Below are positions 1 to 59,735 of a stretch of DNA of 59,735 nucleotides, in pieces (position 1 is the stretch's first letter; every line of letters starts with the position of its first letter). The translations under genes were made by a program, and so were the position numbers. The notes beneath the pieces were generated by a model, which ran no database searches, was not told the origin of the DNA, and was given only the letters and a program-made list of their open reading frames with translations. Where the stretch lies: positions 1-59,735 of IMG/VR virus record IMGVR_UViG_3300008012_000002. The stretch is one strand, 5' to 3'. This stretch comes from a virus.

Positions 1-123
1 GCTTTGAGCGGAGCTGGTCACACATACGGCGATGCGGTTAAGTGTTCTGCTAAAATTGGAGCTTCTTTTGAAGATCAGGACCCCGTTACTTTCCAATTCT
101 TTGTATCTGCGTCGCTTAGCACA
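1..123. repeat. Terminal direct repeat, left copy
   Basis: These 123 bases are identical to 59613-59735. The reading frame of the gene at 59292 continues through the join without interruption, so the repeat is the overlap of a circular assembly. Either a circular or a circularly permuted virion genome could produce it; it need not be a physical end. Confidence 0.95.
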
Positions 124-291
124 TTCGATGTCCCTCAGGATGTGTCTTACACTATGCAGTTTTCTGATGGCCTCCAGATACCAACCACCTCTATCGGATT
201 CCTAAATCCCAGCGGCAACCCCGACGATCTCCCAAGTACTGGGGATGTTATTTATATCAAAGACGTTAAAGTAGAGTTACTTACACCATGA
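1..291 (+). CDS. C-terminal part of a jelly-roll-like virion appendage protein (gene spans the contig join)
   Basis: This is the 3' part of a 203-residue protein that starts at 59292 and crosses the circular join in frame. The visible part is Ser/Thr/Asp-rich beta protein with alternating hydrophobic residues. It ends in a short strand (IYIKDVKVELL) of the kind that closes carbohydrate-binding-module-like beta sandwiches. The stop overlaps the next start (ATGA at 288-291), indicating translational coupling. A role as a receptor- or glycan-binding appendage is inferred from fold-like composition and from its place beside structural genes. No catalytic motif is visible. Confidence 0.7.
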   Translation, partial: ALSGAGHTYGDAVKCSAKIGASFEDQDPVTFQFFVSASLSTFDVPQDVSYTMQFSDGLQIPTTSIGFLNPSGNPDDLPSTGDVIYIKDVKVELLTP

Positions 292-686
292 TGAACTCAA
301 GCACAATGAGCGACATGCTCAGAGATATGATGATGCAGCGCGAAGAGCAGGCATCACAACCAGAGATGATTATGCCTGGGGAGGCAGCTTCCCCTGTCAT
401 GTATGAAGCAGAGACTGGTAGAGCCTACGTTATCTACGAGGACGAAGAAGGTGGTCGCAACAAAGTGTTCGGCAACTGGGAGATGTACATCGCAGGGCAG
501 GATGATCTCGGCAACGAGATGATCGCGCCAGAGCAGTACCCTGTTTCTAGAGACGACGCTGGCGACCTCGTTCTCGACGAGGAAGCCCTCGAAGAGATGG
601 TAATGGAGGAGCAAGCTGCAGAAGAAGAACAAATGATGAACCCCGAACAAGACATGGGAGGTATGCCTATGCAGTTCATGGAATAA
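288..686 (+). CDS. Acidic, Met/Glu-rich phage protein of unknown function
   Basis: A 132-residue protein whose start overlaps the previous stop (ATGA). The N-terminus is Met-rich (several MMM/MM runs). The C-terminal half is strongly acidic and Gln/Glu/Met-rich, ending MPMQFME. The middle (residues about 45-75) has a more structured stretch with Tyr, Trp and Gly. Such low-complexity acidic proteins occur among small virion or scaffold-associated proteins, but I do not recognise a family. It lies in a run of co-oriented small genes between the appendage gene and the endopeptidase. Confidence 0.75.
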   Translation: MMNSSTMSDMLRDMMMQREEQASQPEMIMPGEAASPVMYEAETGRAYVIYEDEEGGRNKVFGNWEMYIAGQDDLGNEMIAPEQYPVSRDDAGDLVLDEEALEEMVMEEQAAEEEQMMNPEQDMGGMPMQFME

Positions 687-693
687 CAACGAT

Positions 694-1188
694 ATGGCTA
701 AACCACTATTTCACGGGATTAAAACTCACCCAAGCAAGAGAAAGAAGTCGAACATTGTCAAAAACCGCGCAGACTTCAACCTTCGAAACACTCTTGAAAA
801 CATCGCTGAAAGAAGACGTCAGAAGATGAACGAAGGTTATGAAGCCGAGGAGCAGGAGGCTCAAGAGGATGGCGTCGTTCAGGGCATGTGCGATAAAGAC
901 GGATGCAGTGCTTACGATCAAACAGGAAGCAGCGAAGGAGCTGGTGAGGAAAAAGAAATGAGAGAACCCCTGGCTCAAAAGCTAGCAAACGCTATCATGG
1001 GCATGAAGGGAAACAAGTACGACCGCATCCAAGCTAGGAAGAAGAGATTGAATCAGCAGTTTAGACAGGGGCTTGGAAGCAAGCACAACATGGTCATGTA
1101 CAACCCCATTAACAGACTCAGAAAGAGAAGAGCTAATACTCAGTTGTACAGACTTAAGCAAAGACACGACGGAGTACAATCAGCATAA
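694..1188 (+). CDS. Basic hypothetical protein with a Cys pair
   Basis: A 164-residue, Lys/Arg-rich protein starting 7 nt after the previous gene. Residues about 1-50 and 100-164 are highly basic. The middle is acidic and carries the short motif CDKDGC, a possible metal or disulfide site. The C-terminus (NPINRLRKRRANTQLYRLKQ) resembles the basic tails of nucleic-acid-associated virion proteins. No family recognised. It is probably co-transcribed with its neighbours. Confidence 0.75.
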   Translation: MAKPLFHGIKTHPSKRKKSNIVKNRADFNLRNTLENIAERRRQKMNEGYEAEEQEAQEDGVVQGMCDKDGCSAYDQTGSSEGAGEEKEMREPLAQKLANAIMGMKGNKYDRIQARKKRLNQQFRQGLGSKHNMVMYNPINRLRKRRANTQLYRLKQRHDGVQSA

Positions 1189-1197
1189 ACTAACAAC

Positions 1198-1416
1198 ATG
1201 AAAAAATCATACAAAGGCGGCGGAGGTATTGCGAAGAAGCTCAGTGGCGCACTGAGGAAGGCTGCTGCAAAAGCATCAAAGAACGCCAGCAAGCAATCGA
1301 GAAAGGCTGCATCAGCTAAGACTGATCTTGGATTTGCATTCCACACAAAAAGATCTAAGAAGGCTGCAAACAGAGCCCAGAGACGCAGAAACGCTGCTAG
1401 AAGACTTTCTCGCTAA
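1198..1416 (+). CDS. Very basic Lys/Ala/Arg-rich small protein, histone-like in composition
   Basis: A 72-residue protein with Ala/Lys repeats (for example LRKAAAKASKNASKQ) and an Arg-rich C-terminus, and almost no acidic residues. The composition matches small DNA-condensing or nucleoid-like proteins, but no fold or motif proves this. The start is an ATG preceded by A-rich sequence (CTAACAAC) rather than a Shine-Dalgarno site. The endopeptidase gene follows after only 3 nt. Confidence 0.7.
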   Translation: MKKSYKGGGGIAKKLSGALRKAAAKASKNASKQSRKAASAKTDLGFAFHTKRSKKAANRAQRRRNAARRLSR

Positions 1417-1419
1417 TAC

Positions 1420-1890
1420 GTGAAACTGTCCAAGAACCTCACTCTCAAGGAGTGCCTTCGCAGCAAGACTGCAAAGCGCCTTGGGATTGACAACACACCC
1501 GAAGATGAAACAGTCATCAAAAACCTGGAGAAAGTTGCAAGATTTATTTTTCAACCTCTCCGCGACGCTTTCGGGTGCCCTATATACGTGTCGTCAGGCT
1601 ATCGTTGCCCTGATCTCAACCGTGCGATCGGTGGCTCAAAGCGCAGTCAGCACATGGAAGGAAGAGCACTCGACCTTGACGCAGACGTTTACGGACGTTG
1701 TACAAACGCTCAGATCTTCAACTGGATTAAAAACAATCTGGACTTTGATCAAATCGTTTGGGAGTTTGGTACTGAAGACAATCCTGATTGGGTTCACGTT
1801 AGTTATGTTTCTGAAGACGACAATCGTAACCGCTGTCTTGTGGCTAAGAGAGACGATAAAGGCAAGGTTTACTACGAAGTCTTAACTTGA
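1420..1890 (+). CDS. M15-family D,D-peptidase-like endolysin
   Basis: A 156-residue protein of the peptidase M15 (VanY / D-Ala-D-Ala carboxypeptidase, M15_3) type. The zinc-site signature SxHxxGxAxD is present as S76-H78-G81-A83-D85. The second part of the site is E115 (VWEF) with H126 in DWVHVS. It would cleave the peptide crosslinks of peptidoglycan, either as the lysis enzyme or for entry. Length is typical for a single catalytic domain without a wall-binding domain. The start is GTG at 1420, 3 nt after the previous stop. No signal peptide is seen, so release would need the holin at 40405. Confidence 0.92.
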   Translation: MKLSKNLTLKECLRSKTAKRLGIDNTPEDETVIKNLEKVARFIFQPLRDAFGCPIYVSSGYRCPDLNRAIGGSKRSQHMEGRALDLDADVYGRCTNAQIFNWIKNNLDFDQIVWEFGTEDNPDWVHVSYVSEDDNRNRCLVAKRDDKGKVYYEVLT

Positions 1891-1891
1891 T

Positions 1892-1899
1892 TATATTTG
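1892..1899 (+). promoter_or_regulatory. Bacteroidota -7 box (TATATTTG), leaderless-type promoter
   Basis: TATATTTG ends 3 nt before the ATG at 1903. It matches the TAnnTTTG -7 element of Bacteroidota sigma factors. With this spacing, transcription would start at or next to the ATG. Confidence 0.75.
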
Positions 1900-1902
1900 T
1901 AT

Positions 1903-3081
1903 ATGCGTAAGTACCGAGCAATTAAAGCAGAAGAGGGAGTTAGATTTGGATATCGTCCATCTAGTTTCTCTCGAAACACAGGGGCTGATAGTTCAAGGTA
2001 CACTACGCCTAGCTTCTCCAGTGGTATGTTTACCGACCCTCTTGCTGGAACTAAAAGCTACCTCAAGGGTGCTTCTTCAGGATCAGAAGAAGAAGGGTCA
2101 TCAGCATCTACTGGTAACGTCGAGGGTGGAGCAGCGGAGCTTGGGCTGCAGAAGGGGAGCACGGAAAGACCAGAGCTTCTGTTTAGACAGGGTTCTGACA
2201 GAATGAGAGACAGGATGTCTCGCAGAAAGTACAGAGCCACCAAGCGTGGTGAAGTTTACGATCCAGAACAAGAGCTTACCATGAAGGGTAAGAGGGATCA
2301 AAGAAAAGCTGATCGCCTTCAGAAGAGGCTCGACAAGACCACTGACGCTATGATGGAGTCGGGTCAGGAAGCGGCTCAGTTGCAGGGAGCAAGACTTGAT
2401 CAGAATCAACTCAGAAGAGAGGCTTCTGATGCTGAGTACGCTTACGACAAGGACCGATATGACAAGGCTCGTGCTGCGCAGGGACCTGGGCCTATGGGCA
2501 TGGGGGATAGCAAGGACCCATCAAACCTTGTCCCAACTGGTCCTTCTGGTAGTTCCCTTACTGCACCAACAAGAAGACAAGTCACTGATGACGAAGCCTC
2601 TAAGGAAGAGCTCAGTGCGTTCAATCGGACAGAGAAGCTTGACAAGAGGAGAGAAAAGCTTCTGAAGAAGCAGGGCAAGCTCGACACACCAGAGACTGCT
2701 CAAGGCAAGTACGAGCGCAAGCTTAGAGAAGAGGATGCGAAGGAGCTCATGCGTAAAGAGCAGGGTAGATACGGCTGGCCATACACAGAGGACATGAACC
2801 TCTTGCCCGAACATCAAGAAGCATTGAAGCAGCAGAGATCTGGTCAAAACATCACAAGCAGGTCATTTGGTCACTATGACCTCGACGCAGCAAAGAATGC
2901 TGAGCTCAAGGCAAAGTTGTATCCTACAGGAAGCTCATCAGTGACTCCCATCATGACCACCCAAACCACCACGGGCGAGGGCGATACTGCCTACGAAAGA
3001 GTGACGGGAAAGAAGAACCCCTTTGCACGAAGCGGTGAGAATGGCTTGAAGATCAAGAGAGGTTACAGAGCTATTCGCTAA
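1903..3081 (+). CDS. Charged, repeat-bearing hypothetical protein (YRAIK motif at both ends)
   Basis: A 392-residue protein. The ATG at 1903 is preferred over an upstream in-frame TTG because the TTG lies inside the promoter box. The protein is hydrophilic and rich in Lys, Arg, Glu, Gly and Ser, with predicted coiled-coil stretches around residues 125-190 and 240-290. A short basic motif recurs: MRKYRAIK at the N-terminus, RRKYRATK near residue 110 and RGYRAIR at the very end. The motif could mark processing or packing sites, but this is speculative. It is probably a virion-associated protein. No known family is recognised. Its 3' end overlaps the convergent regulator gene by 11 nt. Confidence 0.8.
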   Translation: MRKYRAIKAEEGVRFGYRPSSFSRNTGADSSRYTTPSFSSGMFTDPLAGTKSYLKGASSGSEEEGSSASTGNVEGGAAELGLQKGSTERPELLFRQGSDRMRDRMSRRKYRATKRGEVYDPEQELTMKGKRDQRKADRLQKRLDKTTDAMMESGQEAAQLQGARLDQNQLRREASDAEYAYDKDRYDKARAAQGPGPMGMGDSKDPSNLVPTGPSGSSLTAPTRRQVTDDEASKEELSAFNRTEKLDKRREKLLKKQGKLDTPETAQGKYERKLREEDAKELMRKEQGRYGWPYTEDMNLLPEHQEALKQQRSGQNITSRSFGHYDLDAAKNAELKAKLYPTGSSSVTPIMTTQTTTGEGDTAYERVTGKKNPFARSGENGLKIKRGYRAIR

Positions 3082-3493
3082 ACAAAGCGTAGAAGCGCTG
3101 AACTAACAGCCTCGCCCTTTGGGTGATTGCATATCGCACCCTATAATTGTACTTAGTTTCTTCCCTGAACAAATGATCTTCGTGCCGATCACTAGGCGTA
3201 AGCTTATCGAAGTGCTTGTACACCAACCCTGCTTTCATCAGCGGGTAGATGATTCTGTCCCCCATGTTGTTCTTGTTGAACCCATACTCATCAGCCGCGT
3301 AGTTGAGAGTCCAGAACTCTTTGTCGTAAGCCCAAAGAAGAAACTCAAGGTGACTGAAGCTAACCTCGTTGTCTTCGCAAAACATTGTCCTTTTACTACG
3401 AAGATCTTTCAAGAAGTTTTTGTTGACGAACTTTTTGTCTAAGAACGATACCTCTCGAAAGAGCCTGGATCGTTTCACTTTTGACTTTGGCAT
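3071..3493 (-). CDS. Winged-helix (MarR-like) DNA-binding regulator
   Basis: A 140-residue basic protein, the only minus-strand gene inside the plus arm. Residues about 45-135 have the pattern of a winged helix of the MarR/PadR type: a helix with FSHLEFLLWAYD, a central segment, LMKAGLVYK before a charged wing, and YRVRYAITQRARLLVQRF as the C-terminal helix. It has its own -7 box 4 nt upstream of the ATG, overlapping a 19-bp palindrome shared with the divergent gene at 3526. That arrangement is typical of an autoregulating repressor, so a role in controlling late genes or a lysis/latency decision is plausible but inferred. Confidence 0.75.
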   Translation of the reverse strand: MPKSKVKRSRLFREVSFLDKKFVNKNFLKDLRSKRTMFCEDNEVSFSHLEFLLWAYDKEFWTLNYAADEYGFNKNNMGDRIIYPLMKAGLVYKHFDKLTPSDRHEDHLFREETKYNYRVRYAITQRARLLVQRFYALFSE

Positions 3494-3497
3494 AGAT

Positions 3498-3517
3498 CAA
3501 AGATAATCCTTATCTTT
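3498..3517. promoter_or_regulatory. Divergent promoter with a palindromic operator
   Basis: AAAGATAA-tcc-TTATCTTT (3499-3517) is a perfect 8+8 inverted repeat. On the minus strand it contains TATCTTTG (3505-3498), a consensus -7 box 4 nt from the regulator start. On the plus strand it contains TATCTTTA, a near-consensus box 8 nt before the ATG at 3526. Both promoters lie within the palindrome, so one dimer bound here would block both. Confidence 0.72.
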
Positions 3518-3525
3518 AACGTATC

Positions 3526-3825
3526 ATGAAAAAAGAAGAAGCAGATTTTATCGCTGAGATTTACGAGCAAGTACAGAAGATTGAGGAGATGATCAACGCT
3601 TCTGAGTACAGGGATAGAGTCATGGCTGGCCTCGTTATCGGATTGATGGACGAGTTTGACATCGAGAAAGACCCAGACAATGTGGAGATGAAGTCTCTGT
3701 TTAGCTTTAACCTCAGGTCTAGAAGCGAGCTCGAAGTAATCAAAGAGATTATGGATGAGATGTACACGGACTCTGGTGGAGATCTGGAGGACATGCTTGG
3801 AGATCTTGGCATATCTTTGAACTGA
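3526..3825 (+). CDS. Acidic alpha-helical hypothetical protein
   Basis: A 99-residue acidic protein with mostly helical character: heptad-like Leu/Ile/Met spacing in residues 1-50, then a Glu/Asp/Met-rich C-terminus. It is the first gene downstream of the divergent palindrome and so the likeliest direct target of the regulator at 3071. No family recognised. A gap of 1 nt separates it from the next gene, which suggests one operon. Confidence 0.75.
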   Translation: MKKEEADFIAEIYEQVQKIEEMINASEYRDRVMAGLVIGLMDEFDIEKDPDNVEMKSLFSFNLRSRSELEVIKEIMDEMYTDSGGDLEDMLGDLGISLN

Positions 3826-3826
3826 T

Positions 3827-4114
3827 ATGCGAGTCATTAAGAAAAAACCAAAACCCGCACCGCGTCAAGGCACAAGAAAGAACCCAGATGGTTCTGAGTC
3901 TACGCACCTGTATGCTACAGAAACTCTAGACGGTAAGAACTGGGTTAGCTTTCCTACACTGTTTCAGAATCAAGATGGATCGTGGGTAGACATGTCTCAG
4001 GGAGACTGGGTAGATGCCTACAACGAAGCAAAGAAAAGAGGAGAGGTTATTGACTTCGGAAGAAGAAAAAGAAAAGCATTATCTTTTGGTGAAGGTAGCT
4101 GGAAAGATCAATGA
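3827..4114 (+). CDS. Conserved-type small phage protein
   Basis: A 95-residue protein with a basic Pro-rich N-terminus (KKKPKPAPRQGTRKNPDGS). It then has a compact segment rich in Trp, Gly and Asp (NWVSFPTLFQNQDGSWVD) and a basic tail. The pattern 'NPDGS.STH...T..GKNWVSFPTLFQN.DGSW' is one I associate with small proteins in many phage structural cassettes, but I know no function. It is in the same operon as the genes on both sides. Confidence 0.75.
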   Translation: MRVIKKKPKPAPRQGTRKNPDGSESTHLYATETLDGKNWVSFPTLFQNQDGSWVDMSQGDWVDAYNEAKKRGEVIDFGRRKRKALSFGEGSWKDQ

Positions 4115-4121
4115 TGCAATC

Positions 4122-4292
4122 ATGAAAGACAAAGGATTAGGCGACACTATCGCCAGAGCAACAAAAGCAACTGGAATTAACGCGCTTGTCAAGGCCGTCA
4201 CAAAAGACTGTGGCTGTAAGAAGAGACAAGAGAAATTGAATAACATGTTCCCTTATGGAAGGACTAATCAGAAAAATCGTAATAGGCCGTGA
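4122..4292 (+). CDS. Small conserved phage protein with a DCGCKKRQEKLN motif
   Basis: A 56-residue protein. The ATG at 4122 is chosen because residues from MKDKGLGDTI onward look like the conserved protein, while the longer upstream extension overlaps the previous gene. The core is an amphipathic helix followed by DCGCKKRQEKLNNMFPY. I recall this motif from small proteins in many Bacteroidota and other phages, always next to a gene like the one at 4255. The two Cys could bind metal. Function unknown. Confidence 0.72.
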   Translation: MKDKGLGDTIARATKATGINALVKAVTKDCGCKKRQEKLNNMFPYGRTNQKNRNRP

Positions 4293-4491
4293 CCCTAAGA
4301 ACGGCATGGCATACTACATCGGTATGCGTGCTGGAGACGGAAAGGTGTCGGCCATTCTAGAAGACGAAAGACACTTAGTGAAATACGGGAAGGTGAGATA
4401 CCTCATTTACATTGATAGAGAGGACGGTACCCTTCTGTGGAAGGCAGTAGACGAAATGCCTTGCTTACTTGAATTTGATCTTAACTTCTAA
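4255..4491 (+). CDS. Small conserved phage protein, partner of the CGC-motif gene
   Basis: A 78-residue protein overlapping the upstream gene by 38 nt in another frame. The sequence pattern is RKIVIGRDPKNGMAYYIGM near the N-terminus, then an acidic/hydrophobic segment with DERHLVKYGKVRYLIYI. It looks like a compact alpha/beta domain. It ends with its stop overlapping the next start (TAATG). The conserved pairing with the upstream gene suggests joint function. No family assigned. Confidence 0.72.
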   Translation: MEGLIRKIVIGRDPKNGMAYYIGMRAGDGKVSAILEDERHLVKYGKVRYLIYIDREDGTLLWKAVDEMPCLLEFDLNF

Positions 4492-5087
4492 TGAAAACGT
4501 ACAACTACTTTATTGTGGAGATCCCCACGAGGATCAAGGATACCGTCACCACAGACGGAGGTCTGGAGCTCTATGTCGATAACAAGTTCAAAGAGTTCGA
4601 GAATAGAGTGAACGAGGGTAAGGTAGTAGCCGCCCCGTTCAAGTATGACCACGGAGTGGAAGAGGGGGATACGCTTTACTTTCATCACCACGTCGTTATC
4701 AACGACGGACAACCACTGACAGGACATGAAGATCACTACGTCGTTGTTTACTCTCATGGGCCCGAAACTCCCATGGCCAGCCAAGCATTCGCTTTTAAGA
4801 ATCAACAAGGAGAAATCAAACTCCTTTCGGGCTGGTGTTTACTTGAAGAGGTTGACGAGCCCGAAGTGGAACAAGCCGCCATCGTCGAAGCTGTATCTCT
4901 TGAGGAATCACCTAAGCTTCGGGGGAGAGTCGCATTCACCTCTGGGGAATGGATGAAAGACCTCGGCCTTGATGTTGGAGACATCGTTGGGTTCCAAAAG
5001 AACAGAGACTACAGACTCAAGGTGGATGGCAAGGAGTACTACCGTGTAAGAGCAGAAGACCTTCTCTATGTCGAGGAAGAAGTTTGA
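4491..5087 (+). CDS. GroES-like co-chaperonin (gp31-type)
   Basis: A 198-residue protein with two segments resembling the Cpn10 fold. The first is GKVVAAP (43-49) with VEEGDTLYFHHHV (56-68). The second is LRGRVAFTS (143-151) with LDVGDIVGFQKNRDYRLKV (160-178) and a YYRVRAEDLLYV end. Cpn10 proteins carry the same G-x-V ... V-x-x-G-D-x-V ... D-G-x-x-Y-x-(V/I) layout. Phage co-chaperonins such as T4 gp31 pair with host GroEL to fold the capsid protein. At twice the usual length, this may be a tandem or diverged dimer-in-one-chain. The assignment rests on motif pattern, not on a search. Confidence 0.65.
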   Translation: MKTYNYFIVEIPTRIKDTVTTDGGLELYVDNKFKEFENRVNEGKVVAAPFKYDHGVEEGDTLYFHHHVVINDGQPLTGHEDHYVVVYSHGPETPMASQAFAFKNQQGEIKLLSGWCLLEEVDEPEVEQAAIVEAVSLEESPKLRGRVAFTSGEWMKDLGLDVGDIVGFQKNRDYRLKVDGKEYYRVRAEDLLYVEEEV

Positions 5088-5358
5088 CACCGTATCCGCA
5101 TCGAAGCGGCTGATGGATAGTATGGCTGCGGCAATCGACAATATGATCGACGAGATCCGAAAGCCAGTAGACCCAGAGGTCAGCGGCAGCGCACGCAAGG
5201 CCGAACTTCAATCCATCAAGCAGACCGCAACAGATTGTAAAGAACTAATCATCGAGCGCCAGAAGCTAGAGCAGATGGTGACAGATCTACAGAACAATGG
5301 ACAAATCGAAGAAGACAAAGATTACTCAGGAGGGTTCGCAGAAAGATTCTCAAAGTGA
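5068..5358 (+). CDS. Helical hypothetical protein
   Basis: A 96-residue protein starting inside the co-chaperonin gene (20-nt overlap). It is almost entirely alpha-helical in pattern, with a long amphipathic/coiled-coil segment (TDCKELIIERQKLEQMVTDL, residues about 53-72). Its place upstream of the large terminase would fit a small terminase subunit, but no clear N-terminal helix-turn-helix is visible, so I do not assign it. Confidence 0.72.
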   Translation: MSRKKFDTVSASKRLMDSMAAAIDNMIDEIRKPVDPEVSGSARKAELQSIKQTATDCKELIIERQKLEQMVTDLQNNGQIEEDKDYSGGFAERFSK

Positions 5359-5449
5359 GTACTGGTGGAGCAACATCACCATAACTGACAAGGATGTAGA
5401 GCGTTACAGATTCTGGGAAAGCATGTGGAACGAGGAATACGAGGATTGA
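5297..5449 (+). CDS. Small Trp/Tyr-rich protein overlapping the previous gene
   Basis: A 50-residue frame from ATG 5297 to TGA 5449, overlapping the helical protein by 62 nt. The first 20 residues are Lys/Ser/Gln-rich. The remainder (EYWWSNITITDKDVERYRFW and on to NEEYED) is aromatic and acidic and looks like real protein. It fills an otherwise 90-nt gap up to the next promoter, and it ends 1 nt before that promoter box, which supports it being expressed. Confidence 0.6.
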   Translation: MDKSKKTKITQEGSQKDSQSEYWWSNITITDKDVERYRFWESMWNEEYED

Positions 5450-5450
5450 T

Positions 5451-5458
5451 TATATTTG
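5451..5458 (+). promoter_or_regulatory. Bacteroidota -7 box (TATATTTG), leaderless-type promoter
   Basis: TATATTTG ends 3 nt before the ATG at 5462 and directly follows the stop of the 50-residue gene. It is the same promoter/start arrangement as at 1892. Confidence 0.75.
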
Positions 5459-5461
5459 CGT

Positions 5462-6181
5462 ATGCCTCGAAAGCCAAAAGAACCAACTCAGTTTGAAAAA
5501 GAGATCTTAAACTACTTAGCTGAGTCTGGAGCAAGTCGCGCAAAAAAGCATAAGTTCCCTGAGATTACTTATGTAGAAGATTATGGTAGTGGGGTTGTTC
5601 CAGAGTTTGCGAACCCATTCAATCCCTTTCACGTTAGCCCAGACGATATAGTTGTCGAAGACGTATTGAACTACATTGCTAGTGACATGTACGGTCCTAA
5701 CTCCATCGAGGGAGAATCTTTACGAAGGGATGCTGTAATCGCAAAGTCTCTTGAAGACGATGAGCTTGTGAATTACGAAGAGTCCATCCATGGAGCTCAG
5801 AAAAGAAAGTTCCTGGACAACACCTTGGGTCGAGGGGTAGGTAAATCAAAGAGGCAGCTGAGAAGAGCCGTAAAGGATGCGTTTAGTCCAGAGTTAATGG
5901 ATGCGGTTTACAAGGGTCCAAGTGGTCTTAGGGGCTACGTGCTTTCTGGGCCAGGAAGCAACATGGAGACTGAAGCTAAGGCTATAGCTACTAAGGCAGC
6001 TATGCAGAAGTACGGGGTTATCGACTCACCTCAAATGACTGACTCTGACTTGGATAGCATCAACGCATGGTACAAGGCGAACCCCGACAGACAAGACAGC
6101 TTCGCGTACTTGTTCCACACCGACACCTTAAAGAATGAAGAATATCGTAAGGCTCTTCTTGACTTTATGAATAAGTTCTGA
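5462..6181 (+). CDS. Hypothetical protein, possible virion component
   Basis: A 239-residue soluble protein. The ATG at 5462 follows the -7 box by 3 nt, and the upstream TTG lies inside the box. The N-terminal half has Asn/Pro/Phe-rich loops (VPEFANPFNPFHVSPDD). The C-terminal half is helical, with charged residues and a Gly/Pro loop at residues about 155-175 (GPSGLRGYVLSGPGS). No family recognised. It is monocistronic by appearance: a separate small lipoprotein gene and a tRNA follow. Confidence 0.75.
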   Translation: MPRKPKEPTQFEKEILNYLAESGASRAKKHKFPEITYVEDYGSGVVPEFANPFNPFHVSPDDIVVEDVLNYIASDMYGPNSIEGESLRRDAVIAKSLEDDELVNYEESIHGAQKRKFLDNTLGRGVGKSKRQLRRAVKDAFSPELMDAVYKGPSGLRGYVLSGPGSNMETEAKAIATKAAMQKYGVIDSPQMTDSDLDSINAWYKANPDRQDSFAYLFHTDTLKNEEYRKALLDFMNKF

Positions 6182-6193
6182 TATCTTAGCTGT

Positions 6194-6361
6194 ATGAAAT
6201 TCATTTTTACTCTACTCTCAGTCTGTTTCTTGTTGGCGTCCTGCGCCCCACACTCCACAGTTACAAAGCACCACAGGTATCATAACTGGAAGCAACAAGG
6301 CCCAGACTTCCCAGACATCGGAAACCTCGGTGAGCCAGAGCCCTGTTCCTGTAACTGGTAA
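6194..6361 (+). CDS. Small lipoprotein with a Bacteroidota-type lipobox (spanin candidate)
   Basis: A 55-residue protein from ATG 6194 to TAA 6361. It has a basic start, a hydrophobic signal segment (FIFTLLSVCFLLAS) and a lipobox LLASC with Cys at residue 17. The mature peptide is only about 39 residues, His/Pro-rich, ending EPCSCNW. Signal peptidase II processing and lipid anchoring are expected. Small phage lipoproteins of this size can be outer-membrane spanin subunits, but no inner-membrane partner is adjacent, so that role is only a suggestion. A weak -7-like box (TATCTTAG) lies just upstream. Confidence 0.75.
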   Translation: MKFIFTLLSVCFLLASCAPHSTVTKHHRYHNWKQQGPDFPDIGNLGEPEPCSCNW

Positions 6362-6368
6362 CAGGTAT

Positions 6369-6442
6369 GCGCTCGTAGCTCAGCTGGATAGAGCATCTGC
6401 CTTCTAAGCAGACGGTCCCAGGTTCGAATCCTGGCGGGCGTA
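6369..6442 (+). tRNA. tRNA-Arg (anticodon UCU)
   Basis: A canonical cloverleaf of 74 nt. The acceptor stem GCGCTCG/CGGGCGT contains two G.U pairs. The D arm is GCTC...GAGC. The anticodon arm is TCTGC-CTTCTAA-GCAGA with anticodon TCT. The T arm is CCAGG-TTCGAAT-CCTGG, and the discriminator is A. CCA is not encoded. It reads AGA, a codon used very often for Arg in this genome's structural genes, so it probably supplements host tRNA during late expression. Confidence 0.95.
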
Positions 6443-6460
6443 CAATTCAATCTAATAACA

Positions 6461-6646
6461 ATGGCTGATTACATTTGCGACTGCGACAAAAAGCACGAAG
6501 AGAGCAAGAGCGGCGTATCCATTAAGTTTGGGGATGACGGCGCATACCACGACATCAAGTGTCCGTGCGGCAAGTACATGAAGATCAAAAACCCCAAGAC
6601 AGGGGTACCTTCCTTTAAGAGAGATAGTCACGGTCGAGTTTACTGA
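6461..6646 (+). CDS. Small putative zinc-ribbon protein
   Basis: A 61-residue protein with two Cys pairs (CDC near the N-terminus, CPCGK in the middle) separated by about 25 residues, consistent with a small zinc ribbon or rubredoxin-like knuckle. The rest is basic. It ends overlapping the start of the first glycosyltransferase (TGATGG), so the two are probably translated together. Function unknown. Confidence 0.7.
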   Translation: MADYICDCDKKHEESKSGVSIKFGDDGAYHDIKCPCGKYMKIKNPKTGVPSFKRDSHGRVY

Positions 6647-7776
6647 TGGGTAAGAACAAGATCTGTCTTGCCATGATCGTTAAGAACGAAGAGCAGGACA
6701 TCCGAAGATGCCTAGACAGCGTTAAGGATCATATCGACTACTGGGTTATATCAGACACTGGGTCTGAAGACAACACCAAACAGCTTATCCAGGAAATCAT
6801 GGATGAGCATGGAGTGCCTGGAGAGCTTCACGAGCACAAGTGGAAAGACTTTTCTACCAACAGAAACTACGTCCTCGAACTCGCTAAGGAGCACGGGGAC
6901 TTTGTTTGGTTTATGGATGCCGATGACAACTTCGTGCCTCAATCCAAAAGACCCCTCAACGCTCTGGACAAAGATGAGCACGAAGGGGCGTGCATTGAAT
7001 TTCAAGTCTTAGGGTACAAGTTTACCAGAAACTGCATCATCAACGTAAAGCACAACTGGGCTTATCATGGCGTTCTTCACGAGGTTTTAATGATCGACGG
7101 GGAGCCAACCCCAACCCCTCAAATTACAAACTGTCACATCGTTGCTAGGTCTTCACCAACCAAAAGGGCTGAAACTGAAGAGGAGAAGTACAGACAAGAT
7201 GCAAAGATTCTTTTGAAGGAGTATAAAAAAGATCCTAGCAATACCCGAACCATATTCTATTTGGCTCAGTCATACAGGGACTGTGGGGATCACGCTAAAT
7301 CTATCAAGTACTACAAAGAAAGACTGAAGCATCCAGACAAAGGCTTTAAGGATGAGCTTGAGATTTCTGCAATAGAGCTTACAAAGGGAATGGTTAAGCT
7401 TGGCAAGAGTCCTGCTGATTGTTTGTACTGGGCTATGAAGGCGTGGGAATACAATCCATACAGGATTGAACCAGCCATTCTTTTGATGGAGATCTACATG
7501 ATGCAAGACATGTACTTCGCTGCTTTTGCAATAGGCCAAGCCGCCTCAGGCATATCAGATCCAAACAAAGTCGGTCTTCATCACAACAGCTACGACAGAA
7601 AAGTCAGGTTCAGAGCTCACTACTCTTACGCTTGTTATAGGATAGGACTGTACAATCTTTCGGTTGCTAATATGGAGAACGTTCTCAAGGAGGAGATGAC
7701 GGAAGAAGAAAGGCAATCACATGAAAAACACTACAAGGTCTATAAGAAGGCAATGGAAAAGGCTTTTGATCAATGA
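6646..7776 (+). CDS. Family 2 glycosyltransferase with a TPR-like C-terminus
   Basis: A 376-residue protein. Residues 1-100 show the GT-A fold of family 2 enzymes: ICLAMIVKNEE at 6-16, an aromatic/Asp strand WVISDTGSEDNT at 33-44, and the metal/nucleotide-sugar DxD motif in WFMDADD (88-94). Residues about 180-370 form repeated helical pairs resembling TPRs (for example YLAQSYRDCGDHAKSIKYYK). This GT2-TPR layout is common in bacteria and phages. It may glycosylate virion proteins, host surface or DNA; the substrate cannot be told. It overlaps the second glycosyltransferase by 4 nt. Confidence 0.9.
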   Translation: MGKNKICLAMIVKNEEQDIRRCLDSVKDHIDYWVISDTGSEDNTKQLIQEIMDEHGVPGELHEHKWKDFSTNRNYVLELAKEHGDFVWFMDADDNFVPQSKRPLNALDKDEHEGACIEFQVLGYKFTRNCIINVKHNWAYHGVLHEVLMIDGEPTPTPQITNCHIVARSSPTKRAETEEEKYRQDAKILLKEYKKDPSNTRTIFYLAQSYRDCGDHAKSIKYYKERLKHPDKGFKDELEISAIELTKGMVKLGKSPADCLYWAMKAWEYNPYRIEPAILLMEIYMMQDMYFAAFAIGQAASGISDPNKVGLHHNSYDRKVRFRAHYSYACYRIGLYNLSVANMENVLKEEMTEEERQSHEKHYKVYKKAMEKAFDQ

Positions 7777-8528
7777 TTGTAGCGTCCTTTACAACGTCTC
7801 CTTCTCGCATTCATAAGTGCGAAAAGACAGTGGACTCCATCTTAAATCAAGAAGTTGCTCCAGACATTGTTCTTTTGAACATTCCAGAAAAGTACAGGGG
7901 GTCATCCGAGTACTCAATTCCAAAATTTGTTTCTGATAAAGTAATTGTAAACGTTATTAAAAACGATTTAGGACCAGGTACAAAGGTGCTTGGATCTCTG
8001 ATGTATTGCAACTCAAACAACATAACTCCTGAGAAACTGATTTACTTTGACGATGATGTCGTCTACCCAAAGGGAATGATTGGGTCTATGCTTATGTGCT
8101 CAAAAAAAGGAAGGGTTGTTGGAGCCTCTTGTTTTGACGCTTTTTCCAACTCTCAAGTTGGGATATTTTTTCACAGGTCGAATGTATCTCACCAGGTGGT
8201 CGAGGGCTTTGCTGGCGTGTGCGTTGACTACAAAGACCTAGACGGACTTTTGGAGTATTTTGAATCGCTTCCAAATACCGAAGAGGTTCTGAGGTCTGAC
8301 GATCTGTACCTGTCATTGTTTTATCACGAAAAAAAATGCTCAATAAGACCAATAGATATGCCAGGGGTCTACAGTTTTGTTGACCTATTTAGTGAGGGTA
8401 GGATTCTTGAATATGGAAATGAAGGTGATGCACTTCACAATCAAGAGGTTAGCAATGTTGAGCGGTATTTATATGCCGCGAGACAGATATCTGAAACTAG
8501 AAACGTGTCTTTACCAAACCTCCCCTAA
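7773..8528 (+). CDS. GT-A-type glycosyltransferase-like protein
   Basis: A 251-residue protein beginning MIVASFTTSPSRI, followed by strand-like segments and LIYFDDDVVYPKGMI at 89-103. The DDD at 93-95 matches the DxD site of GT-A enzymes that transfer hexoses. The later EGFAGVCVDY and RSDDLYLSLF segments fit the acceptor half. It lies between the GT2-TPR gene and terminase with 1-4 nt overlaps, so the pair probably acts in one modification pathway. The exact family is not certain. Confidence 0.75.
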   Translation: MIVASFTTSPSRIHKCEKTVDSILNQEVAPDIVLLNIPEKYRGSSEYSIPKFVSDKVIVNVIKNDLGPGTKVLGSLMYCNSNNITPEKLIYFDDDVVYPKGMIGSMLMCSKKGRVVGASCFDAFSNSQVGIFFHRSNVSHQVVEGFAGVCVDYKDLDGLLEYFESLPNTEEVLRSDDLYLSLFYHEKKCSIRPIDMPGVYSFVDLFSEGRILEYGNEGDALHNQEVSNVERYLYAARQISETRNVSLPNLP

Positions 8529-10645
8529 TGCTAATTGACGTCAAAGGATATGAAGATAAAGCTGTTGTTCTGGACCCTGGGGGTTCAGTGGGAGAGATCA
8601 TCGAACTCCATGGGGTTCTCGTTGCTCTACCAAAGAAGCCGTCCAGATCTGAGATTCTCTTCCATGACAAACCAAAGAAGATGCAGATGTGGCAAAGGAC
8701 ACCTATGCCCGAGGAACTGCAAAGGCTTGGAAGTATGGATGAGTGGTTCGAACAGCCTTCCGAGTTTCGAAAGCGCTTTTCTCCTTTCATCGAAAAAGAG
8801 TTTGAGCGCAGGCGTAACGGTGTTTGGTTTTACAACAATGGCGTCCCTACGTACATTACAGGGAGACATTACATGCTTCTCCAGTGGTCGAAAATCGACA
8901 TTGGGTATCCTTACTATCTTGCCTTCCAGCGTGAAATCTTTATCCACATGGCTGCGTGCGAAGCTGATCCCCGTTGTCTCGGTCAGCTTTATACTAAGTG
9001 TCGCCGTTCTGGGTATACTAATATCTGTTCTTCTGTACTTGTCGACGAAGCTACGCAGGTTAAGGATAAGCTGCTCGGAATACAGTCGAAGACTGGTAAG
9101 GACTCACAGGAGAACATCTTCATGAAGAAGGTCGTTCCGATCTTCAAGTCATACCCATTCTTCTTCAAGCCTATTCAGGACGGTACTACCAACCCTCGTA
9201 TGGAGCTTGCGTTCAGAGAGCCATCAAAAAGAATTACCAAGAGTAATAAAATTTCAAGAAGAGGTGACGCCCTGAATACAATCATCAACTGGAAGAACAC
9301 AACTAACAACGCTTATGACGGTGAGAAGCTACACCTTCTGTATCTTGATGAGGCAGGCAAGTGGGAAAAGCCAGTCGACATTCGTGAGGCTTGGCGTATT
9401 GAGCGTACGTGCCTTATCGTGGGTCGCAAGATTGTGGGAAAGGCTATGGTGGGTTCTACTGTGAATCCTATGGACAAAGGCGGCAACGAGTATAAAGATC
9501 TTTGGGAAGATTCAGACCCATCAAAACGAAATGCAAATGGACGCACACGTAGTGGCCTCTACAGAATTTTTATCCCAGCTTACGAAGCATTGGAGGGATT
9601 TTTCGACGTTTATGGAAACCCAGTCGTGGACGATCCTAGTGGGGACGTGGCTGGGATTGATGGCGACGATGTTCCTTCTGGCGCGAAATCCTTTCTCAAG
9701 AACGAAAGGGACAGCCTCAAAGACGACCCATCGGAACTCAATGAGGTAACTCGACAGTTTCCATGGACAGAAGAGGAAGCCTTCAGGGATAGCATCGAAG
9801 GCAGCCTATTCAACATCGGGAAGATTTATCAACAGATCGATAGTAACAACAATCTATATCCCAATCCAGTAGTAGTTGGTAACTTTATGTGGAAGGAGAA
9901 AGACAAGGAAGTTGTGTTCTCTCCGACACCCAACGGGAGGTTCAGGGTTTGCTGGCACCCAAAGGTGGAAAACAGAAACAAGTACTATGAAGAAAGAGGT
10001 AAGAAGAAACCTGGAAATCATCTTGTGGGTTGTGGTGGTGTTGACTCTTATGACCTTGACCAAACGGTGGATGGACGAGGCTCGAAGGGAGCTCTTCACA
10101 TGTACAACAAGTTCAACATGGATGCACCGTCCAACATGTTTATTGTGGAGTACGCATCTAGACCTGACCTCGCCAGCATCTTTTATGAAGACGTATTGAT
10201 GTGTGCTTTTTACTACGGCTACCCTTTGCTTGTGGAGAACAACAAGTACGGTATTGTAAGGTACTTTGAGTCAAGAGGTTACGACGAATACCTGATGGAT
10301 CGGCCTCAGTTCCTGTCCTCTGGCAGCTCAAGAGTCAATGTCAAGACGAAAGGTATACCTTCTAACTCTCAAGATGTGATTCAATCTCACGCCCATGCTA
10401 TCGAGTCATACATCCATGATCACGTAGGCATCAACCCCAAAACAGATGAGTTCGGTAAGATGTACTTCAACCGAACACTAGAAGATTGGATTGGCTACAA
10501 CATCACAAATAGAACAAAGTTTGACTTGACAATCAGTTCTGGATTGGCTCTTCTTGGGGCGCAGAAAACAAAAGAAAAGCCAAAGTCAACCTTCATTGAT
10601 AAGAAGTTTTTCCGCAAACACAAGACAAAAGAGTGGCACCGCTGA
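8528..10645 (+). CDS. terL: Terminase large subunit
   Basis: A 705-residue packaging motor. The ATPase half has a deviant Walker A (KCRRSGYT, 157-164), a strong Walker B (LHLLYLDEAGKWE, about 268-280) and the coupling motif GSTVNP (309-314). The nuclease half has GVDSYDLDQ at 504-512 as the first RNase-H-like acidic motif, followed by FIVEYASRP (538-546) and VENNKYG. The layout matches phage TerL of podoviruses and crAss-like phages. Its Walker A lacks the usual GK(T/S), as in several viral terminases. It directly precedes the portal gene. Confidence 0.92.
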   Translation: MLIDVKGYEDKAVVLDPGGSVGEIIELHGVLVALPKKPSRSEILFHDKPKKMQMWQRTPMPEELQRLGSMDEWFEQPSEFRKRFSPFIEKEFERRRNGVWFYNNGVPTYITGRHYMLLQWSKIDIGYPYYLAFQREIFIHMAACEADPRCLGQLYTKCRRSGYTNICSSVLVDEATQVKDKLLGIQSKTGKDSQENIFMKKVVPIFKSYPFFFKPIQDGTTNPRMELAFREPSKRITKSNKISRRGDALNTIINWKNTTNNAYDGEKLHLLYLDEAGKWEKPVDIREAWRIERTCLIVGRKIVGKAMVGSTVNPMDKGGNEYKDLWEDSDPSKRNANGRTRSGLYRIFIPAYEALEGFFDVYGNPVVDDPSGDVAGIDGDDVPSGAKSFLKNERDSLKDDPSELNEVTRQFPWTEEEAFRDSIEGSLFNIGKIYQQIDSNNNLYPNPVVVGNFMWKEKDKEVVFSPTPNGRFRVCWHPKVENRNKYYEERGKKKPGNHLVGCGGVDSYDLDQTVDGRGSKGALHMYNKFNMDAPSNMFIVEYASRPDLASIFYEDVLMCAFYYGYPLLVENNKYGIVRYFESRGYDEYLMDRPQFLSSGSSRVNVKTKGIPSNSQDVIQSHAHAIESYIHDHVGINPKTDEFGKMYFNRTLEDWIGYNITNRTKFDLTISSGLALLGAQKTKEKPKSTFIDKKFFRKHKTKEWHR

Positions 10646-10651
10646 TTTTAG

Positions 10652-10659
10652 TATATTTG
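10652..10659 (+). promoter_or_regulatory. Bacteroidota -7 box (TATATTTG) upstream of the portal gene
   Basis: TATATTTG lies 7 nt before the portal ATG and after the terL stop, giving an essentially leaderless transcript. Confidence 0.72.
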
Positions 10660-10666
10660 TGCCAGC

Positions 10667-13117
10667 ATGTACAACAATAAACTTAAGAATTCTACTGGCT
10701 TTCCAGACCCTCTAGCAAGCAGAGGAGAGAAGGAGAGTGAGGAGTATGGCCTGAGATATGCAAAGGCCATCGAAGCTCAGTGGGGTAGTGTGGAGCAAGA
10801 CACATCTCTTCTTAGGCAGAGGTCTAGGACCTTTGAAAAGAATAGGGCGTATGCCAACGGAACCCAAGATACTGGTATCTATAGGCAGCTTCTGACCAGT
10901 CTCGACCCAAACAACGGTGACGGGACCATGCTCAACCTGGACTTCACGCCAGTGCCCATCCTACCAAAGTTCGTGCGCATCGTGGAGAACAAGATCATGT
11001 CGGGTAATCCATACCCAAACCTTGAGGCGGTTGATCCGCTTTCATCTTCCGAGAAAGACAGGGAGAGAAGAAAGGTTGAGATGATCATCAAAAAAAAGAA
11101 ACAGCTTAAGGACATCAACTCCAAGATTGGTCTGGACATCAGTAAGGCTGAGAAGCTACCAGAAACCCTTGAGGAGGCGGAGATCTTTATTGAAAACAAC
11201 GTAAAGTCTTCTGGGGAGATTGCGGCTCAACTTGCAACTCAGCTAACCCTGAAGTGGAATGACTTCCACGACTCTGTTTACAGGAGGTGTGTTCACGATA
11301 TAACTACGTTGGGCATGGCTGTGGTAAAGAGAACAAATGATCCCAACTACGGAATTAAGACTGACTACGTAGATCCCATTAAGTTTGTTCACAGCTACAC
11401 TGAAGACCCCAACTTTAACGACTTAGTTTACGCTGGACATATTAGACAGATCCCCATTTATGAACTTAAGCGTATCGCTGGAGATCAGTTCACCGAAGAG
11501 GAATACAAGAAGATTGCTCAAAAGGCAGCGTCTAAGTACAACTACAATGTCGGTAAGCTCAACGAAACGTTTTACGACAGGAAGAGAAATAAAACCAGGT
11601 TCGGTTATGACGAGTATATGATCGACATCATGGACTTTGAGTTCAAGGTTGTCGAGACAATGTACTTCGAGGAGAAGCCTAGCCAGTACGGAAACGTTGG
11701 CTTCTACCAGAGAAAAGGACCAAGCAAGTCTGTGTACAACAAGTCTATCAGTGAGATTGACAATGAGGTTGTTTACGGGGGTAGCTACATCCTTGGATGC
11801 GAAATGATGTTCGATTACGGACTGAAGACCAACGTGCCAAAGAATATGCACGACCTGTCTCGTGCCTGCCTTTCTTACTCAGTAGCAGCTACAAACTTGG
11901 AGAACATGATTCCCAAGTCCATGGTTAACAGCTGCATTGGGTTTGCAGACCAACTTCAGCTTACTCACCTTAAGATCCAGCAAGCCATCTCAAAGGCAAA
12001 GCCCGACGGCATTATCATTGATATCGAGGGACTGGAGAATGTACAGCTCGGTAAGGGGGGAGAACTACAGCCCCTTGAACTGCACGACATCTACGAGCAG
12101 ACTGGTGTGTTCTACTACAGAAGTAAGAACCCTGACGGAGGTTTCCAGAACCCGCCAATCAGAGAGATTGGAAATGCAGTAAGAAACATCAACGAGTTTA
12201 TTGGCATCTACAACCACTACCTGAGACTTATCCGTGACGCAACGGGAATCAATGAAGTGATGGATGCGACGTCACCAAACAGCAATGACTTGGTGGGTGT
12301 GCGCAATCAGGCCTTGGCTGCTGCAAACAACGCTATTGGAGATATCACTAATTCATCTACAATGTTGTTTAAGAAGGTGTGCTCCGATATCGTCAAGTGC
12401 GTTCAGATCATCCCAAGAGATTCCGTTCTGTTTAGATCCTACTCTAACGCGATCGGAAGCGATAACATGGATATGATCTCTACGTTCGAGAAGCTGTCTC
12501 TGTACAACTTCGGGGTGATGGTCGTTAAGGAGATGGAAGAAAGCGAGAGACAGTACCTGGAACAAAACATCCAAGTATCACTCGCTCAGAAGGAACTCGA
12601 CATCGAAGACGCAATCGCCATTAGACAGCTTAAGGACTTAAGTCAAGCTGAAAGATTGCTGGTCGTTAGACGCAAGAAGCGGGTAGCAATGAACCAGCAG
12701 ATTGCTATGCAAAACTCTCAACAGCAAGCTCAGATTCAGCAGCAGTCAGCAATGGCGGCATCACAAGCTAGACAGCAGGAGCTGCAGATGCAGACTCAGC
12801 TCAAGCTCCAGGAGATGCAAGCTAAGATGCAGATGGATATGGAGATGGAAAGAGCTAAGCATGAGATGCGCAAGGAGATCGAAATGATCAAGGCCCAGGC
12901 TACGCTCGGATTCAGAACAGAAGATCAGGAGTTCAAAGAGAAGCTTGAGGTTCTCAAAGAAGACAGAAAGGACGACCGTGTGAAGAAGCAGGCTGTCCAA
13001 CAAAGCAAGCTCATCTCACAAAGGGATGGAGTAAGAGGAGAGCTCCAGTCAGAGGACGAAGGACTCGCTGGAGAGGTACAACAAATCGTAAACCAAATCA
13101 CTGATGGCGAAGGTTAA
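10667..13117 (+). CDS. Portal protein
   Basis: An 816-residue protein, within the size range of large crAss-like portals. The N-terminal 330 residues contain the wing/clip-like alternation with a Lys-rich coiled stretch near residue 145. The central part has Asn/Asp/Tyr-rich strands and a helix-rich stem region (FIGIYNHYLRLIRDATGINE). The C-terminal 130 residues form a very long Gln/Met/Lys-rich coiled coil, like the barrel or tunnel extension of podovirus portals. Position after TerL and before the capsid cassette supports the call. It forms the dodecameric gate for DNA. Confidence 0.85.
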   Translation: MYNNKLKNSTGFPDPLASRGEKESEEYGLRYAKAIEAQWGSVEQDTSLLRQRSRTFEKNRAYANGTQDTGIYRQLLTSLDPNNGDGTMLNLDFTPVPILPKFVRIVENKIMSGNPYPNLEAVDPLSSSEKDRERRKVEMIIKKKKQLKDINSKIGLDISKAEKLPETLEEAEIFIENNVKSSGEIAAQLATQLTLKWNDFHDSVYRRCVHDITTLGMAVVKRTNDPNYGIKTDYVDPIKFVHSYTEDPNFNDLVYAGHIRQIPIYELKRIAGDQFTEEEYKKIAQKAASKYNYNVGKLNETFYDRKRNKTRFGYDEYMIDIMDFEFKVVETMYFEEKPSQYGNVGFYQRKGPSKSVYNKSISEIDNEVVYGGSYILGCEMMFDYGLKTNVPKNMHDLSRACLSYSVAATNLENMIPKSMVNSCIGFADQLQLTHLKIQQAISKAKPDGIIIDIEGLENVQLGKGGELQPLELHDIYEQTGVFYYRSKNPDGGFQNPPIREIGNAVRNINEFIGIYNHYLRLIRDATGINEVMDATSPNSNDLVGVRNQALAAANNAIGDITNSSTMLFKKVCSDIVKCVQIIPRDSVLFRSYSNAIGSDNMDMISTFEKLSLYNFGVMVVKEMEESERQYLEQNIQVSLAQKELDIEDAIAIRQLKDLSQAERLLVVRRKKRVAMNQQIAMQNSQQQAQIQQQSAMAASQARQQELQMQTQLKLQEMQAKMQMDMEMERAKHEMRKEIEMIKAQATLGFRTEDQEFKEKLEVLKEDRKDDRVKKQAVQQSKLISQRDGVRGELQSEDEGLAGEVQQIVNQITDGEG

Positions 13118-13442
13118 TCTAGATACAGCTTCACGGCTTGACATTACATGCAGGAAGGGAGATACTTTTTCCCTTGTTATTGATTTCGGAGAAGCTATCT
13201 CTGCGACAGCCTCAAACTACTCGATGAAAGTAGCCGAGACAGACACTTCTGGATCTTTCGAGTTTACCTCCACCTCTGGCAACTTTAGCCCATCAGGAAA
13301 TAAACTCACCATTTCCATCGCAGCCTCAACGACCTCGACATGGGACTCTGGGAACTACGTTTACGATCTTCAAGAGAGCGACGGTGGCGTAGTGCAAACC
13401 AGACTGTACGGCTCATTTGTGATCAATGAAGATGTAAGCTGA
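13104..13442 (+). CDS. Small beta-sandwich (BppU/Ig-like) virion protein
   Basis: A 112-residue protein overlapping the portal gene by 14 nt. Pattern: TCRKGDTFSLVIDF near the N-terminus, repeated Thr/Ser beta strands, and YVYDLQESDGG...TRLYGSFVI at the end. This matches small beta domains found in baseplate or fibre-anchor proteins (BppU N-terminal-like). The adjacent fibre gene overlaps by 1 nt, so it may anchor or chaperone the fibre. Confidence 0.7.
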   Translation: MAKVNLDTASRLDITCRKGDTFSLVIDFGEAISATASNYSMKVAETDTSGSFEFTSTSGNFSPSGNKLTISIAASTTSTWDSGNYVYDLQESDGGVVQTRLYGSFVINEDVS

Positions 13443-15994
13443 TGGCTTCCGTCAACATTGTCCAAGGAACCACCCCTGTGGTAAAGGTGACTGGAAGCTC
13501 GGTCCCCGAGATTAAAGTTACAAACCCTACCGTCAACGTTGTTAAGGTAGTCGGTGGTACGCTTTCGTTTGAGAATGTAACTATCCCGAGCGTCCCCTCT
13601 GGCGGGCTTGAGTATCAGTTCCTGACTTCAGAGAATGATGAAGGTACGTGGGATTACGTTCAAAACATTTTTGTTGAGGTACAAAACGGAACAGCGGGAT
13701 CTATCTCAGAGGGGACACCGATATACGCTGTTGGTCTTAGCGGCAATAGAATTACAGTAGGTTTAGCTTCTGCTAATTCCTCGACCTCTATGCCTTGCAT
13801 TGGTATTCTTTACCAAACGCTTGCTGTCGGGGCTCATGGATACGCAGTGACCGCAGGCGTTTACAAGAAGACTATTAGTGGTCTTACTGGAGTGTCTGTT
13901 GGGGATACCATTTACGTAGGGTCTAGTGGCGGTTTAACCACTACCAAGCCTTCGCACCCAGACTTGATTCAGAACATTGGTGTTGTCCTGAAGACAAACG
14001 GTAGTAACATTCAGAAGATGAAGGTGTCTGCCATTGACAGGGTGAACGACGTACCGAACATCACTCAAGGCAAGTTCCTTATTGGTGGATCTTCATACGC
14101 TGAAGAGTCTGCATACACACTACCGACATCTGACGGAACTCAGAATCACTACCTGAAGACAGACGGAAGCGGAGCTGTCACCTTTAATCAGATTGCTTAC
14201 TCTGAAATCTCTGGAGTCCCAACGCTCCCAGCAAACAACGGAGAGCTTTTGATTGGGGGTACCAGTGGAGTCAACATATCCACGCTTACAGCAGGTACTG
14301 GTATTACCATCGCTAACGCTGATGGTCAGATCACCATTACGAGTACCGTTTCAGAACCTGGAGCAGATACTCACTTGGGTAACGCAAACCTCACGTTGAC
14401 TGCTGACAGGACTCACGATCTTGACGGAAACTACCTTTACTTCAAGGACGGTGCTGATCCTATCCTGTACTTAGCCGATGGAACAAACAGAGTAGGCGTA
14501 AACACCACATCTCCAGATCAAGCTCTTCACGTAGCTGGACAAATTAAGATTGACGACGGGTCAAACCCATACACCTTCCCAGCGGCAGACGGGTCATCGT
14601 CTGAAATTCTTATTACAGATGGTAGCGGAACTTTGTCCTTTACTGTCAATAACACTGTAGGGTTGGCTGATGTGTCCGCGACTGCAGCTGACACAGCGGG
14701 AGATGTTCTGATCTGGGATAACACAAATACAGAGTGGGTTCCCAACAACCTTACTGCAGGCACTGGCATCACAATCACAAATGCTGACGGTAGCGTTACG
14801 ATTGCATCTACTGGCACTGACCTTACGGTAGAGGAGGTGGACGGAACTCCAAGTGTTTCAAGTGTCTCGACAATCAAGGTTACAAACGGAACACTTACCG
14901 ACAACGGTAGCGGGGTGGTGACTATCGACACTGGAGGTGCAGACACCCACATAGGAAATACAAATCTAACTGTTCCATCGAGCACCATTAGAACCTTAAG
15001 CTTTGGGTCTAATTCTATACTTGATCTAAACTTTGACCAAAACACTAACACTGGTCTTAGAATACAAAGTGTGACTGGTGCTAGTACGCACTCAATGTTG
15101 ACCGTAGGAAGGGTGGCAGCTGACCAGTACGGTACCACCGTTACGGGAGAACTTATCGTTGAGGACGATCCTTCCGCTAGTAAAAGAAATAGTCTTACCT
15201 ACGCCTCCAATGGAGGTCAATTAAGACTTTTTGGTCCGACGACTATGACGGCGGATTACAGCATTGTGTTCCCCTCTTCTAGTCCAGGAGCAAACAGTAA
15301 AATTCTTGAGTCGGACTCCTCTGGAAATCTTTCCTGGATTGACACCCCGACAGGAGGTACCATTACGGTTAAGGATGTTGATGGCTCTCCAACCGTGGGT
15401 GGTGTTAATGTGATTCAGGTCACTAATGGAACGCTTACAAATAACGGGGGAGGTACAGTAACTATTGATACATCTGGAGCTGTTGATGTTTCTGGAACTC
15501 CAACAGCAGGTCAGCTTGCGCAGTGGGTGGATGTCAACACGATTGAGGGTAGTGATAGCACAACTGCTAAGCAAGTAACTGGTGCAGCTGGAGTTAGCGC
15601 GGCGGGAGACTACGGCACTGGATCTCTTATTTCTGCAAAGCTTGGAGCAAACACTGGTAGCTTGACAGCAGGTCACATCTACAGGATAGGCTCGTCGGCC
15701 TGGTCAAAAACAAATGCCGATGCCGAAGCTGATGCTGTGGGATTGATTGCAATGGCTGTAGGAACAAGCGCCTGGAACAATATGCTTCTTAGAGGTTTTG
15801 TTAAAGTGTCTGGAGCAAACGCACTCGCAGGAGGATCTATCGGTGATCCAATCTACTTGTCAACGGTTGACGGCCAAGTATCTATAAACCCACCAACGGC
15901 TACCAATCATATCTCAAGGGTCGTGGGTTATTTGATCAATACTACTGGAACAATATACTTTGATCCGTCTCAAGACTGGGTTAAAATTTCCTAA
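13442..15994 (+). CDS. Repeat-containing tail fibre / head fibre protein
   Basis: An 850-residue, Gly/Thr/Ser/Asn-rich beta protein. Repeats are visible: a module with VDGTPSV...IKVTNGTLTDNGSG...VTIDTGG near residues 465-500 recurs as VDGSPTV...IQVTNGTLTNNGGG...VTIDTSG near 640-680, and TAGTGITI(A/T)NADG recurs near 285 and 440. ADTH(L/I)GN(A/T)NLT also occurs twice. Such tandem beta modules form trimeric fibres. The C-terminal 180 residues (AGHIYRIGSSAW...) look like a separate domain. It is a likely receptor-binding fibre; no enzymatic motif is seen. Confidence 0.85.
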   Translation: MASVNIVQGTTPVVKVTGSSVPEIKVTNPTVNVVKVVGGTLSFENVTIPSVPSGGLEYQFLTSENDEGTWDYVQNIFVEVQNGTAGSISEGTPIYAVGLSGNRITVGLASANSSTSMPCIGILYQTLAVGAHGYAVTAGVYKKTISGLTGVSVGDTIYVGSSGGLTTTKPSHPDLIQNIGVVLKTNGSNIQKMKVSAIDRVNDVPNITQGKFLIGGSSYAEESAYTLPTSDGTQNHYLKTDGSGAVTFNQIAYSEISGVPTLPANNGELLIGGTSGVNISTLTAGTGITIANADGQITITSTVSEPGADTHLGNANLTLTADRTHDLDGNYLYFKDGADPILYLADGTNRVGVNTTSPDQALHVAGQIKIDDGSNPYTFPAADGSSSEILITDGSGTLSFTVNNTVGLADVSATAADTAGDVLIWDNTNTEWVPNNLTAGTGITITNADGSVTIASTGTDLTVEEVDGTPSVSSVSTIKVTNGTLTDNGSGVVTIDTGGADTHIGNTNLTVPSSTIRTLSFGSNSILDLNFDQNTNTGLRIQSVTGASTHSMLTVGRVAADQYGTTVTGELIVEDDPSASKRNSLTYASNGGQLRLFGPTTMTADYSIVFPSSSPGANSKILESDSSGNLSWIDTPTGGTITVKDVDGSPTVGGVNVIQVTNGTLTNNGGGTVTIDTSGAVDVSGTPTAGQLAQWVDVNTIEGSDSTTAKQVTGAAGVSAAGDYGTGSLISAKLGANTGSLTAGHIYRIGSSAWSKTNADAEADAVGLIAMAVGTSAWNNMLLRGFVKVSGANALAGGSIGDPIYLSTVDGQVSINPPTATNHISRVVGYLINTTGTIYFDPSQDWVKIS

Positions 15995-15997
15995 TTG

Positions 15998-16906
15998 ATG
16001 AGTACTGCAAACGAGCTAAGCGGAATCGCCGTAGCAAACATCTCTGAAGTGAGCGGAGTTGCCAACAACGCAATCTCTGAGGTGAGCGGTATTGCTTTAA
16101 CTCAGGCCGCCAACCTATCCATTACTTGGAATTTTGACGACCAAACTGTTGCTACAAGTACTTCAGCTACTAATGCTGGTTGGGTTCCCTCTCTTACTCA
16201 TTCATCATGGGTTAATGGGGGTGCAGCAGTGGACAATCTTAACGGATACTGGAGCGGCGACCCAGGAACTCCAGCAACGAGTACAAACCCATCTCCTGGA
16301 AAGGTTAGTTATGGATGGCGGTGCGATAGCAATGCCACAAGCTCAGCGAGTACAGGCCCTCTTGGGGCGCTTAACGCAGCTCTAAATGGAACCCACGATA
16401 CTGGAACCTCCACTAAGTATATCTTTTCAGAGACCAGTGGGACGCTCGGGACAAATCTGAATGTATGTAGGACTCCAGGCTTTACGCCTAGAACCGATAT
16501 GACAGACTTTGCCAACAACGACTTGAAGCTAAAGTTTTGGCTTCACGCTTTTGGAGATTCTATTGATTATCTTAGAGTGTATGTAGATGACGCTCAATCT
16601 TCAAATACTTCAAACGCACTTGAGTATGTGAAGTTTATTGGATCTTATTCTGGAACTAGTGCGGGTACAGGAACTTCGACAATGACAGCGTCTGCTGCAA
16701 ACCACACGCAAGTTTCACCAACAACACTCACTTACTCAAATGGCCTTTCCTCTCTCTGGATACAGGTTGAGATATCTTTGAACAATCTTAGAGGCCTTAA
16801 CGTGCCTCAGTACATTTACTTTGTCGCCGCAGCAAAACCTGGAATTGCCAATCAAAGATTCAGAGGTGACATTGCTATTGACCACGTACAAATCATAGAA
16901 GAGTAA
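15998..16906 (+). CDS. Jelly-roll / lectin-like appendage protein
   Basis: A 302-residue protein. ATG 15998 is chosen over the adjoining TTG at 15995. Residues 1-30 contain a small repeat (ISEVSGVANNAISEVSGIA) that could attach it to a fibre. The rest is a beta-rich Ser/Thr/Asn domain (YGWRCDSNATSS..., LKFWLHAFGDSIDYLRVYVDD) closing with IAIDHVQIIEE. That closing resembles the conserved last strand of MAM/concanavalin-like and CBM-like sandwiches. It is probably a glycan-binding tip protein working with the 850-residue fibre. Confidence 0.75.
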   Translation: MSTANELSGIAVANISEVSGVANNAISEVSGIALTQAANLSITWNFDDQTVATSTSATNAGWVPSLTHSSWVNGGAAVDNLNGYWSGDPGTPATSTNPSPGKVSYGWRCDSNATSSASTGPLGALNAALNGTHDTGTSTKYIFSETSGTLGTNLNVCRTPGFTPRTDMTDFANNDLKLKFWLHAFGDSIDYLRVYVDDAQSSNTSNALEYVKFIGSYSGTSAGTGTSTMTASAANHTQVSPTTLTYSNGLSSLWIQVEISLNNLRGLNVPQYIYFVAAAKPGIANQRFRGDIAIDHVQIIEE

Positions 16907-17106
16907 TGACCAGAACAGCTTACTATTTATGCACAGGATCTTCCTACTGCGTAGTAGAGTCAGACATGGTTACTGAAATCTCTCAGTATAAGGCATGCGA
17001 CTTGCCTTCAGATGACCCAGAGGTAGGCGATTCTCAAAGAGGTGTTTACGACGTCAAGGCATCGACATTTACCTTCGATACAGGGGGTACAATACTTCTG
17101 TCTTAA
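16906..17106 (+). CDS. Small hypothetical protein in the fibre cassette
   Basis: A 66-residue protein whose start overlaps the previous stop (TAATG). It has two Cys near the N-terminus (LCTGSSYCVV) and a short beta-like C-terminus. No family recognised; it is probably an accessory to the appendage genes upstream. The next promoter follows 6 nt after its stop. Confidence 0.7.
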   Translation: MTRTAYYLCTGSSYCVVESDMVTEISQYKACDLPSDDPEVGDSQRGVYDVKASTFTFDTGGTILLS

Positions 17107-17111
17107 TAGAT

Positions 17112-17119
17112 TATATTTG
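17112..17119 (+). promoter_or_regulatory. Bacteroidota -7 box (TATATTTG), leaderless-type promoter
   Basis: TATATTTG lies 4 nt before the ATG at 17124, right after the fibre cassette. It would drive the run of small genes up to about 18.65 kb. Confidence 0.75.
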
Positions 17120-17123
17120 CATT

Positions 17124-17411
17124 ATGCCAACACCTATCAAGGCAGCAAAGGGCGTCAGTCTGAAAATGGGTAAGCATAAGTCCAGAAGCGGAGGGCTTAC
17201 GGCTGCTGGTGTGGCTAAGTACAACAGGGAGACTGGTAGCAATCTTAAGACGGCTGTAACCACCCCACCGTCAAAACTCAAGAAGGGAAGCAAGGCTGCA
17301 AAAAGACGTAAGTCTTTCTGCGCCAGGATGAAGGGTGTAAAGGGTCCAATGAGAAAACCAAACGGCAAGCCCACACGAAAGGCGCTTGCTCTTAGAAAGT
17401 GGAATTGTTAA
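17124..17411 (+). CDS. DUF6321-like small basic phage protein
   Basis: A 95-residue protein with the pattern SGGLTAAGVAKYNRETGSNL...KRRKSFCARMKGVKGPM...GKPTRKALALRKWNC. I recognise this from a widespread small family in marine and Bacteroidota phages and phage-like islands (DUF6321, from memory). Strongly basic; function unknown, probably virion- or DNA-associated. Starts 4 nt after the promoter box. The next start overlaps its stop (TAATG). Confidence 0.82.
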   Translation: MPTPIKAAKGVSLKMGKHKSRSGGLTAAGVAKYNRETGSNLKTAVTTPPSKLKKGSKAAKRRKSFCARMKGVKGPMRKPNGKPTRKALALRKWNC

Positions 17412-17596
17412 TGAAGGCCGTAAAGAAAAATCCAAAGAAGCTGTCCGTGTCTAGCAAGAAGGTCAGCATTGATCCACCAAGTGGTTATCACTGGATGGAA
17501 GAGTCGGGTAGGTACTACCTGATGAAAGGCGACTATAAACCTCACCCAGGAGCTGTAGCTAAGGCATCCTTCAAATTAGTGAATCATGCGAAATGA
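17411..17596 (+). CDS. Small basic protein
   Basis: A 61-residue protein; ATG 17411 overlaps the previous stop and is preferred to an upstream in-frame TG-start. It has a Lys-rich N-terminus, then DPPSGYHWMEESGRYYLMKG, a compact aromatic segment, and a short basic tail. The same 'GYHWMEE.GRYYLM' pattern occurs in small phage proteins I have seen next to DUF6321-like genes. Function unknown. Confidence 0.72.
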   Translation: MKAVKKNPKKLSVSSKKVSIDPPSGYHWMEESGRYYLMKGDYKPHPGAVAKASFKLVNHAK

Positions 17597-18266
17597 CGTA
17601 ATTAAAATGCTTCTGGAAGGGGGCTACCTGTCTACTGGAAATCCTACTGGAAATCCTACTGGAAATCCTACTGGGGGTCCAGGCAAGCCCACAACGAAGA
17701 CAGTAACCTCCTCAACTAGGCTGGCTACAGATCAGGCTACGGCTGATGATCTTCCCGATTATACGCAAAGCGAAACATCTCCTGGAAGTAACTTGTTCGA
17801 CACAGTGACATCAGAAGACGTCGAAGCAAGGCTGTCTGAAGAATCTTGGTTTAACCCCAACGATCCTATGTTTGGGGAGGGAGGGTTTGATGTGACTAAC
17901 TCGGATCACGTGACAGCCTACCAAGAGATGTACAACGATTTGGCTCCAGAGGATCAACAGATTCAAGTTGATGGTGACTGGGGTAAGCAGACACAGACCG
18001 CTCACATTCCAATGGAAACTATTGTTGTCGAAAGAGAAGATGAAGATGAATACGAGGACGAGGACGACGACGAGAGTTTTCGCGTTGGCGGACCGCCTCC
18101 TCAGACACGTAGTAGCGGGAACACGAAAGGCTACAGAGGTAAGGGCAGAGCTGGCATCGCTGGAGACAAGAGTGTGCTCGGAGGTAGGTCTGCATACAGA
18201 GGGATCTTTGGCATAAGAAAGAAAAATAAAGCAGGAAGGGGTAGGTTGTTTAGGCCAAAAGTATAA
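17586..18266 (+). CDS. Low-complexity protein with NPTG repeats, an acidic run and a basic tail
   Basis: A 226-residue protein. Residues about 16-31 are tandem TGNP repeats encoded by exact 12-bp DNA repeats. A Glu/Asp run at residues about 149-160 (EREDEDEYEDEDDDE) is followed by a Gly/Arg-rich basic C-terminus with YRGKGRAGIAG and SAYRGIFGIRKK. The extremes of charge suggest a disordered linker or assembly protein. No family recognised. The acidic-then-basic end resembles scaffold-like or nucleic-acid-binding tails. Confidence 0.75.
   Translation: MRNDVIKMLLEGGYLSTGNPTGNPTGNPTGGPGKPTTKTVTSSTRLATDQATADDLPDYTQSETSPGSNLFDTVTSEDVEARLSEESWFNPNDPMFGEGGFDVTNSDHVTAYQEMYNDLAPEDQQIQVDGDWGKQTQTAHIPMETIVVEREDEDEYEDEDDDESFRVGGPPPQTRSSGNTKGYRGKGRAGIAGDKSVLGGRSAYRGIFGIRKKNKAGRGRLFRPKV
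17632..17675 (+). repeat. Tandem 12-bp repeat inside a coding region
   Basis: Three exact copies of ctactggaaatc (17632-17667) plus a partial fourth (ctactggg). The unit is a multiple of 3, so copy-number change would lengthen or shorten the TGNP stretch of the protein without a frameshift. Confidence 0.9.
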
Positions 18267-18268
18267 TC

Positions 18269-18433
18269 ATGGCAAAGGCAGTAAAGTCAAGCAAGGATGC
18301 GTGCTACCACAAGGTCAAGGCTAGATATAAAGTCTGGCCCTCTGCTTACGCATCAGGAGCTGTAGCTAAGTGCAGAAAAGTAGGAGCAAGTAACTGGGGC
18401 AATGGCGGTAAGAAAAACAAAAGCAGGTCTTAA
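18269..18433 (+). CDS. Small conserved phage protein (YHKVKARYKVWPSAYASGA type)
   Basis: A 54-residue frame from ATG 18269 to TAA 18433 with the recognisable pattern CYHKVKARYKVWPSAYASGA, then CRKVGASNWGNGG. This small family is very common in phages and in large-virus genomes, usually near structural genes. Basic, two Cys, function unknown. It overlaps the next gene by 32 nt in another frame. Confidence 0.8.
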   Translation: MAKAVKSSKDACYHKVKARYKVWPSAYASGAVAKCRKVGASNWGNGGKKNKSRS

Positions 18434-18653
18434 TCTAAAGCGCTGGTTCAAAGAGGATTGGCGAACGCTATCGGGCGACAAGGATTACTCTAAGGGTGAT
18501 CGTTCGTTCCGTCCTACAAAAAGGATTTCTGAGGACACCCCCGTAACAGCTTCAGAACTTACGCCCGCAGAAAAGGCACGAGGTAGAAAAGAGAAGAAAG
18601 AGAAGGGCAGGGTAAGCAGATGGAAGGCCATCAAGAAGAATAAGAAAAAGTAA
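18402..18653 (+). CDS. Small basic phage protein (DUF5872-like)
   Basis: An 83-residue protein with the pattern AGLNLKRWFKEDWRT...FRPTKRISEDTPVTASELTPAEKARG and a Lys-rich tail. 'WFKE.W ... RP(S/T)KRIS..TP.T..EL...EK' is the pattern I associate with DUF5872, often found beside the previous gene. Probably DNA- or virion-associated; function unknown. Confidence 0.75.
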   Translation: MAVRKTKAGLNLKRWFKEDWRTLSGDKDYSKGDRSFRPTKRISEDTPVTASELTPAEKARGRKEKKEKGRVSRWKAIKKNKKK

Positions 18654-18655
18654 TC

Positions 18656-18663
18656 TATATTTG
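18656..18663 (+). promoter_or_regulatory. Bacteroidota -7 box (TATATTTG) upstream of scaffold and capsid
   Basis: TATATTTG lies 17 nt before the ATG at 18681, with an A/T-only leader (actaataatttaattc). This is the only leadered promoter in this part of the plus arm, fitting highly expressed capsid genes. Confidence 0.72.
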
Positions 18664-18680
18664 CACTAATAATTTAATTC

Positions 18681-19787
18681 ATGGAAAATCAAGAAGTTAA
18701 CCAAGGTCAGGTGGAGGAAACCTCTAGCTTTAGCTTTGTTTCAGATCAAGAGGCCGCACAAGGTCTTTCAGGAGAAGCTAATCAAGAGGCCCCCCAAGTA
18801 GAAGAGCAGCCTGTTCAACAGGAAGCTCCCGTCCAACCAGAAGCGTCTGAGTTCGATGCTGTCCTAGGTGGTGAAATTACGGAACAACAAGGTCAAACCG
18901 AAACCGACGGTGGGTATGAGTACACGCCAGAGGAGATCGATGCTGCCGTTCAAATGTACCTCAGTGATAGACTGGGCATGGACATCAACAGCTACGAAGA
19001 TCTCCAAGGTGGAGGAGGTTATGAGGACGAGCGTATTCAGGCGATTGCTGAGTTCGTGTCCGACACTGGTAGAGACCCTAGCGACTGGTTTGCTTATCAG
19101 TCATTGAATCCAGATCAAATGGATGACATGACTGCTATTCAGGTTCAGATGGCGACGGACTACCCCAACCTTTCTCATCAGGAGATCGAGACACTTATGA
19201 ACAATAAGTACAAGATCGACGAGAATCTTCACACCGAAGAGGAGGTAAGACTTTCACAACTTCAGATGAAAATCGATGCTGAGAATGCAAGGAAGGTGGT
19301 CTCTCAATACAGAGAGAAGTACGCCGCTCCTGAAATTCCAGGTGGGCTTTCTGAAGAAGAGGCTGCAGTGGAGTTGGAGGCTATCCAGGATTGGACAGAC
19401 CAAAACCTCGAAGGTATTCAAGATTTGCGCGGAGTCGAATTTGACCTCGGCAATGGGAACAGCTTCAGGTTCGGACTGTCAGATCAATACAAGACTAATC
19501 TTGGACGGCGGAGTATCGACATTGACGGCTACTTTGATCAGTACATTTCTGAAGACGGTTCATTTGATCATGACACGTTTAATGTTCACAGGTCCGTTGT
19601 TGACAACATCGACAACATTGTTCAGTCAATCTACAAGCAAGGTCTTGCAGATGGACAGAGAGGACTGGTGAATCAGGCAGCGAACGTCAGAGTCAATACA
19701 CCTCAAGGAAACGTACAACCCCAAGAGGATTCACTCACCGCTCAACTTAGAGAAGCGATGGGTGGTAATTCCGCTTGGTCTTTTTAA
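18681..19787 (+). CDS. Probable capsid scaffolding protein
   Basis: A 368-residue, strongly acidic protein immediately upstream of the capsid gene. Residues 1-75 are disordered, Glu/Gln/Pro-rich (VEEQPVQQEAPVQPEAS). Residues 75-230 are helical with TPEEIDAAVQMYLSDRLGM and coiled segments. The C-terminus has SLTAQLREAMGGNSAWSF. Position, acidity, helicity and length fit phage scaffolds, which line the procapsid and leave before packaging. No protease motif is visible. Sequence family not confirmed. Confidence 0.75.
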   Translation: MENQEVNQGQVEETSSFSFVSDQEAAQGLSGEANQEAPQVEEQPVQQEAPVQPEASEFDAVLGGEITEQQGQTETDGGYEYTPEEIDAAVQMYLSDRLGMDINSYEDLQGGGGYEDERIQAIAEFVSDTGRDPSDWFAYQSLNPDQMDDMTAIQVQMATDYPNLSHQEIETLMNNKYKIDENLHTEEEVRLSQLQMKIDAENARKVVSQYREKYAAPEIPGGLSEEEAAVELEAIQDWTDQNLEGIQDLRGVEFDLGNGNSFRFGLSDQYKTNLGRRSIDIDGYFDQYISEDGSFDHDTFNVHRSVVDNIDNIVQSIYKQGLADGQRGLVNQAANVRVNTPQGNVQPQEDSLTAQLREAMGGNSAWSF

Positions 19788-19812
19788 GAACAAACAATAA
19801 CAACTAGAAAAA

Positions 19813-21150
19813 ATGGCAACATTTGGAGGAAATAGAGGTAGCAACGCGACAAGCAAGCCACCTCTGTCAAAAACAACTCCAGACAGATACGTCGCTCTCG
19901 GCGATCTTTTGGATTACAACAAGCCCGACAACAGAGATCTGTTGATCAAAACTTTCGGTGATCAGGGCATCACTGGTTTCTTGAAGCTCACTGGTGCTGT
20001 CCGCAGCGCTGGCGTTGCTGACGAAGTTCAGTACTGGGAAGAAGGTAGATTGCATAAGTCAATCACTGCCACTTTGCCAGTTATCTCTACCGCAGACACT
20101 GCAGTTACTATGTCTGGTATCACGGCTGGAGAAATTAGACCTAACGATGTTTTGTTGGGTGGTAGCGGTGTGAGACTGTTGGTTGCTGAGTACCTCGGCT
20201 CTACTACAGCTTCTGTCAGAACTTTGGACGGTAGCACTGCTGCTGTTCAGAACGGAGGCAACTTCTCAATCATCGGTAACTTGTACGCTCAGGGTACAGA
20301 TCAGCCTGATTCTTTCTTGCAGACTGACGTAGAAAAGCGCGCCAACCCATTCATGATCGTTAAGGACACCTACCACGTCAACGGTTCACAGGCGACTAAC
20401 ATCGGCTGGATCAACGTTGGTAACGGTGACTACAGATGGTACGTGAAGGGTGAGATGGATACTCGTAAGAGATTCCTCGACCAGCGCGAAATGATGATGA
20501 TCTACGGTCAGAAGAACGATGGCACTGCTGGTCAGCAGAACAGCATTCCAGGATCTGAAGGCTACTTTGCAGCGATTGAAGACAGAGGTATTGTTTCTTC
20601 GGGCACCAGCTTTGGCAACTTTAGCGACATGGATGAAATCATCCTCGAACTCGACAAAGAGGGCGCTCCTTCTGAGTACGCTATGTATGTGAATAGAGCA
20701 ACAGCTTTGGCTATCGACGACATGGTTGCCCAAGGACCTGCTGGAACCGCAACTACTGCTGGCTTGGCTGGTAAGTTCGGTGCATTCCAAAACAGCCCAG
20801 ATATGGCAGTTCAGCTCGGTTTCCAATCATTCACTCGTGGCGGGTACACCTTCCACAAGCACGACTGGAAGCTGTTGAACGATCCTACCTTGGGTGCGTT
20901 GAACGGATACCACAAAGGTGTTTTGTGCCCAATGTCTCAAGTTGCTGACGCAAAGACTGGTGTTAAGTCTCCAGCTTTGGAGATGAACTTCAAGGAGACT
21001 AACGGCTACAGCAGAGAGTTGGAGCACTGGGTTGAAGGCGGCGGCGTCCTCGGCTACAAGACCAACGGCGAAGACAAGGCTAAGTTCCACTACCGTTCGG
21101 AGTGCAACTTGATCACTCGTGCTGCAAACCAGCACGTCTTGTTGAGATAA
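19813..21150 (+). CDS. Major capsid protein
   Basis: A 445-residue protein downstream of the scaffold and followed by a strong terminator, as expected for the most abundant product. The N-terminal region (residues 30-75: DLLDYNKPDNRDLLIKTFGD, then VQYWEEGRLHKS) and the later long beta/alpha mix (AIEDRGIVSSGTS..., EYAMYVNRATALAIDD) fit HK97-fold capsids of crAss-like or marine podoviruses. The gene has a clean codon pattern and an A-rich leader (AACAATAACAACTAGAAAAA) in place of a Shine-Dalgarno site. Fold assignment is by context and size. Confidence 0.85.
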   Translation: MATFGGNRGSNATSKPPLSKTTPDRYVALGDLLDYNKPDNRDLLIKTFGDQGITGFLKLTGAVRSAGVADEVQYWEEGRLHKSITATLPVISTADTAVTMSGITAGEIRPNDVLLGGSGVRLLVAEYLGSTTASVRTLDGSTAAVQNGGNFSIIGNLYAQGTDQPDSFLQTDVEKRANPFMIVKDTYHVNGSQATNIGWINVGNGDYRWYVKGEMDTRKRFLDQREMMMIYGQKNDGTAGQQNSIPGSEGYFAAIEDRGIVSSGTSFGNFSDMDEIILELDKEGAPSEYAMYVNRATALAIDDMVAQGPAGTATTAGLAGKFGAFQNSPDMAVQLGFQSFTRGGYTFHKHDWKLLNDPTLGALNGYHKGVLCPMSQVADAKTGVKSPALEMNFKETNGYSRELEHWVEGGGVLGYKTNGEDKAKFHYRSECNLITRAANQHVLLR

Positions 21151-21166
21151 TTCGACTATCAGGAAT

Positions 21167-21199
21167 GGGGAGGGGAACGGCCTCTCCCCCTTTCTTTTT
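21167..21199 (+). terminator. Rho-independent terminator after the capsid gene
   Basis: GGGGAGGGG-aacgg-CCTCTCCCC forms a 9-bp stem with one G.U pair, then TTTCTTTTT. It lies 16 nt after the capsid stop and would end the scaffold-capsid transcript. Confidence 0.88.
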
Positions 21200-21218
21200 C
21201 ATTTAATTCTATTTAATC

Positions 21219-22022
21219 ATGAGCAACACAACATCAAAGCGCGGTCGCCCCGCTAAAGAGGCGGCACCACAAACCCCCACAAAATCTTTTAAGATTAAGC
21301 GTGAGGAAAAAGTCCCAACCGTAACAGAGTACAGGTGTAAAAACGGAGGAAACACTTTTCTTCTTAAGGCTAGAGGGGTTGTTGTTTGGGACGAAGAGGC
21401 TGGGTACAACAGAGAAATCAGATATTGTGAATCTGAAAGAAGCATCTACGTTGACGAGCAATCTCCAAGAGCTGTTAAATCCCCAGTGGTATTTAGGCTT
21501 GGGGTTCTTATTGTTGGCGAAAGACAATCAACCCTTAGAGACTTTCTTGACGCACACCCAGAAAACGAATCTAATGGAGGTAGAGGGTTTTACAAGGTGA
21601 AGGCAAACAAAGAGGTTGTAGAGAAGAACATCAAGAAAGAGTTCGCCGTCATGGACGCAATCGGTCTGCTTAGAGAGAAGTCATTGGATGACCTCCTTGC
21701 TGTAGCCATTTCATTCGCTATTGACATCGACAGATCTGTAGACGAGATCAAGTACGACCTTCTTCAAAAAGCTAAGAGAAGCCCAAAGACTTTTATCGAG
21801 GCGTTTGACAACCCCGTCGTTCAGATGAAAGCTAAGATCAAGCAAGCCGAATCCTTGAACATCATTAAACTTTCAGGAGATGGTGTCAAGTGGTTTGATA
21901 CAAACAAGCTCATCGTGTCGGTTCCAGCAGGAATGGATCCCATGGATGTGTTTGTACGGTACTGTCTTACGGAAGCGGCTGCACCAACGGTTGCTGAGAT
22001 GGAAAGACAACTCCAGTCGTAA
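21219..22022 (+). CDS. Hypothetical head-associated protein
   Basis: A 267-residue protein with a basic Pro/Lys N-terminus (SKRGRPAKEAAPQTPTKSF), a beta-rich middle and a helical C-terminal half. It lies between the capsid gene and the two ring-like proteins, flanked by a terminator on each side. Position suggests a head-completion or head-decoration role, but I recognise no family. Its leader, atttaattctatttaatc, is A/T-only. Confidence 0.75.
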   Translation: MSNTTSKRGRPAKEAAPQTPTKSFKIKREEKVPTVTEYRCKNGGNTFLLKARGVVVWDEEAGYNREIRYCESERSIYVDEQSPRAVKSPVVFRLGVLIVGERQSTLRDFLDAHPENESNGGRGFYKVKANKEVVEKNIKKEFAVMDAIGLLREKSLDDLLAVAISFAIDIDRSVDEIKYDLLQKAKRSPKTFIEAFDNPVVQMKAKIKQAESLNIIKLSGDGVKWFDTNKLIVSVPAGMDPMDVFVRYCLTEAAAPTVAEMERQLQS

Positions 22023-22045
22023 GACGAATACATACAGTGAATTAG

Positions 22046-22072
22046 CCGTCCATAGGGCGGCTTTTTCTTTTT
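22046..22072 (+). terminator. Rho-independent terminator
   Basis: GCCGTCC-ata-GGGCGGC (7 bp, one G.U) is followed by a T-rich tract (TTTTTCTTTT). It sits directly against the next -7 box, giving a compact terminator-promoter junction between the head and tail modules. Confidence 0.9.
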
Positions 22073-22073
22073 G

Positions 22074-22081
22074 TATATTTG
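22074..22081 (+). promoter_or_regulatory. Bacteroidota -7 box (TATATTTG) for the tail module
   Basis: TATATTTG lies 4 nt before the ATG at 22086, immediately after a terminator. It is likely to drive the ring proteins and the 1656-residue tail protein. Confidence 0.78.
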
Positions 22082-22085
22082 CGCT

Positions 22086-22838
22086 ATGGCCAGTGTAAAA
22101 CTTGTATACGAAACACTTGCTGATCTGGTAAACAAGGATGTAAACGGATTCATTGCCCCAGCTCAGTTTAACAACTACGCACAGCTTGCTCAACTGAAGA
22201 TCTTCAACAGATTGTTTGGGCAGCTGAAGATGGCGCAGCAAGCGCTAAAGGGTGGGTTGGATAGAGGTAGAGATAAGAGTAGGGTAAAGCAGATCGAGGA
22301 AGACCTCGCTTTCTTTGCCAAGACGTCAGACACTCTTACGAGAGATAGCAGCACAAATGACTTCCTTAAGCCTGATGACCTGTCCAGAATCATCAGCATC
22401 ACTACTTCTGGGGATATCCTCCTCTCGTCTTCTACTAGAACCCCTGTTGAGATTATCTACGACGAAGAGAAGATTGAGAGAATCTTGCTTAGCGACATCA
22501 GCAAACCCACAGAGACTTACCCTGTAGCGCTGGTGTCAGACAACATCGAGGTATATCCAGAGGCTGTTAAGAAGATTAGGGTTAGGTACTACAAGATCCC
22601 TCAGGGCATCAATATCGGAACGGGAGCCAGAACAGCTTCCCCACCTACGTTTGGGTATACTACGGTCAATGGTAACGCTATCTACGCTCAGTCAAGCTCT
22701 ATAGACTTTGAGCTTCCAGACCACTATGCCAATGAGTTGGTCATGGAGATCGCTGAGATGGCAGGTCTGACCCTGAGAGATCAGGCGGTGATGGGTGCGG
22801 CAGCACAGGAGGGTAATCAACTTAACGCTGAGAAGTAA
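22086..22838 (+). CDS. Ring / head-tail connector-like protein 1
   Basis: A 250-residue protein; ATG 22086 is chosen because the upstream in-frame TTG lies in the promoter box. N-terminus VKLVYETLADLVNKDVNGF then PAQFNNYAQLAQLKIFNRLF is helical. The C-terminal half has the beta-rich DIEVYPEAVKKIRVRYYKIP segment followed by DFELPDHYANELVMEIAEMAG. This layout occurs in connector or tail-tubular proteins of podoviruses and in crAss-like ring proteins. It pairs with the next gene (TAATG overlap), which shares the same plan, suggesting stacked ring components. Confidence 0.7.
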   Translation: MASVKLVYETLADLVNKDVNGFIAPAQFNNYAQLAQLKIFNRLFGQLKMAQQALKGGLDRGRDKSRVKQIEEDLAFFAKTSDTLTRDSSTNDFLKPDDLSRIISITTSGDILLSSSTRTPVEIIYDEEKIERILLSDISKPTETYPVALVSDNIEVYPEAVKKIRVRYYKIPQGINIGTGARTASPPTFGYTTVNGNAIYAQSSSIDFELPDHYANELVMEIAEMAGLTLRDQAVMGAAAQEGNQLNAEK

Positions 22839-23662
22839 TGGCAAGAAACTACATTGATATCAATAAGGTGGTGAACGACTTTATCGTTACCATGGATGGG
22901 GATGATTATGTATCTGAGGTGTCGGACAATGCCATCAGATCCTTTGCGCTTAGAGGGGTAAGGGATATGGGGTTCGATATGCTGAAGGTTGTGAGATCGA
23001 TTAAGCTTCCCGTTGAGTCGAACAATACTGTCACATTGCCAGACGATTACGTGGCCTGGACCAAGATTGGCACGGTCGGTAGCGATGGCATTGTTTATGT
23101 GATGGGTGAAAACAAAAACATCAACATGTCTCAGAAGTACTCTGAGATCAGCAACAACAAATACGATACCGACGGAGACGGTCTCTTCGAGAGAGAAGAC
23201 TCTAAGTCTGCTACTTCGGGTGGATCGCCCATGGCTGACTCTGGTATCACTGACGGTATGAACAGCTACCTGTTCAGAAACTACATCCACGGATCTGACT
23301 CTGGGGGATTGTACGGTGTCGGTGGTGGTCACTACTACGGTGAGTTCAGAATCAATGATGATCAAAACAGAGTAGAGCTCAAGGTCAAGAACGACATCAA
23401 AGAAATCGTTATGGAGTATGTGGCTGACGAGGCTAGATCTTCTAACCCTCGCGTTCACATCTTCGCAGAAGAAGCACTCAGGGCTTACATCTACTACAAG
23501 CTCATCGAAAGAAAGTCAAGCGTTCCTGGAGGGGAGAAGCAGAGAGCACGAGCTGAATACTACAACGAAAGAAGATTGGCCAACTCTAGAATCAACTCAT
23601 TCACAAAAGAAGAACTGCTTAAGACGATTAGAAAGAATACAAAGCAATCACCTAAAGCATGA
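22838..23662 (+). CDS. Ring / tail-tubular-like protein 2
   Basis: A 274-residue protein coupled to the upstream gene (TAATG) and overlapping the downstream one by 4 nt. It contains NNTVTLPDDYVAWTKIGTV, a motif also seen in crAss-like and T7-like tail-tubular/ring proteins (LP.DYV.W.K). A central Gly/Tyr-rich loop (YGVGGGHYYGEF) precedes a helical C-terminus with FAEEALRAYIYYKLIERKS. It probably forms one of the rings between portal and tail tip. Confidence 0.78.
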   Translation: MARNYIDINKVVNDFIVTMDGDDYVSEVSDNAIRSFALRGVRDMGFDMLKVVRSIKLPVESNNTVTLPDDYVAWTKIGTVGSDGIVYVMGENKNINMSQKYSEISNNKYDTDGDGLFEREDSKSATSGGSPMADSGITDGMNSYLFRNYIHGSDSGGLYGVGGGHYYGEFRINDDQNRVELKVKNDIKEIVMEYVADEARSSNPRVHIFAEEALRAYIYYKLIERKSSVPGGEKQRARAEYYNERRLANSRINSFTKEELLKTIRKNTKQSPKA

Positions 23663-26600
23663 TCGATAGAATCATTCCTAGATTCCTTGCATCCGACAAG
23701 GATCAAAGGTTCACCGACGAAGGCGTCATGGTGGAGGCTAGTAACGTCACCCTTACTGAGGCTGGCGAGAAGTCTGGAAACATCCTTAAGAACTCAAAGT
23801 CTAACGCAGCCATTCCCCCCGATTCAACAGCCTTTGTTGCGCTGGACAGCGGAGGCAACCCAGAGGATGTAAAGATCATCGGATCTATCGAGGATGACAA
23901 GAACAATCACGTGTACTTCTTTGTGGCTTCAGAAGCTACCGATACCATTGAAGGTGAAGATGATCACACTGTGTTTTCTGCCATCTACAGGTATGAGCTT
24001 TCTACTCTTGAATACACCCTCATTCTTAACAACGTACACCTTAAGTTTGATTCCAACTCCTTCGTTAAGGCGGATATCATTCATGGTACGTTTGGGGAGA
24101 ACATAGATGAGAATCCACTTATCTATTTCACAGATAACATCAACCCACCTAGAAAGATAAACGTAGATAGGGCTCTCAACGGAGAGTACAATCAAACCAC
24201 TAGGGAGGATTTTAACTTTGCTGTTTCTGTAATGAGAGCAGCTCCGACCAAGGCTCCAACAATATCTTTTGAATCCGATGAGACTGTAACGGTAAATTCC
24301 ATTGACGGAAATTTCTTTCAGTTCGCAACTCAAATCATTTACAGCGACGGAGAAGAATCTGCGGTGGGGCCGTACTCTGAAATTGCTATTTGTAGGCCGA
24401 CTTTTCTCAACGCTCTCACTTCCACCTCTGGTCAGAACTTCGGTGTTGAAAGGCTGGTTGACAATGTAATCATAGTTGACCTCAATGTCGACCTGACAAT
24501 TCCTGGGATCGACAAGATTAACGTCCTTTGCAGAAACGGAAATGACTCAAACTGGTTTATATCTGACTCGTTCAAACCCTATGCAGATGTAAAGAGAAAC
24601 ATTTCTGGGCAGGAGAAAAATATCTTCGAGGCTGGTAGTAATAGGTATAAATTTTACAACGATACCATTGGGGCTATGGTACCCCCAGTAACTACACAGA
24701 AGAGCTACGACAACGTTCCTCTCAAGGCTCGCGGTCAAAGCATCGTTAAGAACAGACTGTTCTACTCAAACTACGAGGAGGGGTTTGGAAACGTAAACGC
24801 TGGTGAAGTTAAGATTGAGGCCAAGTATTCCGATCAAACTGCTTCATCGAGCGAGGCCTTTCCATCTTCTGTCTGGGACGCCTTGATTGAGCAGGGAAAC
24901 TGTGGAACAGATCCTATCGGAGCCAACACTGATATCGTAATTGATCTTTCTGAGGGTAACGGATATACAGATGAAAACACTTCTGTAGGTGCGGGGACTA
25001 AGTACAACATTTCTTTTAAGTGGGCGCCATCCGCTTCAGTTACTCTTGACAACATATCCAACGACGACGTTTACCTTAAGTATGAGTTCCCTATTACATA
25101 CAGAAACGAAGTTTTTGACGACCAAGGCGACCTTACGGGTATGTCTCAAGAGTATGACCTTGGGACTATAGATATGAGTGTTGCAGGCACGACGAATCTT
25201 TACTATTCGGAGCAGACGGATATTAACGATTTTCTCGACGTTAACCTGAACACAAATCAAACTCCTTTTGTCCCGAACAAGAGGAAAAGATATTCGTTTT
25301 CATACACTCAGTCTACGGACGGGAACTTGGGGGATGTCGCTATTGGTTTGAGGAACGCTATTAACGATTCAGACCTTAGGGTAAAGTACTCTTACTTGAT
25401 GCCAGTTACTTTTTCCCATGTCGACGACCCAGGCTTTAGCTTCGCCTTCACTAACGATACGCTTTCGTCTCAAAGCCAAAACATATATGGGGACTTTGAC
25501 ACTGAGATTAAAGCTCTTGCATCTCAGCACAAGGTTGTTGTCACTTGGAATTTCGAGGTGGTTGTAAATGACGTTGAGATTTGTCTAAAGCCATACATCG
25601 AGGACATTGAGATGGATCGATGGTTCAAGAATTACACAGGAGGCGGTGCACCTTTAGAGGGAGGTCCGACGGCAGTGACGGGGGTACAGTGGGATGGATC
25701 TAGTCTCATCACAGGAGATGCGTTTAGCGGTCCTGGATCGCTCGGAAATGTAACTATAAACACCTCTTTCAATCCAAGTACTATGTACACTAATGGGGGC
25801 TTTTCAACTCCAACCCCAGTAGCTGGGTCTAGGATCTACATTAAGCAACCTGTATTTACGTTTATCCCCACGTCAAACGATCAAGAGGACTTAGAGTACG
25901 CCTCCCTGGGTAGCACGGTAGACATTGCAAGCAGATCAGCGTCTGCTGTAAATGTCTCAATTACACCCACTTTTAAGGCAGGGTCTACGCATAGCTTCGG
26001 GATTGTATACTACGATGCTTACGGAAGGCACGGGTTTGTAAATCCTATTGGATCTATGTATGCTAAGTACCCTAACGAAAGGGGGACGCCACAAGCTCAG
26101 GCAGGTGGTGAATACTTATCCATTGGAGCAAAAGAAGGTGTCGTATCTGCGAAGTTTGAGTTTAGTGAATATGACTCTCAGGGGCTTGGTGGCCTTGGAT
26201 CTTATCAAGACTACCTACAGCCACCCAGCTGGGCAAAGTCTTGGCAGATTGTTTATGGTGGGAGTAACCTTCAAACAAACTTTATTCAGTACGAAGCTTT
26301 CTCTGCCTACCCAGAACTAAAGATTTACAGCGCAACCTCAGGAGCCAACCCTCCGCTCATCAAGGAGGTGAATGAGGAAACCATGCGTATTTATGTTAGG
26401 CTTGAAAACCTAAACGAATATCAAAGAGAAAGGGGGGTTTCAAAAAGCTATTCATTTACTAAAGGGGATAAGCTTAGAGTCATCAAGTATAAGGAGTCAG
26501 AGAACATGGAAGGCACGAATGACTTCGTGTTCCCCACCGCTAATGATGGATCTCTTGTAGAGTTTGACGTTGTCGGCAATGCAATCCTCACAAGAAGCTT

Positions 26601-28629
26601 AGACAATCCTATTGATCCTGGAACTACCGACGCCACCTTGAATAACGAGGGCAAGTACGAGGGAGAGTTTATCATCCTCGAATCCCCAAGGATAAACACA
26701 GGACTGACCACAGAGATTAGCGGCTCGACTGTCCCCCTTAAATATGTTGGGTTCGACTGGCAGTCTGTAGCTAAGTTTCACAACCCTAATGACACCTTCT
26801 ACTATCAGGACGCAGACACTACGGTCGCTTCAAACACCTTCAGGTGGGGGAGAAGAACCATTGTTGATATTGTAACACCAACCAAGAACACCGCAGAAAA
26901 AATCTACTACGAGATTGGTACTGGAGGTAAGGTGGTGAAGTACAACGAGGCTTTCACGGAGCAAAACGCAAGGGGTTCAGGGGTTTTGAATAACCACGGA
27001 CTGAGCGGACAGAATGGAGAGCTAATAACAAACAATGGTGACGCATGGTTTAGACCTGTAGCCATGAAAGGTCCTAAGTGGTACGACCCCACCGATGGCG
27101 ACCATACGTGGTCTGGAATCATTGGAGGTTCGTTTAACTACACCACTAGAATGAATGAGCCTGATAAGCTGTCTGTCTACACAACTCAGATCGTAGAGGA
27201 TAGCTCCCTTACAGATAAGATTGCATCTAAGTCTTGGAACAAGGGTAGGCCGCATGCTGTATACGCCAAAGCAAAACAAGTAAGGAGGTACAACTCCATT
27301 ACTTATAGCCAGGCGTATAACGTTGACGTTCAAGAACTTACGCTGTCTGACTTTAATGCTGGACTGGTAAACTACGCTGACTTGTCAAACAAGTACGGTG
27401 CGATCAACTACATAGGCAACTATGAGGATATGCTGTTTGCCGCTCAGGAAAACAAGGTTAGCATTACACCGATTGAAAGAGCAGTACTTAATCAGGCAGC
27501 AGGTGGCGATGGTGTTGTGAGTCTGTCCTCTGCGGTCATCAATGATGCCAACACAAACTACATGGCTGGTGACTGGGGCATTGGAGACAACCCAGAAAGC
27601 GTGCTCATTTACGACACGCAGATCTTCTTCGCTGACCCAAGCAGAGCTAGAGTGGTAAGACTCACTAGAGAGGGACTGAGCGCTATCTCAGACAAGGGAA
27701 TGTCTGAGGTGTTTAACGAGCAGTTTAGGACTTGGCTAAATAGTTCTCATGCCTTTAAGAGAGTCGTTAGCGGGTACGACCCCTCAGACAATGTATACTA
27801 CATCAGCCTTGTAAACCCATCAGCTTTTGGTGGGGGAAAGACTTATGGTTATGACGTACAGCGAGGCATTTGGCAATCCGAGTACAGCTTCGTCCCAGAC
27901 CTATACTCAAGACAGAACGATGACATGTTCACGTTTAATCAGTCTGGACAGGAGCTTATGTGGGTTCACAACGTAACGAACGTAAGGAACAGATTCTATG
28001 GTGCGACGTATCAATCGAAGTTTAAGGTTGTGTCTAAGTACAACCCAAGCATGTCTAAGATTTACAAGGCGATTGGCATCAACGGGGGCACAGCCTTCGA
28101 CACTAGAATTACTTCATCTGTGGGGCATGACACTGGCACTGGATCATCTGTGATGCCAGCAGACAGCTACGCCCTCAGAGAGGGCCAACACTATAGAGAG
28201 ATTCCAGGAGACACATCAAACGTAGACTCTCAACACTACTTTGGAGTGGGCAAGTGCGAAAGTGTAAGTGGTAATTCTCTTATTATGGAGAACATTCAGG
28301 GTATGAGCATCCCCACAGGCTTGGTTTGTTTTTACACAGATGGATCCTCTCTTTCTACTGGAGGCTTCCTTAGCATTGTGGCTAGTGTGAATCATGAAAC
28401 CAACACAATAACAACATCAGGATCGCCCAATGGAGCGTTTGCTGGAAAGGAAGTGATTCTTGGTCTCAGCACCTTCCCAGAAGGCAACCCACAAGGCGCT
28501 AGAATCAGAGGCCACTATGTAGAGGTTGAGTTGGAATCACCTCTGCTCACTTCAGGAACTCCATTCGAAGTATATTCTATCGATCTAAACTATGAGAACT
28601 CAAGGCCGAATTACGCTTTAGGCCAATAA
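23659..28629 (+). CDS. Large tail stabilisation / muzzle-like protein
   Basis: A 1656-residue beta-rich protein. The N-terminus (IDRIIPRFLASDKDQRFTD, then EASNVTLTEAGEKSGNIL) and later WGIGDNPESVLIYDTQIFFADP and YYISLVNPS segments match what I know of the giant crAss-like 'stabilisation/muzzle' tail proteins and P22-like tail accessory factors. Propeller-like repeats of short strands are visible in the last 500 residues. It should form the short tail nozzle below the ring proteins. Position after two ring genes supports this. No catalytic motif seen. Confidence 0.8.
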   Translation: MIDRIIPRFLASDKDQRFTDEGVMVEASNVTLTEAGEKSGNILKNSKSNAAIPPDSTAFVALDSGGNPEDVKIIGSIEDDKNNHVYFFVASEATDTIEGEDDHTVFSAIYRYELSTLEYTLILNNVHLKFDSNSFVKADIIHGTFGENIDENPLIYFTDNINPPRKINVDRALNGEYNQTTREDFNFAVSVMRAAPTKAPTISFESDETVTVNSIDGNFFQFATQIIYSDGEESAVGPYSEIAICRPTFLNALTSTSGQNFGVERLVDNVIIVDLNVDLTIPGIDKINVLCRNGNDSNWFISDSFKPYADVKRNISGQEKNIFEAGSNRYKFYNDTIGAMVPPVTTQKSYDNVPLKARGQSIVKNRLFYSNYEEGFGNVNAGEVKIEAKYSDQTASSSEAFPSSVWDALIEQGNCGTDPIGANTDIVIDLSEGNGYTDENTSVGAGTKYNISFKWAPSASVTLDNISNDDVYLKYEFPITYRNEVFDDQGDLTGMSQEYDLGTIDMSVAGTTNLYYSEQTDINDFLDVNLNTNQTPFVPNKRKRYSFSYTQSTDGNLGDVAIGLRNAINDSDLRVKYSYLMPVTFSHVDDPGFSFAFTNDTLSSQSQNIYGDFDTEIKALASQHKVVVTWNFEVVVNDVEICLKPYIEDIEMDRWFKNYTGGGAPLEGGPTAVTGVQWDGSSLITGDAFSGPGSLGNVTINTSFNPSTMYTNGGFSTPTPVAGSRIYIKQPVFTFIPTSNDQEDLEYASLGSTVDIASRSASAVNVSITPTFKAGSTHSFGIVYYDAYGRHGFVNPIGSMYAKYPNERGTPQAQAGGEYLSIGAKEGVVSAKFEFSEYDSQGLGGLGSYQDYLQPPSWAKSWQIVYGGSNLQTNFIQYEAFSAYPELKIYSATSGANPPLIKEVNEETMRIYVRLENLNEYQRERGVSKSYSFTKGDKLRVIKYKESENMEGTNDFVFPTANDGSLVEFDVVGNAILTRSLDNPIDPGTTDATLNNEGKYEGEFIILESPRINTGLTTEISGSTVPLKYVGFDWQSVAKFHNPNDTFYYQDADTTVASNTFRWGRRTIVDIVTPTKNTAEKIYYEIGTGGKVVKYNEAFTEQNARGSGVLNNHGLSGQNGELITNNGDAWFRPVAMKGPKWYDPTDGDHTWSGIIGGSFNYTTRMNEPDKLSVYTTQIVEDSSLTDKIASKSWNKGRPHAVYAKAKQVRRYNSITYSQAYNVDVQELTLSDFNAGLVNYADLSNKYGAINYIGNYEDMLFAAQENKVSITPIERAVLNQAAGGDGVVSLSSAVINDANTNYMAGDWGIGDNPESVLIYDTQIFFADPSRARVVRLTREGLSAISDKGMSEVFNEQFRTWLNSSHAFKRVVSGYDPSDNVYYISLVNPSAFGGGKTYGYDVQRGIWQSEYSFVPDLYSRQNDDMFTFNQSGQELMWVHNVTNVRNRFYGATYQSKFKVVSKYNPSMSKIYKAIGINGGTAFDTRITSSVGHDTGTGSSVMPADSYALREGQHYREIPGDTSNVDSQHYFGVGKCESVSGNSLIMENIQGMSIPTGLVCFYTDGSSLSTGGFLSIVASVNHETNTITTSGSPNGAFAGKEVILGLSTFPEGNPQGARIRGHYVEVELESPLLTSGTPFEVYSIDLNYENSRPNYALGQ

Positions 28630-28633
28630 ACAT

Positions 28634-28641
28634 TATATTTG
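28634..28641 (+). promoter_or_regulatory. Bacteroidota -7 box (TATATTTG) for the internal-protein module
   Basis: TATATTTG lies 7 nt before the ATG at 28649, in the short gap after the 1656-residue gene. It would drive the three internal/ejection genes and perhaps the holin. Confidence 0.75.
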
Positions 28642-28648
28642 CAAGACC

Positions 28649-29632
28649 ATGGCAATACCTATCTCAATGCTTGGATCTCTTGCGGGATCAGCAATCAACT
28701 ACTTTGGCCAGAGAAAAATGCTGAAGGATCAGACAGCGATGGCAGACGAAAGGTTTGCCGCCGCTCAAGCTGATGAAGCAGCAGCTCGGCAAGGACTAGA
28801 AACAACACAATACTCAGTAGACCCTGCTCTAAGATCGGCTTATGCCATGTCTAAGCAGGACCCAGCTGCTGACGCACTGAGAGCAAAACAGCAGAGGCAA
28901 GAAGCCGCTAGTATGGACGCTCTGAAAGCGTCTGGACCTAGAGGCTTGGCTATGCTCGGTCAAGTTACTGACGCTCAAGCAGATCAGAGGGCTCAGATCG
29001 AAGCAGACTCCTACGCTAGACAGCAGGCAGCTGCTCAAACATTTGGAACTCAGAGTCAACAGATCAGCAACATGAATGTCGGGGACAAAAGATCCTTGCT
29101 TGAGCATGACTTCGGTAGAGCTCAGGGTCAGTCGGACACCTATCAGGCCTACGGAGATCAGACCAAACTGGCAAACCAACAGCTTCTTTCAAACACGCTT
29201 AGCGGGTTGGCAAGCGATGTAATCCCTGGGGTTCTTGGTCAGGCTGGAATCACATCCATCGGCGGAACAAGACAGGCCAAGCACGGAGCTAAGGTTGAGT
29301 ATAAAAAGGGAGGAGAGTTCCCAGACCTTACTGGAGACGGAAAGACCACCATGGCAGACATTCTCAAGGGTAGAGGAGTCTTTGCTGGTGGAGGTATGAT
29401 GGGCGGCAATCCTTTTGAAGAAGGTGGTGAACTCCCAGGTGAGTTCTCTCACGACACCAACCCCATCTCTATCGCACGAGACGGAGATAAGGTGGCCAAG
29501 TATGAAGCCACTGGAGGCGAGACAATCCTCAACCCAGAGCAATCAGGAAAGATCGAAGTGCTCGCTTCGAAAGGAGACTCACCACTTCATCAGTATGTGA
29601 GAGACCTTTTCAGAAAATTCAATAGCAAGTAA
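28649..29632 (+). CDS. Internal virion / ejection-like protein with TGGE-NPEQ motif
   Basis: A 327-residue protein. Residues 1-25 contain a membrane-active-like segment (ISMLGSLAGSAINYFG). Residues 30-190 are Ala/Gln-rich helices and coiled coil. The C-terminal third has a Ca-binding-type loop (LTGDGKTTMADIL, dockerin/EF-hand-like) and the motif ATGGETILNPEQSGKI, which recurs in small virion proteins of many phages. Context with two larger helical proteins suggests it is ejected with DNA. Confidence 0.75.
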   Translation: MAIPISMLGSLAGSAINYFGQRKMLKDQTAMADERFAAAQADEAAARQGLETTQYSVDPALRSAYAMSKQDPAADALRAKQQRQEAASMDALKASGPRGLAMLGQVTDAQADQRAQIEADSYARQQAAAQTFGTQSQQISNMNVGDKRSLLEHDFGRAQGQSDTYQAYGDQTKLANQQLLSNTLSGLASDVIPGVLGQAGITSIGGTRQAKHGAKVEYKKGGEFPDLTGDGKTTMADILKGRGVFAGGGMMGGNPFEEGGELPGEFSHDTNPISIARDGDKVAKYEATGGETILNPEQSGKIEVLASKGDSPLHQYVRDLFRKFNSK

Positions 29633-29633
29633 G

Positions 29634-31148
29634 ATGCCATCATCACTGAGTTACACTACTGGTTTTAACCACGGATACACTCCGCCTCTGAGCAGAAGGG
29701 ACTTGGTCGATCCTATCGACAAGGATGTATTCGCCCCCTTCAACGACGCTCTTGAAAGCATTGAGGCCAATAGAAAGAAGGCTGAAGAGGAGAAGGCCAA
29801 GAGGCTGGAGGAGCATAAGAAACTCAGAGAGGAAGTAGATACAGCCTCCACAGTAAGCTTGTGGGATGGGGATTACTCCCTGTACAATGAGGTTGGGCAA
29901 TGGCTTATGAGTGACGAGGTGATCAACGAGTTTGCATCTACTCCAGAGGGCATGGCTCAGTGGGAACAAATGGTTCAGCAGTACAGCGATCAGATCGGAC
30001 TCAGTGAGGATTACTACAAGAGCACGTATGGCAGCAACGAGGAGGCAGAAAATCCTACGCTCTCTACATGGAACTCAGGATACTTTAGAAGCTTGCTTCC
30101 AGATCAGAACTTTTACGAGAACGTTAGCATGCGCGACACTGTGACTTGGAATCAGATGGAGGCTAGGGCTGCGCAACTCAACGAAGCATATCACGTTCCT
30201 GGAAGCATTAGGTTTGAGAACGGTCAGATCGTGTACACAACCATTGACGGAAAGACCGAGGTTATGGGACAGCACGCTAAGGACATGAAAGTGTTTGACC
30301 CTGGACTTGTCAATCTCGATGTAAGTGGATACGACTACTTTACCAAGGTGGACGATGGTAAGTTCGATACAGAGGAGTCTGTTCGATACCATATCAAGAA
30401 CGCTACTACCGACATGCAGGGCGTGAACTTTAAGCGCATGATGGAGCACTACTTGAACAACGGTGATTTTGACGGTCAGGCCCCCTCGTATGACGAGGTT
30501 ATGGCATCCCCAGACCTTGTTCAGAAGTACGCCCCTTCAGCCCTTGAGATGTGGCAAGATGAGGCTCTTAAGGGTTGGAGAAAGCCCAAGTCAACTACAC
30601 CGAAGACAACGGAGACGCAAACAGATAGAGATAGACGTCTGCGTAGAGAAGCTGGTCTTAATGGAATTAGAGCCATTGGAGACGGAGCGACCTATGTTGG
30701 AGAATTGTTCCGATCTGTTGTGGGTGAAGAAGGCCCAAGCACCGTCCCAGGAAGTACGCTAGACATGCCCTTGCCATTGTCGACAAACATTCAAGTCCTT
30801 GGTGATGACGGAGAGGCTTTGGATATGAAGGTATCAGCAATTAGATACGAAGCTGGTGGTGAGGGGCAAGATGTTATTTACTTGACTGGAACCACCACAA
30901 AGGTCAGTGGCCCTGGTCAAGCACAAACTATCGTTGAGCAACAGGTAAAGGTTACAGCTGATCAGGCAGACATTTTGACATCCCTTTCAGCCGCTATTGA
31001 CTTCGACTACCGAAGGACACTAGAGGAGATCTTGCTTAAATTTGCAGCGGGAGAATACAAAACAACTCCTGCTGGAACACCAAGGTCCAGAGGTCCACAA
31101 CCAGGGACTACGGGGTCGGAGAATAATACAGGCGGTAAAGCTAGATAA
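29634..31148 (+). CDS. Internal virion protein, helical
   Basis: A 504-residue hydrophilic protein, 1 nt after the previous gene. Residues 40-75 form a charged coiled coil (RKKAEEEKAKRLEEHKKLRE). The central region is Tyr/Trp/Asp-rich. Residues 380-470 are beta-like. The tail is Thr/Pro/Gly-rich. No family recognised. It is likely to be part of the internal/ejection set with its neighbours, by context only. Confidence 0.75.
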   Translation: MPSSLSYTTGFNHGYTPPLSRRDLVDPIDKDVFAPFNDALESIEANRKKAEEEKAKRLEEHKKLREEVDTASTVSLWDGDYSLYNEVGQWLMSDEVINEFASTPEGMAQWEQMVQQYSDQIGLSEDYYKSTYGSNEEAENPTLSTWNSGYFRSLLPDQNFYENVSMRDTVTWNQMEARAAQLNEAYHVPGSIRFENGQIVYTTIDGKTEVMGQHAKDMKVFDPGLVNLDVSGYDYFTKVDDGKFDTEESVRYHIKNATTDMQGVNFKRMMEHYLNNGDFDGQAPSYDEVMASPDLVQKYAPSALEMWQDEALKGWRKPKSTTPKTTETQTDRDRRLRREAGLNGIRAIGDGATYVGELFRSVVGEEGPSTVPGSTLDMPLPLSTNIQVLGDDGEALDMKVSAIRYEAGGEGQDVIYLTGTTTKVSGPGQAQTIVEQQVKVTADQADILTSLSAAIDFDYRRTLEEILLKFAAGEYKTTPAGTPRSRGPQPGTTGSENNTGGKAR

Positions 31149-31157
31149 ACAATCTAC

Positions 31158-34100
31158 ATGAACGAAAACGAACAGCTTCTAAAAGACTACGTTGCTACGT
31201 GGGATAAGTATCAAGACTGGGACACTGTTAACTCAAAGTTCCCAGAGTTTGAAAGTGTAGACCCTCAGATCCTCAAGGACTACGTTGCCACTTGGGAAAA
31301 GTATCAGAACTGGGATCAGGTAAACGAAAGATTCCCAGAGTTCTTCCCTGAAAAAAAAAAGGATGGAGCATCCGAATCGGACGCCTCTCCATCTCCTGGA
31401 TACGGAACTGAGCCTGGAACCCTAGGCTGGACCTTAACTAAGTTCTTCAGCAAGATGTCTCCCAACATGGGGATTAAGATGGGGGGCTACGAAATGGAAG
31501 CCGAGGAAAGAAGGCTGGCTGAAGCTGGGCTTCTTGAGGATTTCAACAGGTATGATTTTGGGGATTTTGATGCAAATGCAGTAGCGGTTAATGCTCAGCA
31601 AAAGTCTGACGCCAGAACAGAAAACATTTTCAGCGTACTCGGGGGTGATGAGGAGTTCAGGCTTGGTCTTGCTAAGATTGACGAGAAGAAAGCTGGGGAT
31701 AGGGTTGCTGTTACCACAAATCCTGTGGGGCTGAACATGAATATCAAAACTCATCAGGATAGAGAGATTACTCAGGATGAGATTGATAAGGAGAGAAAGG
31801 AGTACATTAGGTCTGCTTACGAAGAAAGGCTTACAGAGTTTCATCAAGGGGAGCTTAGGGAGTCCATTCTTGAAAACCTTACTCCAGAGCAAAGAGAGGA
31901 TAAGGAGTTTCTTTCTATGCTCTCTGACAAGCTGTACTACCACGCTGGTGTAAATGCAGACCTAGATGGAGATGGCAGATACAATGACCAGCCAATTCTT
32001 CAAGACGCTGTAAACACCTTCGACACGACTATCAATGGTTTAGCAGAGGGCTTGATGGTTCCCGTCATGATGGCCACTATGGAGGAGGAGGAGCTTAAGG
32101 AGGCGTTCACTAATATGAGCGAGATGGATGAGGTTAGAGGTAGACTCCAGACTCAATATGACAGCGGCATTTTTGAATCATACGGAAACCTGGATATCTA
32201 TAACGGAACCAGGCAGTTGCTAAACGGTCTTGTTGGGGCTGTGCCAAGCATCTCCTTAAGCATGACAGGCGGTGTCGGCGCTGTCGTTTTGGGTACAAGC
32301 GGAGGCTTTAAGGCTTACTCGGAGGTGGCTTATGACGATAAGTTCACTAACAACTACGGCAAGTATGGGTACGCCATCGCTAATGGTGTTGGTGACTTTG
32401 CCTTCGCTAAGATTGGAAGCTCCATTTTTAAGGGCGCTGAACAGGCCGCAATCAAGTCTTTTCAGGCTGGAGCTAAGGGGGCTAAGGATGCTGGCAAGTT
32501 CATGACCAAGGAGATGATCAAGGGTTACGGTTACAGAAAGGGTATTGCTTTTTCTTCCGAGTTCCTTGAGGAGGCTGCAACTGAGCTTGCTACAAGCTAC
32601 TTCTCTGCTATTGGTCAGGGGAAAAAGTTTGATCTTTCAAAGGCGATTGGAGGTGTTATTGACGCTGGTCTTATTGGTGGTTTTGCTGGTGTTAGTATCG
32701 ACACGGCTGGTAACGCCTCAGGCAGAGTCAAGGCAGCAGCCAATGCCAGAGCAAACCTCGCTGCAGAAACACAGCGACAACTCGAAGCACAAAAGGCACA
32801 GCTTGAAAGGGAGCTTGCTGGATACGCTACTGGAGATCCGAGGACTCAAGAGATTCAGGCTGAGATTAACAGGATCAACTCTGACATCGAAAGTATTGTG
32901 AGGGGTAGAGAGGATTTCTACACCATGATGAGCGTGCGCCATGAGGCAGACTTCAAAGAGATGCAGGCGCTTGATGCGGAGATCGAAAGAATAGCGTCTA
33001 GACTTAAAGAGGATGGTGTCTCATCAGAAGAGAAATCCGTGCTTGAGGAAAGACAAAAGTCGGCGATCAAGAGAAGACTTGAGATTCAACAGGTTCACAT
33101 TGAAGAAAGTGTTGAGCTAAATCAAGAGGAGTCTGAATCTCTGTTTGGCAGATCCGTTAGCGACGCTATGAGCGCTATTGATGAAGAGCTTGATGCTGCT
33201 AGAAACTCTGCTAATTACCTGAGAGATAGAATGGGAACACAAGACCCACCTTCTCAGGCGGCAGTAGACAAGGCCAATGAAACCGTCAATGAACTGATTC
33301 AGAGAAAGCGCGACATTCAAAAGCTTATCGGTGAGGTTGAGCAAGCAAGAGGTGAGGTAAGATCCGCTAGGGCCGAAGCTCAGACAGAGGGTGGTGACGT
33401 TGAAGCCTTCAACGAAGCCATTGACAAACTTACTGTCCTGGAGGAGGCACTTGCTGAAGCGTCTGGCATCAACGAAAGAACCGTATCGGGACCATCAAGG
33501 TTTGTTGGCGACATCTTGGACATCAATGCGCAGATTGCGAATAGGTCTACACCGCAGTGGACTGAGGCCAACATCGAGGCAATGGAGAGCTCAGGCCTGA
33601 CGAGAGAACAGATCGAAGGCATACTTCAGTCTGAGAACTACGCGATGCTTACCGCTGAAAACCCTAACAACAGGGCTGTCAGTGACGAGTCTAACGATGC
33701 GAACAACAAGAAGGCAGAGGAGTACATCAAGAAACTTGGGCTGAAGTACCATAAGATTATTGGTAGATACGATGGAAAAGGAGAGAACAGCTTCCTTGTT
33801 GAAGGCATGACTAGAGAGCAGGCTGCGGAGTTTGCTAGGCAGTTTAATCAGGAGTCTATCGCCCATAGAGACGGTCTTGTCTTGAGAGACGGGAGCATGC
33901 AGATGTTTGGAGAAGGTGTTAGTTTTGACGACTCCTTTGACAATTTCTTCAGCGCCGTTAAGGACAACGAAGGTAACGTTCTGCGTTTTGCAAAACCTCT
34001 TTCAGACAAGTTCGTAGATAAAGACGGAAATGAAATTACCGCTCAGGAATTTGAGAACCGAGTAAAGGATCTTGAATCCAACATGCAGGCCATCGAAGAC

Positions 34101-37100
34101 TATATCGTAGAACAGGCGAACAAGCAAGAGTCTGAGGCTGAATCCCAAAAGGCTACCATCGATCAAAACACTGGGCTTCCAGAGGGCGCTATTAGCGTCA
34201 ACCCAAAGGCTGGTGTCAAGGTTGGTGAGGGCGGAGTTCTCAATAAGAACGAGGCGAAAACAATTAACAACCTCTTTAAGCTTTTTCAATCCCTGTACGG
34301 CGGTGATGCCAGAATGGTAATTATGCCTGAGGGGTCTCAAGCGTTTATGGGAGAGGGGAACGGGGGACTGTTCATCGACATGAAGGATGGTGTCCCCACC
34401 ATCTTTGTATCCCCTTCTCAGGTTAGAATCAACGCAGCTAATGAAGCATCACAGGCTAAAGAGAAGGGAGTTGCATTCAGGACAAAGTCGTTTGCCGAGA
34501 CAGTCGTCGAGGAAGTGAGTCACGCTGCTGTCGGGCCAGCTTTTCAGAAGCTAACAGAGAACGAACAGATAAAGCTAGAGCAGAGAGCATTTGAGATCGC
34601 CAGAAAAGCAAAGGATAAAGGCGCTCTGTTCAATAGATTGACAGCAAAGAAAGCCACGTACACTGCTCAAGGAAAGCCCGTTTCCATAGTTAGAGAGGAG
34701 GTTGTTCTCGACCTGATCTCGGCTTTGTCTGGAGGATCAAGCGAAGTAAATCTGGGAATGATTGATGGCGTAAGACGCCTCGTTAACGAGATCCTCGTAA
34801 AGGCTGGTATGGCCAAGGAGATGCAGATCAAAGATCCGAACTCGATCTTCCGTGTTGCAGCACAGCTTAACGCGGCAAGAAAGTCTGGCGCTTCGTTTGA
34901 TGCTAACGTTAACACCAGGAAGGACACAGAAGCCAAAGCTTCTGGGGCTTTGAATCCGTTCACGCTCAAGCAAGGACCTGACGGTAAGGTAACAGTTAAA
35001 CTCCTTGAAGCTGTTTATACATACAAGAAAGGATTTAAGAAGGATGTAGGCAGCAGAGAAGTAACTAGAAAGTTTAACGACAAGTACCACTTCGTAAATT
35101 GGTGGAAGAAGGCAACCAACTTTGGAGCGGATACACATTACTCACGATTCCAAACCGAAGATGGAAAGGATATTAACATGGGGGCTGTTAAGAAAAACTT
35201 CGGAAGAGGTCAGCAACCAACAGGAGACATCGTCAAGGACGGACTAGAGGTCTACAAGGAAAGAGTCCTTGAAGCAGAAAGGCAGGGGCTTATCGACAGC
35301 AACGCTAAGCGTATGATGTTGAACAACTACTACTCTGTCAAAAGAAACTACAGCGCAGAACTCAAGAAGACTGGATACAAAAACTCTGACGGGTTCAGCT
35401 ACGAGAGTTACGTAAGGAGCATGAACGAGAAGGCGGAAGAGATGCTCAAGAGAGCAAGCGACCGCACGGGAAAGGGTTTTGAGTTTGATCAAGACACGCC
35501 TTCTGGAAAAGCTTCTCAGATGTTGAAGCTTGACTTGATGGAGAAAGGTATGTACCTGAGCCTCATTGAAAAGGGCGATGCCCTATCAACTAGATATGGT
35601 ATCAACTTTGACCCATCCAACAAGGCGCTCACTAGAATGCTTCACTCCTCTGTAGCTAAGGAAGTGTACGGTATTGACTACGACAACCAGTCAGAGGCTG
35701 AGGTAATTGAAAGAACCACAAGCGCACTGCTTGGATTGGTTCGATCTTACTACGGAACCGTGGGGCAAAGAGTAGAGATGTTTGGCGCAGATCCAATAGA
35801 GTTCTTTGCTAAGGATAAGGAGCAAGCTGAGATTGACGTAGACAACATGCTTAAGGAGTTTGTAGGCGGTGAAGTCGATTCGTCTAGAGAAGGGTTTTTA
35901 GTCGCCTATCAGTTTGTAAAGGCGCTTGCTTCGGTGGGCAACAAGGCAAAACCCAACATTAACCTTGCTAAGCAGATCATGCTTGAGTCAGCGAGATGGA
36001 GAAGCAGCGGAGGTAACGCTTACATTGATCCAAGGATCATTCAAGACATCAGAGAGGGTTCTGATTCTGCAGGACTGGACATCTCTGGAGTTCCAGGTAA
36101 GACGAGAAAAACTATTGCCGATAACCTCGATAAGTTCAACGAACAGATGGAGTCGTTTCAATCAACGGAAGGACAGTATAACATCGTTCAGTTCTTGGAC
36201 GCAATGAATCAAGTTGATTCTACTGCAAAGTCTGGAGCCAAGAGGTTTGTAGCTCAGTCTGTGTTCTCTGAAAAGGTAGGGGCTTTCGCCCTGAACCTGA
36301 ACGGGAACGAGGAGGCTATGACCATCGACAGCCACATGGGTAGAACGATTCTGCAACTACTAGGTAACTACAATACGTTCGAGGGGGTCATGGATAGGCA
36401 CAGAGATAGGCTCGCCTCTATGACCGATATGCCAAGCATAGCGGATAGCGCTACTGGACAGTTGGACGCATTTAAGGAAGAGGAGTACGACAGAAAGCTG
36501 ATCGATAGAGCGAGCAATCTTGCAGCTAAGTCTGAGAAGTCTGTCCGAGGCAAGCTTGAGCGAATGCTTGAGAGTATTGCTGGAGAGGACAAGCCTATTC
36601 CTACGAACTACAAGAAGCGCAGAGTAATGGAGACTGTGATTGCTAACGTAGCAAGCGAAATGGGTATGCCTATCTCACAGTTCACGCAACTCCTTTTTGC
36701 AGATGGTCAGGTGATGAGGGGTAGAGCGGCAGGGCCAGGGCTTTACGAGGATTTTGCCACAGCCGCAGAGCAAGCAAGACTCATGGAGGATATGACAGAA
36801 ACCGAAAGAAGACAAGCGATGCTTGACAACCTTACGGTTAGTGCAATCAACGAAGCTACCGCTGAGGCTAGACGAAAAGAAAACTTGAAGAAGCAACTGG
36901 AGGCTGAGGGATCTGCAATGCCTACTGCGGCGGATGAAGTAAAGGCTTCGTCTCAACTGTCCCTTGATCTAGTGCCCAAGCAGAATGCCGACGAGTCACC
37001 CCTCTATAGAAGAAGAACAGCCTCAGAAGCCCTTCAGGTTTCTCCTGATGTAAAGATCAGCGACAGAAAGGTGATGGACGCCCTTGGCACTGACGCTACT

Positions 37101-40100
37101 TCAAGAAGAATTTTAGGTAAGAACTCTCAACTTACTGAAGGACAACAAGTTGGAGTCAGGCTTAACCTGAATGTGATGAAGAACACTGGTGTTCCAGTTC
37201 AGACTCTGCACAGCAAGAATGCTACTGGTGAGGCTTTGAGATACGCAGGTGTGGTCACTGTTAAGAACCCAACCCTTGCTGTGAATCAGAATGCCAGAAG
37301 AAAGATCTTCTCATTCCAAGAGAACAAGTTTCCAATGGCTAGCGTCAATGGTGAGTTCCTTACAGACAAGATCTCTGAGTCTAACTTCGACGGGGTGAAG
37401 GCCTTCTTCAATCCGTTCAAGCACAATGTATTCGTTGATGCTCAAGGACGTCCGATCAAGAGTGCAGGTGAAGCCACCATCGTGGGTAACACGGTGTACT
37501 TGAGAGGTGACATTGAATACTACGACTACAACGATCCAATTTTGAAAGAGGGTAGGACTGAAAGTCCAGAGCAGAAAGCGAAGAGAATCGAAAGAGGGCC
37601 TAAGTACGACAAGGCTGTCAATAGGTTTAGAGCTTATGCCGAACGAGTGATGGGTCTTCAATTCGCTAATGATGAAGATGTCCGCGAGGCATACGACAAC
37701 ATGACCTTTACTTCTCAGGTGGCGCTCAACGAAAGCGAGGTTGCTTCTAGAGCTGAGGAGGCTGTTGAACGAGCCTCGACTAGGTTGATTATCAGGAAGA
37801 CCGCTGGCAAGGCTGCTAGAAAGTATGGGTCAGTTCGTAATCAAATCCTTCAGGACCCGAAGAACTATTTCTCAAGACAGAGCATCGCAAAGGTTAAAGA
37901 CAACCTTGAAGTGATGACGGATCAAGAGCTTGTTGACATCATGACTGACGACGCTCTTGGTAGGCTTCAGAATAGGAACGATGATATGGGTGTGCTCGCT
38001 TCTGCAGAGATGATCAAGAGGGCTGTGGCTCGCGGAGACATGGATGCTATCCCTGGGATTGTAGCCGAGGCTGCAGCAATGGGGACTACAGCGGGTAGAT
38101 TGTTGAGACACTTCCGTGAGCTTAAGAACTCTACCCCAGTGGGTATCACTCAAATCATCAGAAAGGAAGTTGAGGCAAGAGGAAGAACCTTAAACTCAAA
38201 GCAAGAGTCTCAGCTTGAAACAATCGCTGGGAACCTGTTTAGACTTCAAGCAGAAGTAGAACAGCTTATGAAAGATGGCGCTCAAGGCATCGACGTGGAC
38301 GCTGAACTCAAGGCTAAGACTAAGGAGATGAAGGAGGCTGAGAGAGCTCTCGATACGTTCGCCAACACAGTCATTGAAAGAAGCTGGAGTGAGATTGGAC
38401 AAATGCTCATTCAAGGAAACTTGTTGACGCCGATGTCTCAGATCACAAACGTTGGCGCAAACATCATTAACGCTATTGGTCAGATCGGTGTGGACTTGGT
38501 TGGATACCCAGTCGAAAGACTGATCAACATCTTTGATAGGAACTCAGAGCCAGCTCGCAGACCATCGATCTCCGCTTACATGTACGGAGTGAGAAAGTTT
38601 GGTAGTGGTTTCATTGAAGCCCTCAACGAGGTCGTCACTGGTCAACAGCAGGACGTTACAGAGTGGAGAGTTAACAGAGGGTTCATGCCGTTCAGATCTT
38701 TGAAGGCGGCTGTAGCGAACGACAACCTCCCCCTTATGATGGACGGAGAGCCAAGAGTTATTGACAGTCAGTTTGTGAAGTTGCTCGTTCAGGGGACTGT
38801 TGGTATTCCAGCTGAGATCATGTTTAGATTCCTATCGCTCGGTGATACACCATTCAGAAGAATGTTTGAGGGTATTGATCTCTACGAGCAAGCTACTGAG
38901 ATGGGGCTGGAGGGAGAAGCCAGAGAAAACTTTATCAAGTATCCAGGCAAGAGGGCCAAGGAGGTTGCCGAGAGACGAGGTAGAAAGCTGACGTTCCAAG
39001 AGGAGACTGCCGCATCCAGAATGGCTGACGAGGGAATCAAAGTCATTGAAAAAATCTTTGATGGCATTCCATTCATGGATGGTAAGTTCCTTGTACGGAC
39101 GTTTATCCCATACAGAAGAACCCCAGCTAACATGCTCTATGAGACGCTGACTTTTGCTGCACCTCCAGTAGCTATTGCGAGAGCTTACAATGCTTTGGCA
39201 GAAGGAGATAGCAGAGAGGCGTCGCAGAATATCGGCAAGGCTGTTATTGGTGGTATGGCATCTACAACAGCGATCATGCTTCTCAAAGAAGGTTTGCTTA
39301 GTGGACCGATTGACTTCGGAGATGACGAAGAGAGAAACCTTATGTATGATCAGTTCCCTCCGAACAGCGTCAACGTAAGCGGGCTTCGGAGACTTCTCGC
39401 TGGAGAAGACCCAGCCAAGCAGCCTGATGATTACTTCATCTCGTACAACAAGCTTGGAATTATTGGGGCCATCTTTGGTGCCGTTGCTAAGGGCACATCG
39501 AAGCAAGAGATTCTTGAGCGAGGAGACACGCCTTTGATTACTCATACAATTCAAGACGCATTCGGACTTAAGGCATTCTCTACTATGTCTCACATGATGG
39601 ATCAAAGCTTCCTCCAAGGCATTCAAGGTCTTACTGGAATCCTTTCTGCGGCTACTGAGGGTGAGGTTGAGAGGGCAGTAGAGAACTGGTTCAAGAGCAT
39701 GTGGCAAGCAACCACAGCCATGGCTCTCCCGAACACTCTCTCAGCTTTGTACAGGTCTCACAGAGAGTACCTGCCAGACACAAGAGTGACCAAGGACATG
39801 GACGTCATGAAAAGAATGTACACAGCGGGTAAGTACATCGTTCTTAACAGGACATTTGGATTGGGTAATGTGCCAGTCAGAGTAAACTGGAAAGGAGAGC
39901 CCATTCAACAGACTCCAAGAGGTGCCGACGAATACATGTACCAGTTGTTCGACATCACCAAGGCGAGACAAGCTGAAGCAGATCCAGTATCCAACGAGAT
40001 CTACAGGCTGTTCGAGCGAACAGAAGAGATCACTACTGCGGTGGGAACTCCGAGGTTTGCTAGTACGTCTCAGGTCAGCATCCCTGACGTGATTAAGCCT

Positions 40101-40430
40101 AGAGATAAGTACATGGCAAGACGCGCAGGTGTGGACTTCGATTGGATGGATGATAAAGAGTTCATGAAAGAGAGCGTCCGACTCAACACAGAGCAGATCA
40201 ATCGCATGATGGCTGTGGCGGGTAAGAACCGATACGCAGATCTGGAAAAGCTCATCAACACGAGAATCTACAATGCGGCTACTGACGAGGAGAAGATTGA
40301 CATGATGGATGAGATCAACAGAGATTACTCAAGAGCGTGGTCTTACGAAGGAACCAACCTTGCACCGCACACGGTAGAGCTCTGCAAAATCCTAAACGAA
40401 ATCTATGAAGCAAGAAAGAAAGAAGATTAA
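31158..40430 (+). CDS. Giant polyvalent internal virion protein (LPD38-like C-terminus)
   Basis: A 3090-residue protein, 16% of the genome. Residues 7-31 and 38-62 are a direct duplication (LKDYVATW.KYQ.WD.VN..FPEF). A hydrophobic helical region follows near 345-520, then long coiled coils at about 530-800. EEVSHA at 1118-1123 lies in a context typical of HExxH metallopeptidases but has E in place of the first H, so it is probably inactive. From about 2420 the sequence (LLTPMSQITNVGANIINAIG...) looks like the LPD38 large-polyvalent-protein domain, with several membrane-like helices. Such proteins are packaged and ejected into the host, where they may form the conduit or act early. Confidence 0.82.
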   Translation: MNENEQLLKDYVATWDKYQDWDTVNSKFPEFESVDPQILKDYVATWEKYQNWDQVNERFPEFFPEKKKDGASESDASPSPGYGTEPGTLGWTLTKFFSKMSPNMGIKMGGYEMEAEERRLAEAGLLEDFNRYDFGDFDANAVAVNAQQKSDARTENIFSVLGGDEEFRLGLAKIDEKKAGDRVAVTTNPVGLNMNIKTHQDREITQDEIDKERKEYIRSAYEERLTEFHQGELRESILENLTPEQREDKEFLSMLSDKLYYHAGVNADLDGDGRYNDQPILQDAVNTFDTTINGLAEGLMVPVMMATMEEEELKEAFTNMSEMDEVRGRLQTQYDSGIFESYGNLDIYNGTRQLLNGLVGAVPSISLSMTGGVGAVVLGTSGGFKAYSEVAYDDKFTNNYGKYGYAIANGVGDFAFAKIGSSIFKGAEQAAIKSFQAGAKGAKDAGKFMTKEMIKGYGYRKGIAFSSEFLEEAATELATSYFSAIGQGKKFDLSKAIGGVIDAGLIGGFAGVSIDTAGNASGRVKAAANARANLAAETQRQLEAQKAQLERELAGYATGDPRTQEIQAEINRINSDIESIVRGREDFYTMMSVRHEADFKEMQALDAEIERIASRLKEDGVSSEEKSVLEERQKSAIKRRLEIQQVHIEESVELNQEESESLFGRSVSDAMSAIDEELDAARNSANYLRDRMGTQDPPSQAAVDKANETVNELIQRKRDIQKLIGEVEQARGEVRSARAEAQTEGGDVEAFNEAIDKLTVLEEALAEASGINERTVSGPSRFVGDILDINAQIANRSTPQWTEANIEAMESSGLTREQIEGILQSENYAMLTAENPNNRAVSDESNDANNKKAEEYIKKLGLKYHKIIGRYDGKGENSFLVEGMTREQAAEFARQFNQESIAHRDGLVLRDGSMQMFGEGVSFDDSFDNFFSAVKDNEGNVLRFAKPLSDKFVDKDGNEITAQEFENRVKDLESNMQAIEDYIVEQANKQESEAESQKATIDQNTGLPEGAISVNPKAGVKVGEGGVLNKNEAKTINNLFKLFQSLYGGDARMVIMPEGSQAFMGEGNGGLFIDMKDGVPTIFVSPSQVRINAANEASQAKEKGVAFRTKSFAETVVEEVSHAAVGPAFQKLTENEQIKLEQRAFEIARKAKDKGALFNRLTAKKATYTAQGKPVSIVREEVVLDLISALSGGSSEVNLGMIDGVRRLVNEILVKAGMAKEMQIKDPNSIFRVAAQLNAARKSGASFDANVNTRKDTEAKASGALNPFTLKQGPDGKVTVKLLEAVYTYKKGFKKDVGSREVTRKFNDKYHFVNWWKKATNFGADTHYSRFQTEDGKDINMGAVKKNFGRGQQPTGDIVKDGLEVYKERVLEAERQGLIDSNAKRMMLNNYYSVKRNYSAELKKTGYKNSDGFSYESYVRSMNEKAEEMLKRASDRTGKGFEFDQDTPSGKASQMLKLDLMEKGMYLSLIEKGDALSTRYGINFDPSNKALTRMLHSSVAKEVYGIDYDNQSEAEVIERTTSALLGLVRSYYGTVGQRVEMFGADPIEFFAKDKEQAEIDVDNMLKEFVGGEVDSSREGFLVAYQFVKALASVGNKAKPNINLAKQIMLESARWRSSGGNAYIDPRIIQDIREGSDSAGLDISGVPGKTRKTIADNLDKFNEQMESFQSTEGQYNIVQFLDAMNQVDSTAKSGAKRFVAQSVFSEKVGAFALNLNGNEEAMTIDSHMGRTILQLLGNYNTFEGVMDRHRDRLASMTDMPSIADSATGQLDAFKEEEYDRKLIDRASNLAAKSEKSVRGKLERMLESIAGEDKPIPTNYKKRRVMETVIANVASEMGMPISQFTQLLFADGQVMRGRAAGPGLYEDFATAAEQARLMEDMTETERRQAMLDNLTVSAINEATAEARRKENLKKQLEAEGSAMPTAADEVKASSQLSLDLVPKQNADESPLYRRRTASEALQVSPDVKISDRKVMDALGTDATSRRILGKNSQLTEGQQVGVRLNLNVMKNTGVPVQTLHSKNATGEALRYAGVVTVKNPTLAVNQNARRKIFSFQENKFPMASVNGEFLTDKISESNFDGVKAFFNPFKHNVFVDAQGRPIKSAGEATIVGNTVYLRGDIEYYDYNDPILKEGRTESPEQKAKRIERGPKYDKAVNRFRAYAERVMGLQFANDEDVREAYDNMTFTSQVALNESEVASRAEEAVERASTRLIIRKTAGKAARKYGSVRNQILQDPKNYFSRQSIAKVKDNLEVMTDQELVDIMTDDALGRLQNRNDDMGVLASAEMIKRAVARGDMDAIPGIVAEAAAMGTTAGRLLRHFRELKNSTPVGITQIIRKEVEARGRTLNSKQESQLETIAGNLFRLQAEVEQLMKDGAQGIDVDAELKAKTKEMKEAERALDTFANTVIERSWSEIGQMLIQGNLLTPMSQITNVGANIINAIGQIGVDLVGYPVERLINIFDRNSEPARRPSISAYMYGVRKFGSGFIEALNEVVTGQQQDVTEWRVNRGFMPFRSLKAAVANDNLPLMMDGEPRVIDSQFVKLLVQGTVGIPAEIMFRFLSLGDTPFRRMFEGIDLYEQATEMGLEGEARENFIKYPGKRAKEVAERRGRKLTFQEETAASRMADEGIKVIEKIFDGIPFMDGKFLVRTFIPYRRTPANMLYETLTFAAPPVAIARAYNALAEGDSREASQNIGKAVIGGMASTTAIMLLKEGLLSGPIDFGDDEERNLMYDQFPPNSVNVSGLRRLLAGEDPAKQPDDYFISYNKLGIIGAIFGAVAKGTSKQEILERGDTPLITHTIQDAFGLKAFSTMSHMMDQSFLQGIQGLTGILSAATEGEVERAVENWFKSMWQATTAMALPNTLSALYRSHREYLPDTRVTKDMDVMKRMYTAGKYIVLNRTFGLGNVPVRVNWKGEPIQQTPRGADEYMYQLFDITKARQAEADPVSNEIYRLFERTEEITTAVGTPRFASTSQVSIPDVIKPRDKYMARRAGVDFDWMDDKEFMKESVRLNTEQINRMMAVAGKNRYADLEKLINTRIYNAATDEEKIDMMDEINRDYSRAWSYEGTNLAPHTVELCKILNEIYEARKKED

Positions 40431-40845
40431 GGATACAAAGCTCGGTCAGTGGCTTAAGAGTAAGGCTCCTGACGTGCTTGATACGGTAGCAGACTTGCTT
40501 CCAGATAAGGGCGGACTTGGAGTTGTAAAGAATCTCCTCGACAAAAAGCCTGACATCGATCCACAGGAAGTGCAAGCACGCATCGATGCTGAGGTACAGT
40601 TTCAGAACAACGTGACTGAGAGGTGGAAGGCAGACATGGGTAGCGACGTCAAGATTGCAAAGTACATCAGACCCGTGACTTTGATCTGTTTGATGGCGAT
40701 GTTTATGGCCACTATGATAGCTGACTCCCTTGATAATCTGCCCTTTAACGTTAAGGATAGTTATGTATCTTTGCTTGAGATCTTAATGCTCACTGCGTTC
40801 GGCGCTTACTTTGCTGGGAGGACAATAGAAAAGGTCAGGAAATGA
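40405..40845 (+). CDS. Holin (3TM GTA-holin-like)
   Basis: A 146-residue protein overlapping the giant gene by 26 nt. It has a basic, soluble N-terminus with a coiled region, then WKADMGSDVKIAKYIRPVTL leading into a first membrane segment (LICLMAMFMATMIADSL) and a second (VSLLEILMLTAFGAYFAG), ending RTIEKVRK. This matches phage holins of the 3TM/GTA-release type, where the same W..DM.SD....IRP.TL pattern is found. It would permeabilise the inner membrane for the M15 endolysin encoded 20 kb away on the circle. Confidence 0.85.
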   Translation: MKQERKKIKDTKLGQWLKSKAPDVLDTVADLLPDKGGLGVVKNLLDKKPDIDPQEVQARIDAEVQFQNNVTERWKADMGSDVKIAKYIRPVTLICLMAMFMATMIADSLDNLPFNVKDSYVSLLEILMLTAFGAYFAGRTIEKVRK

Positions 40846-41054
40846 TAGAGAATTACTTATCGCATTTCGAATTTCTCGTGGTCGCAGGGTCACTTATCGG
40901 GGCGTGGATAAAGTTTCAGTCCGACTACAGCAGACTTTCATCTAGGGTTCGAACGCTAGAAACAGATAACAAGGAGTTTAAGGACGACGTTAAACAGCTT
41001 CTTAAAGATATTCAAGAGATCAAGATCCTGCTTGCTAAAAATAAAATGGAGTGA
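40842..41054 (+). CDS. Small membrane-anchored coiled-coil protein (lysis accessory candidate)
   Basis: A 70-residue protein overlapping the holin by 4 nt. It has an N-terminal hydrophobic segment (FLVVAGSLIGAWIKF), then a coiled coil with heptads (SRLSSRVRTLETDNKEFKDD...LLKDIQEIKILLAKN). Topology and place after a holin suggest an antiholin or inner-membrane spanin-like factor. It is the last gene of the plus arm, converging with the T9SS-type gene after 7 nt. Confidence 0.75.
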   Translation: MIENYLSHFEFLVVAGSLIGAWIKFQSDYSRLSSRVRTLETDNKEFKDDVKQLLKDIQEIKILLAKNKME

Positions 41055-41061
41055 GGGGTCG

Positions 41062-41970
41062 TTAACGAATGAGGGTAACGTGACCCTGCATCTCGTAAGC
41101 TTTTCCATATCTGTGTCTAGCTCTTAGCTTCCACACATAAACGCCATCAGGGGCGTAGTGTTTACCGCCGCGCACATCTCCCAGCCATTGCTGTCCAGGA
41201 TAGTCTGTCTCGAACATGAGACCTCCCCACCTATTGTAGACCTGAAACTCCCAGAAGTCCCAGCATTCAGCTGGTGATGCGATCACTGGGTAAAAAGCCT
41301 GGTTGTATCTGTCTCCGTTGGGGGTGAAGGCATTTGGTATAAACAGCGAGGGGTCCTCACACACATCAGGGTATCCGTCGTTGTCTGGACCTCCACCATC
41401 CGCGTCTCCACCTCCAGTATCTACCGTGTTGCAGCTGGGATCGAATGGAGAAAACTGAATGATGTTGTTGTACAGCAGTTCATCTGGGTATTCAAATCCA
41501 CCAATGCTTGAATCGTCTTCGTAAGGCCAAGCCTCACTGTCGTTGATCTGAGTGATAGCCAGAACCCAGCACTGATCCTCAAAGAAGCCGTCGCTGATAG
41601 CCTCCTGCCAGCAGTAACTAGCATCTGATCCAGCAACGAAGGCATCCACTACGTTAAATGAGATGGTATCTCCTGACTGCAGCCACGATCCAGGAGCGTT
41701 GACGTCAACAAGCGGGAAGCTTACTGGGTAGATGAGAAGCGCCCAGCCGTTGTCATAGAAGCAGCTGTATGGGTAGTCGCTGAGCTGTGGGTCTGTTGTA
41801 ATCCCCAAGAGAAATTCTCCGATGCTATCCGTGGACGAACCGCAGTTTACCCCTGAGTTCACAGCTATAGAAATGTCCAGCGTGTAGGGGTTGAAGGATA
41901 GGATTTCCATGTCGCACTGACCCAGCATTGTGAGTGGGAACAGCATGAATGGAAGCATCAGTTTTCTCAT
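41062..41970 (-). CDS. Secreted protein with a T9SS type B (CHU_C) sorting domain
   Basis: A 302-residue protein. ATG 41970 is chosen because it opens a clear signal peptide (MRKLMLPFMLFPLTMLGQC) and lies 4 nt after a -7 box. The mature region is Ser/Asp/Trp-rich with several Cys. An Asp/Gly linker (TGGGDADGGGPDNDGYPD, TSP3/Ca-binding-like) precedes the last 94 residues, which carry the hallmark features of the CHU_C / gliding-motility C-terminal domain: FIPNAFTPNGD, FQVYNRWGG, PDGVYVWKL and GHVTLIR. Such domains direct export through the type IX system to the Bacteroidota cell surface. The N-terminal part is not a family I recognise. Own promoter and upstream terminator give it a moron-like arrangement. 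Confidence 0.92.
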   Translation of the reverse strand: MRKLMLPFMLFPLTMLGQCDMEILSFNPYTLDISIAVNSGVNCGSSTDSIGEFLLGITTDPQLSDYPYSCFYDNGWALLIYPVSFPLVDVNAPGSWLQSGDTISFNVVDAFVAGSDASYCWQEAISDGFFEDQCWVLAITQINDSEAWPYEDDSSIGGFEYPDELLYNNIIQFSPFDPSCNTVDTGGGDADGGGPDNDGYPDVCEDPSLFIPNAFTPNGDRYNQAFYPVIASPAECWDFWEFQVYNRWGGLMFETDYPGQQWLGDVRGGKHYAPDGVYVWKLRARHRYGKAYEMQGHVTLIR

Positions 41971-41974
41971 GATG

Positions 41975-41982
41975 CAAAGATA
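41975..41982 (-). promoter_or_regulatory. Bacteroidota -7 box (TATCTTTG) for the T9SS-type gene
   Basis: TATCTTTG on the minus strand ends 4 nt before the ATG at 41970 and directly follows a terminator. It would give an independent leaderless transcript. Confidence 0.78.
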
Positions 41983-41983
41983 C

Positions 41984-42016
41984 AAAAGGGCCGACTGCAC
42001 AGTTAGCAGCCGACCC
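41984..42016 (-). terminator. Rho-independent terminator of the early/replication arm
   Basis: Minus strand GGGTCGGCTGC-taactgt-GCAGTCGGCCC (11-bp stem) followed by TTTTG. It lies 53 nt after the nrdA stop and ends the long minus-strand operon before the T9SS-type gene. Confidence 0.9.
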
Positions 42017-42052
42017 CCGTAGCGAAGTTCCACGGACGAATTCCCGTGTAAC
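41984..42052 (-). ncRNA. Compact two-hairpin RNA ending in a terminator
   Basis: On the minus strand a -7 box (42064-42057) is followed at about the expected start distance by hairpin 1 (GTTaCACGG...CCGTGgAAC, 42052-42027). A short linker then leads to hairpin 2 (11 bp with two G.U pairs, 42016-41988), which has a 3' T tract and is a classic terminator. The predicted transcript is about 65-70 nt with no open frame. It could be a small regulatory RNA, or simply the 3' end of the nrdA mRNA with a processed hairpin. Confidence 0.5.
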
Positions 42053-42056
42053 GTTG

Positions 42057-42064
42057 CAAATATA
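42057..42064 (-). promoter_or_regulatory. Bacteroidota -7 box (TATATTTG) just after nrdA
   Basis: A full-consensus TATATTTG on the minus strand, 5 nt beyond the nrdA stop. There is no gene before the terminator 40 nt downstream, so if active it would transcribe only the two-hairpin RNA. A TTG lies 23 nt upstream, slightly far for a -33 element. Confidence 0.6.
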
Positions 42065-42068
42065 AGCA

Positions 42069-43772
42069 CTACGCCTCACACACTGCGCAATTTAAGATAT
42101 CCCTACCAACAGCCTGTGCTTGGTTGACACCTCGTTGATAGTACAAAGTCTTGATACCAAGCTCCCATGCCTTGATGACGAGCTGATTCACATCCTTGAG
42201 TGGCACGTCGTCGCTGATCATCACGTTAAGTGACTGGCCTTGATCGATGAATACCTGCCTGTCTGCTGCTTGCTGGATAATTTCCATCTGAGAGATCTCA
42301 GCAAAGGTCTTGAACACATCCTTCTCCTCCTGAGTAAGGAAGTCCAGATGCTGTACTGATCCACCCTTCATCATGATATCCTTCCATGTAGCTGCATCAT
42401 CCTTACCCTTCTCAGCAAGTAGGTCTTTGAGGTATGGGTTCTTGTATGTGAACTTACCCTTAGCCAAATCCTTTGTGAAATAGTTAGACTGGAGCGGTTC
42501 GATAGATGGTGACACTTGGCCGAGGATGAACGACGAGGAGGTCGTAGGTGCCACGGCCATGCGCGTGCTGTGGCGCTGAGCATAACCCTTGAGTACCTCT
42601 GGCTCCCCGAAGAATGTGGAGAGGAACATGCTGTGGCTACGGCTCTGCGCATTGATAATTCTGAACATCTCCTTGTTGATCATTCTAGCTTGGATACTCT
42701 CAAAGGGAATACCCTTGCTCTGCAGATAGGAGTGATACCCTAGCACACCAATACCAATGGACCTATGCTCACGGGCAAAACGAACAGCCTTCTCCATGAA
42801 CGGAATGTCCTTGGCTTTCTCGATGAACTCAGAATACACAGCATCAAGGAATGTTGTCATCACTCTCACAGCCATGTCGTGCTTCCACTCGTCGTAGTGC
42901 AGTGCATTCAAAGAGGACAAGCAGCACACAAAAGACTTTCTGTCGTCGGTGTACTCCATGATCTCAGCACACAGCTGCGAGTGCTTGATCTCCATGCCCT
43001 TCTCCTTGTACCAGTCTGGCGCCTGATCGTTTACGTTGTCACGGAAGAAGATGTATGGGTAGCCTGTCTCGCTACGCTTCTTGTGGATCTTCGCCATGAT
43101 GCGTCGCTTGTCTTGATCTCCGTCGATCATTGACTGCATCCATTCGTTGCCGATGCACACCGCAAACGAAACGTCCTGAATAGGATGTCCTTCGCTTCGG
43201 ATCTGCAAGAACTCTTCGATGTCTTCGTGCTCTACGTCAAGGTATGCAGCCCAGCTTCCTCGACGCACCTTGCCCTGCGAGATGATGTTTGTCGTTGTGT
43301 TAAACAACTCCATCATAGACACAGACCCGTTGGTCTCTCCGCCTGTGCTGATCTTGCTGCCACGTGGTCGCACCTCACCGAAGTATGTGGCAGTACCACC
43401 ACCGAGCTTACTCATGGCTCCAATCTCCGCAGCCCCACGCAAGATATCGAACGTGTCGTCCTGAACCTGAGTGCCAAAGCAAGAGATGGGGAGGCCCTTG
43501 TCCTTGCCAAAGTTCACCCATACTGGTGTGCTGAGACTGAACCACCCCTTTGCTAGGCAGCTATAGAAGTTCTCTGCAAAGTTTTCCGCTACGACCTTGG
43601 CTGTGTGGTGGTCGCCCACCTTCTCTGTGTTGATCGCCTGCCTCATGAGGATACCCTCTGCATGCTTGGCGATTTCCCACGCCCTCTCTTCGACTGTCTG
43701 TCCAGGGTCGAGGTAGCCCTTCTCCATAAACTGTCGGGTCTCGTCTGTGACCCAGTAGAAATCCTTGTACAT
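42069..43772 (-). CDS. nrdA: Ribonucleotide reductase class I, alpha subunit
   Basis: A 567-residue enzyme reducing ribonucleoside diphosphates to deoxy forms. Redox Cys C98 (GLPISCFGTQ) pairs with C283/C284 (FVCCLSSLN). The radical Cys is C268 in QLCAEI, with E270 as the catalytic Glu. The C-terminal shuttle pair is C562/C565 (NCAVCEA). It is shorter than the usual 700+ residues because the N-terminal ATP cone is absent, so it should lack activity inhibition by dATP, which suits a phage. It overlaps nrdB by 1 nt. Placement at the end of the replication operon fits nucleotide supply. Confidence 0.97.
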   Translation of the reverse strand: MYKDFYWVTDETRQFMEKGYLDPGQTVEERAWEIAKHAEGILMRQAINTEKVGDHHTAKVVAENFAENFYSCLAKGWFSLSTPVWVNFGKDKGLPISCFGTQVQDDTFDILRGAAEIGAMSKLGGGTATYFGEVRPRGSKISTGGETNGSVSMMELFNTTTNIISQGKVRRGSWAAYLDVEHEDIEEFLQIRSEGHPIQDVSFAVCIGNEWMQSMIDGDQDKRRIMAKIHKKRSETGYPYIFFRDNVNDQAPDWYKEKGMEIKHSQLCAEIMEYTDDRKSFVCCLSSLNALHYDEWKHDMAVRVMTTFLDAVYSEFIEKAKDIPFMEKAVRFAREHRSIGIGVLGYHSYLQSKGIPFESIQARMINKEMFRIINAQSRSHSMFLSTFFGEPEVLKGYAQRHSTRMAVAPTTSSSFILGQVSPSIEPLQSNYFTKDLAKGKFTYKNPYLKDLLAEKGKDDAATWKDIMMKGGSVQHLDFLTQEEKDVFKTFAEISQMEIIQQAADRQVFIDQGQSLNVMISDDVPLKDVNQLVIKAWELGIKTLYYQRGVNQAQAVGRDILNCAVCEA

Positions 43773-44755
43773 TAAAATAATTCTTCTGCTGTGAAACTCT
43801 TAGTGCTCTTCGCGTAGTCGATAGGCTTCTTGTGGAAGAAGTCTGACAGCGCAGAAGCATACACCTCTTCGTCCATCCATGCTGTTACTTCTAGCTCCTC
43901 TTGGTTCACGGGAAACTCGAATGCGAATCCGATGCGACGCATGCTCTCGTTGACACGGTTCTTCAAGTAGTTGTTCAAGATAGACTCGCTAAGGAACTGA
44001 TTATCAAACCCTTGCAAGATCCACTTAATCAAGTTGCTTTCTGCATCGAGTGCCACCTGAGCCTCCTCCCAGATGCGTGACTCCAAGTCAGCATCAAACA
44101 ACTCGGGGTGCTCTGCTCGGATCTGATTGATCAAAGCCATGCCACCCTCAGCGTGGAGGTTCTCCTCCTTTGAGGTGTACTGCACCACGTTTGCCGTGTC
44201 CTTGAGGACAGCATTGAACCTATTGAATCCGAGGATGGTGTAGAACTGACTGAACAGTGACACGTTCTCCGTAAACAAGGTGAAGAGAATGAGGCTGTAG
44301 AGGAACTGCTTGCGATCGTCTTCGTATACGCGATCAACGTACTTGTTGAGATAGCTAACGCGGTTCAGTACAGGCTCATTCTCCAACAGAGTTTTGAACT
44401 CATCCTCCAGTCCCAGCTTCGTCAGGATCTCTGAGTAGGCACGGGAGTGGATCACCTCAACCCCACCAAATACAGCACCCATGTCTGCAATCTCTGGCTT
44501 GGGCAGATGCTTGCCGATGTTCGACCAGTAAGATTTCACTGCCACTTCGACCTGCGAGATGAGAAGGATGGCGCGTTTGATCACACCGCGCTCCTGTTCT
44601 GTCAGGGAAGTATGGTAGTCCTGAACGTCAGCCTTGAAGTTAAATTCATTGTGAGTCCAATGGCTTGCCCACATCGCATTGATGAGTGGGTCAGTGATTT
44701 CAGAATAGTCAAAGGGCTTGTAGCTCAGCCTCTTCTCAAAGATTGAGGTAGTCAT
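43772..44755 (-). CDS. nrdB: Ribonucleotide reductase class I, beta subunit
   Basis: A 327-residue radical-generating subunit. Dimetal ligands and radical site are visible: GGVEVIHSRAYSEI gives E100, H103 and the radical Tyr Y107. FTENVSLF gives E163, and EENLHAEGG gives E198 and H201. The first ligand is likely E70 (SQVEVAV) rather than the Asp of E. coli. It is therefore a tyrosyl-radical (class Ia/Ib-like) R2. The start is ATG 44755. It partners the overlapping nrdA. Confidence 0.96.
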   Translation of the reverse strand: MTTSIFEKRLSYKPFDYSEITDPLINAMWASHWTHNEFNFKADVQDYHTSLTEQERGVIKRAILLISQVEVAVKSYWSNIGKHLPKPEIADMGAVFGGVEVIHSRAYSEILTKLGLEDEFKTLLENEPVLNRVSYLNKYVDRVYEDDRKQFLYSLILFTLFTENVSLFSQFYTILGFNRFNAVLKDTANVVQYTSKEENLHAEGGMALINQIRAEHPELFDADLESRIWEEAQVALDAESNLIKWILQGFDNQFLSESILNNYLKNRVNESMRRIGFAFEFPVNQEELEVTAWMDEEVYASALSDFFHKKPIDYAKSTKSFTAEELF

Positions 44756-44797
44756 GGGTTGGGTAAATAGTGTGGGTTAAAAGGACCTACAAGATAA

Positions 44798-45295
44798 TCA
44801 AAAAGTCTTGTCGTATTCCCAAACTCGGAACGACTTTAACTCCTTGATATCGTAGATGTTAAGCTTAGTGATGACGTCTTGCCTGTCTTTCCGCGTGTAC
44901 TTTCTGCGGTAAGCATCAGCTTTATTCGTCACCGACTCATCGAGTACATTCTTTTCGCACCAGAATGCAAGCTCATCTCGATTGACAATAGCAAACCCTC
45001 CGACTTCAGGCATATCAAAGGCGATGATTCTCGCCCCTCCATACATCCATCCTGGGTTTCCCCTAACATTCTTGAACTCACACCAGATCTCGTCTGGTAG
45101 ATTGTTCCCCTTCACATCGACGCCCCAATTCTTTCCGTCCTCTGAGACAGCAAGCCAGAAGTCTATGTGCTGGTGTATGTCCTCCGTGTGTGAGGACTTC
45201 TTGACAAGTAGCCCGAGGGATTCTGCGGCTCTGCGGAAGCGGATCTCCGCAACCTTACCAGTCCTTCCCGAATAAACCCTCCTGCTCTTGTTCAT
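44798..45295 (-). CDS. PD-(D/E)XK-type nuclease-like protein
   Basis: A 165-residue protein; ATG 45295 is preferred to an upstream TTG. The N-terminus is basic with a helix (KVAEIRFRRAAESLGLLVKK). It continues HIDFWLAVSEDGKNWGVDVKG, then WCEFKNVRGNPGWMYGG. The D-x(n)-V-D-V-K-G strand pair and following Trp/Asn-rich loop match the PD-(D/E)XK core seen in restriction-like and phage endonucleases. It could act in recombination or host-DNA degradation. It overlaps the upstream small gene by 41 nt. Confidence 0.6.
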   Translation of the reverse strand: MNKSRRVYSGRTGKVAEIRFRRAAESLGLLVKKSSHTEDIHQHIDFWLAVSEDGKNWGVDVKGNNLPDEIWCEFKNVRGNPGWMYGGARIIAFDMPEVGGFAIVNRDELAFWCEKNVLDESVTNKADAYRRKYTRKDRQDVITKLNIYDIKELKSFRVWEYDKTF

Positions 45296-45521
45296 GTTTC
45301 GATTCAAAGTATTGGAACGCAGACTCCTTGATCAGGTCTAGCTCCAGATTTAATTGTTGCCTCAGTGATGCGACTATTCTGTGTACGTCACCTGAGTTCT
45401 CTCTTGGATTTCCATCCTTGTCAAAGAGGTTCTCGTAGAAGTCAGCGATAAGCCTGTGGGCTCTGTCGCAGGCGATAGCATAGCTACCGCCGAGTTCCTC
45501 TTTTGTTATCTCCTTTACCAT
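45255..45521 (-). CDS. Hypothetical helical protein
   Basis: An 88-residue acidic, largely helical protein overlapping the genes on both sides (38 and 41 nt). It contains AHRLIADFYENLFDKDGNPR and a Gln/Glu-rich C-terminus ending EGLFGKDW. No family recognised. It is embedded between two nuclease-like genes, so it may be an accessory or inhibitor, but that is conjecture. Confidence 0.7.
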   Translation of the reverse strand: MVKEITKEELGGSYAIACDRAHRLIADFYENLFDKDGNPRENSGDVHRIVASLRQQLNLELDLIKESAFQYFESKHEQEQEGLFGKDW

Positions 45522-45963
45522 CCTTCTTGATTATTTCGATTGCTTGTTGGATCTGTTGTCGATTCTTGCAAATAAACAACATGGGTAATGGTTCTCCAAG
45601 CTCAGCCACATGTTTAAGGAACAGCTTCCACCTCATAGGAAAGTCATGGTGCGAGGGTGTGTACCCCTTGGTCTCAATGATCCAGCTCCTGTCCTTCGCT
45701 ACAAAGTCTGGCGTGTATCGGATAGGTAAGACTACGCTGTTAGATCTGTCGGTCAGATCCTTCTTCTTCGCTGTCATCTTGTGGTATACCCCTTCGTATC
45801 TAAACTTATCTACAAGGGTGTACTCCACTTCCTCATAGTCAAAAGGTAGCCCCGATTCAGAAAGAAGATCAGCGCAAGTCTTTTCAAGATTACTCTTGTA
45901 CCTACCCAAATTCCTTTTCTTAGCGGACTTCCGCCTAGTAGTACCAGCTTTTCTTCGCTTCAC
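45484..45963 (-). CDS. T7 endonuclease I-like Holliday junction resolvase
   Basis: A 159-residue basic protein starting GTG at 45963, 5 nt after a -7 box. After a Lys/Arg-rich N-terminus it has LEKTCADLLSESGLPFDYEEVEYTL, then RYTPDFVAKDRSWIIETKGY. E (in SNLEKT), D of TPDF, and E/K of ETKG are the PD-(D/E)XK catalytic set of T7 endonuclease I. The sequence order and length (about 150) match that family. It would resolve branched DNA produced by phage recombination and replication. Confidence 0.88.
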   Translation of the reverse strand: MKRRKAGTTRRKSAKKRNLGRYKSNLEKTCADLLSESGLPFDYEEVEYTLVDKFRYEGVYHKMTAKKKDLTDRSNSVVLPIRYTPDFVAKDRSWIIETKGYTPSHHDFPMRWKLFLKHVAELGEPLPMLFICKNRQQIQQAIEIIKKDGKGDNKRGTRR

Positions 45964-45968
45964 TTAAG

Positions 45969-45976
45969 CAAAGTTA
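45969..45976 (-). promoter_or_regulatory. Bacteroidota -7 box (TAACTTTG) upstream of the resolvase
   Basis: Minus-strand TAACTTTG ends 5 nt before the GTG start, in the short gap between the helicase and resolvase genes. It probably gives an internal leaderless transcript for resolvase, nuclease-like gene and nrdBA. Confidence 0.6.
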
Positions 45977-45980
45977 CAGC

Positions 45981-47786
45981 CTAATTTTCTAAAAACAAAT
46001 CATTTGAGGGCATGTTGAACTGTTTGTAGTTATCAAACTCCTTGTCAATGCTTTGGAATAGCTCACTGCCTGTCGTGTTGATACGGAAAGCTGTGTGAGA
46101 AGTGTTCATTGTGAAGGTGATTGGGTCGTCAATAGGTGTAGGCTGTCCCCCTGTCTCTGTCTCACGAACCTTACGCACGTGCAGCTCAGTAGTTTTCTTG
46201 ATGTTGTGATCAGGGGCTTGGACCTTACGGTGTATCGTGATGAAGCAGTCTGCTCTGTTCACGAACTTGCCGCCACCCTCGGTGTCCTCAGCATACGGAG
46301 CAACAGGCAAGCCGTCGTCACCCTTGCGTCGTTGCGCCTCAGTCACAGCGTGCATGTTCAACCACACCGCTACGTCGTTGGCATTCGAGAACGTAAGGAA
46401 CTCAGAAGCAGCTTGGTAGTGGTAGTCGTGTGAACTAGCGTTGCCACTCAGCTCGATCTTCAGGCTGTTGTATGGGTCCACGAATACCGCGTCGCACTCC
46501 TGCTGTCTGACGATCTTCTCAAGGAAGAGGAGGATGTCAGAGTAAGAGTACACTTGGTTGTTGCTGATGACGGTGAAGTGTTCGTTCACCCACTTGTACG
46601 CAGTCTTGCGTTGGTCGTAGGTCATGTCACCGATCTTCCTGTTGACGGCGAACTGCATGAGCGACATCTTCAGGGATGCGGTACGGTTCTCCGAGGAGTA
46701 CACCACCCACTTCCAGTCGTGCCTGACTGCAGAGTTGACCATCATGTACAGTGCGAACGTCGTCTTACCTACGTTGGAGTGACCATTCATGATGACGAAC
46801 TCCTTCTTGTATCTGAAGTAGTCATCGAGCTTGGTGTCCCCCGTGTCCAACCCTACAGGAATCTTGCCATTGGCGTAGTCATCGATCCATCGGAAGTCCT
46901 CGTCGTCAGAAGAGATGAATGACATGTCACCGTCGTTGATCAGCAGCTCACGCTGTGCATCCTGCTCACTGTCGATGACCTCACGGATTGGCATCTGCTT
47001 ACCCACCTCGACTGCTTGTCGGATGGTGGTCATGGCTGCCTGCTCACTGTCGATGTCACGCTTGCAGATCTCACGGAACAATACACGAACAGCCTCTTCC
47101 TCCTCAATGCGACCTGCTGAGATGTAACCACCCACAAGCTTGGCTGCCTTGAGTAGGGCTGCGTGTTTCTCTCCGTCATCTGCCTGCCGCACGATGCGAC
47201 ATGCGAGGTTCAGCTTCATGTAGTCTGTGAACTCACCGACCTTGGCCTCTTGTGGTTGCTCGCTCCGCTCTGTTGCGAACGCACCGAACTTCTTAGACTC
47301 AGGATTGATGATGATGTCAGGGTCGTAAGACTCGAAGCAAGCTCGTGACTCGTTGATACCCGACTCGTCTACCTCCAAGTCATACTGCTTGTGGAAGTAT
47401 GTACGTAGGGCACGGAAGTGATCCCGATGACGCTCGGGGTTGGTGACTCGTACTAGAGCTTTGAGCCCATCACCACTCGGTGAAACCCAGCAGCTAAAGA
47501 TGTGAGCATCCGTAGCCAGCGCGCCCTTGGCCTGAGCAACATCAATGTGATCGAAGTCCAGAACAACCAAGCCGCTGTGCTCGAATAGAGCATCGTCTGC
47601 ACGAGACGCAAACTCTCCGCTGAAGCACACGACAGGAAGTTTCTTCTTGGCTTCCTTGTCTCCAGACCGAACGTCATCAATCGTGGTTTTCGACTGGCCC
47701 GTCTTGATCCTGTCGAGGGCAGTCATGATGTTCACATGGTGCGGGGCGTTCTTGTCGAAGACGTCTTTGAAGAATGTCACTTTCAT
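45981..47786 (-). CDS. Primase-helicase: BT4734/PrimPol-like domain fused to a DnaB/RecA-type ATPase
   Basis: A 601-residue protein (ATG 47786; the upstream TTG is less likely). The N-terminal 170 residues match the BT4734-like N-terminal domain of Bacteroidota: KLPVVCFSGEF, then LVVLDFDHID (75-82, DxD as in archaeo-eukaryotic primases) and SPSGDGLKALV (102-112, the S-G-x-G motif). The C-terminal ATPase has Walker A GHSNVGKTT (335-343) and Walker B DAVFVDPYNSL, as in DnaB/gp4-type or RepA-like helicases. It should unwind and prime phage DNA. Priming activity is inferred from motifs. Confidence 0.82.
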   Translation of the reverse strand: MKVTFFKDVFDKNAPHHVNIMTALDRIKTGQSKTTIDDVRSGDKEAKKKLPVVCFSGEFASRADDALFEHSGLVVLDFDHIDVAQAKGALATDAHIFSCWVSPSGDGLKALVRVTNPERHRDHFRALRTYFHKQYDLEVDESGINESRACFESYDPDIIINPESKKFGAFATERSEQPQEAKVGEFTDYMKLNLACRIVRQADDGEKHAALLKAAKLVGGYISAGRIEEEEAVRVLFREICKRDIDSEQAAMTTIRQAVEVGKQMPIREVIDSEQDAQRELLINDGDMSFISSDDEDFRWIDDYANGKIPVGLDTGDTKLDDYFRYKKEFVIMNGHSNVGKTTFALYMMVNSAVRHDWKWVVYSSENRTASLKMSLMQFAVNRKIGDMTYDQRKTAYKWVNEHFTVISNNQVYSYSDILLFLEKIVRQQECDAVFVDPYNSLKIELSGNASSHDYHYQAASEFLTFSNANDVAVWLNMHAVTEAQRRKGDDGLPVAPYAEDTEGGGKFVNRADCFITIHRKVQAPDHNIKKTTELHVRKVRETETGGQPTPIDDPITFTMNTSHTAFRINTTGSELFQSIDKEFDNYKQFNMPSNDLFLEN

Positions 47787-47985
47787 TGTAATCGTATTCA
47801 AGTATCAGTTCGAGGTAGTGAATGGCTTTCAGGATATCCTCCGCCCCATTCTTTGAGCGGTGTCTGCAGAGATACTTAATCACGTTACCCTCGATGAAGG
47901 GGATATTGTTCTTGAAGATGAACTCTGTTGGTTGGATGGGCATGTCGTAGTGATCCCCACCCTCTTGCCATAGTGATGGTTTCAT
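47677..47985 (-). CDS. DUF3310 protein (phage nucleotide-kinase-like family)
   Basis: A 102-residue protein with the DUF3310 signature: GGDHYDMPIQPTEFIFKNNI, then FIEGNVIKYLCRHRSKNG and EDILKAIHYLELILE. DUF3310 proteins are small phage proteins of unclear function, often in replication modules. The first 70 residues carry the whole domain. The last 36 residues are Arg/Asp/Pro-rich and lie entirely over the helicase N-terminus, a 110-nt overlap that is unusually long. Confidence 0.85.
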   Translation of the reverse strand: MKPSLWQEGGDHYDMPIQPTEFIFKNNIPFIEGNVIKYLCRHRSKNGAEDILKAIHYLELILEYDYNESDILQRRLRQERPAPCEHHDCPRQDQDGPVENHD

Positions 47986-48269
47986 ATTGCGCTTCTGTTT
48001 ACTTTACCTACAGCCTTCTTACTGCGGATGTTTCTAATCATGATAGACCTGATGCCCTTGTATGATTTGCCATACAGCTCGCTGTCCAGTCTATCCATAG
48101 TCTTCTTGTCCTTGGACATGATGTCTGGTGGTGTCTCGTACCTGCTGACGATCCACACTACACGGTCATGAATCTTCTTGCCTTTCTTGTAGGAGATGTC
48201 GGCAGTCATTGAGTAGATGTTCGGGAGATCTTCGTTGCCCATTTCTTTTTGATTCTGTTTGCTATCCAC
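47982..48269 (-). CDS. Small basic hypothetical protein
   Basis: A 95-residue frame from a GTG at 48269, or 86 residues from ATG 48242, which may be the true start. It is basic, with YKKGKKIHDRVVWIVSRYET and IRSIMIRNIRSKKAVGKV. It overlaps the DUF3310 gene by 4 nt (ATGA). A small DNA-binding role would fit composition and neighbours, but no family is recognised. Confidence 0.7.
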   Translation of the reverse strand: MDSKQNQKEMGNEDLPNIYSMTADISYKKGKKIHDRVVWIVSRYETPPDIMSKDKKTMDRLDSELYGKSYKGIRSIMIRNIRSKKAVGKVNRSAI

Positions 48270-48523
48270 TCCATGCTAACCTTTGTGCCCATGACCTCCT
48301 TGCAATCCTCGTTTGTCAGGAGCACATTGTTGTCCCCCTTCTTGTTCGGAAGGGCGATCATAATGAAATCCTCCGTGAACTTGGGGATGTAAACCTTGAA
48401 GTCATCGTCGTAGTCTTGCATCGAGCAGTAGAATGTGTGTGTGATATCGTCTTTACTTCCGCAGAAAGAGAAGGGACTAAGAAACTTTACGTCTCTCAGC
48501 CCCCACTCAAGCGCGGCATACAG
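48206..48523 (-). CDS. Hypothetical protein with an uncertain (non-ATG) start
   Basis: The frame downstream of the SSB-like gene reads as plausible protein from just after that gene's stop (WGLRDVKFLSPFSFCGSKDD, then DFKVYIPKFTEDFIMIALP). No ATG, GTG or TTG begins it before ATG 48421. A CTG at 48523 is one candidate; a shorter 71-residue form from 48421 is the safe minimum. Its C-terminus overlaps the next gene. No family recognised. A non-standard start or a small frameshift in this region are both possible. Confidence 0.45.
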   Translation of the reverse strand: MYAALEWGLRDVKFLSPFSFCGSKDDITHTFYCSMQDYDDDFKVYIPKFTEDFIMIALPNKKGDNNVLLTNEDCKEVMGTKVSMEWIANRIKKKWATKISRTSTQ

Positions 48524-48533
48524 CCCTAATGGT

Positions 48534-48842
48534 TTAGAAGGGCAGGTCCGCAGACTCTTGCTCTGCATTGCTGTTTGCCTTGGCCGCACGCTTCTCCTTC
48601 GCAGCTTCGCTGTTCGGGTTGAAGACACGGGCACATGCCTTACCATTCTTGGACATGAACATGGTGACATAGACGTTGCCGCCACGACCTTCTTCGTCAC
48701 GGGTGGTGACGTACTGGTCGAGCATGTCTTTCAGCTCATGGTCTTTGAGTCGGAGGTTCCAAGATAGGAGCTCTCCTTGTTCGTTGAACTTGGGTTCGTC
48801 GGCCCAGCCAACGAGAACGGAATCATACTTCTGATCGCTCAT
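48534..48842 (-). CDS. Single-stranded DNA-binding-like protein
   Basis: A 102-residue protein from ATG 48842, preceded by an A/T-rich leader. It has beta-rich segments (YDSVLVGWADEPKF, SWNLRLKDHEL, GNVYVTMFMSKNGKACARVF) as in a small OB fold, then a disordered tail ending ESADLPF. An acidic tail with terminal L/I-P-F is the partner-docking tip of bacterial SSBs. It should coat ssDNA and recruit the replication/recombination proteins encoded next to it. The family match beyond the tip motif is inferred. Confidence 0.72.
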   Translation of the reverse strand: MSDQKYDSVLVGWADEPKFNEQGELLSWNLRLKDHELKDMLDQYVTTRDEEGRGGNVYVTMFMSKNGKACARVFNPNSEAAKEKRAAKANSNAEQESADLPF

Positions 48843-48884
48843 GATAAAATGAAATTTATTAGGTGAGAAAAAATTGTTATTGCA

Positions 48885-48892
48885 CAAATGTA
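48885..48892 (-). promoter_or_regulatory. Bacteroidota -7 box (TACATTTG) upstream of the SSB-like gene
   Basis: TACATTTG on the minus strand, 42 nt upstream of the ATG at 48842, followed by an A/T-rich leader. It lies in one of the few non-overlapping gaps of the minus arm, so the SSB-like gene can be expressed separately. Confidence 0.65.
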
Positions 48893-48926
48893 AGCTCCAG
48901 TAAGGAGCAGGCCAAGCATCGCTCGG

Positions 48927-49712
48927 TTAAACTTTGAACTCGACATAGTCTTGTGTAGGCTTTTTGCCTTCGTCGAGGAAGGTTGTGATACGCTCGACGG
49001 CATCGTTGAACTTCATCTCTCCAGTGAAGAGAGTCTCGTCCGTACACTCCACAACTCCAGGCAGGTATGGGTATGTCTTCTCCTGGACCAGCCAGTAGAA
49101 CTTCTTGATACCGAATACTTTACAGTAGATGTAGGCTTGGATGTCGTAGCAGAAGTCACGAACGCTGAAGCGGAACTTGTCCACGGACTTGGTAGACTTG
49201 GAGTCAACGATGAATCCGTTGCCGAGGCAGTCGAGGAATCCTTTGACACGCACAGGTCCGATCATCTCGTTGAACTCTACCTGATACTTGTTGGATGACA
49301 ACAGTCGCTCGACCAACCCACACTCGTGCAGTCGATCGATCATCTCGTTAGCCATCTTCCAGTCTGAAGGTGAGCATAACTCCTTACCCTGCTTGGCTGC
49401 CTCCTCGATGAGGATAGCCTCGCGCTCCTTGTACTCCTTGGTCAGGTTAGGCTTCTTCATGTCACGTGTCTTCTGTGAGCACGTGTCGAGGATCGCCTCA
49501 GGTGAGACCACTGCATACGTATCGAATGCTCGGTCGCGTTCGAACAACAGCATGTCGTACAGCGTGCCGAACGTCAGCGCAGGGGACTGAAACTTCAGCT
49601 CCCCGCGCATGTACTGATCGAACTTGGCCATGTCCGTGAGCGCCACCTTGAGTGACGAGTAGGACAGGTGCGGTTTGTTATACCGCTCTTGTAGCAGTTC
49701 TGGAATGTTCAT
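48927..49712 (-). CDS. PD-(D/E)XK exonuclease (recombination, RecE/lambda-exo-like)
   Basis: A 261-residue protein with the order expected for phage PD-(D/E)XK exonucleases: HLSYSSLKVALTDMAKFDQY near the N-terminus (where S-x-S-x-L fits the DUF3799/RecE-like group), then VRVKGFLDCLGNGFIVDSKST (D ... D-x-K active site) and CYDIQAYIYCKVFGIKKFYWLV (Q-x-x-x-Y helix). It would resect double-strand ends for annealing. It overlaps the annealing protein gene by 4 nt, as in Red-like pairs. Confidence 0.85.
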   Translation of the reverse strand: MNIPELLQERYNKPHLSYSSLKVALTDMAKFDQYMRGELKFQSPALTFGTLYDMLLFERDRAFDTYAVVSPEAILDTCSQKTRDMKKPNLTKEYKEREAILIEEAAKQGKELCSPSDWKMANEMIDRLHECGLVERLLSSNKYQVEFNEMIGPVRVKGFLDCLGNGFIVDSKSTKSVDKFRFSVRDFCYDIQAYIYCKVFGIKKFYWLVQEKTYPYLPGVVECTDETLFTGEMKFNDAVERITTFLDEGKKPTQDYVEFKV

Positions 49713-50230
49713 CGCACGAACTTCTTGAGTCCAGCTTTCTGCTTGTCGGTGAGTTGCTCACCATACTTGCTGATGATGCTATCAAATGCCTTCTGCTTAT
49801 CGGTCGAAGACTTGACGTAGTTCACCGCCTTGTCCATGATGTTCTCAACAGGATCGGCCTCTTGTGTGGAGTCCTGCTTTGCGATTGCATCTTGGACTTC
49901 ATTAGCTGACGCAATAGACGTGTCGATTCCGATTCCGAGTAGCGCCAAGGCACGACCGACGGCTGAGGTCTCGCAGTTCTCGACGTAGCTTGTCTTGTTG
50001 ATGTTGCTAGATCCACGCTCTTCATGTGCGTGACCTGTTGCGATGACACGTCCGTTCTCGTCTGCGATAGTGGCCTTACATACAGCCTGCTCTGCATCGA
50101 GGGCAGTGAACTCGGACATGAGGGTCCAGTTCTTGTATTGCTCTTCTTGACGAAAAAACTTGATGCGTTCGTTGACTTCAACGTACTGCTTGCCACGGAT
50201 GTTAGTGGTCTTGAATTTGTAGTTGCTCAT
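49709..50230 (-). CDS. Putative single-strand annealing protein
   Basis: A 173-residue protein. The core has VEVNERIKFFRQEEQYKN, then CKATIADENGRVIATGHAHE, followed by YVENCETSAVGRALALLGIG and TSIASANEV. The ENCETSAVGRALA signature is widespread in phage recombination genes that sit beside exonucleases and resembles the Rad52/ERF-like annealing group. The C-terminus is a Lys-rich helix. With the adjacent exonuclease and SSB-like protein, it should form a Red-type recombination system. Biochemical role is inferred. Confidence 0.75.
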   Translation of the reverse strand: MSNYKFKTTNIRGKQYVEVNERIKFFRQEEQYKNWTLMSEFTALDAEQAVCKATIADENGRVIATGHAHEERGSSNINKTSYVENCETSAVGRALALLGIGIDTSIASANEVQDAIAKQDSTQEADPVENIMDKAVNYVKSSTDKQKAFDSIISKYGEQLTDKQKAGLKKFVR

Positions 50231-50642
50231 GTAATTGAGTTTGAATTTGTAATTTTTCTTTGAGTAGTTCGTTCACAGTCTTGTCGATGTACTTAAGACG
50301 CTCGACCTTCGCCACGCCGTCGAAGTGTGAGTTCACGATGTATTCTGCGGTCTCGTAGAATAGTGCGTAACCATCCCAGTTTTCTAGGTTGGCACCGTGA
50401 GTCTTCTTGTAATGAATGATGGTGGTCCTGTCTTTGTGCAGGACGTCTGCTGTTAGGCTGTCCCCAATCTTGTTGGAGAGAGCCACCCCGATAGCAATGC
50501 GGGGCTGAGAGTTCTTGAACTTTCTGTCTGTGGGGCTAAAGTGTTGTCCGATCGAGTCATAGTATATGTTTCTTGCCTCCTTGCCCTGCTCAATTAGGGC
50601 CAATGGATTGCTAAATTTACGATAGGCCAGTTGTTTTTCCAT
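50202..50642 (-). CDS. DnaA domain IV-like DNA-binding protein
   Basis: A 146-residue protein from ATG 50642. The N-terminal 60 residues are basic. RIAIGVALSNKIGDSLTADVLHKDRTTIIHYKKTH matches the C-terminal DNA-binding domain of DnaA, where the (D/R)xTTxxH signature contacts the DnaA box; the motif here is KDRTTIIHY. The rest is coiled-coil and Gln-rich. It lacks an AAA+ domain, so it may bind the phage origin or host DnaA sites as an initiator or competitor. Similar DnaA-C-like proteins occur in other Bacteroidota phages. Confidence 0.75.
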   Translation of the reverse strand: MEKQLAYRKFSNPLALIEQGKEARNIYYDSIGQHFSPTDRKFKNSQPRIAIGVALSNKIGDSLTADVLHKDRTTIIHYKKTHGANLENWDGYALFYETAEYIVNSHFDGVAKVERLKYIDKTVNELLKEKLQIQTQLHEQLQIQDH

Positions 50643-50982
50643 GTGTTTCTTGAATTTTTTTCTTGAGCATGCTGTGCATGTCTGTGTATAGTTGCATTGC
50701 AATCATGACTACCTCCATCTTTTCTGCGAAGTCGTGAAGGACAGCCTCCATCTTGTTCTTGTCTCGCATGGCCACCTCTGCGTTGTGGTCAATCACAATC
50801 TCGTTAGCGGTGCGAGCATGGGTCACGAACTCAGATAGACCTGCTGACACGGGCATCTTCACCCACTCAAGCACGTCGTACTCGATGATGTCCTCCATCG
50901 CAAACATCTTGGCAAGGAACACGGCACGAGATTCGTAGTCGTACTCCTCTTGAATCCAGTTGATAGCTTCTTCATTCGTCAT
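50617..50982 (-). CDS. Hypothetical helical protein
   Basis: A 121-residue protein from ATG 50982, which overlaps the stop of the preceding gene in the junction ATGACGAATGA. Longer in-frame starts to 51054 exist but would overlap a plausible gene. It is all-helical by pattern (NWIQEEYDYESRAVFLAKMF, then HDFAEKMEVVMIAMQLYTDM). It overlaps the DnaA-C-like gene by 26 nt. No family recognised. Confidence 0.7.
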   Translation of the reverse strand: MTNEEAINWIQEEYDYESRAVFLAKMFAMEDIIEYDVLEWVKMPVSAGLSEFVTHARTANEIVIDHNAEVAMRDKNKMEAVLHDFAEKMEVVMIAMQLYTDMHSMLKKKIQETHGKTTGLS

Positions 50983-51112
50983 TTGTTCGCTCAATAATTT
51001 CAGGGTCTCCATGTGTTCGTCGGTTCCATGCAAGGTTAAGATCGGGTGTGACATACATCACACCGTTGCGGAAGTAGGCGTAGATAGCCTCGTCATTGTT
51101 CGTCTCTCTCAT
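50972..51112 (-). CDS. Tiny early protein (46 aa)
   Basis: A frame from ATG 51112 to TGA 50972, ending in the shared C-terminal motif TNDE. It begins MRETNDEAIYAYFRNG-like with NNDE, followed by VMYVTPDLNLAW. It is upstream-coupled through a 20-nt overlap and downstream-coupled through ATGACGAATGA. An A-rich leader (CAAAACAAAAACTCAAATTC) precedes its start. No family recognised. Confidence 0.6.
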   Translation of the reverse strand: MRETNNDEAIYAYFRNGVMYVTPDLNLAWNRRTHGDPEIIERTNDE

Positions 51113-51257
51113 CTTTGAATTTGAGTTTTTGTTTTGCGTCATAGTCATTCAGTAGCGTCCACACTACGGTCTTGTTCCATTCGGTTGGGTCGGCTTCCGC
51201 CTTGTCCATCGCTGCTTCTATCTTCTTCCACAGCATGTCCATGTATTCGTCTGTCAT
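51093..51257 (-). CDS. Tiny early protein (54 aa)
   Basis: A frame from ATG 51257 to TGA 51093. It is acidic and helical with several Trp (MLWKKIEAAMDKAEADPTEW, then VWTLLNDYDAKQKLKF). The start overlaps the stop of the HTH gene (AAAATGA). No family recognised; part of the early cluster of tiny proteins that probably remodel host processes. Confidence 0.65.
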   Translation of the reverse strand: MTDEYMDMLWKKIEAAMDKAEADPTEWNKTVVWTLLNDYDAKQKLKFKDERDEQ

Positions 51258-51379
51258 TTTAGGTTGTGTTGTTTGAGTAGTCTGTACAGGTGACGCTCCG
51301 TGATGCCGAGCAAGGATGCGGCCTTGCGTCGGACACCACAGGCGTCATCAAGCGCTCTTGCTATCGTCTCCTTGGTCAT
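51254..51379 (-). CDS. Mini Fis-type helix-turn-helix protein (41 aa)
   Basis: A frame from ATG 51379 inside the end of the coiled-coil gene. The whole protein is one HTH: ETIARALDDACGVRRKAASL then LGITERHLYRLLKQHNL. This matches the Fis / NtrC-C-terminal HTH_8 pattern (A-x-x-x-x-x-G-x-x-x-x-A-A-x-x-L-G-I-x-x-x-x-L). At only 41 residues it has no dimerisation part, so it may act with a partner or compete for host Fis-like sites. It overlaps neighbours by 32 and 4 nt. Confidence 0.75.
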   Translation of the reverse strand: MTKETIARALDDACGVRRKAASLLGITERHLYRLLKQHNLK

Positions 51380-52040
51380 CAATTCCGTGGATTCGGCATT
51401 CGAACTCCTTGTCTGCACATAGCCCTTTGAGCGAGTCAATGACAGCCTCCTCGGTGTAGTCACCGCACTTGCCACGCATCCAGTCGAGGTCAAGCTCGTC
51501 GTCGAGGTCGATAAGTTTATCGAATGACACGTCGAAGCCACCGACATACTCTCTCTCTTCGACGTTAATCGTCTGACCCTCAAGCTCTGCGCATGCCGAA
51601 AGCACACCAGTTTGAATACCCTCACGGAAGATGGCGATAGCTACATCCTTGGGGATGACGGGCATAGTGGCTTTCTCTTCGAGGTCTCGGTATGCTTGGC
51701 AACCGCATGGCCCGCTTGATGCTTCTTTCTCTTTGCGTAGCTTCTCAAGCTCTGCCTTGAACGTCATCATGTTGTCGTAGTACCCCTGACCAAGGTCTTG
51801 TTGGCGTTGCACCTCGGCTTCGAGGTCTTTGATTTGGTCAAGGAACCCTGCCTCCCTGTCGATGTGGAACTGCACGTTAGCATTGGCGGCAGTGAGTTGA
51901 TTTTCGAGGGCGGCCTCACGACCTGTCTGCTCTTGGTATGTAGCCATGGATTCGATGGTTTTGTTTGCTGATGAAATAGCATTCTCTGCGTAGCGGATAG
52001 CCGCTTCAAGCTCTTGCTTGGATTCTTGGATTGGATTCAT
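51348..52040 (-). CDS. Coiled-coil early protein with Cys motif
   Basis: A 230-residue protein from ATG 52040 (overlaps the previous stop as ATGA). Residues 1-115 form a long coiled coil (QESKQELEAAIRYAENAISS ... ELEKLRKEKEASSG), followed by PCGCQAYRDLEEK. The acidic C-terminal half includes VGGFDVSFDKLIDLDDELDL. No family recognised. The layout of coiled coil plus acidic tail suggests an oligomeric binding protein acting on a host factor; this is inference. Confidence 0.75.
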   Translation of the reverse strand: MNPIQESKQELEAAIRYAENAISSANKTIESMATYQEQTGREAALENQLTAANANVQFHIDREAGFLDQIKDLEAEVQRQQDLGQGYYDNMMTFKAELEKLRKEKEASSGPCGCQAYRDLEEKATMPVIPKDVAIAIFREGIQTGVLSACAELEGQTINVEEREYVGGFDVSFDKLIDLDDELDLDWMRGKCGDYTEEAVIDSLKGLCADKEFECRIHGIDDQGDDSKSA

Positions 52041-52276
52041 GATTGGTAAATAAATTTGAAGTTTTCTCTGATTGCTCTGCCGTAACGGGTATGGAATCCG
52101 TAGCTGTGTGTGCCGAGCATTGGCTCGTTGGCAAGCATGAAGCGAAGGACTTTCCACTCTTCAAGGTCAAAGATGGATGCGGTTTCTTGTGTTGCTTCGA
52201 GTAGCATATCGGGATCGTGACGCATGGGTTGGCCGAGGTCTACCTCGATGTAGTCTTGTATGTCTTTACTCGTCAT
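52037..52276 (-). CDS. Small early protein (79 aa)
   Basis: Starts at ATG 52276, overlapping the upstream stop in ATGACGAGTAA. N-terminus MTSKDIQDYIEVDLGQPM, then a helical middle (SIFDLEEWKVLRFMLANEP) and an aromatic/basic C-terminus (GFHTRYGRAIRENFKFIYQS). The leader of the next gene overlaps its end. No family recognised. Confidence 0.7.
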   Translation of the reverse strand: MTSKDIQDYIEVDLGQPMRHDPDMLLEATQETASIFDLEEWKVLRFMLANEPMLGTHSYGFHTRYGRAIRENFKFIYQS

Positions 52277-52385
52277 TGTTTTTTGGTTTTGCATTGAAGT
52301 TCAGATAGTCTTCGGCAGTCATGCCGTAGAGCTTGCGCTCTTCTTGCGTCAGCTCCATGGGGGTGTTCCATTCTTCATTCGTCAT
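52266..52385 (-). CDS. Tiny early protein (39 aa)
   Basis: A frame from ATG 52385 to TAA 52266. It begins MTNEEWNTPMELTQEERKLY and ends KPKNNDE. Both ends use the recurring junction cassette (upstream ATGACGAATGA, downstream ATGACGAGTAA). No family recognised; small size makes the call depend on context. Confidence 0.6.
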   Translation of the reverse strand: MTNEEWNTPMELTQEERKLYGMTAEDYLNFNAKPKNNDE

Positions 52386-52617
52386 TGTCTTGGAATTTTG
52401 GGGAGTTCTCCATGATGTGTCGAGCCACCATCTCTTCGATTTCGAAGGCGAGGGCGTCCACGTCGTTGTGGTCGAGGTCGTACTCTTCAAGCATCAGCTT
52501 GGTGAGTCGCATGTATGCGCTTTCGCTCGGTCTGTCGCTGTCATAAATTCCGTATGAGCGGTGGTTGAAGCAGTCGCTTACATAGCCACGGATGTCTGAT
52601 TCTGTTTCTTCACTCAT
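52375..52617 (-). CDS. Small acidic early protein (80 aa)
   Basis: From ATG 52617 (overlaps the upstream stop, ATGAGTGA) to TGA 52375. It is acidic: MSEETESDIRGYVSDCFNHR, then TKLMLEEYDLDHNDVDALAF, ending SPKFQDNDE. It ends with the DNDE motif generated by the junction cassette. No family recognised. Confidence 0.7.
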   Translation of the reverse strand: MSEETESDIRGYVSDCFNHRSYGIYDSDRPSESAYMRLTKLMLEEYDLDHNDVDALAFEIEEMVARHIMENSPKFQDNDE

Positions 52618-52780
52618 CGTCTTTTGCTTTTTCGTAGATAAATACTAGTTCGTCGTACAGGTCGTAGAGACGTGTACTTGGGTCGAAGTTGGGGTCGTCT
52701 TGCTGACGTTCTTGATAGTCGTCCATGATTGCCATGAACTGCACGCCCACGGTGGCCGCTGTAATTGTTGCGTTACTCAT
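52610..52780 (-). CDS. Tiny acidic early protein (56 aa)
   Basis: From ATG 52780 (ATGAGTAA overlap with the upstream stop) to TGA 52610. It begins MSNATITAATVGVQFMAIMD, continues with a Gln/Asp-rich stretch (DYQERQQDDPNFDPSTRLYD) and ends KAKDDE. No family recognised. The stop/start overlaps on both sides argue for real translation. Confidence 0.62.
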   Translation of the reverse strand: MSNATITAATVGVQFMAIMDDYQERQQDDPNFDPSTRLYDLYDELVFIYEKAKDDE

Positions 52781-52895
52781 TGTCTTCGTTGTCTAGTTGG
52801 TAAAGGGTGTCGAGTACCACTTGCAAGTCGTACTTGATGTCCGCCACCTTGTGGCAGAGGTCTTCGATGATTTCTTTCTTGGTTGATTTAGTCAT
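52773..52895 (-). CDS. Tiny early protein (40 aa)
   Basis: From ATG 52895 (ATGACTAA overlap) to TAA 52773. A single amphipathic helix with acidic tail: MTKSTKKEIIEDLCHKVADI, then KYDLQVVLDTLYQLDNEDNE. The heptad-like spacing suggests a small coiled-coil peptide. No family recognised. Confidence 0.62.
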   Translation of the reverse strand: MTKSTKKEIIEDLCHKVADIKYDLQVVLDTLYQLDNEDNE

Positions 52896-53091
52896 TTGTA
52901 TTCTTGATTGGGCAGAGCCGTAGCTCGTACATAGTTTCGTGGCTGTCTTCGTTGAAGTTGAAGCGAGTCCATTGGATAGGGTCTAGTGTGAAGTCGTATA
53001 GGTCTTCGTGTAACTCGGTGTCATGCACCTCGATTACTACCTCTGCGTTGTCGGGGTATTGTGCGATGAGGTCAAGCAGTTGTTTCTTCGT
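52888..53091 (-). CDS. Small early protein (67 aa)
   Basis: From ATG 53091, within the end of the previous gene, to TAA 52888. N-terminus MTKKQLLDLIAQYPDNAEVV resembles the start of many small phage proteins with an (L/I)xxLxxxPDDAEV strand-helix unit. It continues with acidic beta-like segments (EVHDTELHEDLYDFTLDPIQ) and ends CPIKNTND. Function unknown. Confidence 0.7.
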   Translation of the reverse strand, partial: TKKQLLDLIAQYPDNAEVVIEVHDTELHEDLYDFTLDPIQWTRFNFNEDSHETMYELRLCPIKNTND

Positions 53092-53257
53092 CATTGTCTT
53101 CAAAGTATTGGTTGTACAATTCATTAAGCTCTTCGTCTGTTGTAGAGTGTTCAAGGTCGTAGAGCATGGATTCAAAGACGTATTGATACATCGTATTCCA
53201 ATCCATGTCTTGCACTACGCTGTCAACGTAGCGTGTGAGTTTCTCATACCTCGTCAT
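53072..53257 (-). CDS. Small acidic early protein (61 aa)
   Basis: From ATG 53257 (inside the end of the 200-residue gene, in ATGACGAGGTATGA) to TGA 53072. It is acidic, Tyr- and Met-rich: MTRYEKLTRYVDSVVQDMDW, then YQYVFESMLYDLEHSTTDEE, ending YFEDNDEETTA. Upstream and downstream overlaps indicate coupled translation. No family recognised. Confidence 0.68.
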   Translation of the reverse strand: MTRYEKLTRYVDSVVQDMDWNTMYQYVFESMLYDLEHSTTDEELNELYNQYFEDNDEETTA

Positions 53258-53846
53258 AGCTGTCAGAGTTTTTGGGTTTAGGAATGCGGAAAGCGTGCAT
53301 CGAGAAGTCGTCGACGTCGATGAAAGCGTGGTTGCGGTAGTACACATCCGAAATGAACTCACCGAGTTGTGCAAGGTTGTGCAAGCCCTCGTCTTTCCAG
53401 TTCTCGTTGGTACCGCCTACCACATCGGATGAGACACGAGCCACAAGTGACATACACAAGGGGTGGTAATCCCATGCTTGGTCGGCTTCGATTTGATTCC
53501 ACGTCAACCAACATGACTCGGTGGAGTCGGAGCGGTTAGACAGGTCAACCTCGATGATGCGGAATACCTCGACACTTACGTCGTCCATGAACTCCGCAAC
53601 GTAGTCGTCGTGCTCCATGTCAGAGGGGACGCAAGCGTGGTAGTTCTCGTAGTCACGAGTGAGGGTGACGTAGATGTCAAGCTCTCGGTGTTCGATGTTG
53701 ACGCACATCTCATCCTTGCGGTATTCGTCAAGAATCTGACTGACGTGCTTGTCTGCAAGCCCCCTGTCGGGGAAGAACTCGCAGGTGGTGTCGGAGTACC
53801 CTTCGAAGAGTCCTGCGACAGCGTGGATTACTGCATATTGTTTCAT
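53244..53846 (-). CDS. Acidic early protein (200 aa)
   Basis: From ATG 53846, 30 nt after hairpin copy 1 and an A/T-rich leader (TCTTAAACTTCAATTCAATC). It is an acidic mixed alpha/beta protein (KQYAVIHAVAGLFEGYSDTT, LDIYVTLTRDYENYHACVP, VSVEVFRIIEVDLSNRSDS, DDFSMHAFRIPKPKNSDSYD). No family recognised. It is the first gene after the tRNA-like/hairpin block and leads a run of about ten overlapping small genes. Confidence 0.75.
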   Translation of the reverse strand: MKQYAVIHAVAGLFEGYSDTTCEFFPDRGLADKHVSQILDEYRKDEMCVNIEHRELDIYVTLTRDYENYHACVPSDMEHDDYVAEFMDDVSVEVFRIIEVDLSNRSDSTESCWLTWNQIEADQAWDYHPLCMSLVARVSSDVVGGTNENWKDEGLHNLAQLGEFISDVYYRNHAFIDVDDFSMHAFRIPKPKNSDSYDEV

Positions 53847-53875
53847 GTTGATTGAATTGAAGTTTAAGATTTGAA

Positions 53876-53930
53876 GTGTTCGTGTATATCACCTTCTTCG
53901 TAAACTCAGAAGGTGTATATACACTCACAC
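53876..53930 (-). ncRNA. Conserved tandem-GA hairpin, copy 1
   Basis: Minus-strand 55-nt element. From the outside in, it has a 4-bp stem GTGT/ACAC, tandem G.A/A.G mismatches (GA opposite GA), an 8-bp stem GTGTATAT/ATATACAC, a bulged A, an 8-bp stem CACCTTCT/AGAAGGTG, and the loop GAGTTTACGA. It has no 3' T tract, so it is not a terminator. It lies 29 nt upstream of the ATG at 53846 and just after a tRNA-like end. Two more copies occur at 55.7 and 56.8 kb. Confidence 0.8.
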
Positions 53931-53935
53931 ATAAG

Positions 53936-54064
53936 TAGCGGAAGGTGGAGTCGAACCACCGCACATCTCATGTTCGTTGCCATAAGCCCTCGGTAAAGGG
54001 TAGAAGGAACAGATATTGATATGCACACACCACCTCACGACCTCTCGTGATAAGTGTCTCCGCT
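53936..54064 (-). ncRNA. tRNA-like structured element (extended, non-canonical)
   Basis: The 3' end is a strong T arm (GGTGG-TTCGACT-CCACC) followed by TTCCGCT and A. A complementary 5' half, AGCGGAG, lies only 114 nt upstream. In between, a 6-bp hairpin TCACGA/TCGTGA and a long arm closed by GCATATC/GATGTGC and TGTTC/GAACA can form. This is too long and lacks a recognisable anticodon arm for a normal tRNA. It may be a diverged tRNA, a tRNA-like domain of a regulatory RNA, or a remnant. Confidence 0.4.
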
Positions 54065-54144
54065 TGGCGTGTTATCCTACGTCAGCAACCCAGTAGAGAC
54101 CCGATTTTGCTTAACTAGTATACGGGATGATAACTGCCATGTAG

Positions 54145-54208
54145 AAGGGAGGTTGGGATTCGAACACAACTGCCATCCGTAGATGTACGCACCGAACTGC
54201 GCTCCCTT
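54145..54208 (-). ncRNA. tRNA-like element with a UACG tetraloop in place of the anticodon loop
   Basis: 64 nt on the minus strand. The acceptor AAGGGAG/CTCCCTT pairs over 7 bp. The D-arm-like hairpin is CGCA-GTTCGG-TGCG. The middle arm is only CATC-TACG-GATG, a 4-bp stem with a C(UACG)G tetraloop. The T arm has the consensus GTTCGAATC with a mismatched stem. Positions 8-9 are missing. It cannot decode and is about 10 nt shorter than a tRNA. It could be a degraded tRNA or a functional mimic. It follows a terminator by a few bases. Confidence 0.5.
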
Positions 54209-54210
54209 GA

Positions 54211-54249
54211 AAAAGGTGGGGGTGGCGTGACGTTTCACGTCTCACCCCC
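54211..54249 (-). terminator. Strong terminator after the 149-residue gene
   Basis: Minus strand GGGGGTG-a-GACGT-gaa-ACGTC-acgc-CACCCCC forms a 7+5-bp stem, followed by ACC and TTTTT. It lies 12 nt after the stop at 54261. Its presence inside the early arm means the tRNA-like block and the genes below 53.85 kb need read-through or their own promoter. Confidence 0.85.
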
Positions 54250-54260
54250 GTGGTCAAACT

Positions 54261-54710
54261 TCAATCAACCAATTCCTTTTCGAGAAGACCATCCTCCATG
54301 ATGCCCTCCATGATATGATCGATTATGCGGTCAATAATGCCCGCTTGGTCACTCCATCTGCCGTACCCTTGAGCATCAAGCATGAATGATTTGAGTTCCT
54401 TGTACAAGTCATTACTCGGTAGGTTGTCTTCGAGGTACTCTGCCAAATCTTGGTAGTACGAATCCATCTTGTACTCCGTGTAGCACTCGTCGCCATCATA
54501 CTCCTCCCACTCACGCCACAGGTTACAGAACCCGTTGTTGTAGTAGTCGTAGCCGATTCGAGAGATGGCACGGAGGAGTTCAGGCCATCCGTCCTCCGCT
54601 TCACCCTCCATGGGTATAAGCTGTTTCCATGCTCGGTCGTACAGACCTTGATACTTGCCTTCGTTATCCCAGTAAATGCCGCTTGGCTTGTCGATAATTA
54701 CTTTCGTCAT
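54261..54710 (-). CDS. Acidic early protein (149 aa)
   Basis: From ATG 54710 in the context AAGACAATGACGAAAG; a longer frame to 54734 would begin with TTG. The protein is acidic, Tyr/Trp-rich: VIIDKPSGIYWDNEGKYQGL, YDYYNNGFCNLWREWEEYDG, YQDLAEYLEDNLPSNDLYKE. No family recognised. It is followed at once by a strong terminator, so it closes the upstream early transcription unit. Confidence 0.75.
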   Translation of the reverse strand: MTKVIIDKPSGIYWDNEGKYQGLYDRAWKQLIPMEGEAEDGWPELLRAISRIGYDYYNNGFCNLWREWEEYDGDECYTEYKMDSYYQDLAEYLEDNLPSNDLYKELKSFMLDAQGYGRWSDQAGIIDRIIDHIMEGIMEDGLLEKELVD

Positions 54711-54727
54711 TGTCTTGTTTTTTTGGT

Positions 54728-54928
54728 TTACCAAAATCCATCGGTGTTCATGATTCTCTGAAGTTCTGCTGTCGTCACTCGTTTGAACGATTTTTCGTTG
54801 ATGGTGAGTCTTTTTGAGTCAGCCCACTTCTCTCTCGCTTGCTTACGAGCGGAGCGAATGTTGGCGGCCCACTCGAAGTTCCATCCACCTTGATTCCAGT
54901 TGAACACGTAGCAGTGCTTCTTACTCAT
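54728..54928 (-). CDS. Small basic early protein (66 aa)
   Basis: From ATG 54928 (ATGAGTAA overlap with the upstream stop). HCYVFNWNQGGWNFEWAANI leads into a basic helix (RSARKQAREKWADSKRLTIN) and then VTTAELQRIMNTDGFW. Aromatic strands followed by an Ala/Arg helix recur in the small proteins at 55320 and 56076, so these may be distant paralogues. No known family. Confidence 0.7.
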   Translation of the reverse strand: MSKKHCYVFNWNQGGWNFEWAANIRSARKQAREKWADSKRLTINEKSFKRVTTAELQRIMNTDGFW

Positions 54929-55115
54929 GGTTGTCTCGTCTTGTTGGTGTAATTTCCATGGTTACATCCCATGTTGCTTGGCAGTCCTCGCACTCGTAGT
55001 CGTGGCACTGCTGTACCCAACCTCCTGCGCTCCATCCAGTCTCCTGTGAGCCGAGGTGTATGCCGACTCCACCACACTTGTGGCAGGTGTCGTAGTCTCC
55101 TAATGGATTTCTCAT
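54921..55115 (-). CDS. Small zinc-ribbon early protein (64 aa)
   Basis: Cys positions fit a zinc ribbon: CHKCGG near the N-terminus and CHDYECEDCQ in the second half, separated by about 22 residues containing Trp/Gly. ATG 55115 follows the previous stop by 8 nt. Small phage zinc ribbons often bind host RNA polymerase or nucleases, but the target here is unknown. Ends overlapping the next start. Confidence 0.75.
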   Translation of the reverse strand: MRNPLGDYDTCHKCGGVGIHLGSQETGWSAGGWVQQCHDYECEDCQATWDVTMEITPTRRDNHE

Positions 55116-55122
55116 GTGTGTG

Positions 55123-55323
55123 TCATTTTCTTTTTGTTGTTTCGATTCCCCACCATTCTACTTCTTCATCGTGGATGCGGAAGCTGTGTGTTTCTTGCAG
55201 GGCGTCATTCCATACCTCGTCCAACCACACGCCGTGGTCGTCAGGTGCTCCCTGCACATAGGAAGCAGGGAAGCCTTGTTCTTGCAGTGCTTTGACTGCA
55301 CGTTCGCATTTGTCTTGTGTCAT
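55123..55323 (-). CDS. Small early protein (66 aa)
   Basis: From ATG 55323, overlapping the previous stop (ATGA). It is helical at first (CERAVKALQEQGFPASYVQG), then acidic/aromatic (DDHGVWLDEVWNDALQETHS, EEVEWWGIETTKRK). No family recognised. Confidence 0.7.
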   Translation of the reverse strand: MTQDKCERAVKALQEQGFPASYVQGAPDDHGVWLDEVWNDALQETHSFRIHDEEVEWWGIETTKRK

Positions 55324-55499
55324 TTGCTCAAGTTGAATGCAGTTTTACGAACAGCCTCGACCTTCTTCAAGGTCCACCCAGGAGGTGTCATCATCCGTGC
55401 TTGGATGAGTGCTGATGTGCTGTCATTGGATGCGAACTCGCGGTCTCGCCAATCGTCTCGGTCTTTGCCGAAGTAGTATACCATGCGGTAAATGTTCAT
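55320..55499 (-). CDS. Small early protein, RMVYY-DRDDW family (59 aa)
   Basis: From ATG 55499 with an A/T-rich leader (GAAATTTCAAACTTCATTCAC region) to TGA 55320. N-terminus MNIYRMVYYFGKDRDDWRDR closely matches RMVYYRGYDRDDWD in the protein at 56076. A second half with WTLKKVEAVRKTAFNL mirrors CVKSVKAHFQL there. The two are paralogues in the same operon. Function unknown. It is the first gene after the HHR/tRNA-like segment. Confidence 0.7.
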   Translation of the reverse strand: MNIYRMVYYFGKDRDDWRDREFASNDSTSALIQARMMTPPGWTLKKVEAVRKTAFNLSK

Positions 55500-55537
55500 G
55501 TGAATGAAGTTTGAAATTTGAAAGATTTTGCAAGTTT

Positions 55538-55608
55538 TAGATGTGGCGGGATTCGAACCCGCACCTCCACCTTTCAGTGGCGTGCTATCCTGTTACACTA
55601 TCACACCT
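55538..55608 (-). ncRNA. tRNA-like element with a shortened anticodon arm
   Basis: 71 nt on the minus strand. The acceptor is AGGTGTG/CACATCT (7 bp, one G.U) with discriminator A. The D arm is GTG...CAC with a GG in its loop. The T arm is perfect, GCGGG-TTCGAAT-CCCGC. The anticodon arm is CCAC-TGAAAG-GTGG, 14 nt instead of 17, so no 7-nt loop exists; CCACT-GAAA-GGTGG with a GNRA loop is an alternative. All else is tRNA-like. A standard tRNA finder may call it a pseudo- or Phe(GAA)-like tRNA. It lies 34 nt after a hammerhead ribozyme. Confidence 0.62.
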
Positions 55609-55642
55609 TGCGGGCTATGCCCCTCAAAGCTACGTTCGCTTT

Positions 55643-55692
55643 GACACAGACGCCTCTCGGCGTTTCGTCCATTGAGGACTCATCAGTGTGTC
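55643..55692 (-). ncRNA. Type I hammerhead ribozyme, copy 1
   Basis: All core positions are present in order on the minus strand. Stem I GACACA (92-87) pairs with TGTGTC (48-43). The core CTGATGA is at 86-80. Stem II GTCC-tcaat-GGAC is at 79-67, and GAAA at 66-63. Stem III ACGCC-GAGA-GGCGT has a GNRA loop. C at 55649 is the cleavage-site H17, giving cleavage between 55649 and 55648. Stem I carries the open ends, so it is type I. It lies 6 nt after hairpin copy 2 and upstream of the tRNA-like element. Confidence 0.92.
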
Positions 55693-55698
55693 TCTTTA

Positions 55699-55753
55699 GT
55701 GTTCGTGTATACTACCTTCTTCGTAAACTCAGAAGGTATGTATACACTCACAC
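55699..55753 (-). ncRNA. Conserved tandem-GA hairpin, copy 2
   Basis: Same 55-nt plan as copy 1: outer GTGT/ACAC, tandem G.A, stem GTGTATAC/GTATACAC, a bulged A, stem TACCTTCT/AGAAGGTA, loop GAGTTTACGA. Relative to copy 1 a T-A pair has become C-G and a C-G pair has become T-A, both changed on the two sides together, which supports an RNA stem. It starts right after the stop of the gene at 55758 and ends 6 nt before hammerhead 1. Confidence 0.8.
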
Positions 55754-55757
55754 ATAG

Positions 55758-55979
55758 TCAGTCGTCAGTCGACCACCGCTTCAGCATTCGCATCACATGG
55801 AACACCGTCGTAGCGTCAGCGTCAGGTGTGTTTGCCACGATTGATGCCATGCCCTTGACGTCATCAGGGATGAGCCGAGCGTAGCGGTTCAGGTCAGACA
55901 GGTACTTCCCGTTGTGGAAGTCGTTGAGGTAGAGGACGGCACGTCCTACGGGTTGGGAGAAAAAGTTGTCCTTAATCAT
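55758..55979 (-). CDS. Small early protein (73 aa)
   Basis: From ATG 55979 (ATGATTAA overlap with the tiny membrane protein) to TGA 55758. It contains GRAVLYLNDFHNGKYLSDLN, then IPDDVKGMASIVANTPDADA, and ends with a basic helix (FHVMRMLKRWSTDD). No family recognised. The structured RNA element follows its stop directly. Confidence 0.7.
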   Translation of the reverse strand: MIKDNFFSQPVGRAVLYLNDFHNGKYLSDLNRYARLIPDDVKGMASIVANTPDADATTVFHVMRMLKRWSTDD

Positions 55980-56076
55980 TGTTCAAGGCTTTGATGATGA
56001 TGCAGAGAATTGAAGCACCGACTAGCATCATGGCGAGCATGAGCGGGGTGCATGAGATGATGAACTCGGGTGTCAT
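55972..56076 (-). CDS. Tiny membrane peptide (34 aa)
   Basis: From ATG 56076 (TAATG overlap) to TAA 55972. After six polar residues it is one hydrophobic segment (CTPLMLAMMLVGASILCIII) ending KALNND. It would span the inner membrane once. Tiny early membrane peptides of phages can block superinfection or inhibit host membrane enzymes; this is only a suggestion. Confidence 0.6.
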   Translation of the reverse strand: MTPEFIISCTPLMLAMMLVGASILCIIIKALNND

Positions 56077-56309
56077 TACTTGTTGAGTTGGAAGTGGGCT
56101 TTCACGGACTTGACACAATGCCCATCAGGGCAGAGGTCAAGCGCTCGTTGCTTCGCATGGTCGAGAGACCACGCCTTGAACACGATGGCGTCCCAATCGT
56201 CGCGGTCGTAGCCACGATAGTACACCATCCTGAACTCCATTGAGGGGCAGGATTTCGGGAGCCAATCGCTCATCGTGCCCCGCTTGGGGTAGCGTTCCCA
56301 AATGTTCAT
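56076..56309 (-). CDS. Small early protein, RMVYY-DRDDW family (77 aa)
   Basis: From ATG 56309 (ATGA overlap with the previous stop). The core FRMVYYRGYDRDDWDAIVFK is shared with the protein at 55320. It is followed by a helix AWSLDHAKQRALDLCPDGHC and KSVKAHFQLNK. An internal Met at residue 26 (MEFRMVYY) could be an alternative start. It is a duplicated early gene family; function unknown. Confidence 0.7.
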   Translation of the reverse strand: MNIWERYPKRGTMSDWLPKSCPSMEFRMVYYRGYDRDDWDAIVFKAWSLDHAKQRALDLCPDGHCVKSVKAHFQLNK

Positions 56310-56467
56310 GACAAGTCGACGATTTCTTGTGCGACCATCATCTGCTCGTTACATGACAGGCTTGCGAACTCCTCGGAGTTGAAGTAGGCGTCAGCCCCGA
56401 ACACTTGGTACATATCGACCATAGCTTGCAATTTGGCGATTCTCGCCTCAACATTTGTAGTTTTCAT
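56306..56467 (-). CDS. Tiny early protein (53 aa)
   Basis: From ATG 56467 to TGA 56306. Helical at first (MKTTNVEARIAKLQAMVDMY), then YFNSEEFASLSCNEQMMVA. Its 26-nt leader (UGUAUCAAACUUCAAAUUCA and on) is exactly the RNA that would begin at the cleavage site of hammerhead 2, so its mRNA 5' end may be set by the ribozyme. No family recognised. Confidence 0.65.
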   Translation of the reverse strand: MKTTNVEARIAKLQAMVDMYQVFGADAYFNSEEFASLSCNEQMMVAQEIVDLS

Positions 56468-56487
56468 TGGAAATGAATTTGAAGTTT

Positions 56488-56539
56488 GATACAGACACCC
56501 CGAAGGGTGTTTCGTCCATTGAGGACTCGTCAGTGTACC
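56488..56539 (-). ncRNA. Type I hammerhead ribozyme, copy 2
   Basis: Minus strand. Stem I GGTACA (39-34) pairs with TGTATC (93-88), with one G.U. The core CTGACGA is at 33-27 (position 7 is variable in the family). Stem II GTCC-tcaat-GGAC is identical to copy 1, followed by GAAA. Stem III ACACCC-TTCG-GGGTGT has a UUCG tetraloop, and cleavage follows C at 56494. Stems I and III differ from copy 1 with pairing preserved, while the core is fixed. It sits 7 nt after the stop of the 67-residue gene. Confidence 0.92.
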
Positions 56540-56546
56540 TGTGATG

Positions 56547-56750
56547 TCAGTATGGGGGCTTGTCAGGTTTGGGTGAGAGAGCAGACTCCATGGCCTTGGA
56601 CAGGAGGTACTCCTCGAGTTCTTCGTCGAGGTGGTGCTTGAGGATGTAATCCTCGGCTTCGGGGTCGCTACCTAACACCCTGTAGACGTCTACACTTGTC
56701 ATGTAGCCTGATTGGATGACGCAATCGATGATGTCTGAAACGTTTGACAT
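56547..56750 (-). CDS. Small acidic early protein (67 aa)
   Basis: From ATG 56750, 31 nt after hairpin copy 3, with leader GAAATTCAAACTTCAAGCC. Helical and acidic: VSDIIDCVIQSGYMTSVDVY, RVLGSDPEAEDYILKHHLDE, then a Pro/Lys tail KPDKPPY. No family recognised. It is bracketed by hairpin 3 and hammerhead 2, so its mRNA may be defined at both ends by RNA structure. Confidence 0.7.
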   Translation of the reverse strand: MSNVSDIIDCVIQSGYMTSVDVYRVLGSDPEAEDYILKHHLDEELEEYLLSKAMESALSPKPDKPPY

Positions 56751-56781
56751 GGCTTGAAGTTTGAATTTCGAGTTAGAGAGA

Positions 56782-56832
56782 GGGGTCGTATATCACCTTC
56801 TTCGTAAACTCAGAAGGTGTATATACTCCCCC
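56782..56832 (-). ncRNA. Conserved tandem-GA hairpin, copy 3
   Basis: 51 nt: outer GGGG/CCCC (against GTGT/ACAC in copies 1 and 2, a four-base compensatory change), the same tandem GA/GA mismatch, stem GTATAT/ATATAC (2 bp shorter), bulged A, CACCTTCT/AGAAGGTG, loop GAGTTTACGA. It lies 9 nt after the stop of the gene at 56842 and 31 nt before the next ATG. Confidence 0.8.
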
Positions 56833-56841
56833 ACTCATGGA

Positions 56842-57396
56842 TTAGCAGGTTGGGTCGAACGGCAAGTCAGAGAAGCAAACTTCGTTTGCCGTGGGTGTCA
56901 CATCTGACGTCATCATGACGGCCAAGGTAGCGGTCAACTGCTCCAACTTGGCTTCCAAGGAAGCTACGCGGTCATCTGACGTCACCTTCATGGGTGCGGC
57001 CTTCGGCATGGCGACAGCCTTCTTGACTGCCCCTGCCTTCCGCTTGGCTCTTGCCGTAGCTCCTGACTTGTCAGACACCTCTTGGGCTGACTTCCGAGCC
57101 TCCTCAACGGAGGCCGTACGCTTGGTGTGACATGGCGTCACCACGCCATCGGCTTTGCCGTGGAAAGCCTTTTCCTGCCTGTCAGCTACTTTGGTAGCTG
57201 GTGTGGCTTTGCCATTCTTCTGCTTCGTCTTACGACGACGCTTTGGCTTCGGAGCCTCAAGGCTCTCAACGTATGACATGAGGGAAGCAACAGCCTTCTT
57301 CGCATCTTCGATGCGGTCTGCGGTTGGTGAGAACGAAGCAGTATTGACTGCTGTCTTAACCTCCTTCAGGAGGTTGATTCTAGATTGATTGTTCAT
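56842..57396 (-). CDS. First early gene: Lys/Ala-rich protein with coiled-coil end (184 aa)
   Basis: From ATG 57396, 41 nt downstream of a full -33/-7 promoter. Residues 1-50 are helical (INLLKEVKTAVNTASFSPTA). Residues 55-75 are strongly basic (KPKRRRKTKQKNGKATPATK). The middle is Ala/Lys-rich like bacterial H1/H-NS-type linkers. Residues about 145-165 form a short coiled coil (DDRVASLEAKLEQLTATLAV), ending FSDLPFDPTC. It may bind nucleic acid early in infection. No family recognised. Confidence 0.75.
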   Translation of the reverse strand: MNNQSRINLLKEVKTAVNTASFSPTADRIEDAKKAVASLMSYVESLEAPKPKRRRKTKQKNGKATPATKVADRQEKAFHGKADGVVTPCHTKRTASVEEARKSAQEVSDKSGATARAKRKAGAVKKAVAMPKAAPMKVTSDDRVASLEAKLEQLTATLAVMMTSDVTPTANEVCFSDLPFDPTC

Positions 57397-57437
57397 CGTA
57401 GATGAAGTTTGAAGTTTGGTTGGCAACATCGCCGAGG

Positions 57438-57469
57438 CAAATCTACGGCGGCACTTTCCTTCTCACAAA
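57438..57469 (-). promoter_or_regulatory. Early promoter with -33 TTTG and -7 TAGATTTG
   Basis: On the minus strand TTTG (57469-57466), a 20-nt spacer and TAGATTTG (57445-57438) match both elements and the usual spacing of Bacteroidota housekeeping promoters. It is the most complete promoter in the genome and drives the minus arm. Confidence 0.85.
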
Positions 57470-58133
57470 TTTTTGAGGGACTAAATCCATGCGCGATTTT
57501 ACTTCGTAAAACACGCGTGAAGATTTCGTGTATGCGCGTAAGGCATGGGGCCGTCTAGCGTATGCGACGTGTCCTGCGTGGTGTGCAATGCGACGTCGTT
57601 GGTGCGGGTGCAGGTTCGAGTGTTAGGTGAGGTAGGGGATTGTCATGCAGTGGAAAGCAACGGGTTGCAGTCGTCTTGCTGTAGCTATGCTCCAAGAAAG
57701 GCTGGATAAATTGCTGAAACATAGCAGGTTAGCCCTCGCGTGTGACGCATCATGCGTTGTGTGTCGCGTTCGTGACCCACGGGGGTAACGCATCCGATTC
57801 CGTACGTGCGTGCGTAGGTAGTGGGGTACGTATAATCCCACAGATCTGTATAACTCCCCCCATTTTCTTAGCGGGTTCCCCCTCGATCGGGGACCCCACG
57901 GCTCTATATATAAGCGTATAAGCTGTTATATGACAGTACATTAGCCTACATTACCTACACAAATGCTTAGGGGGTTGACATTTAAGCTTTTCTGCTGTAA
58001 CTTCGCCTCAGCGACTAAGCGAAATGGACGTCTTGAGCAAGTGTTTCGAAGCTTCTTAAGTAAATAAGTCGTTTGTCTACGAAAACGAAGGCTGTTAGCT
58101 TTAGTTGCTGAATGGGCGCAAGGACTATCTTGT
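57470..58133. other. Non-coding divergent region; candidate replication origin
   Basis: About 660 bp without a credible gene between the two diverging arms. Short repeats built on ATGCG are scattered here: ATGCGCG twice near 57.5 kb, ATGCGACGT twice near 57.57-57.6 kb, and ACGCATcATGCGT as an inverted repeat near 57.75 kb. A GC-rich hairpin (GGGTTCCC...GGGGACCC) near 57.87-57.90 kb is followed by an A/T-rich stretch (ctatatataagcgtataagc). Iteron-like repeats beside an AT-rich tract at the strand switch are typical of origins. This is inference. Confidence 0.5.
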
Positions 58134-58141
58134 TATATTTG
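58134..58141 (+). promoter_or_regulatory. Bacteroidota -7 box (TATATTTG), first promoter of the plus arm
   Basis: TATATTTG lies 4 nt before the ATG at 58146. No good -33 TTTG is seen at the standard distance, unlike the early minus-strand promoter, so it may need a phage factor. Confidence 0.75.
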
Positions 58142-58145
58142 CCCT

Positions 58146-59132
58146 ATGAAAGCTATCACTAAGTATGTTGCTGGGGGTATGATGGATGAAGGATCCCCTA
58201 CCATTGAAGAACTTGGACTTGCCAAGCGGCTTATGAATATCAAAGGGACGGATGTCCCAGGGTTTGTCCGTTTGGCTGGCGATGTGGACTTCAGTAAACT
58301 AACTGACCTAGATGATGAGCAGCTGGGAGCGCTGTACGATATGGCTGACAAGTATGCCACTATGTTCAAAGGGAAGGGAGATGGTGCGTCAGGGGTAATC
58401 AGTAAGCTCAAGGACAATTACAAGAATGTAAGGGCGGATCTCGACAAGGCGGCTGAGATCACGGGACTAGATAGGGATGAGATCAAGGATATCGGCTATG
58501 ATATCATCGATGCTAACCCAGGAGACAAGATGGGATTCGTCGCAAGAGGAGGCGCCAAAGCTTTGCTCTATTCGCTAGATCAAGGAGGAAAAGTAAACGA
58601 GGGGGAGGAACAGCTTGATGTCGATCTCCTGAGAAAGGGTATTGCTTACGCGGAGTCTTTGGGTGGGGAACTTATGATGAACCCAGATTCTTCTGCTACT
58701 GGACTGTACGGTCAGCTCTACAACGAAATCAAAGACCTAGACTTCATGAAGGGTGTGTCTAGAGAGCAGTTTGCCAAAGACAAGGAACTGCAGAACAGAG
58801 TCTTTGACATGAGAGTCAACGAAGGTATCAATGCCCCTTCACTCAGACGTAATGCAATCGAGCTTACAAAGGAGTATCGTCCTCAGCTCGGTGACGATTG
58901 GAACTTCTCACTTGATGATGTAGCCGCCATCTCTAACTACTTGGGAAGGCAGGGCGCAAGAGAGTACTTCGCATCCCTGAGAGACGGAACAGAATACGAG
59001 GTAGAAGGGGTAAACAAGTCTGTCCAGGATTACCTGGATAAGTATCATGCAGGTAGAGGGGACTTCGATTACTACACTGGTGGCAAGATCCGTGCAGTCA
59101 AGGCCGCTAAAAATGGAATGAGGTTTTATTGA
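58146..59132 (+). CDS. Lysozyme/transglycosylase-like virion protein
   Basis: A 328-residue protein. Residues 165-225 read GIAYAESLGGELMMNPDSSA then TGLYGQLYNEIKDL. The E-S-x-x-G plus NP.SSA.GLYG(Q) pattern is that of the goose-lysozyme/soluble transglycosylase fold, with E170 as candidate catalytic acid. The first 160 residues are helical. The C-terminus ends KIRAVKAAKNGMRFY, echoing the basic tail motifs of the protein at 1903. It would locally open peptidoglycan during entry. The family match is by motif only. Confidence 0.62.
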   Translation: MKAITKYVAGGMMDEGSPTIEELGLAKRLMNIKGTDVPGFVRLAGDVDFSKLTDLDDEQLGALYDMADKYATMFKGKGDGASGVISKLKDNYKNVRADLDKAAEITGLDRDEIKDIGYDIIDANPGDKMGFVARGGAKALLYSLDQGGKVNEGEEQLDVDLLRKGIAYAESLGGELMMNPDSSATGLYGQLYNEIKDLDFMKGVSREQFAKDKELQNRVFDMRVNEGINAPSLRRNAIELTKEYRPQLGDDWNFSLDDVAAISNYLGRQGAREYFASLRDGTEYEVEGVNKSVQDYLDKYHAGRGDFDYYTGGKIRAVKAAKNGMRFY

Positions 59133-59140
59133 TATATTTG
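59133..59140 (+). promoter_or_regulatory. Bacteroidota -7 box (TATATTTG), leaderless-type promoter
   Basis: TATATTTG directly after the stop at 59132 and 4 nt before the ATG at 59145. Confidence 0.72.
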
Positions 59141-59144
59141 CGAC

Positions 59145-59288
59145 ATGACTATTAAAGGACACACCAAAGAATACTGCTACGAAACTCTCATTAGAGACTT
59201 CGACTGGGTCAACGATGACTTGGACACTTACTCTATTTCACGAGGCGCAGACGGCCTTTGGACTTTGACTGCTACAGAGGCCTCGTAA
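59145..59288 (+). CDS. Tiny hypothetical protein (47 aa)
   Basis: From ATG 59145 to TAA 59288. MTIKGHTKEYCYETLIRDFD leads to WVNDDLDTYSISRGADGLWT and an acidic end. A compact strand-helix-strand pattern with two Trp. It is preceded by a -7 box and followed 3 nt later by the appendage gene. No family recognised. Confidence 0.65.
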   Translation: MTIKGHTKEYCYETLIRDFDWVNDDLDTYSISRGADGLWTLTATEAS

Positions 59289-59291
59289 TAA

Positions 59292-59735
59292 ATGCCCGAC
59301 TACACAACTTCATACAACAAGAAATGGCTCGCTATTGAGGATGCGCTGAATAATGCAGCTGCACCTGATCTATCGGACGTTCTTACTCTTGCAGAGTCTG
59401 CGGGAGGGAGGTATGAGGTTACAAACTCTGGGTGGTCGAACGCAACAACTATATACGAGTCTGACTTCACATCAAATACGACTGGCTGGGCAGCCACAGG
59501 CGCTACCACGACAATCACCGCAAACGAAACGGGACCAGATGGAACGGATGGGTGGATGAAAATTGTTTGCGACAGTGACGCATCCTCTTTTATGATTATC
59601 CAAAATACGCTTGCTTTGAGCGGAGCTGGTCACACATACGGCGATGCGGTTAAGTGTTCTGCTAAAATTGGAGCTTCTTTTGAAGATCAGGACCCCGTTA
59701 CTTTCCAATTCTTTGTATCTGCGTCGCTTAGCACA
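59292..59735 (+). CDS. Jelly-roll-like virion appendage protein, N-terminal part (continues at position 1)
   Basis: The first 148 residues of a 203-residue protein whose last codons lie at 1-291 (59613-59735 duplicates 1-123). N-terminus MPDYTTSYNKKWLAIEDALN is helical and may attach to the virion. From residue about 55 (IYESDFTSNTTGWAATG), the sequence has the 'F....GW....' opening common to CBM-like beta sandwiches. With the appendage at 15998, it is a candidate glycan-binding protein. Confidence 0.75.
   Translation, partial: MPDYTTSYNKKWLAIEDALNNAAAPDLSDVLTLAESAGGRYEVTNSGWSNATTIYESDFTSNTTGWAATGATTTITANETGPDGTDGWMKIVCDSDASSFMIIQNTLALSGAGHTYGDAVKCSAKIGASFEDQDPVTFQFFVSASLST
59613..59735. repeat. 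Terminal direct repeat, right copy
   Basis: Identical to 1-123; see the left copy. The non-redundant genome is 59,612 bp. Confidence 0.95.

What the first reader, a model, noticed from the sequence alone, without database searches (positions are those of the whole stretch)
55643..55692. Type I hammerhead ribozyme in the early operon, 34 nt ahead of a tRNA-like element
Every conserved core base (CTGATGA, GAAA, C17) and all three stems are visible on the minus strand, with a GNRA-capped stem III. Self-cleavage between 55649 and 55648 would separate the upstream small-gene mRNA from a segment holding two hairpins, a tRNA-like structure and the gene at 55499. Hammerheads are known from some phages, and HDV-like ribozymes are known beside phage tRNAs. 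A hammerhead in this position in a Bacteroidota phage looks new to me.
Basis: partly seen in the sequence, partly recalled or inferred. Interest (0 to 1): 0.9.

Follow-up and report, generated by a model that had tools for sequence, protein, structure and literature searches.

The report
Hammerhead ribozymes cutting a phage operon
This phage carries two self-cutting RNAs (hammerhead ribozymes) placed between its small early genes; one sits just upstream of an odd tRNA-shaped RNA that has no anticodon, the same pair recurs in at least four other phages, and cultured relatives with natural mutants make the long-open question of what phage hammerheads do testable.

Summary
Rfam's own type I model sees both only below its threshold (24.9 and 22.8 against 34 bits).

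Both lie between genes of a minus-strand operon. Across 176 viral hammerheads the median distance is 3 nt from the upstream stop codon and 35 nt from the cut to the next ATG (about 250 nt in controls). The likely job is cutting a polycistronic early transcript into gene-sized mRNAs, which was proposed in 2011 for prophages, so the kind is known.

New here: hammerhead + two hairpins + tRNA-like RNA recurs as a unit in four other distinct phage contigs, with compensatory changes. The tRNA-like RNA has a normal acceptor and T arm but no anticodon loop. Two further tRNA-like families lie in the same operon. Cultured Flavobacterium elemo phages carry a homologous hammerhead in two compensated forms and one form with a mismatched stem II: a ready-made natural experiment. 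Cleavage itself has not been shown.

The parts
55643..55692 (-). HHR1: type I hammerhead ribozyme; stem I 55692-55687/55648-55643, core CTGATGA 55686-55680, stem II GTCC/GGAC, stem III CGCC-GAGA-GGCG; predicted cut between 55649 (C17) and 55648
   Evidence: 71.8 bits, E 4.1e-16 with a model not trained on it
56488..56539 (-). HHR2: second type I hammerhead (GGTACA CTGACGA GTCC TCAAT GGAC GAAA CACCC TTCG GGGTG TC^TGTATC); predicted cut between 56494 and 56493, 26 nt before ATG 56467
   Evidence: 72.2 bits, E 3.3e-16
55624..55644 (-). P1 hairpin of the HHR1-linked RNA (TCAAAGC GAACGTA GCTTTGA); stem replaced by TCGTGAG/CTCACGA in L063/L127
55612..55622 (-). P2 hairpin GGGC ATA GCCC, stem invariant in 7 sequences
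55539..55608 (-). TLS-C: tRNA-like RNA, 7-bp acceptor AGGTGTG/CACATCT, D arm, T arm GCGGG TTCGAAT CCCGC; anticodon stem closed by a GAAA loop, no anticodon, no encoded CCA
55699..55753 (-). Long imperfect intercistronic hairpin, copy B, just upstream of HHR1; RNase III-type site by analogy (inference)
56778..56836 (-). Long intercistronic hairpin, copy A
53875..53933 (-). Long intercistronic hairpin, copy C
54145..54208 (-). TLS-A: tRNA-like RNA, acceptor AAGGGAG/CTCCCTT; anticodon arm hypervariable in 27 distinct versions (RNA length 49-130 nt)
53937..54064 (-). TLS-B: 128-nt tRNA-like RNA with enlarged D and anticodon arms
55320..55499 (-). 59-aa gene (YYFGKDRDDW family) downstream of HHR1/TLS-C; relatives also follow a hammerhead in L124 and L158
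55758..55979 (-). 73-aa gene upstream of HHR1; 65-69% identical copies in L124/L125, whose operons also hold hammerheads
56547..56750 (-). 67-aa gene upstream of HHR2
56306..56467 (-). 53-aa gene whose mRNA would start 26 nt upstream after HHR2 cleavage
57438..57469 (-). Bacteroidota-type promoter match (TTTG N20 TAGATTTG) directly before the first operon gene; weak, about 1.6 such matches expected in the window by chance (own estimate)

Best explanation
The window carries two type I hammerhead ribozymes that cut a long minus-strand early transcript between cistrons, probably as it is made. In a type I hammerhead only the 6-nt 3' strand of stem I goes with the downstream product. So the upstream mRNA keeps stems II and III as a folded 3' end with a 2',3'-cyclic phosphate. 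The downstream mRNA starts with 5'-OH and a short A-rich leader ending at the next ATG. At HHR1 the downstream product begins exactly at a conserved structured RNA (TGTGTC, hairpin P1, hairpin P2, tRNA-like TLS-C). TLS-C is then most likely recognised by host tRNA-end enzymes (RNase P and 3' tRNA nucleases), giving more cuts before the leader of the 55499 gene. Hammerheads, long hairpins and tRNA-like RNAs act as interchangeable punctuation marks. Shown by sequence: structures, conservation, intercistronic placement, co-occurrence. Inferred: cleavage, co-transcription, RNase P and RNase III involvement, effect on gene expression.
For: Model R1 built without the window finds only these two places. 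Of 109 viral hits chosen on core and stem II only, 93 have complete stems I and III, against 1.1% with shuffled downstream sequence and 12% with stem I strands swapped among loci; stem I pairs occur as AT, TA, CG and GC. Viral hammerheads sit a median 3 nt after a stop codon and 35 nt before the next ATG (controls 243 and 253), none inside a long same-strand ORF. Stem I is 6 bp in 134 of 154, flanked by A on the 5' side (129/134) and 3' side (126/134), and loop II is TNANT, which points to a conserved tertiary contact. One contig holds 14 and another 7. Leader CAAACTTCAA (at most 1 mismatch) precedes all 4 genes that follow an element in this operon, and 1 of 26 others, Fisher p 2e-4. The DRDDW gene follows a hammerhead alone in L124 and hammerhead plus TLS-C in the window and L158. 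HHR1-type module in four other distinct contigs with TLS-C helices covarying: 11 of 32 pairs changed on both sides, 95.8% of cells paired. Elemo phages keep stem II through GACT/AGTC and GGTT/AACC.
Against: No cleavage or transcript data. In the isolated 258-nt gap, minimum-energy folding lets stem I compete with the TLS acceptor (stem I pair probability 0.12-0.29; 0.77-0.99 for HHR1 alone), so activity would depend on folding before TLS-C is transcribed. Some genes in the operon follow no element, so cutting is not general. Elemo D and F persist with a mismatched stem II, so cleavage there may be dispensable. No RNA data tie RNase P or RNase III to the other elements. The leader and promoter statistics rest on my own gene calls.
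Confidence: 0.68

Rival explanations
1. The point of HHR1 is to make the 5' end of a trans-acting small RNA: TGTGTC + two hairpins + anticodon-less tRNA mimic. It would act as a tRNA decoy or inhibitor, for example against a tRNA-binding host enzyme or tRNA-targeting defence; gene separation is a by-product.
For: The conserved segment begins exactly at the cut. TGTGTC is kept in L063/L127, where TLS-C follows another tRNA-like RNA instead of a hammerhead. GAGGGGC[AG]TAGCCCGCAA is nearly invariant while helices covary. Flanking genes differ among phages. The tRNA-like fold is kept without an anticodon.
Against: TLS-C lies ahead of a leader and gene, as the other elements do. HHR2 and most viral hammerheads have no such RNA. 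The variable anticodon arms of TLS-A argue against one specific ligand at that arm.
Confidence: 0.35
2. The two hammerheads excise the 845-nt segment between them, which is circularised by ligation of 5'-OH to 2',3'-cyclic phosphate.
For: Two hammerheads in tandem, same strand. Phage phi38:1 encodes an RtcB ligase.
Against: No RtcB in this contig or the five hammerhead-bearing IMG/VR relatives searched. Many contigs hold a single hammerhead. Perreault et al. looked for circular and spliced products and found none (PMC3088659).
Confidence: 0.05
3. A regulated hammerhead: ligand or protein binding at stem III or at the TLS switches cutting and so the 55499 gene.
For: Stem III carries an insert of about 100 nt in L014. 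TLS acceptor and stem I can pair alternatively.
Against: The insert is in one phage. The acceptor strand that competes with stem I is changed in L014 (AGCCGCA). Stem III is a plain short hairpin in most members.
Confidence: 0.05
4. Decayed sequence: a chance or dead hammerhead next to a tRNA pseudogene.
For: Rfam scores below threshold. The tRNA has lost its anticodon loop.
Against: E 4e-16 with an independent model. Compensatory changes in all three hammerhead stems across viruses and in TLS-C.
Confidence: 0.03

Closest known systems
Clustered type I/II/III hammerheads flanking genes in prophages (Perreault et al. 2011, PMC3088659)
   Same: Same ribozyme core; several per element; between genes; the same proposal that long phage transcripts are cut to gene length; some shown to cleave in vitro and in E. 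coli
   Different: Here: contigs that look like non-integrated phages, a narrow subfamily (6-bp stem I flanked by A, TNANT loop II) with 0 exact pattern matches in 84,980 cellular genomes, stop-to-start placement, and a conserved tRNA-like partner
Theta (HDV-like) ribozymes beside tRNAs of gut phages (PMC10879173)
   Same: Self-cleaving ribozyme joined to a tRNA-shaped RNA in phages that infect Bacteroidota and others
   Different: Theta ribozymes are HDV-like and proposed to trim the 3' trailer of tRNAs; here a hammerhead sits 5' of a non-decoding tRNA-like RNA
Rfam RF00163 Hammerhead_1 and RF03152 RAGATH-1 hammerhead
   Same: Same class and fold; both align to HHR1 over their whole length
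   Different: Scores below both curated thresholds (24.9 against 34; 26.0 against 56.3)
T7-type early mRNA cut by RNase III, and tRNA punctuation of mitochondrial transcripts (from own knowledge)
   Same: Polycistronic transcript cut at structured intercistronic elements
   Different: There proteins or RNase P cut; here the RNA cuts itself, mixed in one operon with hairpins and tRNA-like RNAs
Viral tRNA mimics such as plant-virus 3' tRNA-like structures and gammaherpesvirus TMERs (from own knowledge)
   Same: tRNA shape used for something other than decoding
   Different: Different viruses and positions; no sequence relation tested beyond Rfam

Membership tests
Hammerhead ribozyme, type I | Invariant core C3 U4 G5 A6 N7 G8 A9 / G12 A13 A14 A15.1 / U16.1 H17 | tested here: met
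   Exact in HHR1 and HHR2
Hammerhead ribozyme, type I | Three helices around the core, stem I open-ended, II and III closed by loops | tested here: met
   stems covary across viral relatives
Hammerhead ribozyme, type I | Distal tertiary contact between stem I region and loop II | tested here: inconclusive
   Strong conservation outside the core (A-flanked 6-bp stem I, TNANT loop II) implies a contact; no structure determined
Hammerhead ribozyme, type I | Self-cleavage 3' of H17 giving 2',3'-cP and 5'-OH | not testable with these tools
   Needs an in vitro or in vivo assay
Rfam RF00163 (curated family) | Score at or above gathering threshold 34 bits | tested here: not met
   24.9 and 22.8 bits; this limits the Rfam label, not the ribozyme class
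RAGATH-1 hammerhead (RF03152) | Score at or above 56.3 bits | tested here: not met
   26.0 bits
Theta ribozyme next to tRNA | HDV-like fold directly 3' of a tRNA | tested here: not met
   No HDV-like hit in the window; ribozyme is a hammerhead 5' of the element
tRNA (TLS-C) | 7-bp acceptor and 5-bp T arm with TTCRANT loop | tested here: met
tRNA (TLS-C) | 7-nt anticodon loop with an anticodon | tested here: not met
   GAAA loop in the window, triloop TAT in L086/L158/L170, 4-nt loop in L063/L127
tRNA (TLS-C) | Aminoacylation / decoding | not testable with these tools
   Lack of an anticodon makes decoding unlikely
RNase III processing site (long hairpins) | Cleaved by RNase III | not tested
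   Only position and structure seen

The most novel reading that the evidence does not exclude
A new family of phage small RNAs (two hairpins plus an anticodon-less tRNA mimic) whose 5' end is cut out by its own dedicated hammerhead ribozyme and which acts in trans on host or defence machinery that recognises tRNA; it belongs to a wider set of non-decoding tRNA-like RNAs (TLS-A, -B, -C) encoded between the early genes of these phages.
Probability: 0.35. Interest if true: 0.88.

Novelty: new variant of a known kind. Interest (0 to 1): 0.74.

Why it matters
What prokaryotic and phage hammerheads do is described in the field as an open question (PMC6155905). Here they form a tight, phage-enriched subfamily set between stop and start codons, up to 14 in one contig, which makes mRNA punctuation the leading explanation. 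Cultured Flavobacterium phages (elemo A-D, F) carry natural compensated and mismatched versions of one of them in the same host, so the idea can be tested without engineering. The hammerhead-plus-tRNA-like unit and the TLS-A/B families are, as far as I could check in Rfam and the paper library, undescribed RNA families.

Tried and rejected
Rfam at curated thresholds: only the two tRNA-model hits, so Rfam alone would have missed both hammerheads. DNA search of the region in annotated phages: no match; the only hits for the TLS-A/B region were weak matches to Gordonia phage tRNA-Met, judged T-arm similarity. The 73-aa gene has no match in annotated phages. No hammerhead by model R1 in MW202828, phi38:1 or Maribacter phage Panino. 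RtcB in the window and hammerhead-bearing relatives: none. Pfam and PHROGs gave nothing for the small early proteins. Cellular genomes: subfamily pattern 0 hits, generic core pattern 18 hits, mostly MAGs. L128 matched a TLS-C pattern by chance (no tRNA-like fold around it). I first misjudged the TLS-C acceptor as 6 bp; folding and all seven sequences show 7 bp. Alignment A3 was chosen on pairing, so its 100% paired cells are by construction; one search is the unbiased test.

Full report
WHAT IS THERE. On the minus strand 55692-55643 reads as a complete type I hammerhead; the cut would fall between 55649 and 55648. Rfam's Hammerhead_1 model aligns over its whole length but at 24.9 bits, below the curated 34. 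I aligned 50 of the viral hammerheads found, none from the window, built a covariance model and searched the window: exactly two hits, 56540-56486 (E 3.3e-16) and 55693-55641 (E 4.1e-16). It first turned up as a repeat of the reported one and differs in stems I and III by paired changes. A strict descriptor finds 0.01 hits per shuffled genome.

UNBIASED TEST OF THE FAMILY. Taking viral hits chosen only on the core and stem II, 93 of 109 also have both other stems; 1.1% do when the downstream sequence is shuffled and 12% when stem I strands are swapped among loci. Every stem I position uses several different pair types. In alignment A3, 13 of 14 pairs change on both sides (its fully paired cells are by construction, because members were picked on pairing). 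Outside the core, 134 of 154 have a stem I of exactly 6 bp, flanked by A on the 5' side (129/134) and 3' side (126/134), and loop II is TNANT. I read this as a conserved tertiary contact. The exact subfamily pattern has 0 matches in 84,980 bacterial and archaeal genomes; the generic core pattern has 18. One MAG contig binned as Aliivibrio packs nine model hits into 5.8 kb.

PLACEMENT. In 176 distinct hammerheads on 95 loci the median distance is 3 nt from the preceding stop codon and 35 nt from the cut to the next ATG (controls 243 and 253 nt); none lies inside a long same-strand ORF. One 39.8-kb contig holds 14, another 7. In the window the operon's four structured gaps hold a hairpin (56836-56778), HHR2, hairpin plus HHR1 plus a tRNA-like RNA, and two tRNA-like RNAs plus a hairpin. 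All four genes that follow these gaps have the leader CAAACTTCAA within one mismatch; one of 26 other genes does (my own gene calls). A Bacteroidota-type promoter match lies just before the first gene, with none in the next 11 kb of the operon; this is suggestive only, since one or two such matches are expected by chance in the window.

THE tRNA-LIKE PARTNER. TLS-C (55608-55539) has a 7-bp acceptor, D arm and T arm but a GAAA loop in place of the anticodon loop. Hammerhead, P1 hairpin, GGGC-GCCC hairpin and TLS-C recur together in L086, L158 (L169 shows the same stretch), L170 and L014. In L014 the acceptor is AGCCGCA/TGCGGCT, all seven pairs kept, and hammerhead stem III carries an insert of about 100 nt. 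In L063 and L127 the same RNA starts with the same TGTGTC but follows another tRNA-like RNA instead of a hammerhead. Over seven sequences, 95.8% of cells pair, 11 of 32 pairs change on both sides, 0 of 500 shuffles reach this, and sliding the partner destroys it. Flanking genes differ among these phages, except that the 59-aa DRDDW gene follows in both the window and L158, and follows a hammerhead without TLS in L124. The 5' end made by the ribozyme therefore coincides with the start of a conserved RNA.

TWO MORE tRNA-LIKE FAMILIES. TLS-A (54208-54145) keeps acceptor AAGGGAG/CTCCCTT, D arm and T arm, while its anticodon arm ranges from absent (L160, L161) to roughly 80 nt among 27 distinct versions. 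TLS-B (54064-53937) has enlarged D and anticodon arms and covaries (14 of 47 pairs changed on both sides). Neither matches Rfam.

CULTURED RELATIVES. Sixty-eight records of Flavobacterium elemo phages (host Flavobacterium sp. BAL314) carry the region of a homologous hammerhead. Among seven examined, stem II is GGTT/AACC in elemoA_1-5B, elemoB and two elemoC isolates, GACT/AGTC in elemoA_2-5C, and the mismatched GACT/AACC in elemoD and elemoF. Model scores are 51-54 bits for the paired forms and 41.5 for the mismatched ones. Most of these records annotate an antisense ORF over the ribozyme, which I take to be spurious.

MECHANISM. The simplest reading is intercistronic self-cleavage of a polycistronic early transcript. 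In a type I hammerhead the downstream mRNA gets only a 6-nt remnant and a short leader, while the upstream mRNA keeps a folded 3' end. At HHR1 the released 5' end is also that of a structured RNA ending in a tRNA-like fold that host tRNA-end enzymes may cut. Whether TLS-C is a cutting signal or a small RNA with its own target is not settled. Against activity in the exact native context: full-gap folding lets stem I compete with the TLS acceptor, which matters less if folding follows transcription.

WHAT IS KNOWN. Perreault et al. 2011 reported clustered hammerheads around genes in prophages, showed cleavage for some, and proposed mRNA processing (PMC3088659). A 2017 review calls the role of prokaryotic hammerheads open and notes the phage link (PMC6155905). 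Theta ribozymes next to phage tRNAs are proposed to trim tRNA 3' trailers (PMC10879173). I found no report of a hammerhead set before a non-decoding tRNA-like RNA, of the TLS families, or of the elemo hammerhead, but the library lacks most subscription journals.

VERDICT. Real and well conserved; a new variant of a known kind. Cleavage, co-transcription and the use of the tRNA-like RNAs remain to be shown.

Noticed in passing
L167 (NC_055853.1) 16043-16103 minus; L189-L194: Cultured Flavobacterium elemo phages carry a hammerhead; stem II is compensated in two ways among isolates and mismatched in elemoD/elemoF; most records annotate an antisense ORF over it.
   Followed up: yes
window 54208-54145 minus; L160, L161 and other loci: TLS-A: tRNA-like RNA whose anticodon arm varies from absent to about 80 nt while acceptor, D arm and T arm stay fixed.
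   Followed up: partly
window 54064-53937 minus; L027, L063, L129-L136: TLS-B: 128-nt tRNA-like RNA with enlarged D and anticodon arms and an invariant ACCGAGGGCTTATGGCAACGA stretch (the search pattern); not in Rfam.
   Followed up: partly
L176 (JAAGZR010000219.1), 5.8 kb contig binned as Aliivibrio: Nine hammerhead model hits in 5.8 kb, between small genes; probably a phage contig.
   Followed up: partly
L075 contig (G010, 39.8 kb): 14 hammerheads on one strand of one viral contig.
   Followed up: partly
L014 about 10989-11146: Hammerhead with an insert of about 100 nt in stem III, upstream of a TLS-C with a different acceptor sequence.
   Followed up: partly
L024 from about 4219: A second hammerhead-like core begins immediately after the first (tandem pair).
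   Followed up: no
window 53884, 55707, 56788; L124, L125, L063, L129: Long intercistronic hairpins in the same kind of position but with different sequence among relatives; possible RNase III sites.
   Followed up: partly
window 54249-54214 minus: Strong GC hairpin followed by ACCTTTTT just upstream of TLS-A; possible terminator or attenuator ahead of the tRNA-like array.
   Followed up: no
L086 2478-2403 minus; L136 13251-13326: Another tRNA-like sequence (CCGCGAGTATCCCC...) with a good acceptor and T arm that ARAGORN does not call.
   Followed up: no

What the first reader, a model, noticed from the sequence alone, without database searches (positions are those of the whole stretch)
56488..56539. 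Second hammerhead ribozyme whose cleavage would create the 5' end of a small-gene mRNA
The core and stem II are identical to the first copy, but stems I and III differ and still pair (UUCG loop here, GAGA there). This is the signature of selection on structure. Cleavage after 56494 leaves a 26-nt A/U-rich leader ahead of ATG 56467, the same kind of leader used before other early genes. The ribozyme may therefore both end one mRNA and define the next.
Basis: partly seen in the sequence, partly recalled or inferred. Interest (0 to 1): 0.88.

Follow-up and report, generated by a model that had tools for sequence, protein, structure and literature searches.

The report
Self-cutting RNA marks phage gene starts
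A small self-cutting RNA (a hammerhead ribozyme) lies in the gap between two phage genes, placed so that its cut would end the first gene's message and leave a short, neat start for the next; the same placement recurs in many unrelated phages, which suggests that they use ribozymes to divide long messages.

Summary
Window 56539-56488 (minus) is a complete type I hammerhead ribozyme: full catalytic core, three perfect stems, cleavage between 56494 and 56493. Chance is excluded: 3000 shuffled windows gave no match with all stems >=4 bp and >=14 bp in total. One correction: the two copies' cores differ at the variable position N7. In relatives of this Bacteroidota-type podophage, 37 distinct versions pair in 100% of cells and 10 of 15 pairs covary. 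A search blind to the core found 55 structures with an intact core and none with 1-3 core changes. Orthologues of the downstream gene, down to 24% identity, keep the ribozyme exactly 26 nt before the ATG. Among 130 distinct viral type I hammerheads, 78% cut 15-45 nt before an ATG (13% on the antisense side), and the upstream stop codon usually abuts or overlaps the ribozyme. Some phage loci carry 5-8 in a row. The best model is RNA punctuation of a polycistronic phage mRNA. There is one published precedent, haloviruses HF1/HF2. Cleavage was not measured. In relatives, an undescribed conserved hairpin precedes the same gene families as the ribozyme, so the two may be interchangeable.

The parts
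56488..56539 (-). HHR2, type I hammerhead ribozyme (the finding): stem I 56539-56534 with 56493-56488; CUGACGA 56533-56527; stem II 56526-56523 with 56517-56514; GAAA 56513-56510; stem III 56509-56505 with 56500-56496; U16.1 56495, C17 56494; cleavage 56494^56493
56468..56493 (-). 26-nt leader left after cleavage, UGUAUC-AAACUUCAAAUUCAUUUCCA, with the AAACUUCAA motif at 56487-56479 and no Shine-Dalgarno sequence
56306..56467 (-). downstream gene, 53 aa, unknown function; orthologues in five relatives also have an HHR 26 nt before the ATG, and two have the conserved hairpin instead
56547..56750 (-). upstream gene, 67 aa, unknown function; its stop codon lies 7 nt before the ribozyme; its own leader follows the conserved hairpin
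55643..55692 (-). HHR1, the first copy of the hammerhead; cleavage 55649^55648
55538..55608 (-). tRNA-like element between HHR1 and the next leader; 6-nt anticodon loop here, 3-nt loop in relative L229
55320..55499 (-). gene behind HHR1 and the tRNA-like element, same family as the gene 56309-56076
56774..56839 (-). conserved hairpin element (region), before the leader of gene 56750
55693..55758 (-). conserved hairpin element (region), directly before HHR1
53870..53935 (-). conserved hairpin element (region), before the leader of gene 53846

Best explanation
HHR2 is a functional type I hammerhead ribozyme that works as mRNA punctuation. RNA polymerase makes a long minus-strand transcript across the small-gene region. 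As soon as the ribozyme is transcribed it folds and cuts between 56494 and 56493. The upstream piece (gene 56750-56547 and what precedes it) keeps the folded ribozyme as a compact 3' end with a 2',3'-cyclic phosphate, directly after the stop codon. The downstream piece starts with 5'-OH and a 26-nt unstructured A/U-rich leader suited to initiation without a Shine-Dalgarno sequence, as expected in a Bacteroidota host. Shown here: sequence, structure, covariation, intact core, and conserved geometry across relatives and other phages. Inferred: cleavage in the cell, the chemistry of the ends (from established hammerhead chemistry), and the benefit (uniform short leaders, separately stable mRNA pieces).
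For: Complete consensus and significance over shuffles. In 37 distinct clade sequences 100% of 555 cells pair and 10 of 15 pairs change on both sides (86 cells against 22 in shuffles; sliding the partners abolishes it), and RNAalifold finds the same fold by itself. A search by stems alone in 1.65 Mb gave 55 sites with 0 core mismatches, none with 1-3, then a chance background from 4 up. Cleavage-to-ATG is exactly 26 nt in six orthologous loci, with protein identity down to 24%. Over 130 distinct HHRs the median is 27 nt, 78% lie at 15-45 nt, against 13% on the antisense side; 26% of random positions fall at 15-60 nt. In 141 of 146 cases more spare room lies on the start-codon side than on the stop-codon side, median 20.5 against -6 nt. 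Arrays of 5-8 HHRs on one strand. 49 of 108 leaders of 15-60 nt carry an SD-like motif inside the post-cleavage leader. Precedent: the halovirus HF1/HF2 HHR lies 13 nt before a start codon, with a mapped transcript 5' end within 3 nt of its cleavage site (PMC3088659).
Against: No cleavage assay and no RNA-seq. Both copies score below the Rfam cut-off. The tertiary contact between loop II and stem I that natural hammerheads need for fast cleavage was not identified; the conserved U-N-A-N-U loop II and the CA / AAAC flanks of stem I are only candidates. The upstream stop codon is so close that a terminating ribosome could melt the ribozyme, so cleavage may be partial. No cultured or complete relative examined carries one.
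Confidence: 0.8

Rival explanations
1. The ribozyme's main job is at the upstream side: it forms a protected 3' end for the upstream mRNA, in place of a terminator, and the spacing to the next ATG is a by-product of tight gene packing.
For: The upstream stop codon abuts or overlaps the ribozyme (median -6 nt), and several relatives have another stem-loop just before the ribozyme, such as GATTGATATGTAATATCAAT.
Against: The downstream spacing is as tightly kept: exactly 26 nt in orthologues, and a leader motif and SD sites sit within the post-cleavage leader.
Confidence: 0.12
2. The two HHRs bound an element that is cut out and circularised, like a retrozyme or viroid-like RNA.
For: Two type I HHRs on the same strand, 845 nt apart; the small plant and animal elements of this kind are of similar size.
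Against: The interval holds four open reading frames. Stems I differ between the copies. Relatives carry one to four HHRs at varied spacings, mostly each directly before a gene start. The HHR cassette precedes more than a dozen unrelated gene families.
Confidence: 0.03
3. The structure is conserved as a protein-binding or ribosome-regulating hairpin and does not cleave.
For: Hairpins are common intergenic elements in phages (one search shows one such element here), and cleavage was not measured.
Against: The core positions are unpaired in the secondary structure, yet none varies in 55 structure-selected sites, while the stems vary freely with compensation.
Confidence: 0.05

Closest known systems
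Type I hammerhead ribozyme (Rfam RF00163)
   Same: Same core, topology (stem I open), A15.1-U16.1 pair and GUC cleavage triplet
   Different: Short regular stems, scores below the Rfam cut-off, and used between phage genes rather than in repeats or satellite RNAs
HHphage of haloviruses HF1 and HF2 (PMC3088659)
   Same: Hammerhead a few nucleotides before a viral start codon; a mapped 5' end of the transcript within 3 nt of the cleavage site
   Different: That is a single variant-core copy in archaeal viruses; here consensus cores, several copies per genome and a fixed 26-nt leader in a Bacteroidota-type phage
Tandem hammerheads of Agrobacterium tumefaciens (beside ardA), Clostridium scindens and Azorhizobium (PMC3088659)
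   Same: Several active hammerheads in one polycistronic RNA, the A. tumefaciens set in phage-like DNA
   Different: Function was left open there; the conserved start-codon spacing seen here was not described in the passages read
RNase III processing of phage T7 early mRNA (from general knowledge)
   Same: Cuts a polycistronic early mRNA into units between genes
   Different: The cut there is made by a host protein; here it would be made by the RNA itself
HDV-like theta ribozymes near phage tRNAs (PMC10879173; abstract only)
   Same: Phage-encoded self-cleaving RNA linked with tRNA, as at HHR1 with its tRNA-like neighbour
   Different: Another ribozyme class; the element here is a hammerhead and most copies stand before protein genes

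Membership tests
Type I hammerhead ribozyme | Catalytic core CUGANGA / GAAA with A15.1-U16.1 and H at 17 | tested here: met
   conserved in 55 of 55 structure-selected sites
Type I hammerhead ribozyme | Three helices around the core, with stems II and III closed and stem I open | tested here: met
Type I hammerhead ribozyme | Stem pairing kept by compensatory change in relatives | tested here: met
   10 of 15 pairs change on both sides, 100% of cells paired
Type I hammerhead ribozyme | Tertiary contact between loop II and the stem I region | tested here: inconclusive
   loop II U-N-A-N-U and flanks CA / AAAC are conserved, but no pairing or covariation shows a contact
Type I hammerhead ribozyme | Self-cleavage giving 2',3'-cyclic phosphate and 5'-OH | not testable with these tools
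   needs transcription in vitro
Rfam RF00163 model (a detection threshold, not a defining property) | Score at or above the curated cut-off of 34 bits | tested here: not met
   22.8 and 24.9 bits; E 1.2e-4 and 2.5e-5 for this record
HF1/HF2-like ribozyme that forms an mRNA 5' end | Ribozyme shortly before a start codon on the coding strand | tested here: met
   26 nt
HF1/HF2-like ribozyme that forms an mRNA 5' end | Mapped RNA 5' end at the cleavage site | not testable with these tools
   no transcript data for this uncultured phage
Retrozyme / circular RNA element | Two like hammerheads around one non-coding unit | tested here: not met
   four open reading frames lie between the copies, and copies in relatives are not paired

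The most novel reading that the evidence does not exclude
These phages run a modular mRNA-punctuation system in which three kinds of RNA element (hammerhead ribozyme, a so far undescribed conserved hairpin, and a tRNA-like element) are interchangeable heads that create standard short leaders before small genes; the hairpin may itself be a new self-cleaving or nuclease-targeted element. Outside this clade, type I hammerheads are a general phage device for dividing polycistronic mRNA just before start codons.
Probability: 0.4. Interest if true: 0.85.

Novelty: new variant of a known kind. Interest (0 to 1): 0.72.

Why it matters
Hammerheads have been known in phages and bacteria since at least 2011 (PMC3088659), but their purpose there has stayed open. 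A tight, repeated spacing to start codons, kept over strong protein divergence and repeated in many phage groups, turns that open question into a direct test: map 5'-OH ends before phage genes. It also gives a natural, protein-free way to divide an operon, and a search rule that finds ribozymes current models miss.

Tried and rejected
Chance: rejected by shuffles and by the structure-only search. Retrozyme or circular element: rejected on coding content and on the arrangement in relatives. A promoter as the source of the leader: TAnnTTTG, the Bacteroidota-type -7 motif as recalled from general knowledge, was found between 40 nt before the ribozyme and the ATG in 1 of 52 clade cases, so this gave no support; phage-specific promoters cannot be excluded. 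A cultured phage with a near copy: blastn in 50,697 phage records found only short matches at E 0.2 or more, and two complete or cultured relatives, MW202828 (whole) and NC_055853 (bases 1-50000), held no hammerhead. PHROGs gave no family for the small genes. Literature searches in the held library found no earlier statement of the spacing rule, but subscription journals and preprints are not held.

Full report
What is there. The minus strand at 56539-56488 forms a complete type I hammerhead: stem I GGUACA/UGUAUC, core CUGACGA, stem II GUCC/GGAC with loop UCAAU, GAAA, stem III CACCC-UUCG-GGGUG, then UC and the cut. The second copy, 55692-55643, differs in stems I and III and at the variable core position N7. 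In 3000 dinucleotide shuffles of the window, four matches reached 14 bp in total and none had all stems of at least 4 bp. Rfam RF00163 finds both copies, but below its curated cut-off.

The phage. The terminase matches those of Flavobacterium elemo phages and Cellulophaga phages, so this is probably a podovirus of Bacteroidota with a genome near 60 kb. The ribozymes lie in a minus-strand run of small genes of unknown function. Leaders there carry AAACTTCAA and no Shine-Dalgarno sequence, which fits the host group.

Structure under selection. Relatives found through the gene 53846-53244, through the terminase, and through the leader pattern carry up to four hammerheads each, on the coding strand. 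In 37 distinct sequences all 555 cells of the 15 pairs are standard pairs; 10 pairs change on both sides, in 86 cells against 22 in shuffles, and sliding the partners destroys the signal. RNAalifold recovers the same fold unaided. Because most of the searches required the core, I repeated the search with stems only: in 1.65 Mb of clade sequence 55 sites had a perfect core, none had one to three changes, and the chance background began at four. Of 38 sites selected only on GAAAC, the 3' side and the leader, all 38 also had CUGANGA in place.

Geometry. Orthologues of the 53-aa downstream gene keep the ribozyme exactly 26 nt before their ATG at 77, 40, 34, 29 and 24% protein identity. In the clade most distances are 24-29 nt. 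Over 130 distinct ones the median distance is 27 nt, and 78% lie at 15-45 nt against 13% on the antisense side. Forty-nine of 108 leaders of 15-60 nt contain an SD-like motif after the cut. The upstream stop codon typically abuts or overlaps stem I, and 141 of 146 ribozymes have more room towards the start codon than towards the stop codon. Arrays occur: seven of eight ribozymes in 4 kb of L387 lie 20-24 nt before an ATG and the eighth 34 nt; whole records with five, seven and eight copies were counted. A second, smaller setting is among tRNA genes (L027, L106, L320, L077).

How it most likely works. The transcript cuts itself as it is made; the upstream mRNA ends in the folded ribozyme and the downstream mRNA begins with a short open leader. 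The placement, structure and conservation are shown; cleavage in the cell, the chemistry of the ends and the benefit are inferred. The best outside support is the hammerhead of haloviruses HF1/HF2, 13 nt before a helicase start codon, where primer extension had mapped the major transcript's 5' end to within 3 nt of the cleavage site (PMC3088659). The same paper showed cleavage in vitro of tandem hammerheads in polycistronic RNA, and in E. coli for the A. tumefaciens set.

Other heads in the same place. A long hairpin with an almost invariant inner part, GUAUAUACACCUUCUGAGUUUACGAAGAAGGUGAUAUAC, occurs three times in the window and one to three times in relatives, mostly 38-55 nt (counted from the end of its inner stem) before an ATG, with the same leader motif. 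It folds far better than shuffles (z -5.4 and -5.8), four of its 15 pairs change on both sides, and no Rfam family matches it. The same gene families stand behind a hammerhead in some phages and behind this hairpin in others: the 56467 family (HHR in six loci, hairpin in L130 and L216) and the 55979 family (hairpin in six, HHR in L212 and L218; in the window itself neither). Behind HHR1 lies a tRNA-like element with a shortened anticodon loop, also found in L229, before a member of the same gene family. This suggests interchangeable heads, but their action is untested.

Known and new. The ribozyme class and its presence in phages are known. What appears new, within the literature that could be searched, is the strict and general start-codon spacing, its conservation at orthologous genes, and the hairpin that replaces it. 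The held library lacks subscription journals and preprints, so priority cannot be settled here.

Noticed in passing
window 56839-56774, 55758-55693, 53935-53870 (minus); L221, L228, L249, L256, L259: Conserved long hairpin with GA/GA internal loops and compensated pairs, before leaders and ATGs, taking the hammerhead's place in some relatives; no Rfam match. Candidate new processing element.
   Followed up: partly
window 55608-55538 (minus); L229 about 5140-5210: tRNA-like element with conserved D, T and acceptor arms but a 6-nt anticodon loop (3 nt in L229), between HHR1 and the next gene's leader; unlikely to decode.
   Followed up: partly
L387 533-4571; L021 2401-3883; L034; L118; L066: Phage operons with 5-8 type I hammerheads in a row, nearly all shortly before a start codon.
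   Followed up: partly
L027, L106, L320, L077, L088: Type I hammerheads inside or beside phage tRNA gene clusters, perhaps separating tRNA units.
   Followed up: no
L212, L226, L231, L254, L267 just upstream of HHRs: Small stem-loops with a GTAA loop and varying, compensated stems (e.g. ATTGATATGTAATATCAAT) directly before the ribozyme, a possible 3'-end stabiliser.
   Followed up: no
window 53957-53936 (minus): T-arm-like GGTTCGACTCCACC followed by an acceptor-like stretch before the third hairpin; ARAGORN finds no tRNA there.
   Followed up: partly
window 31158-40430 (+): 3090-aa virion-region protein with DUF3293 and Phage_L5_gp82 domains; nature unknown.
   Followed up: no
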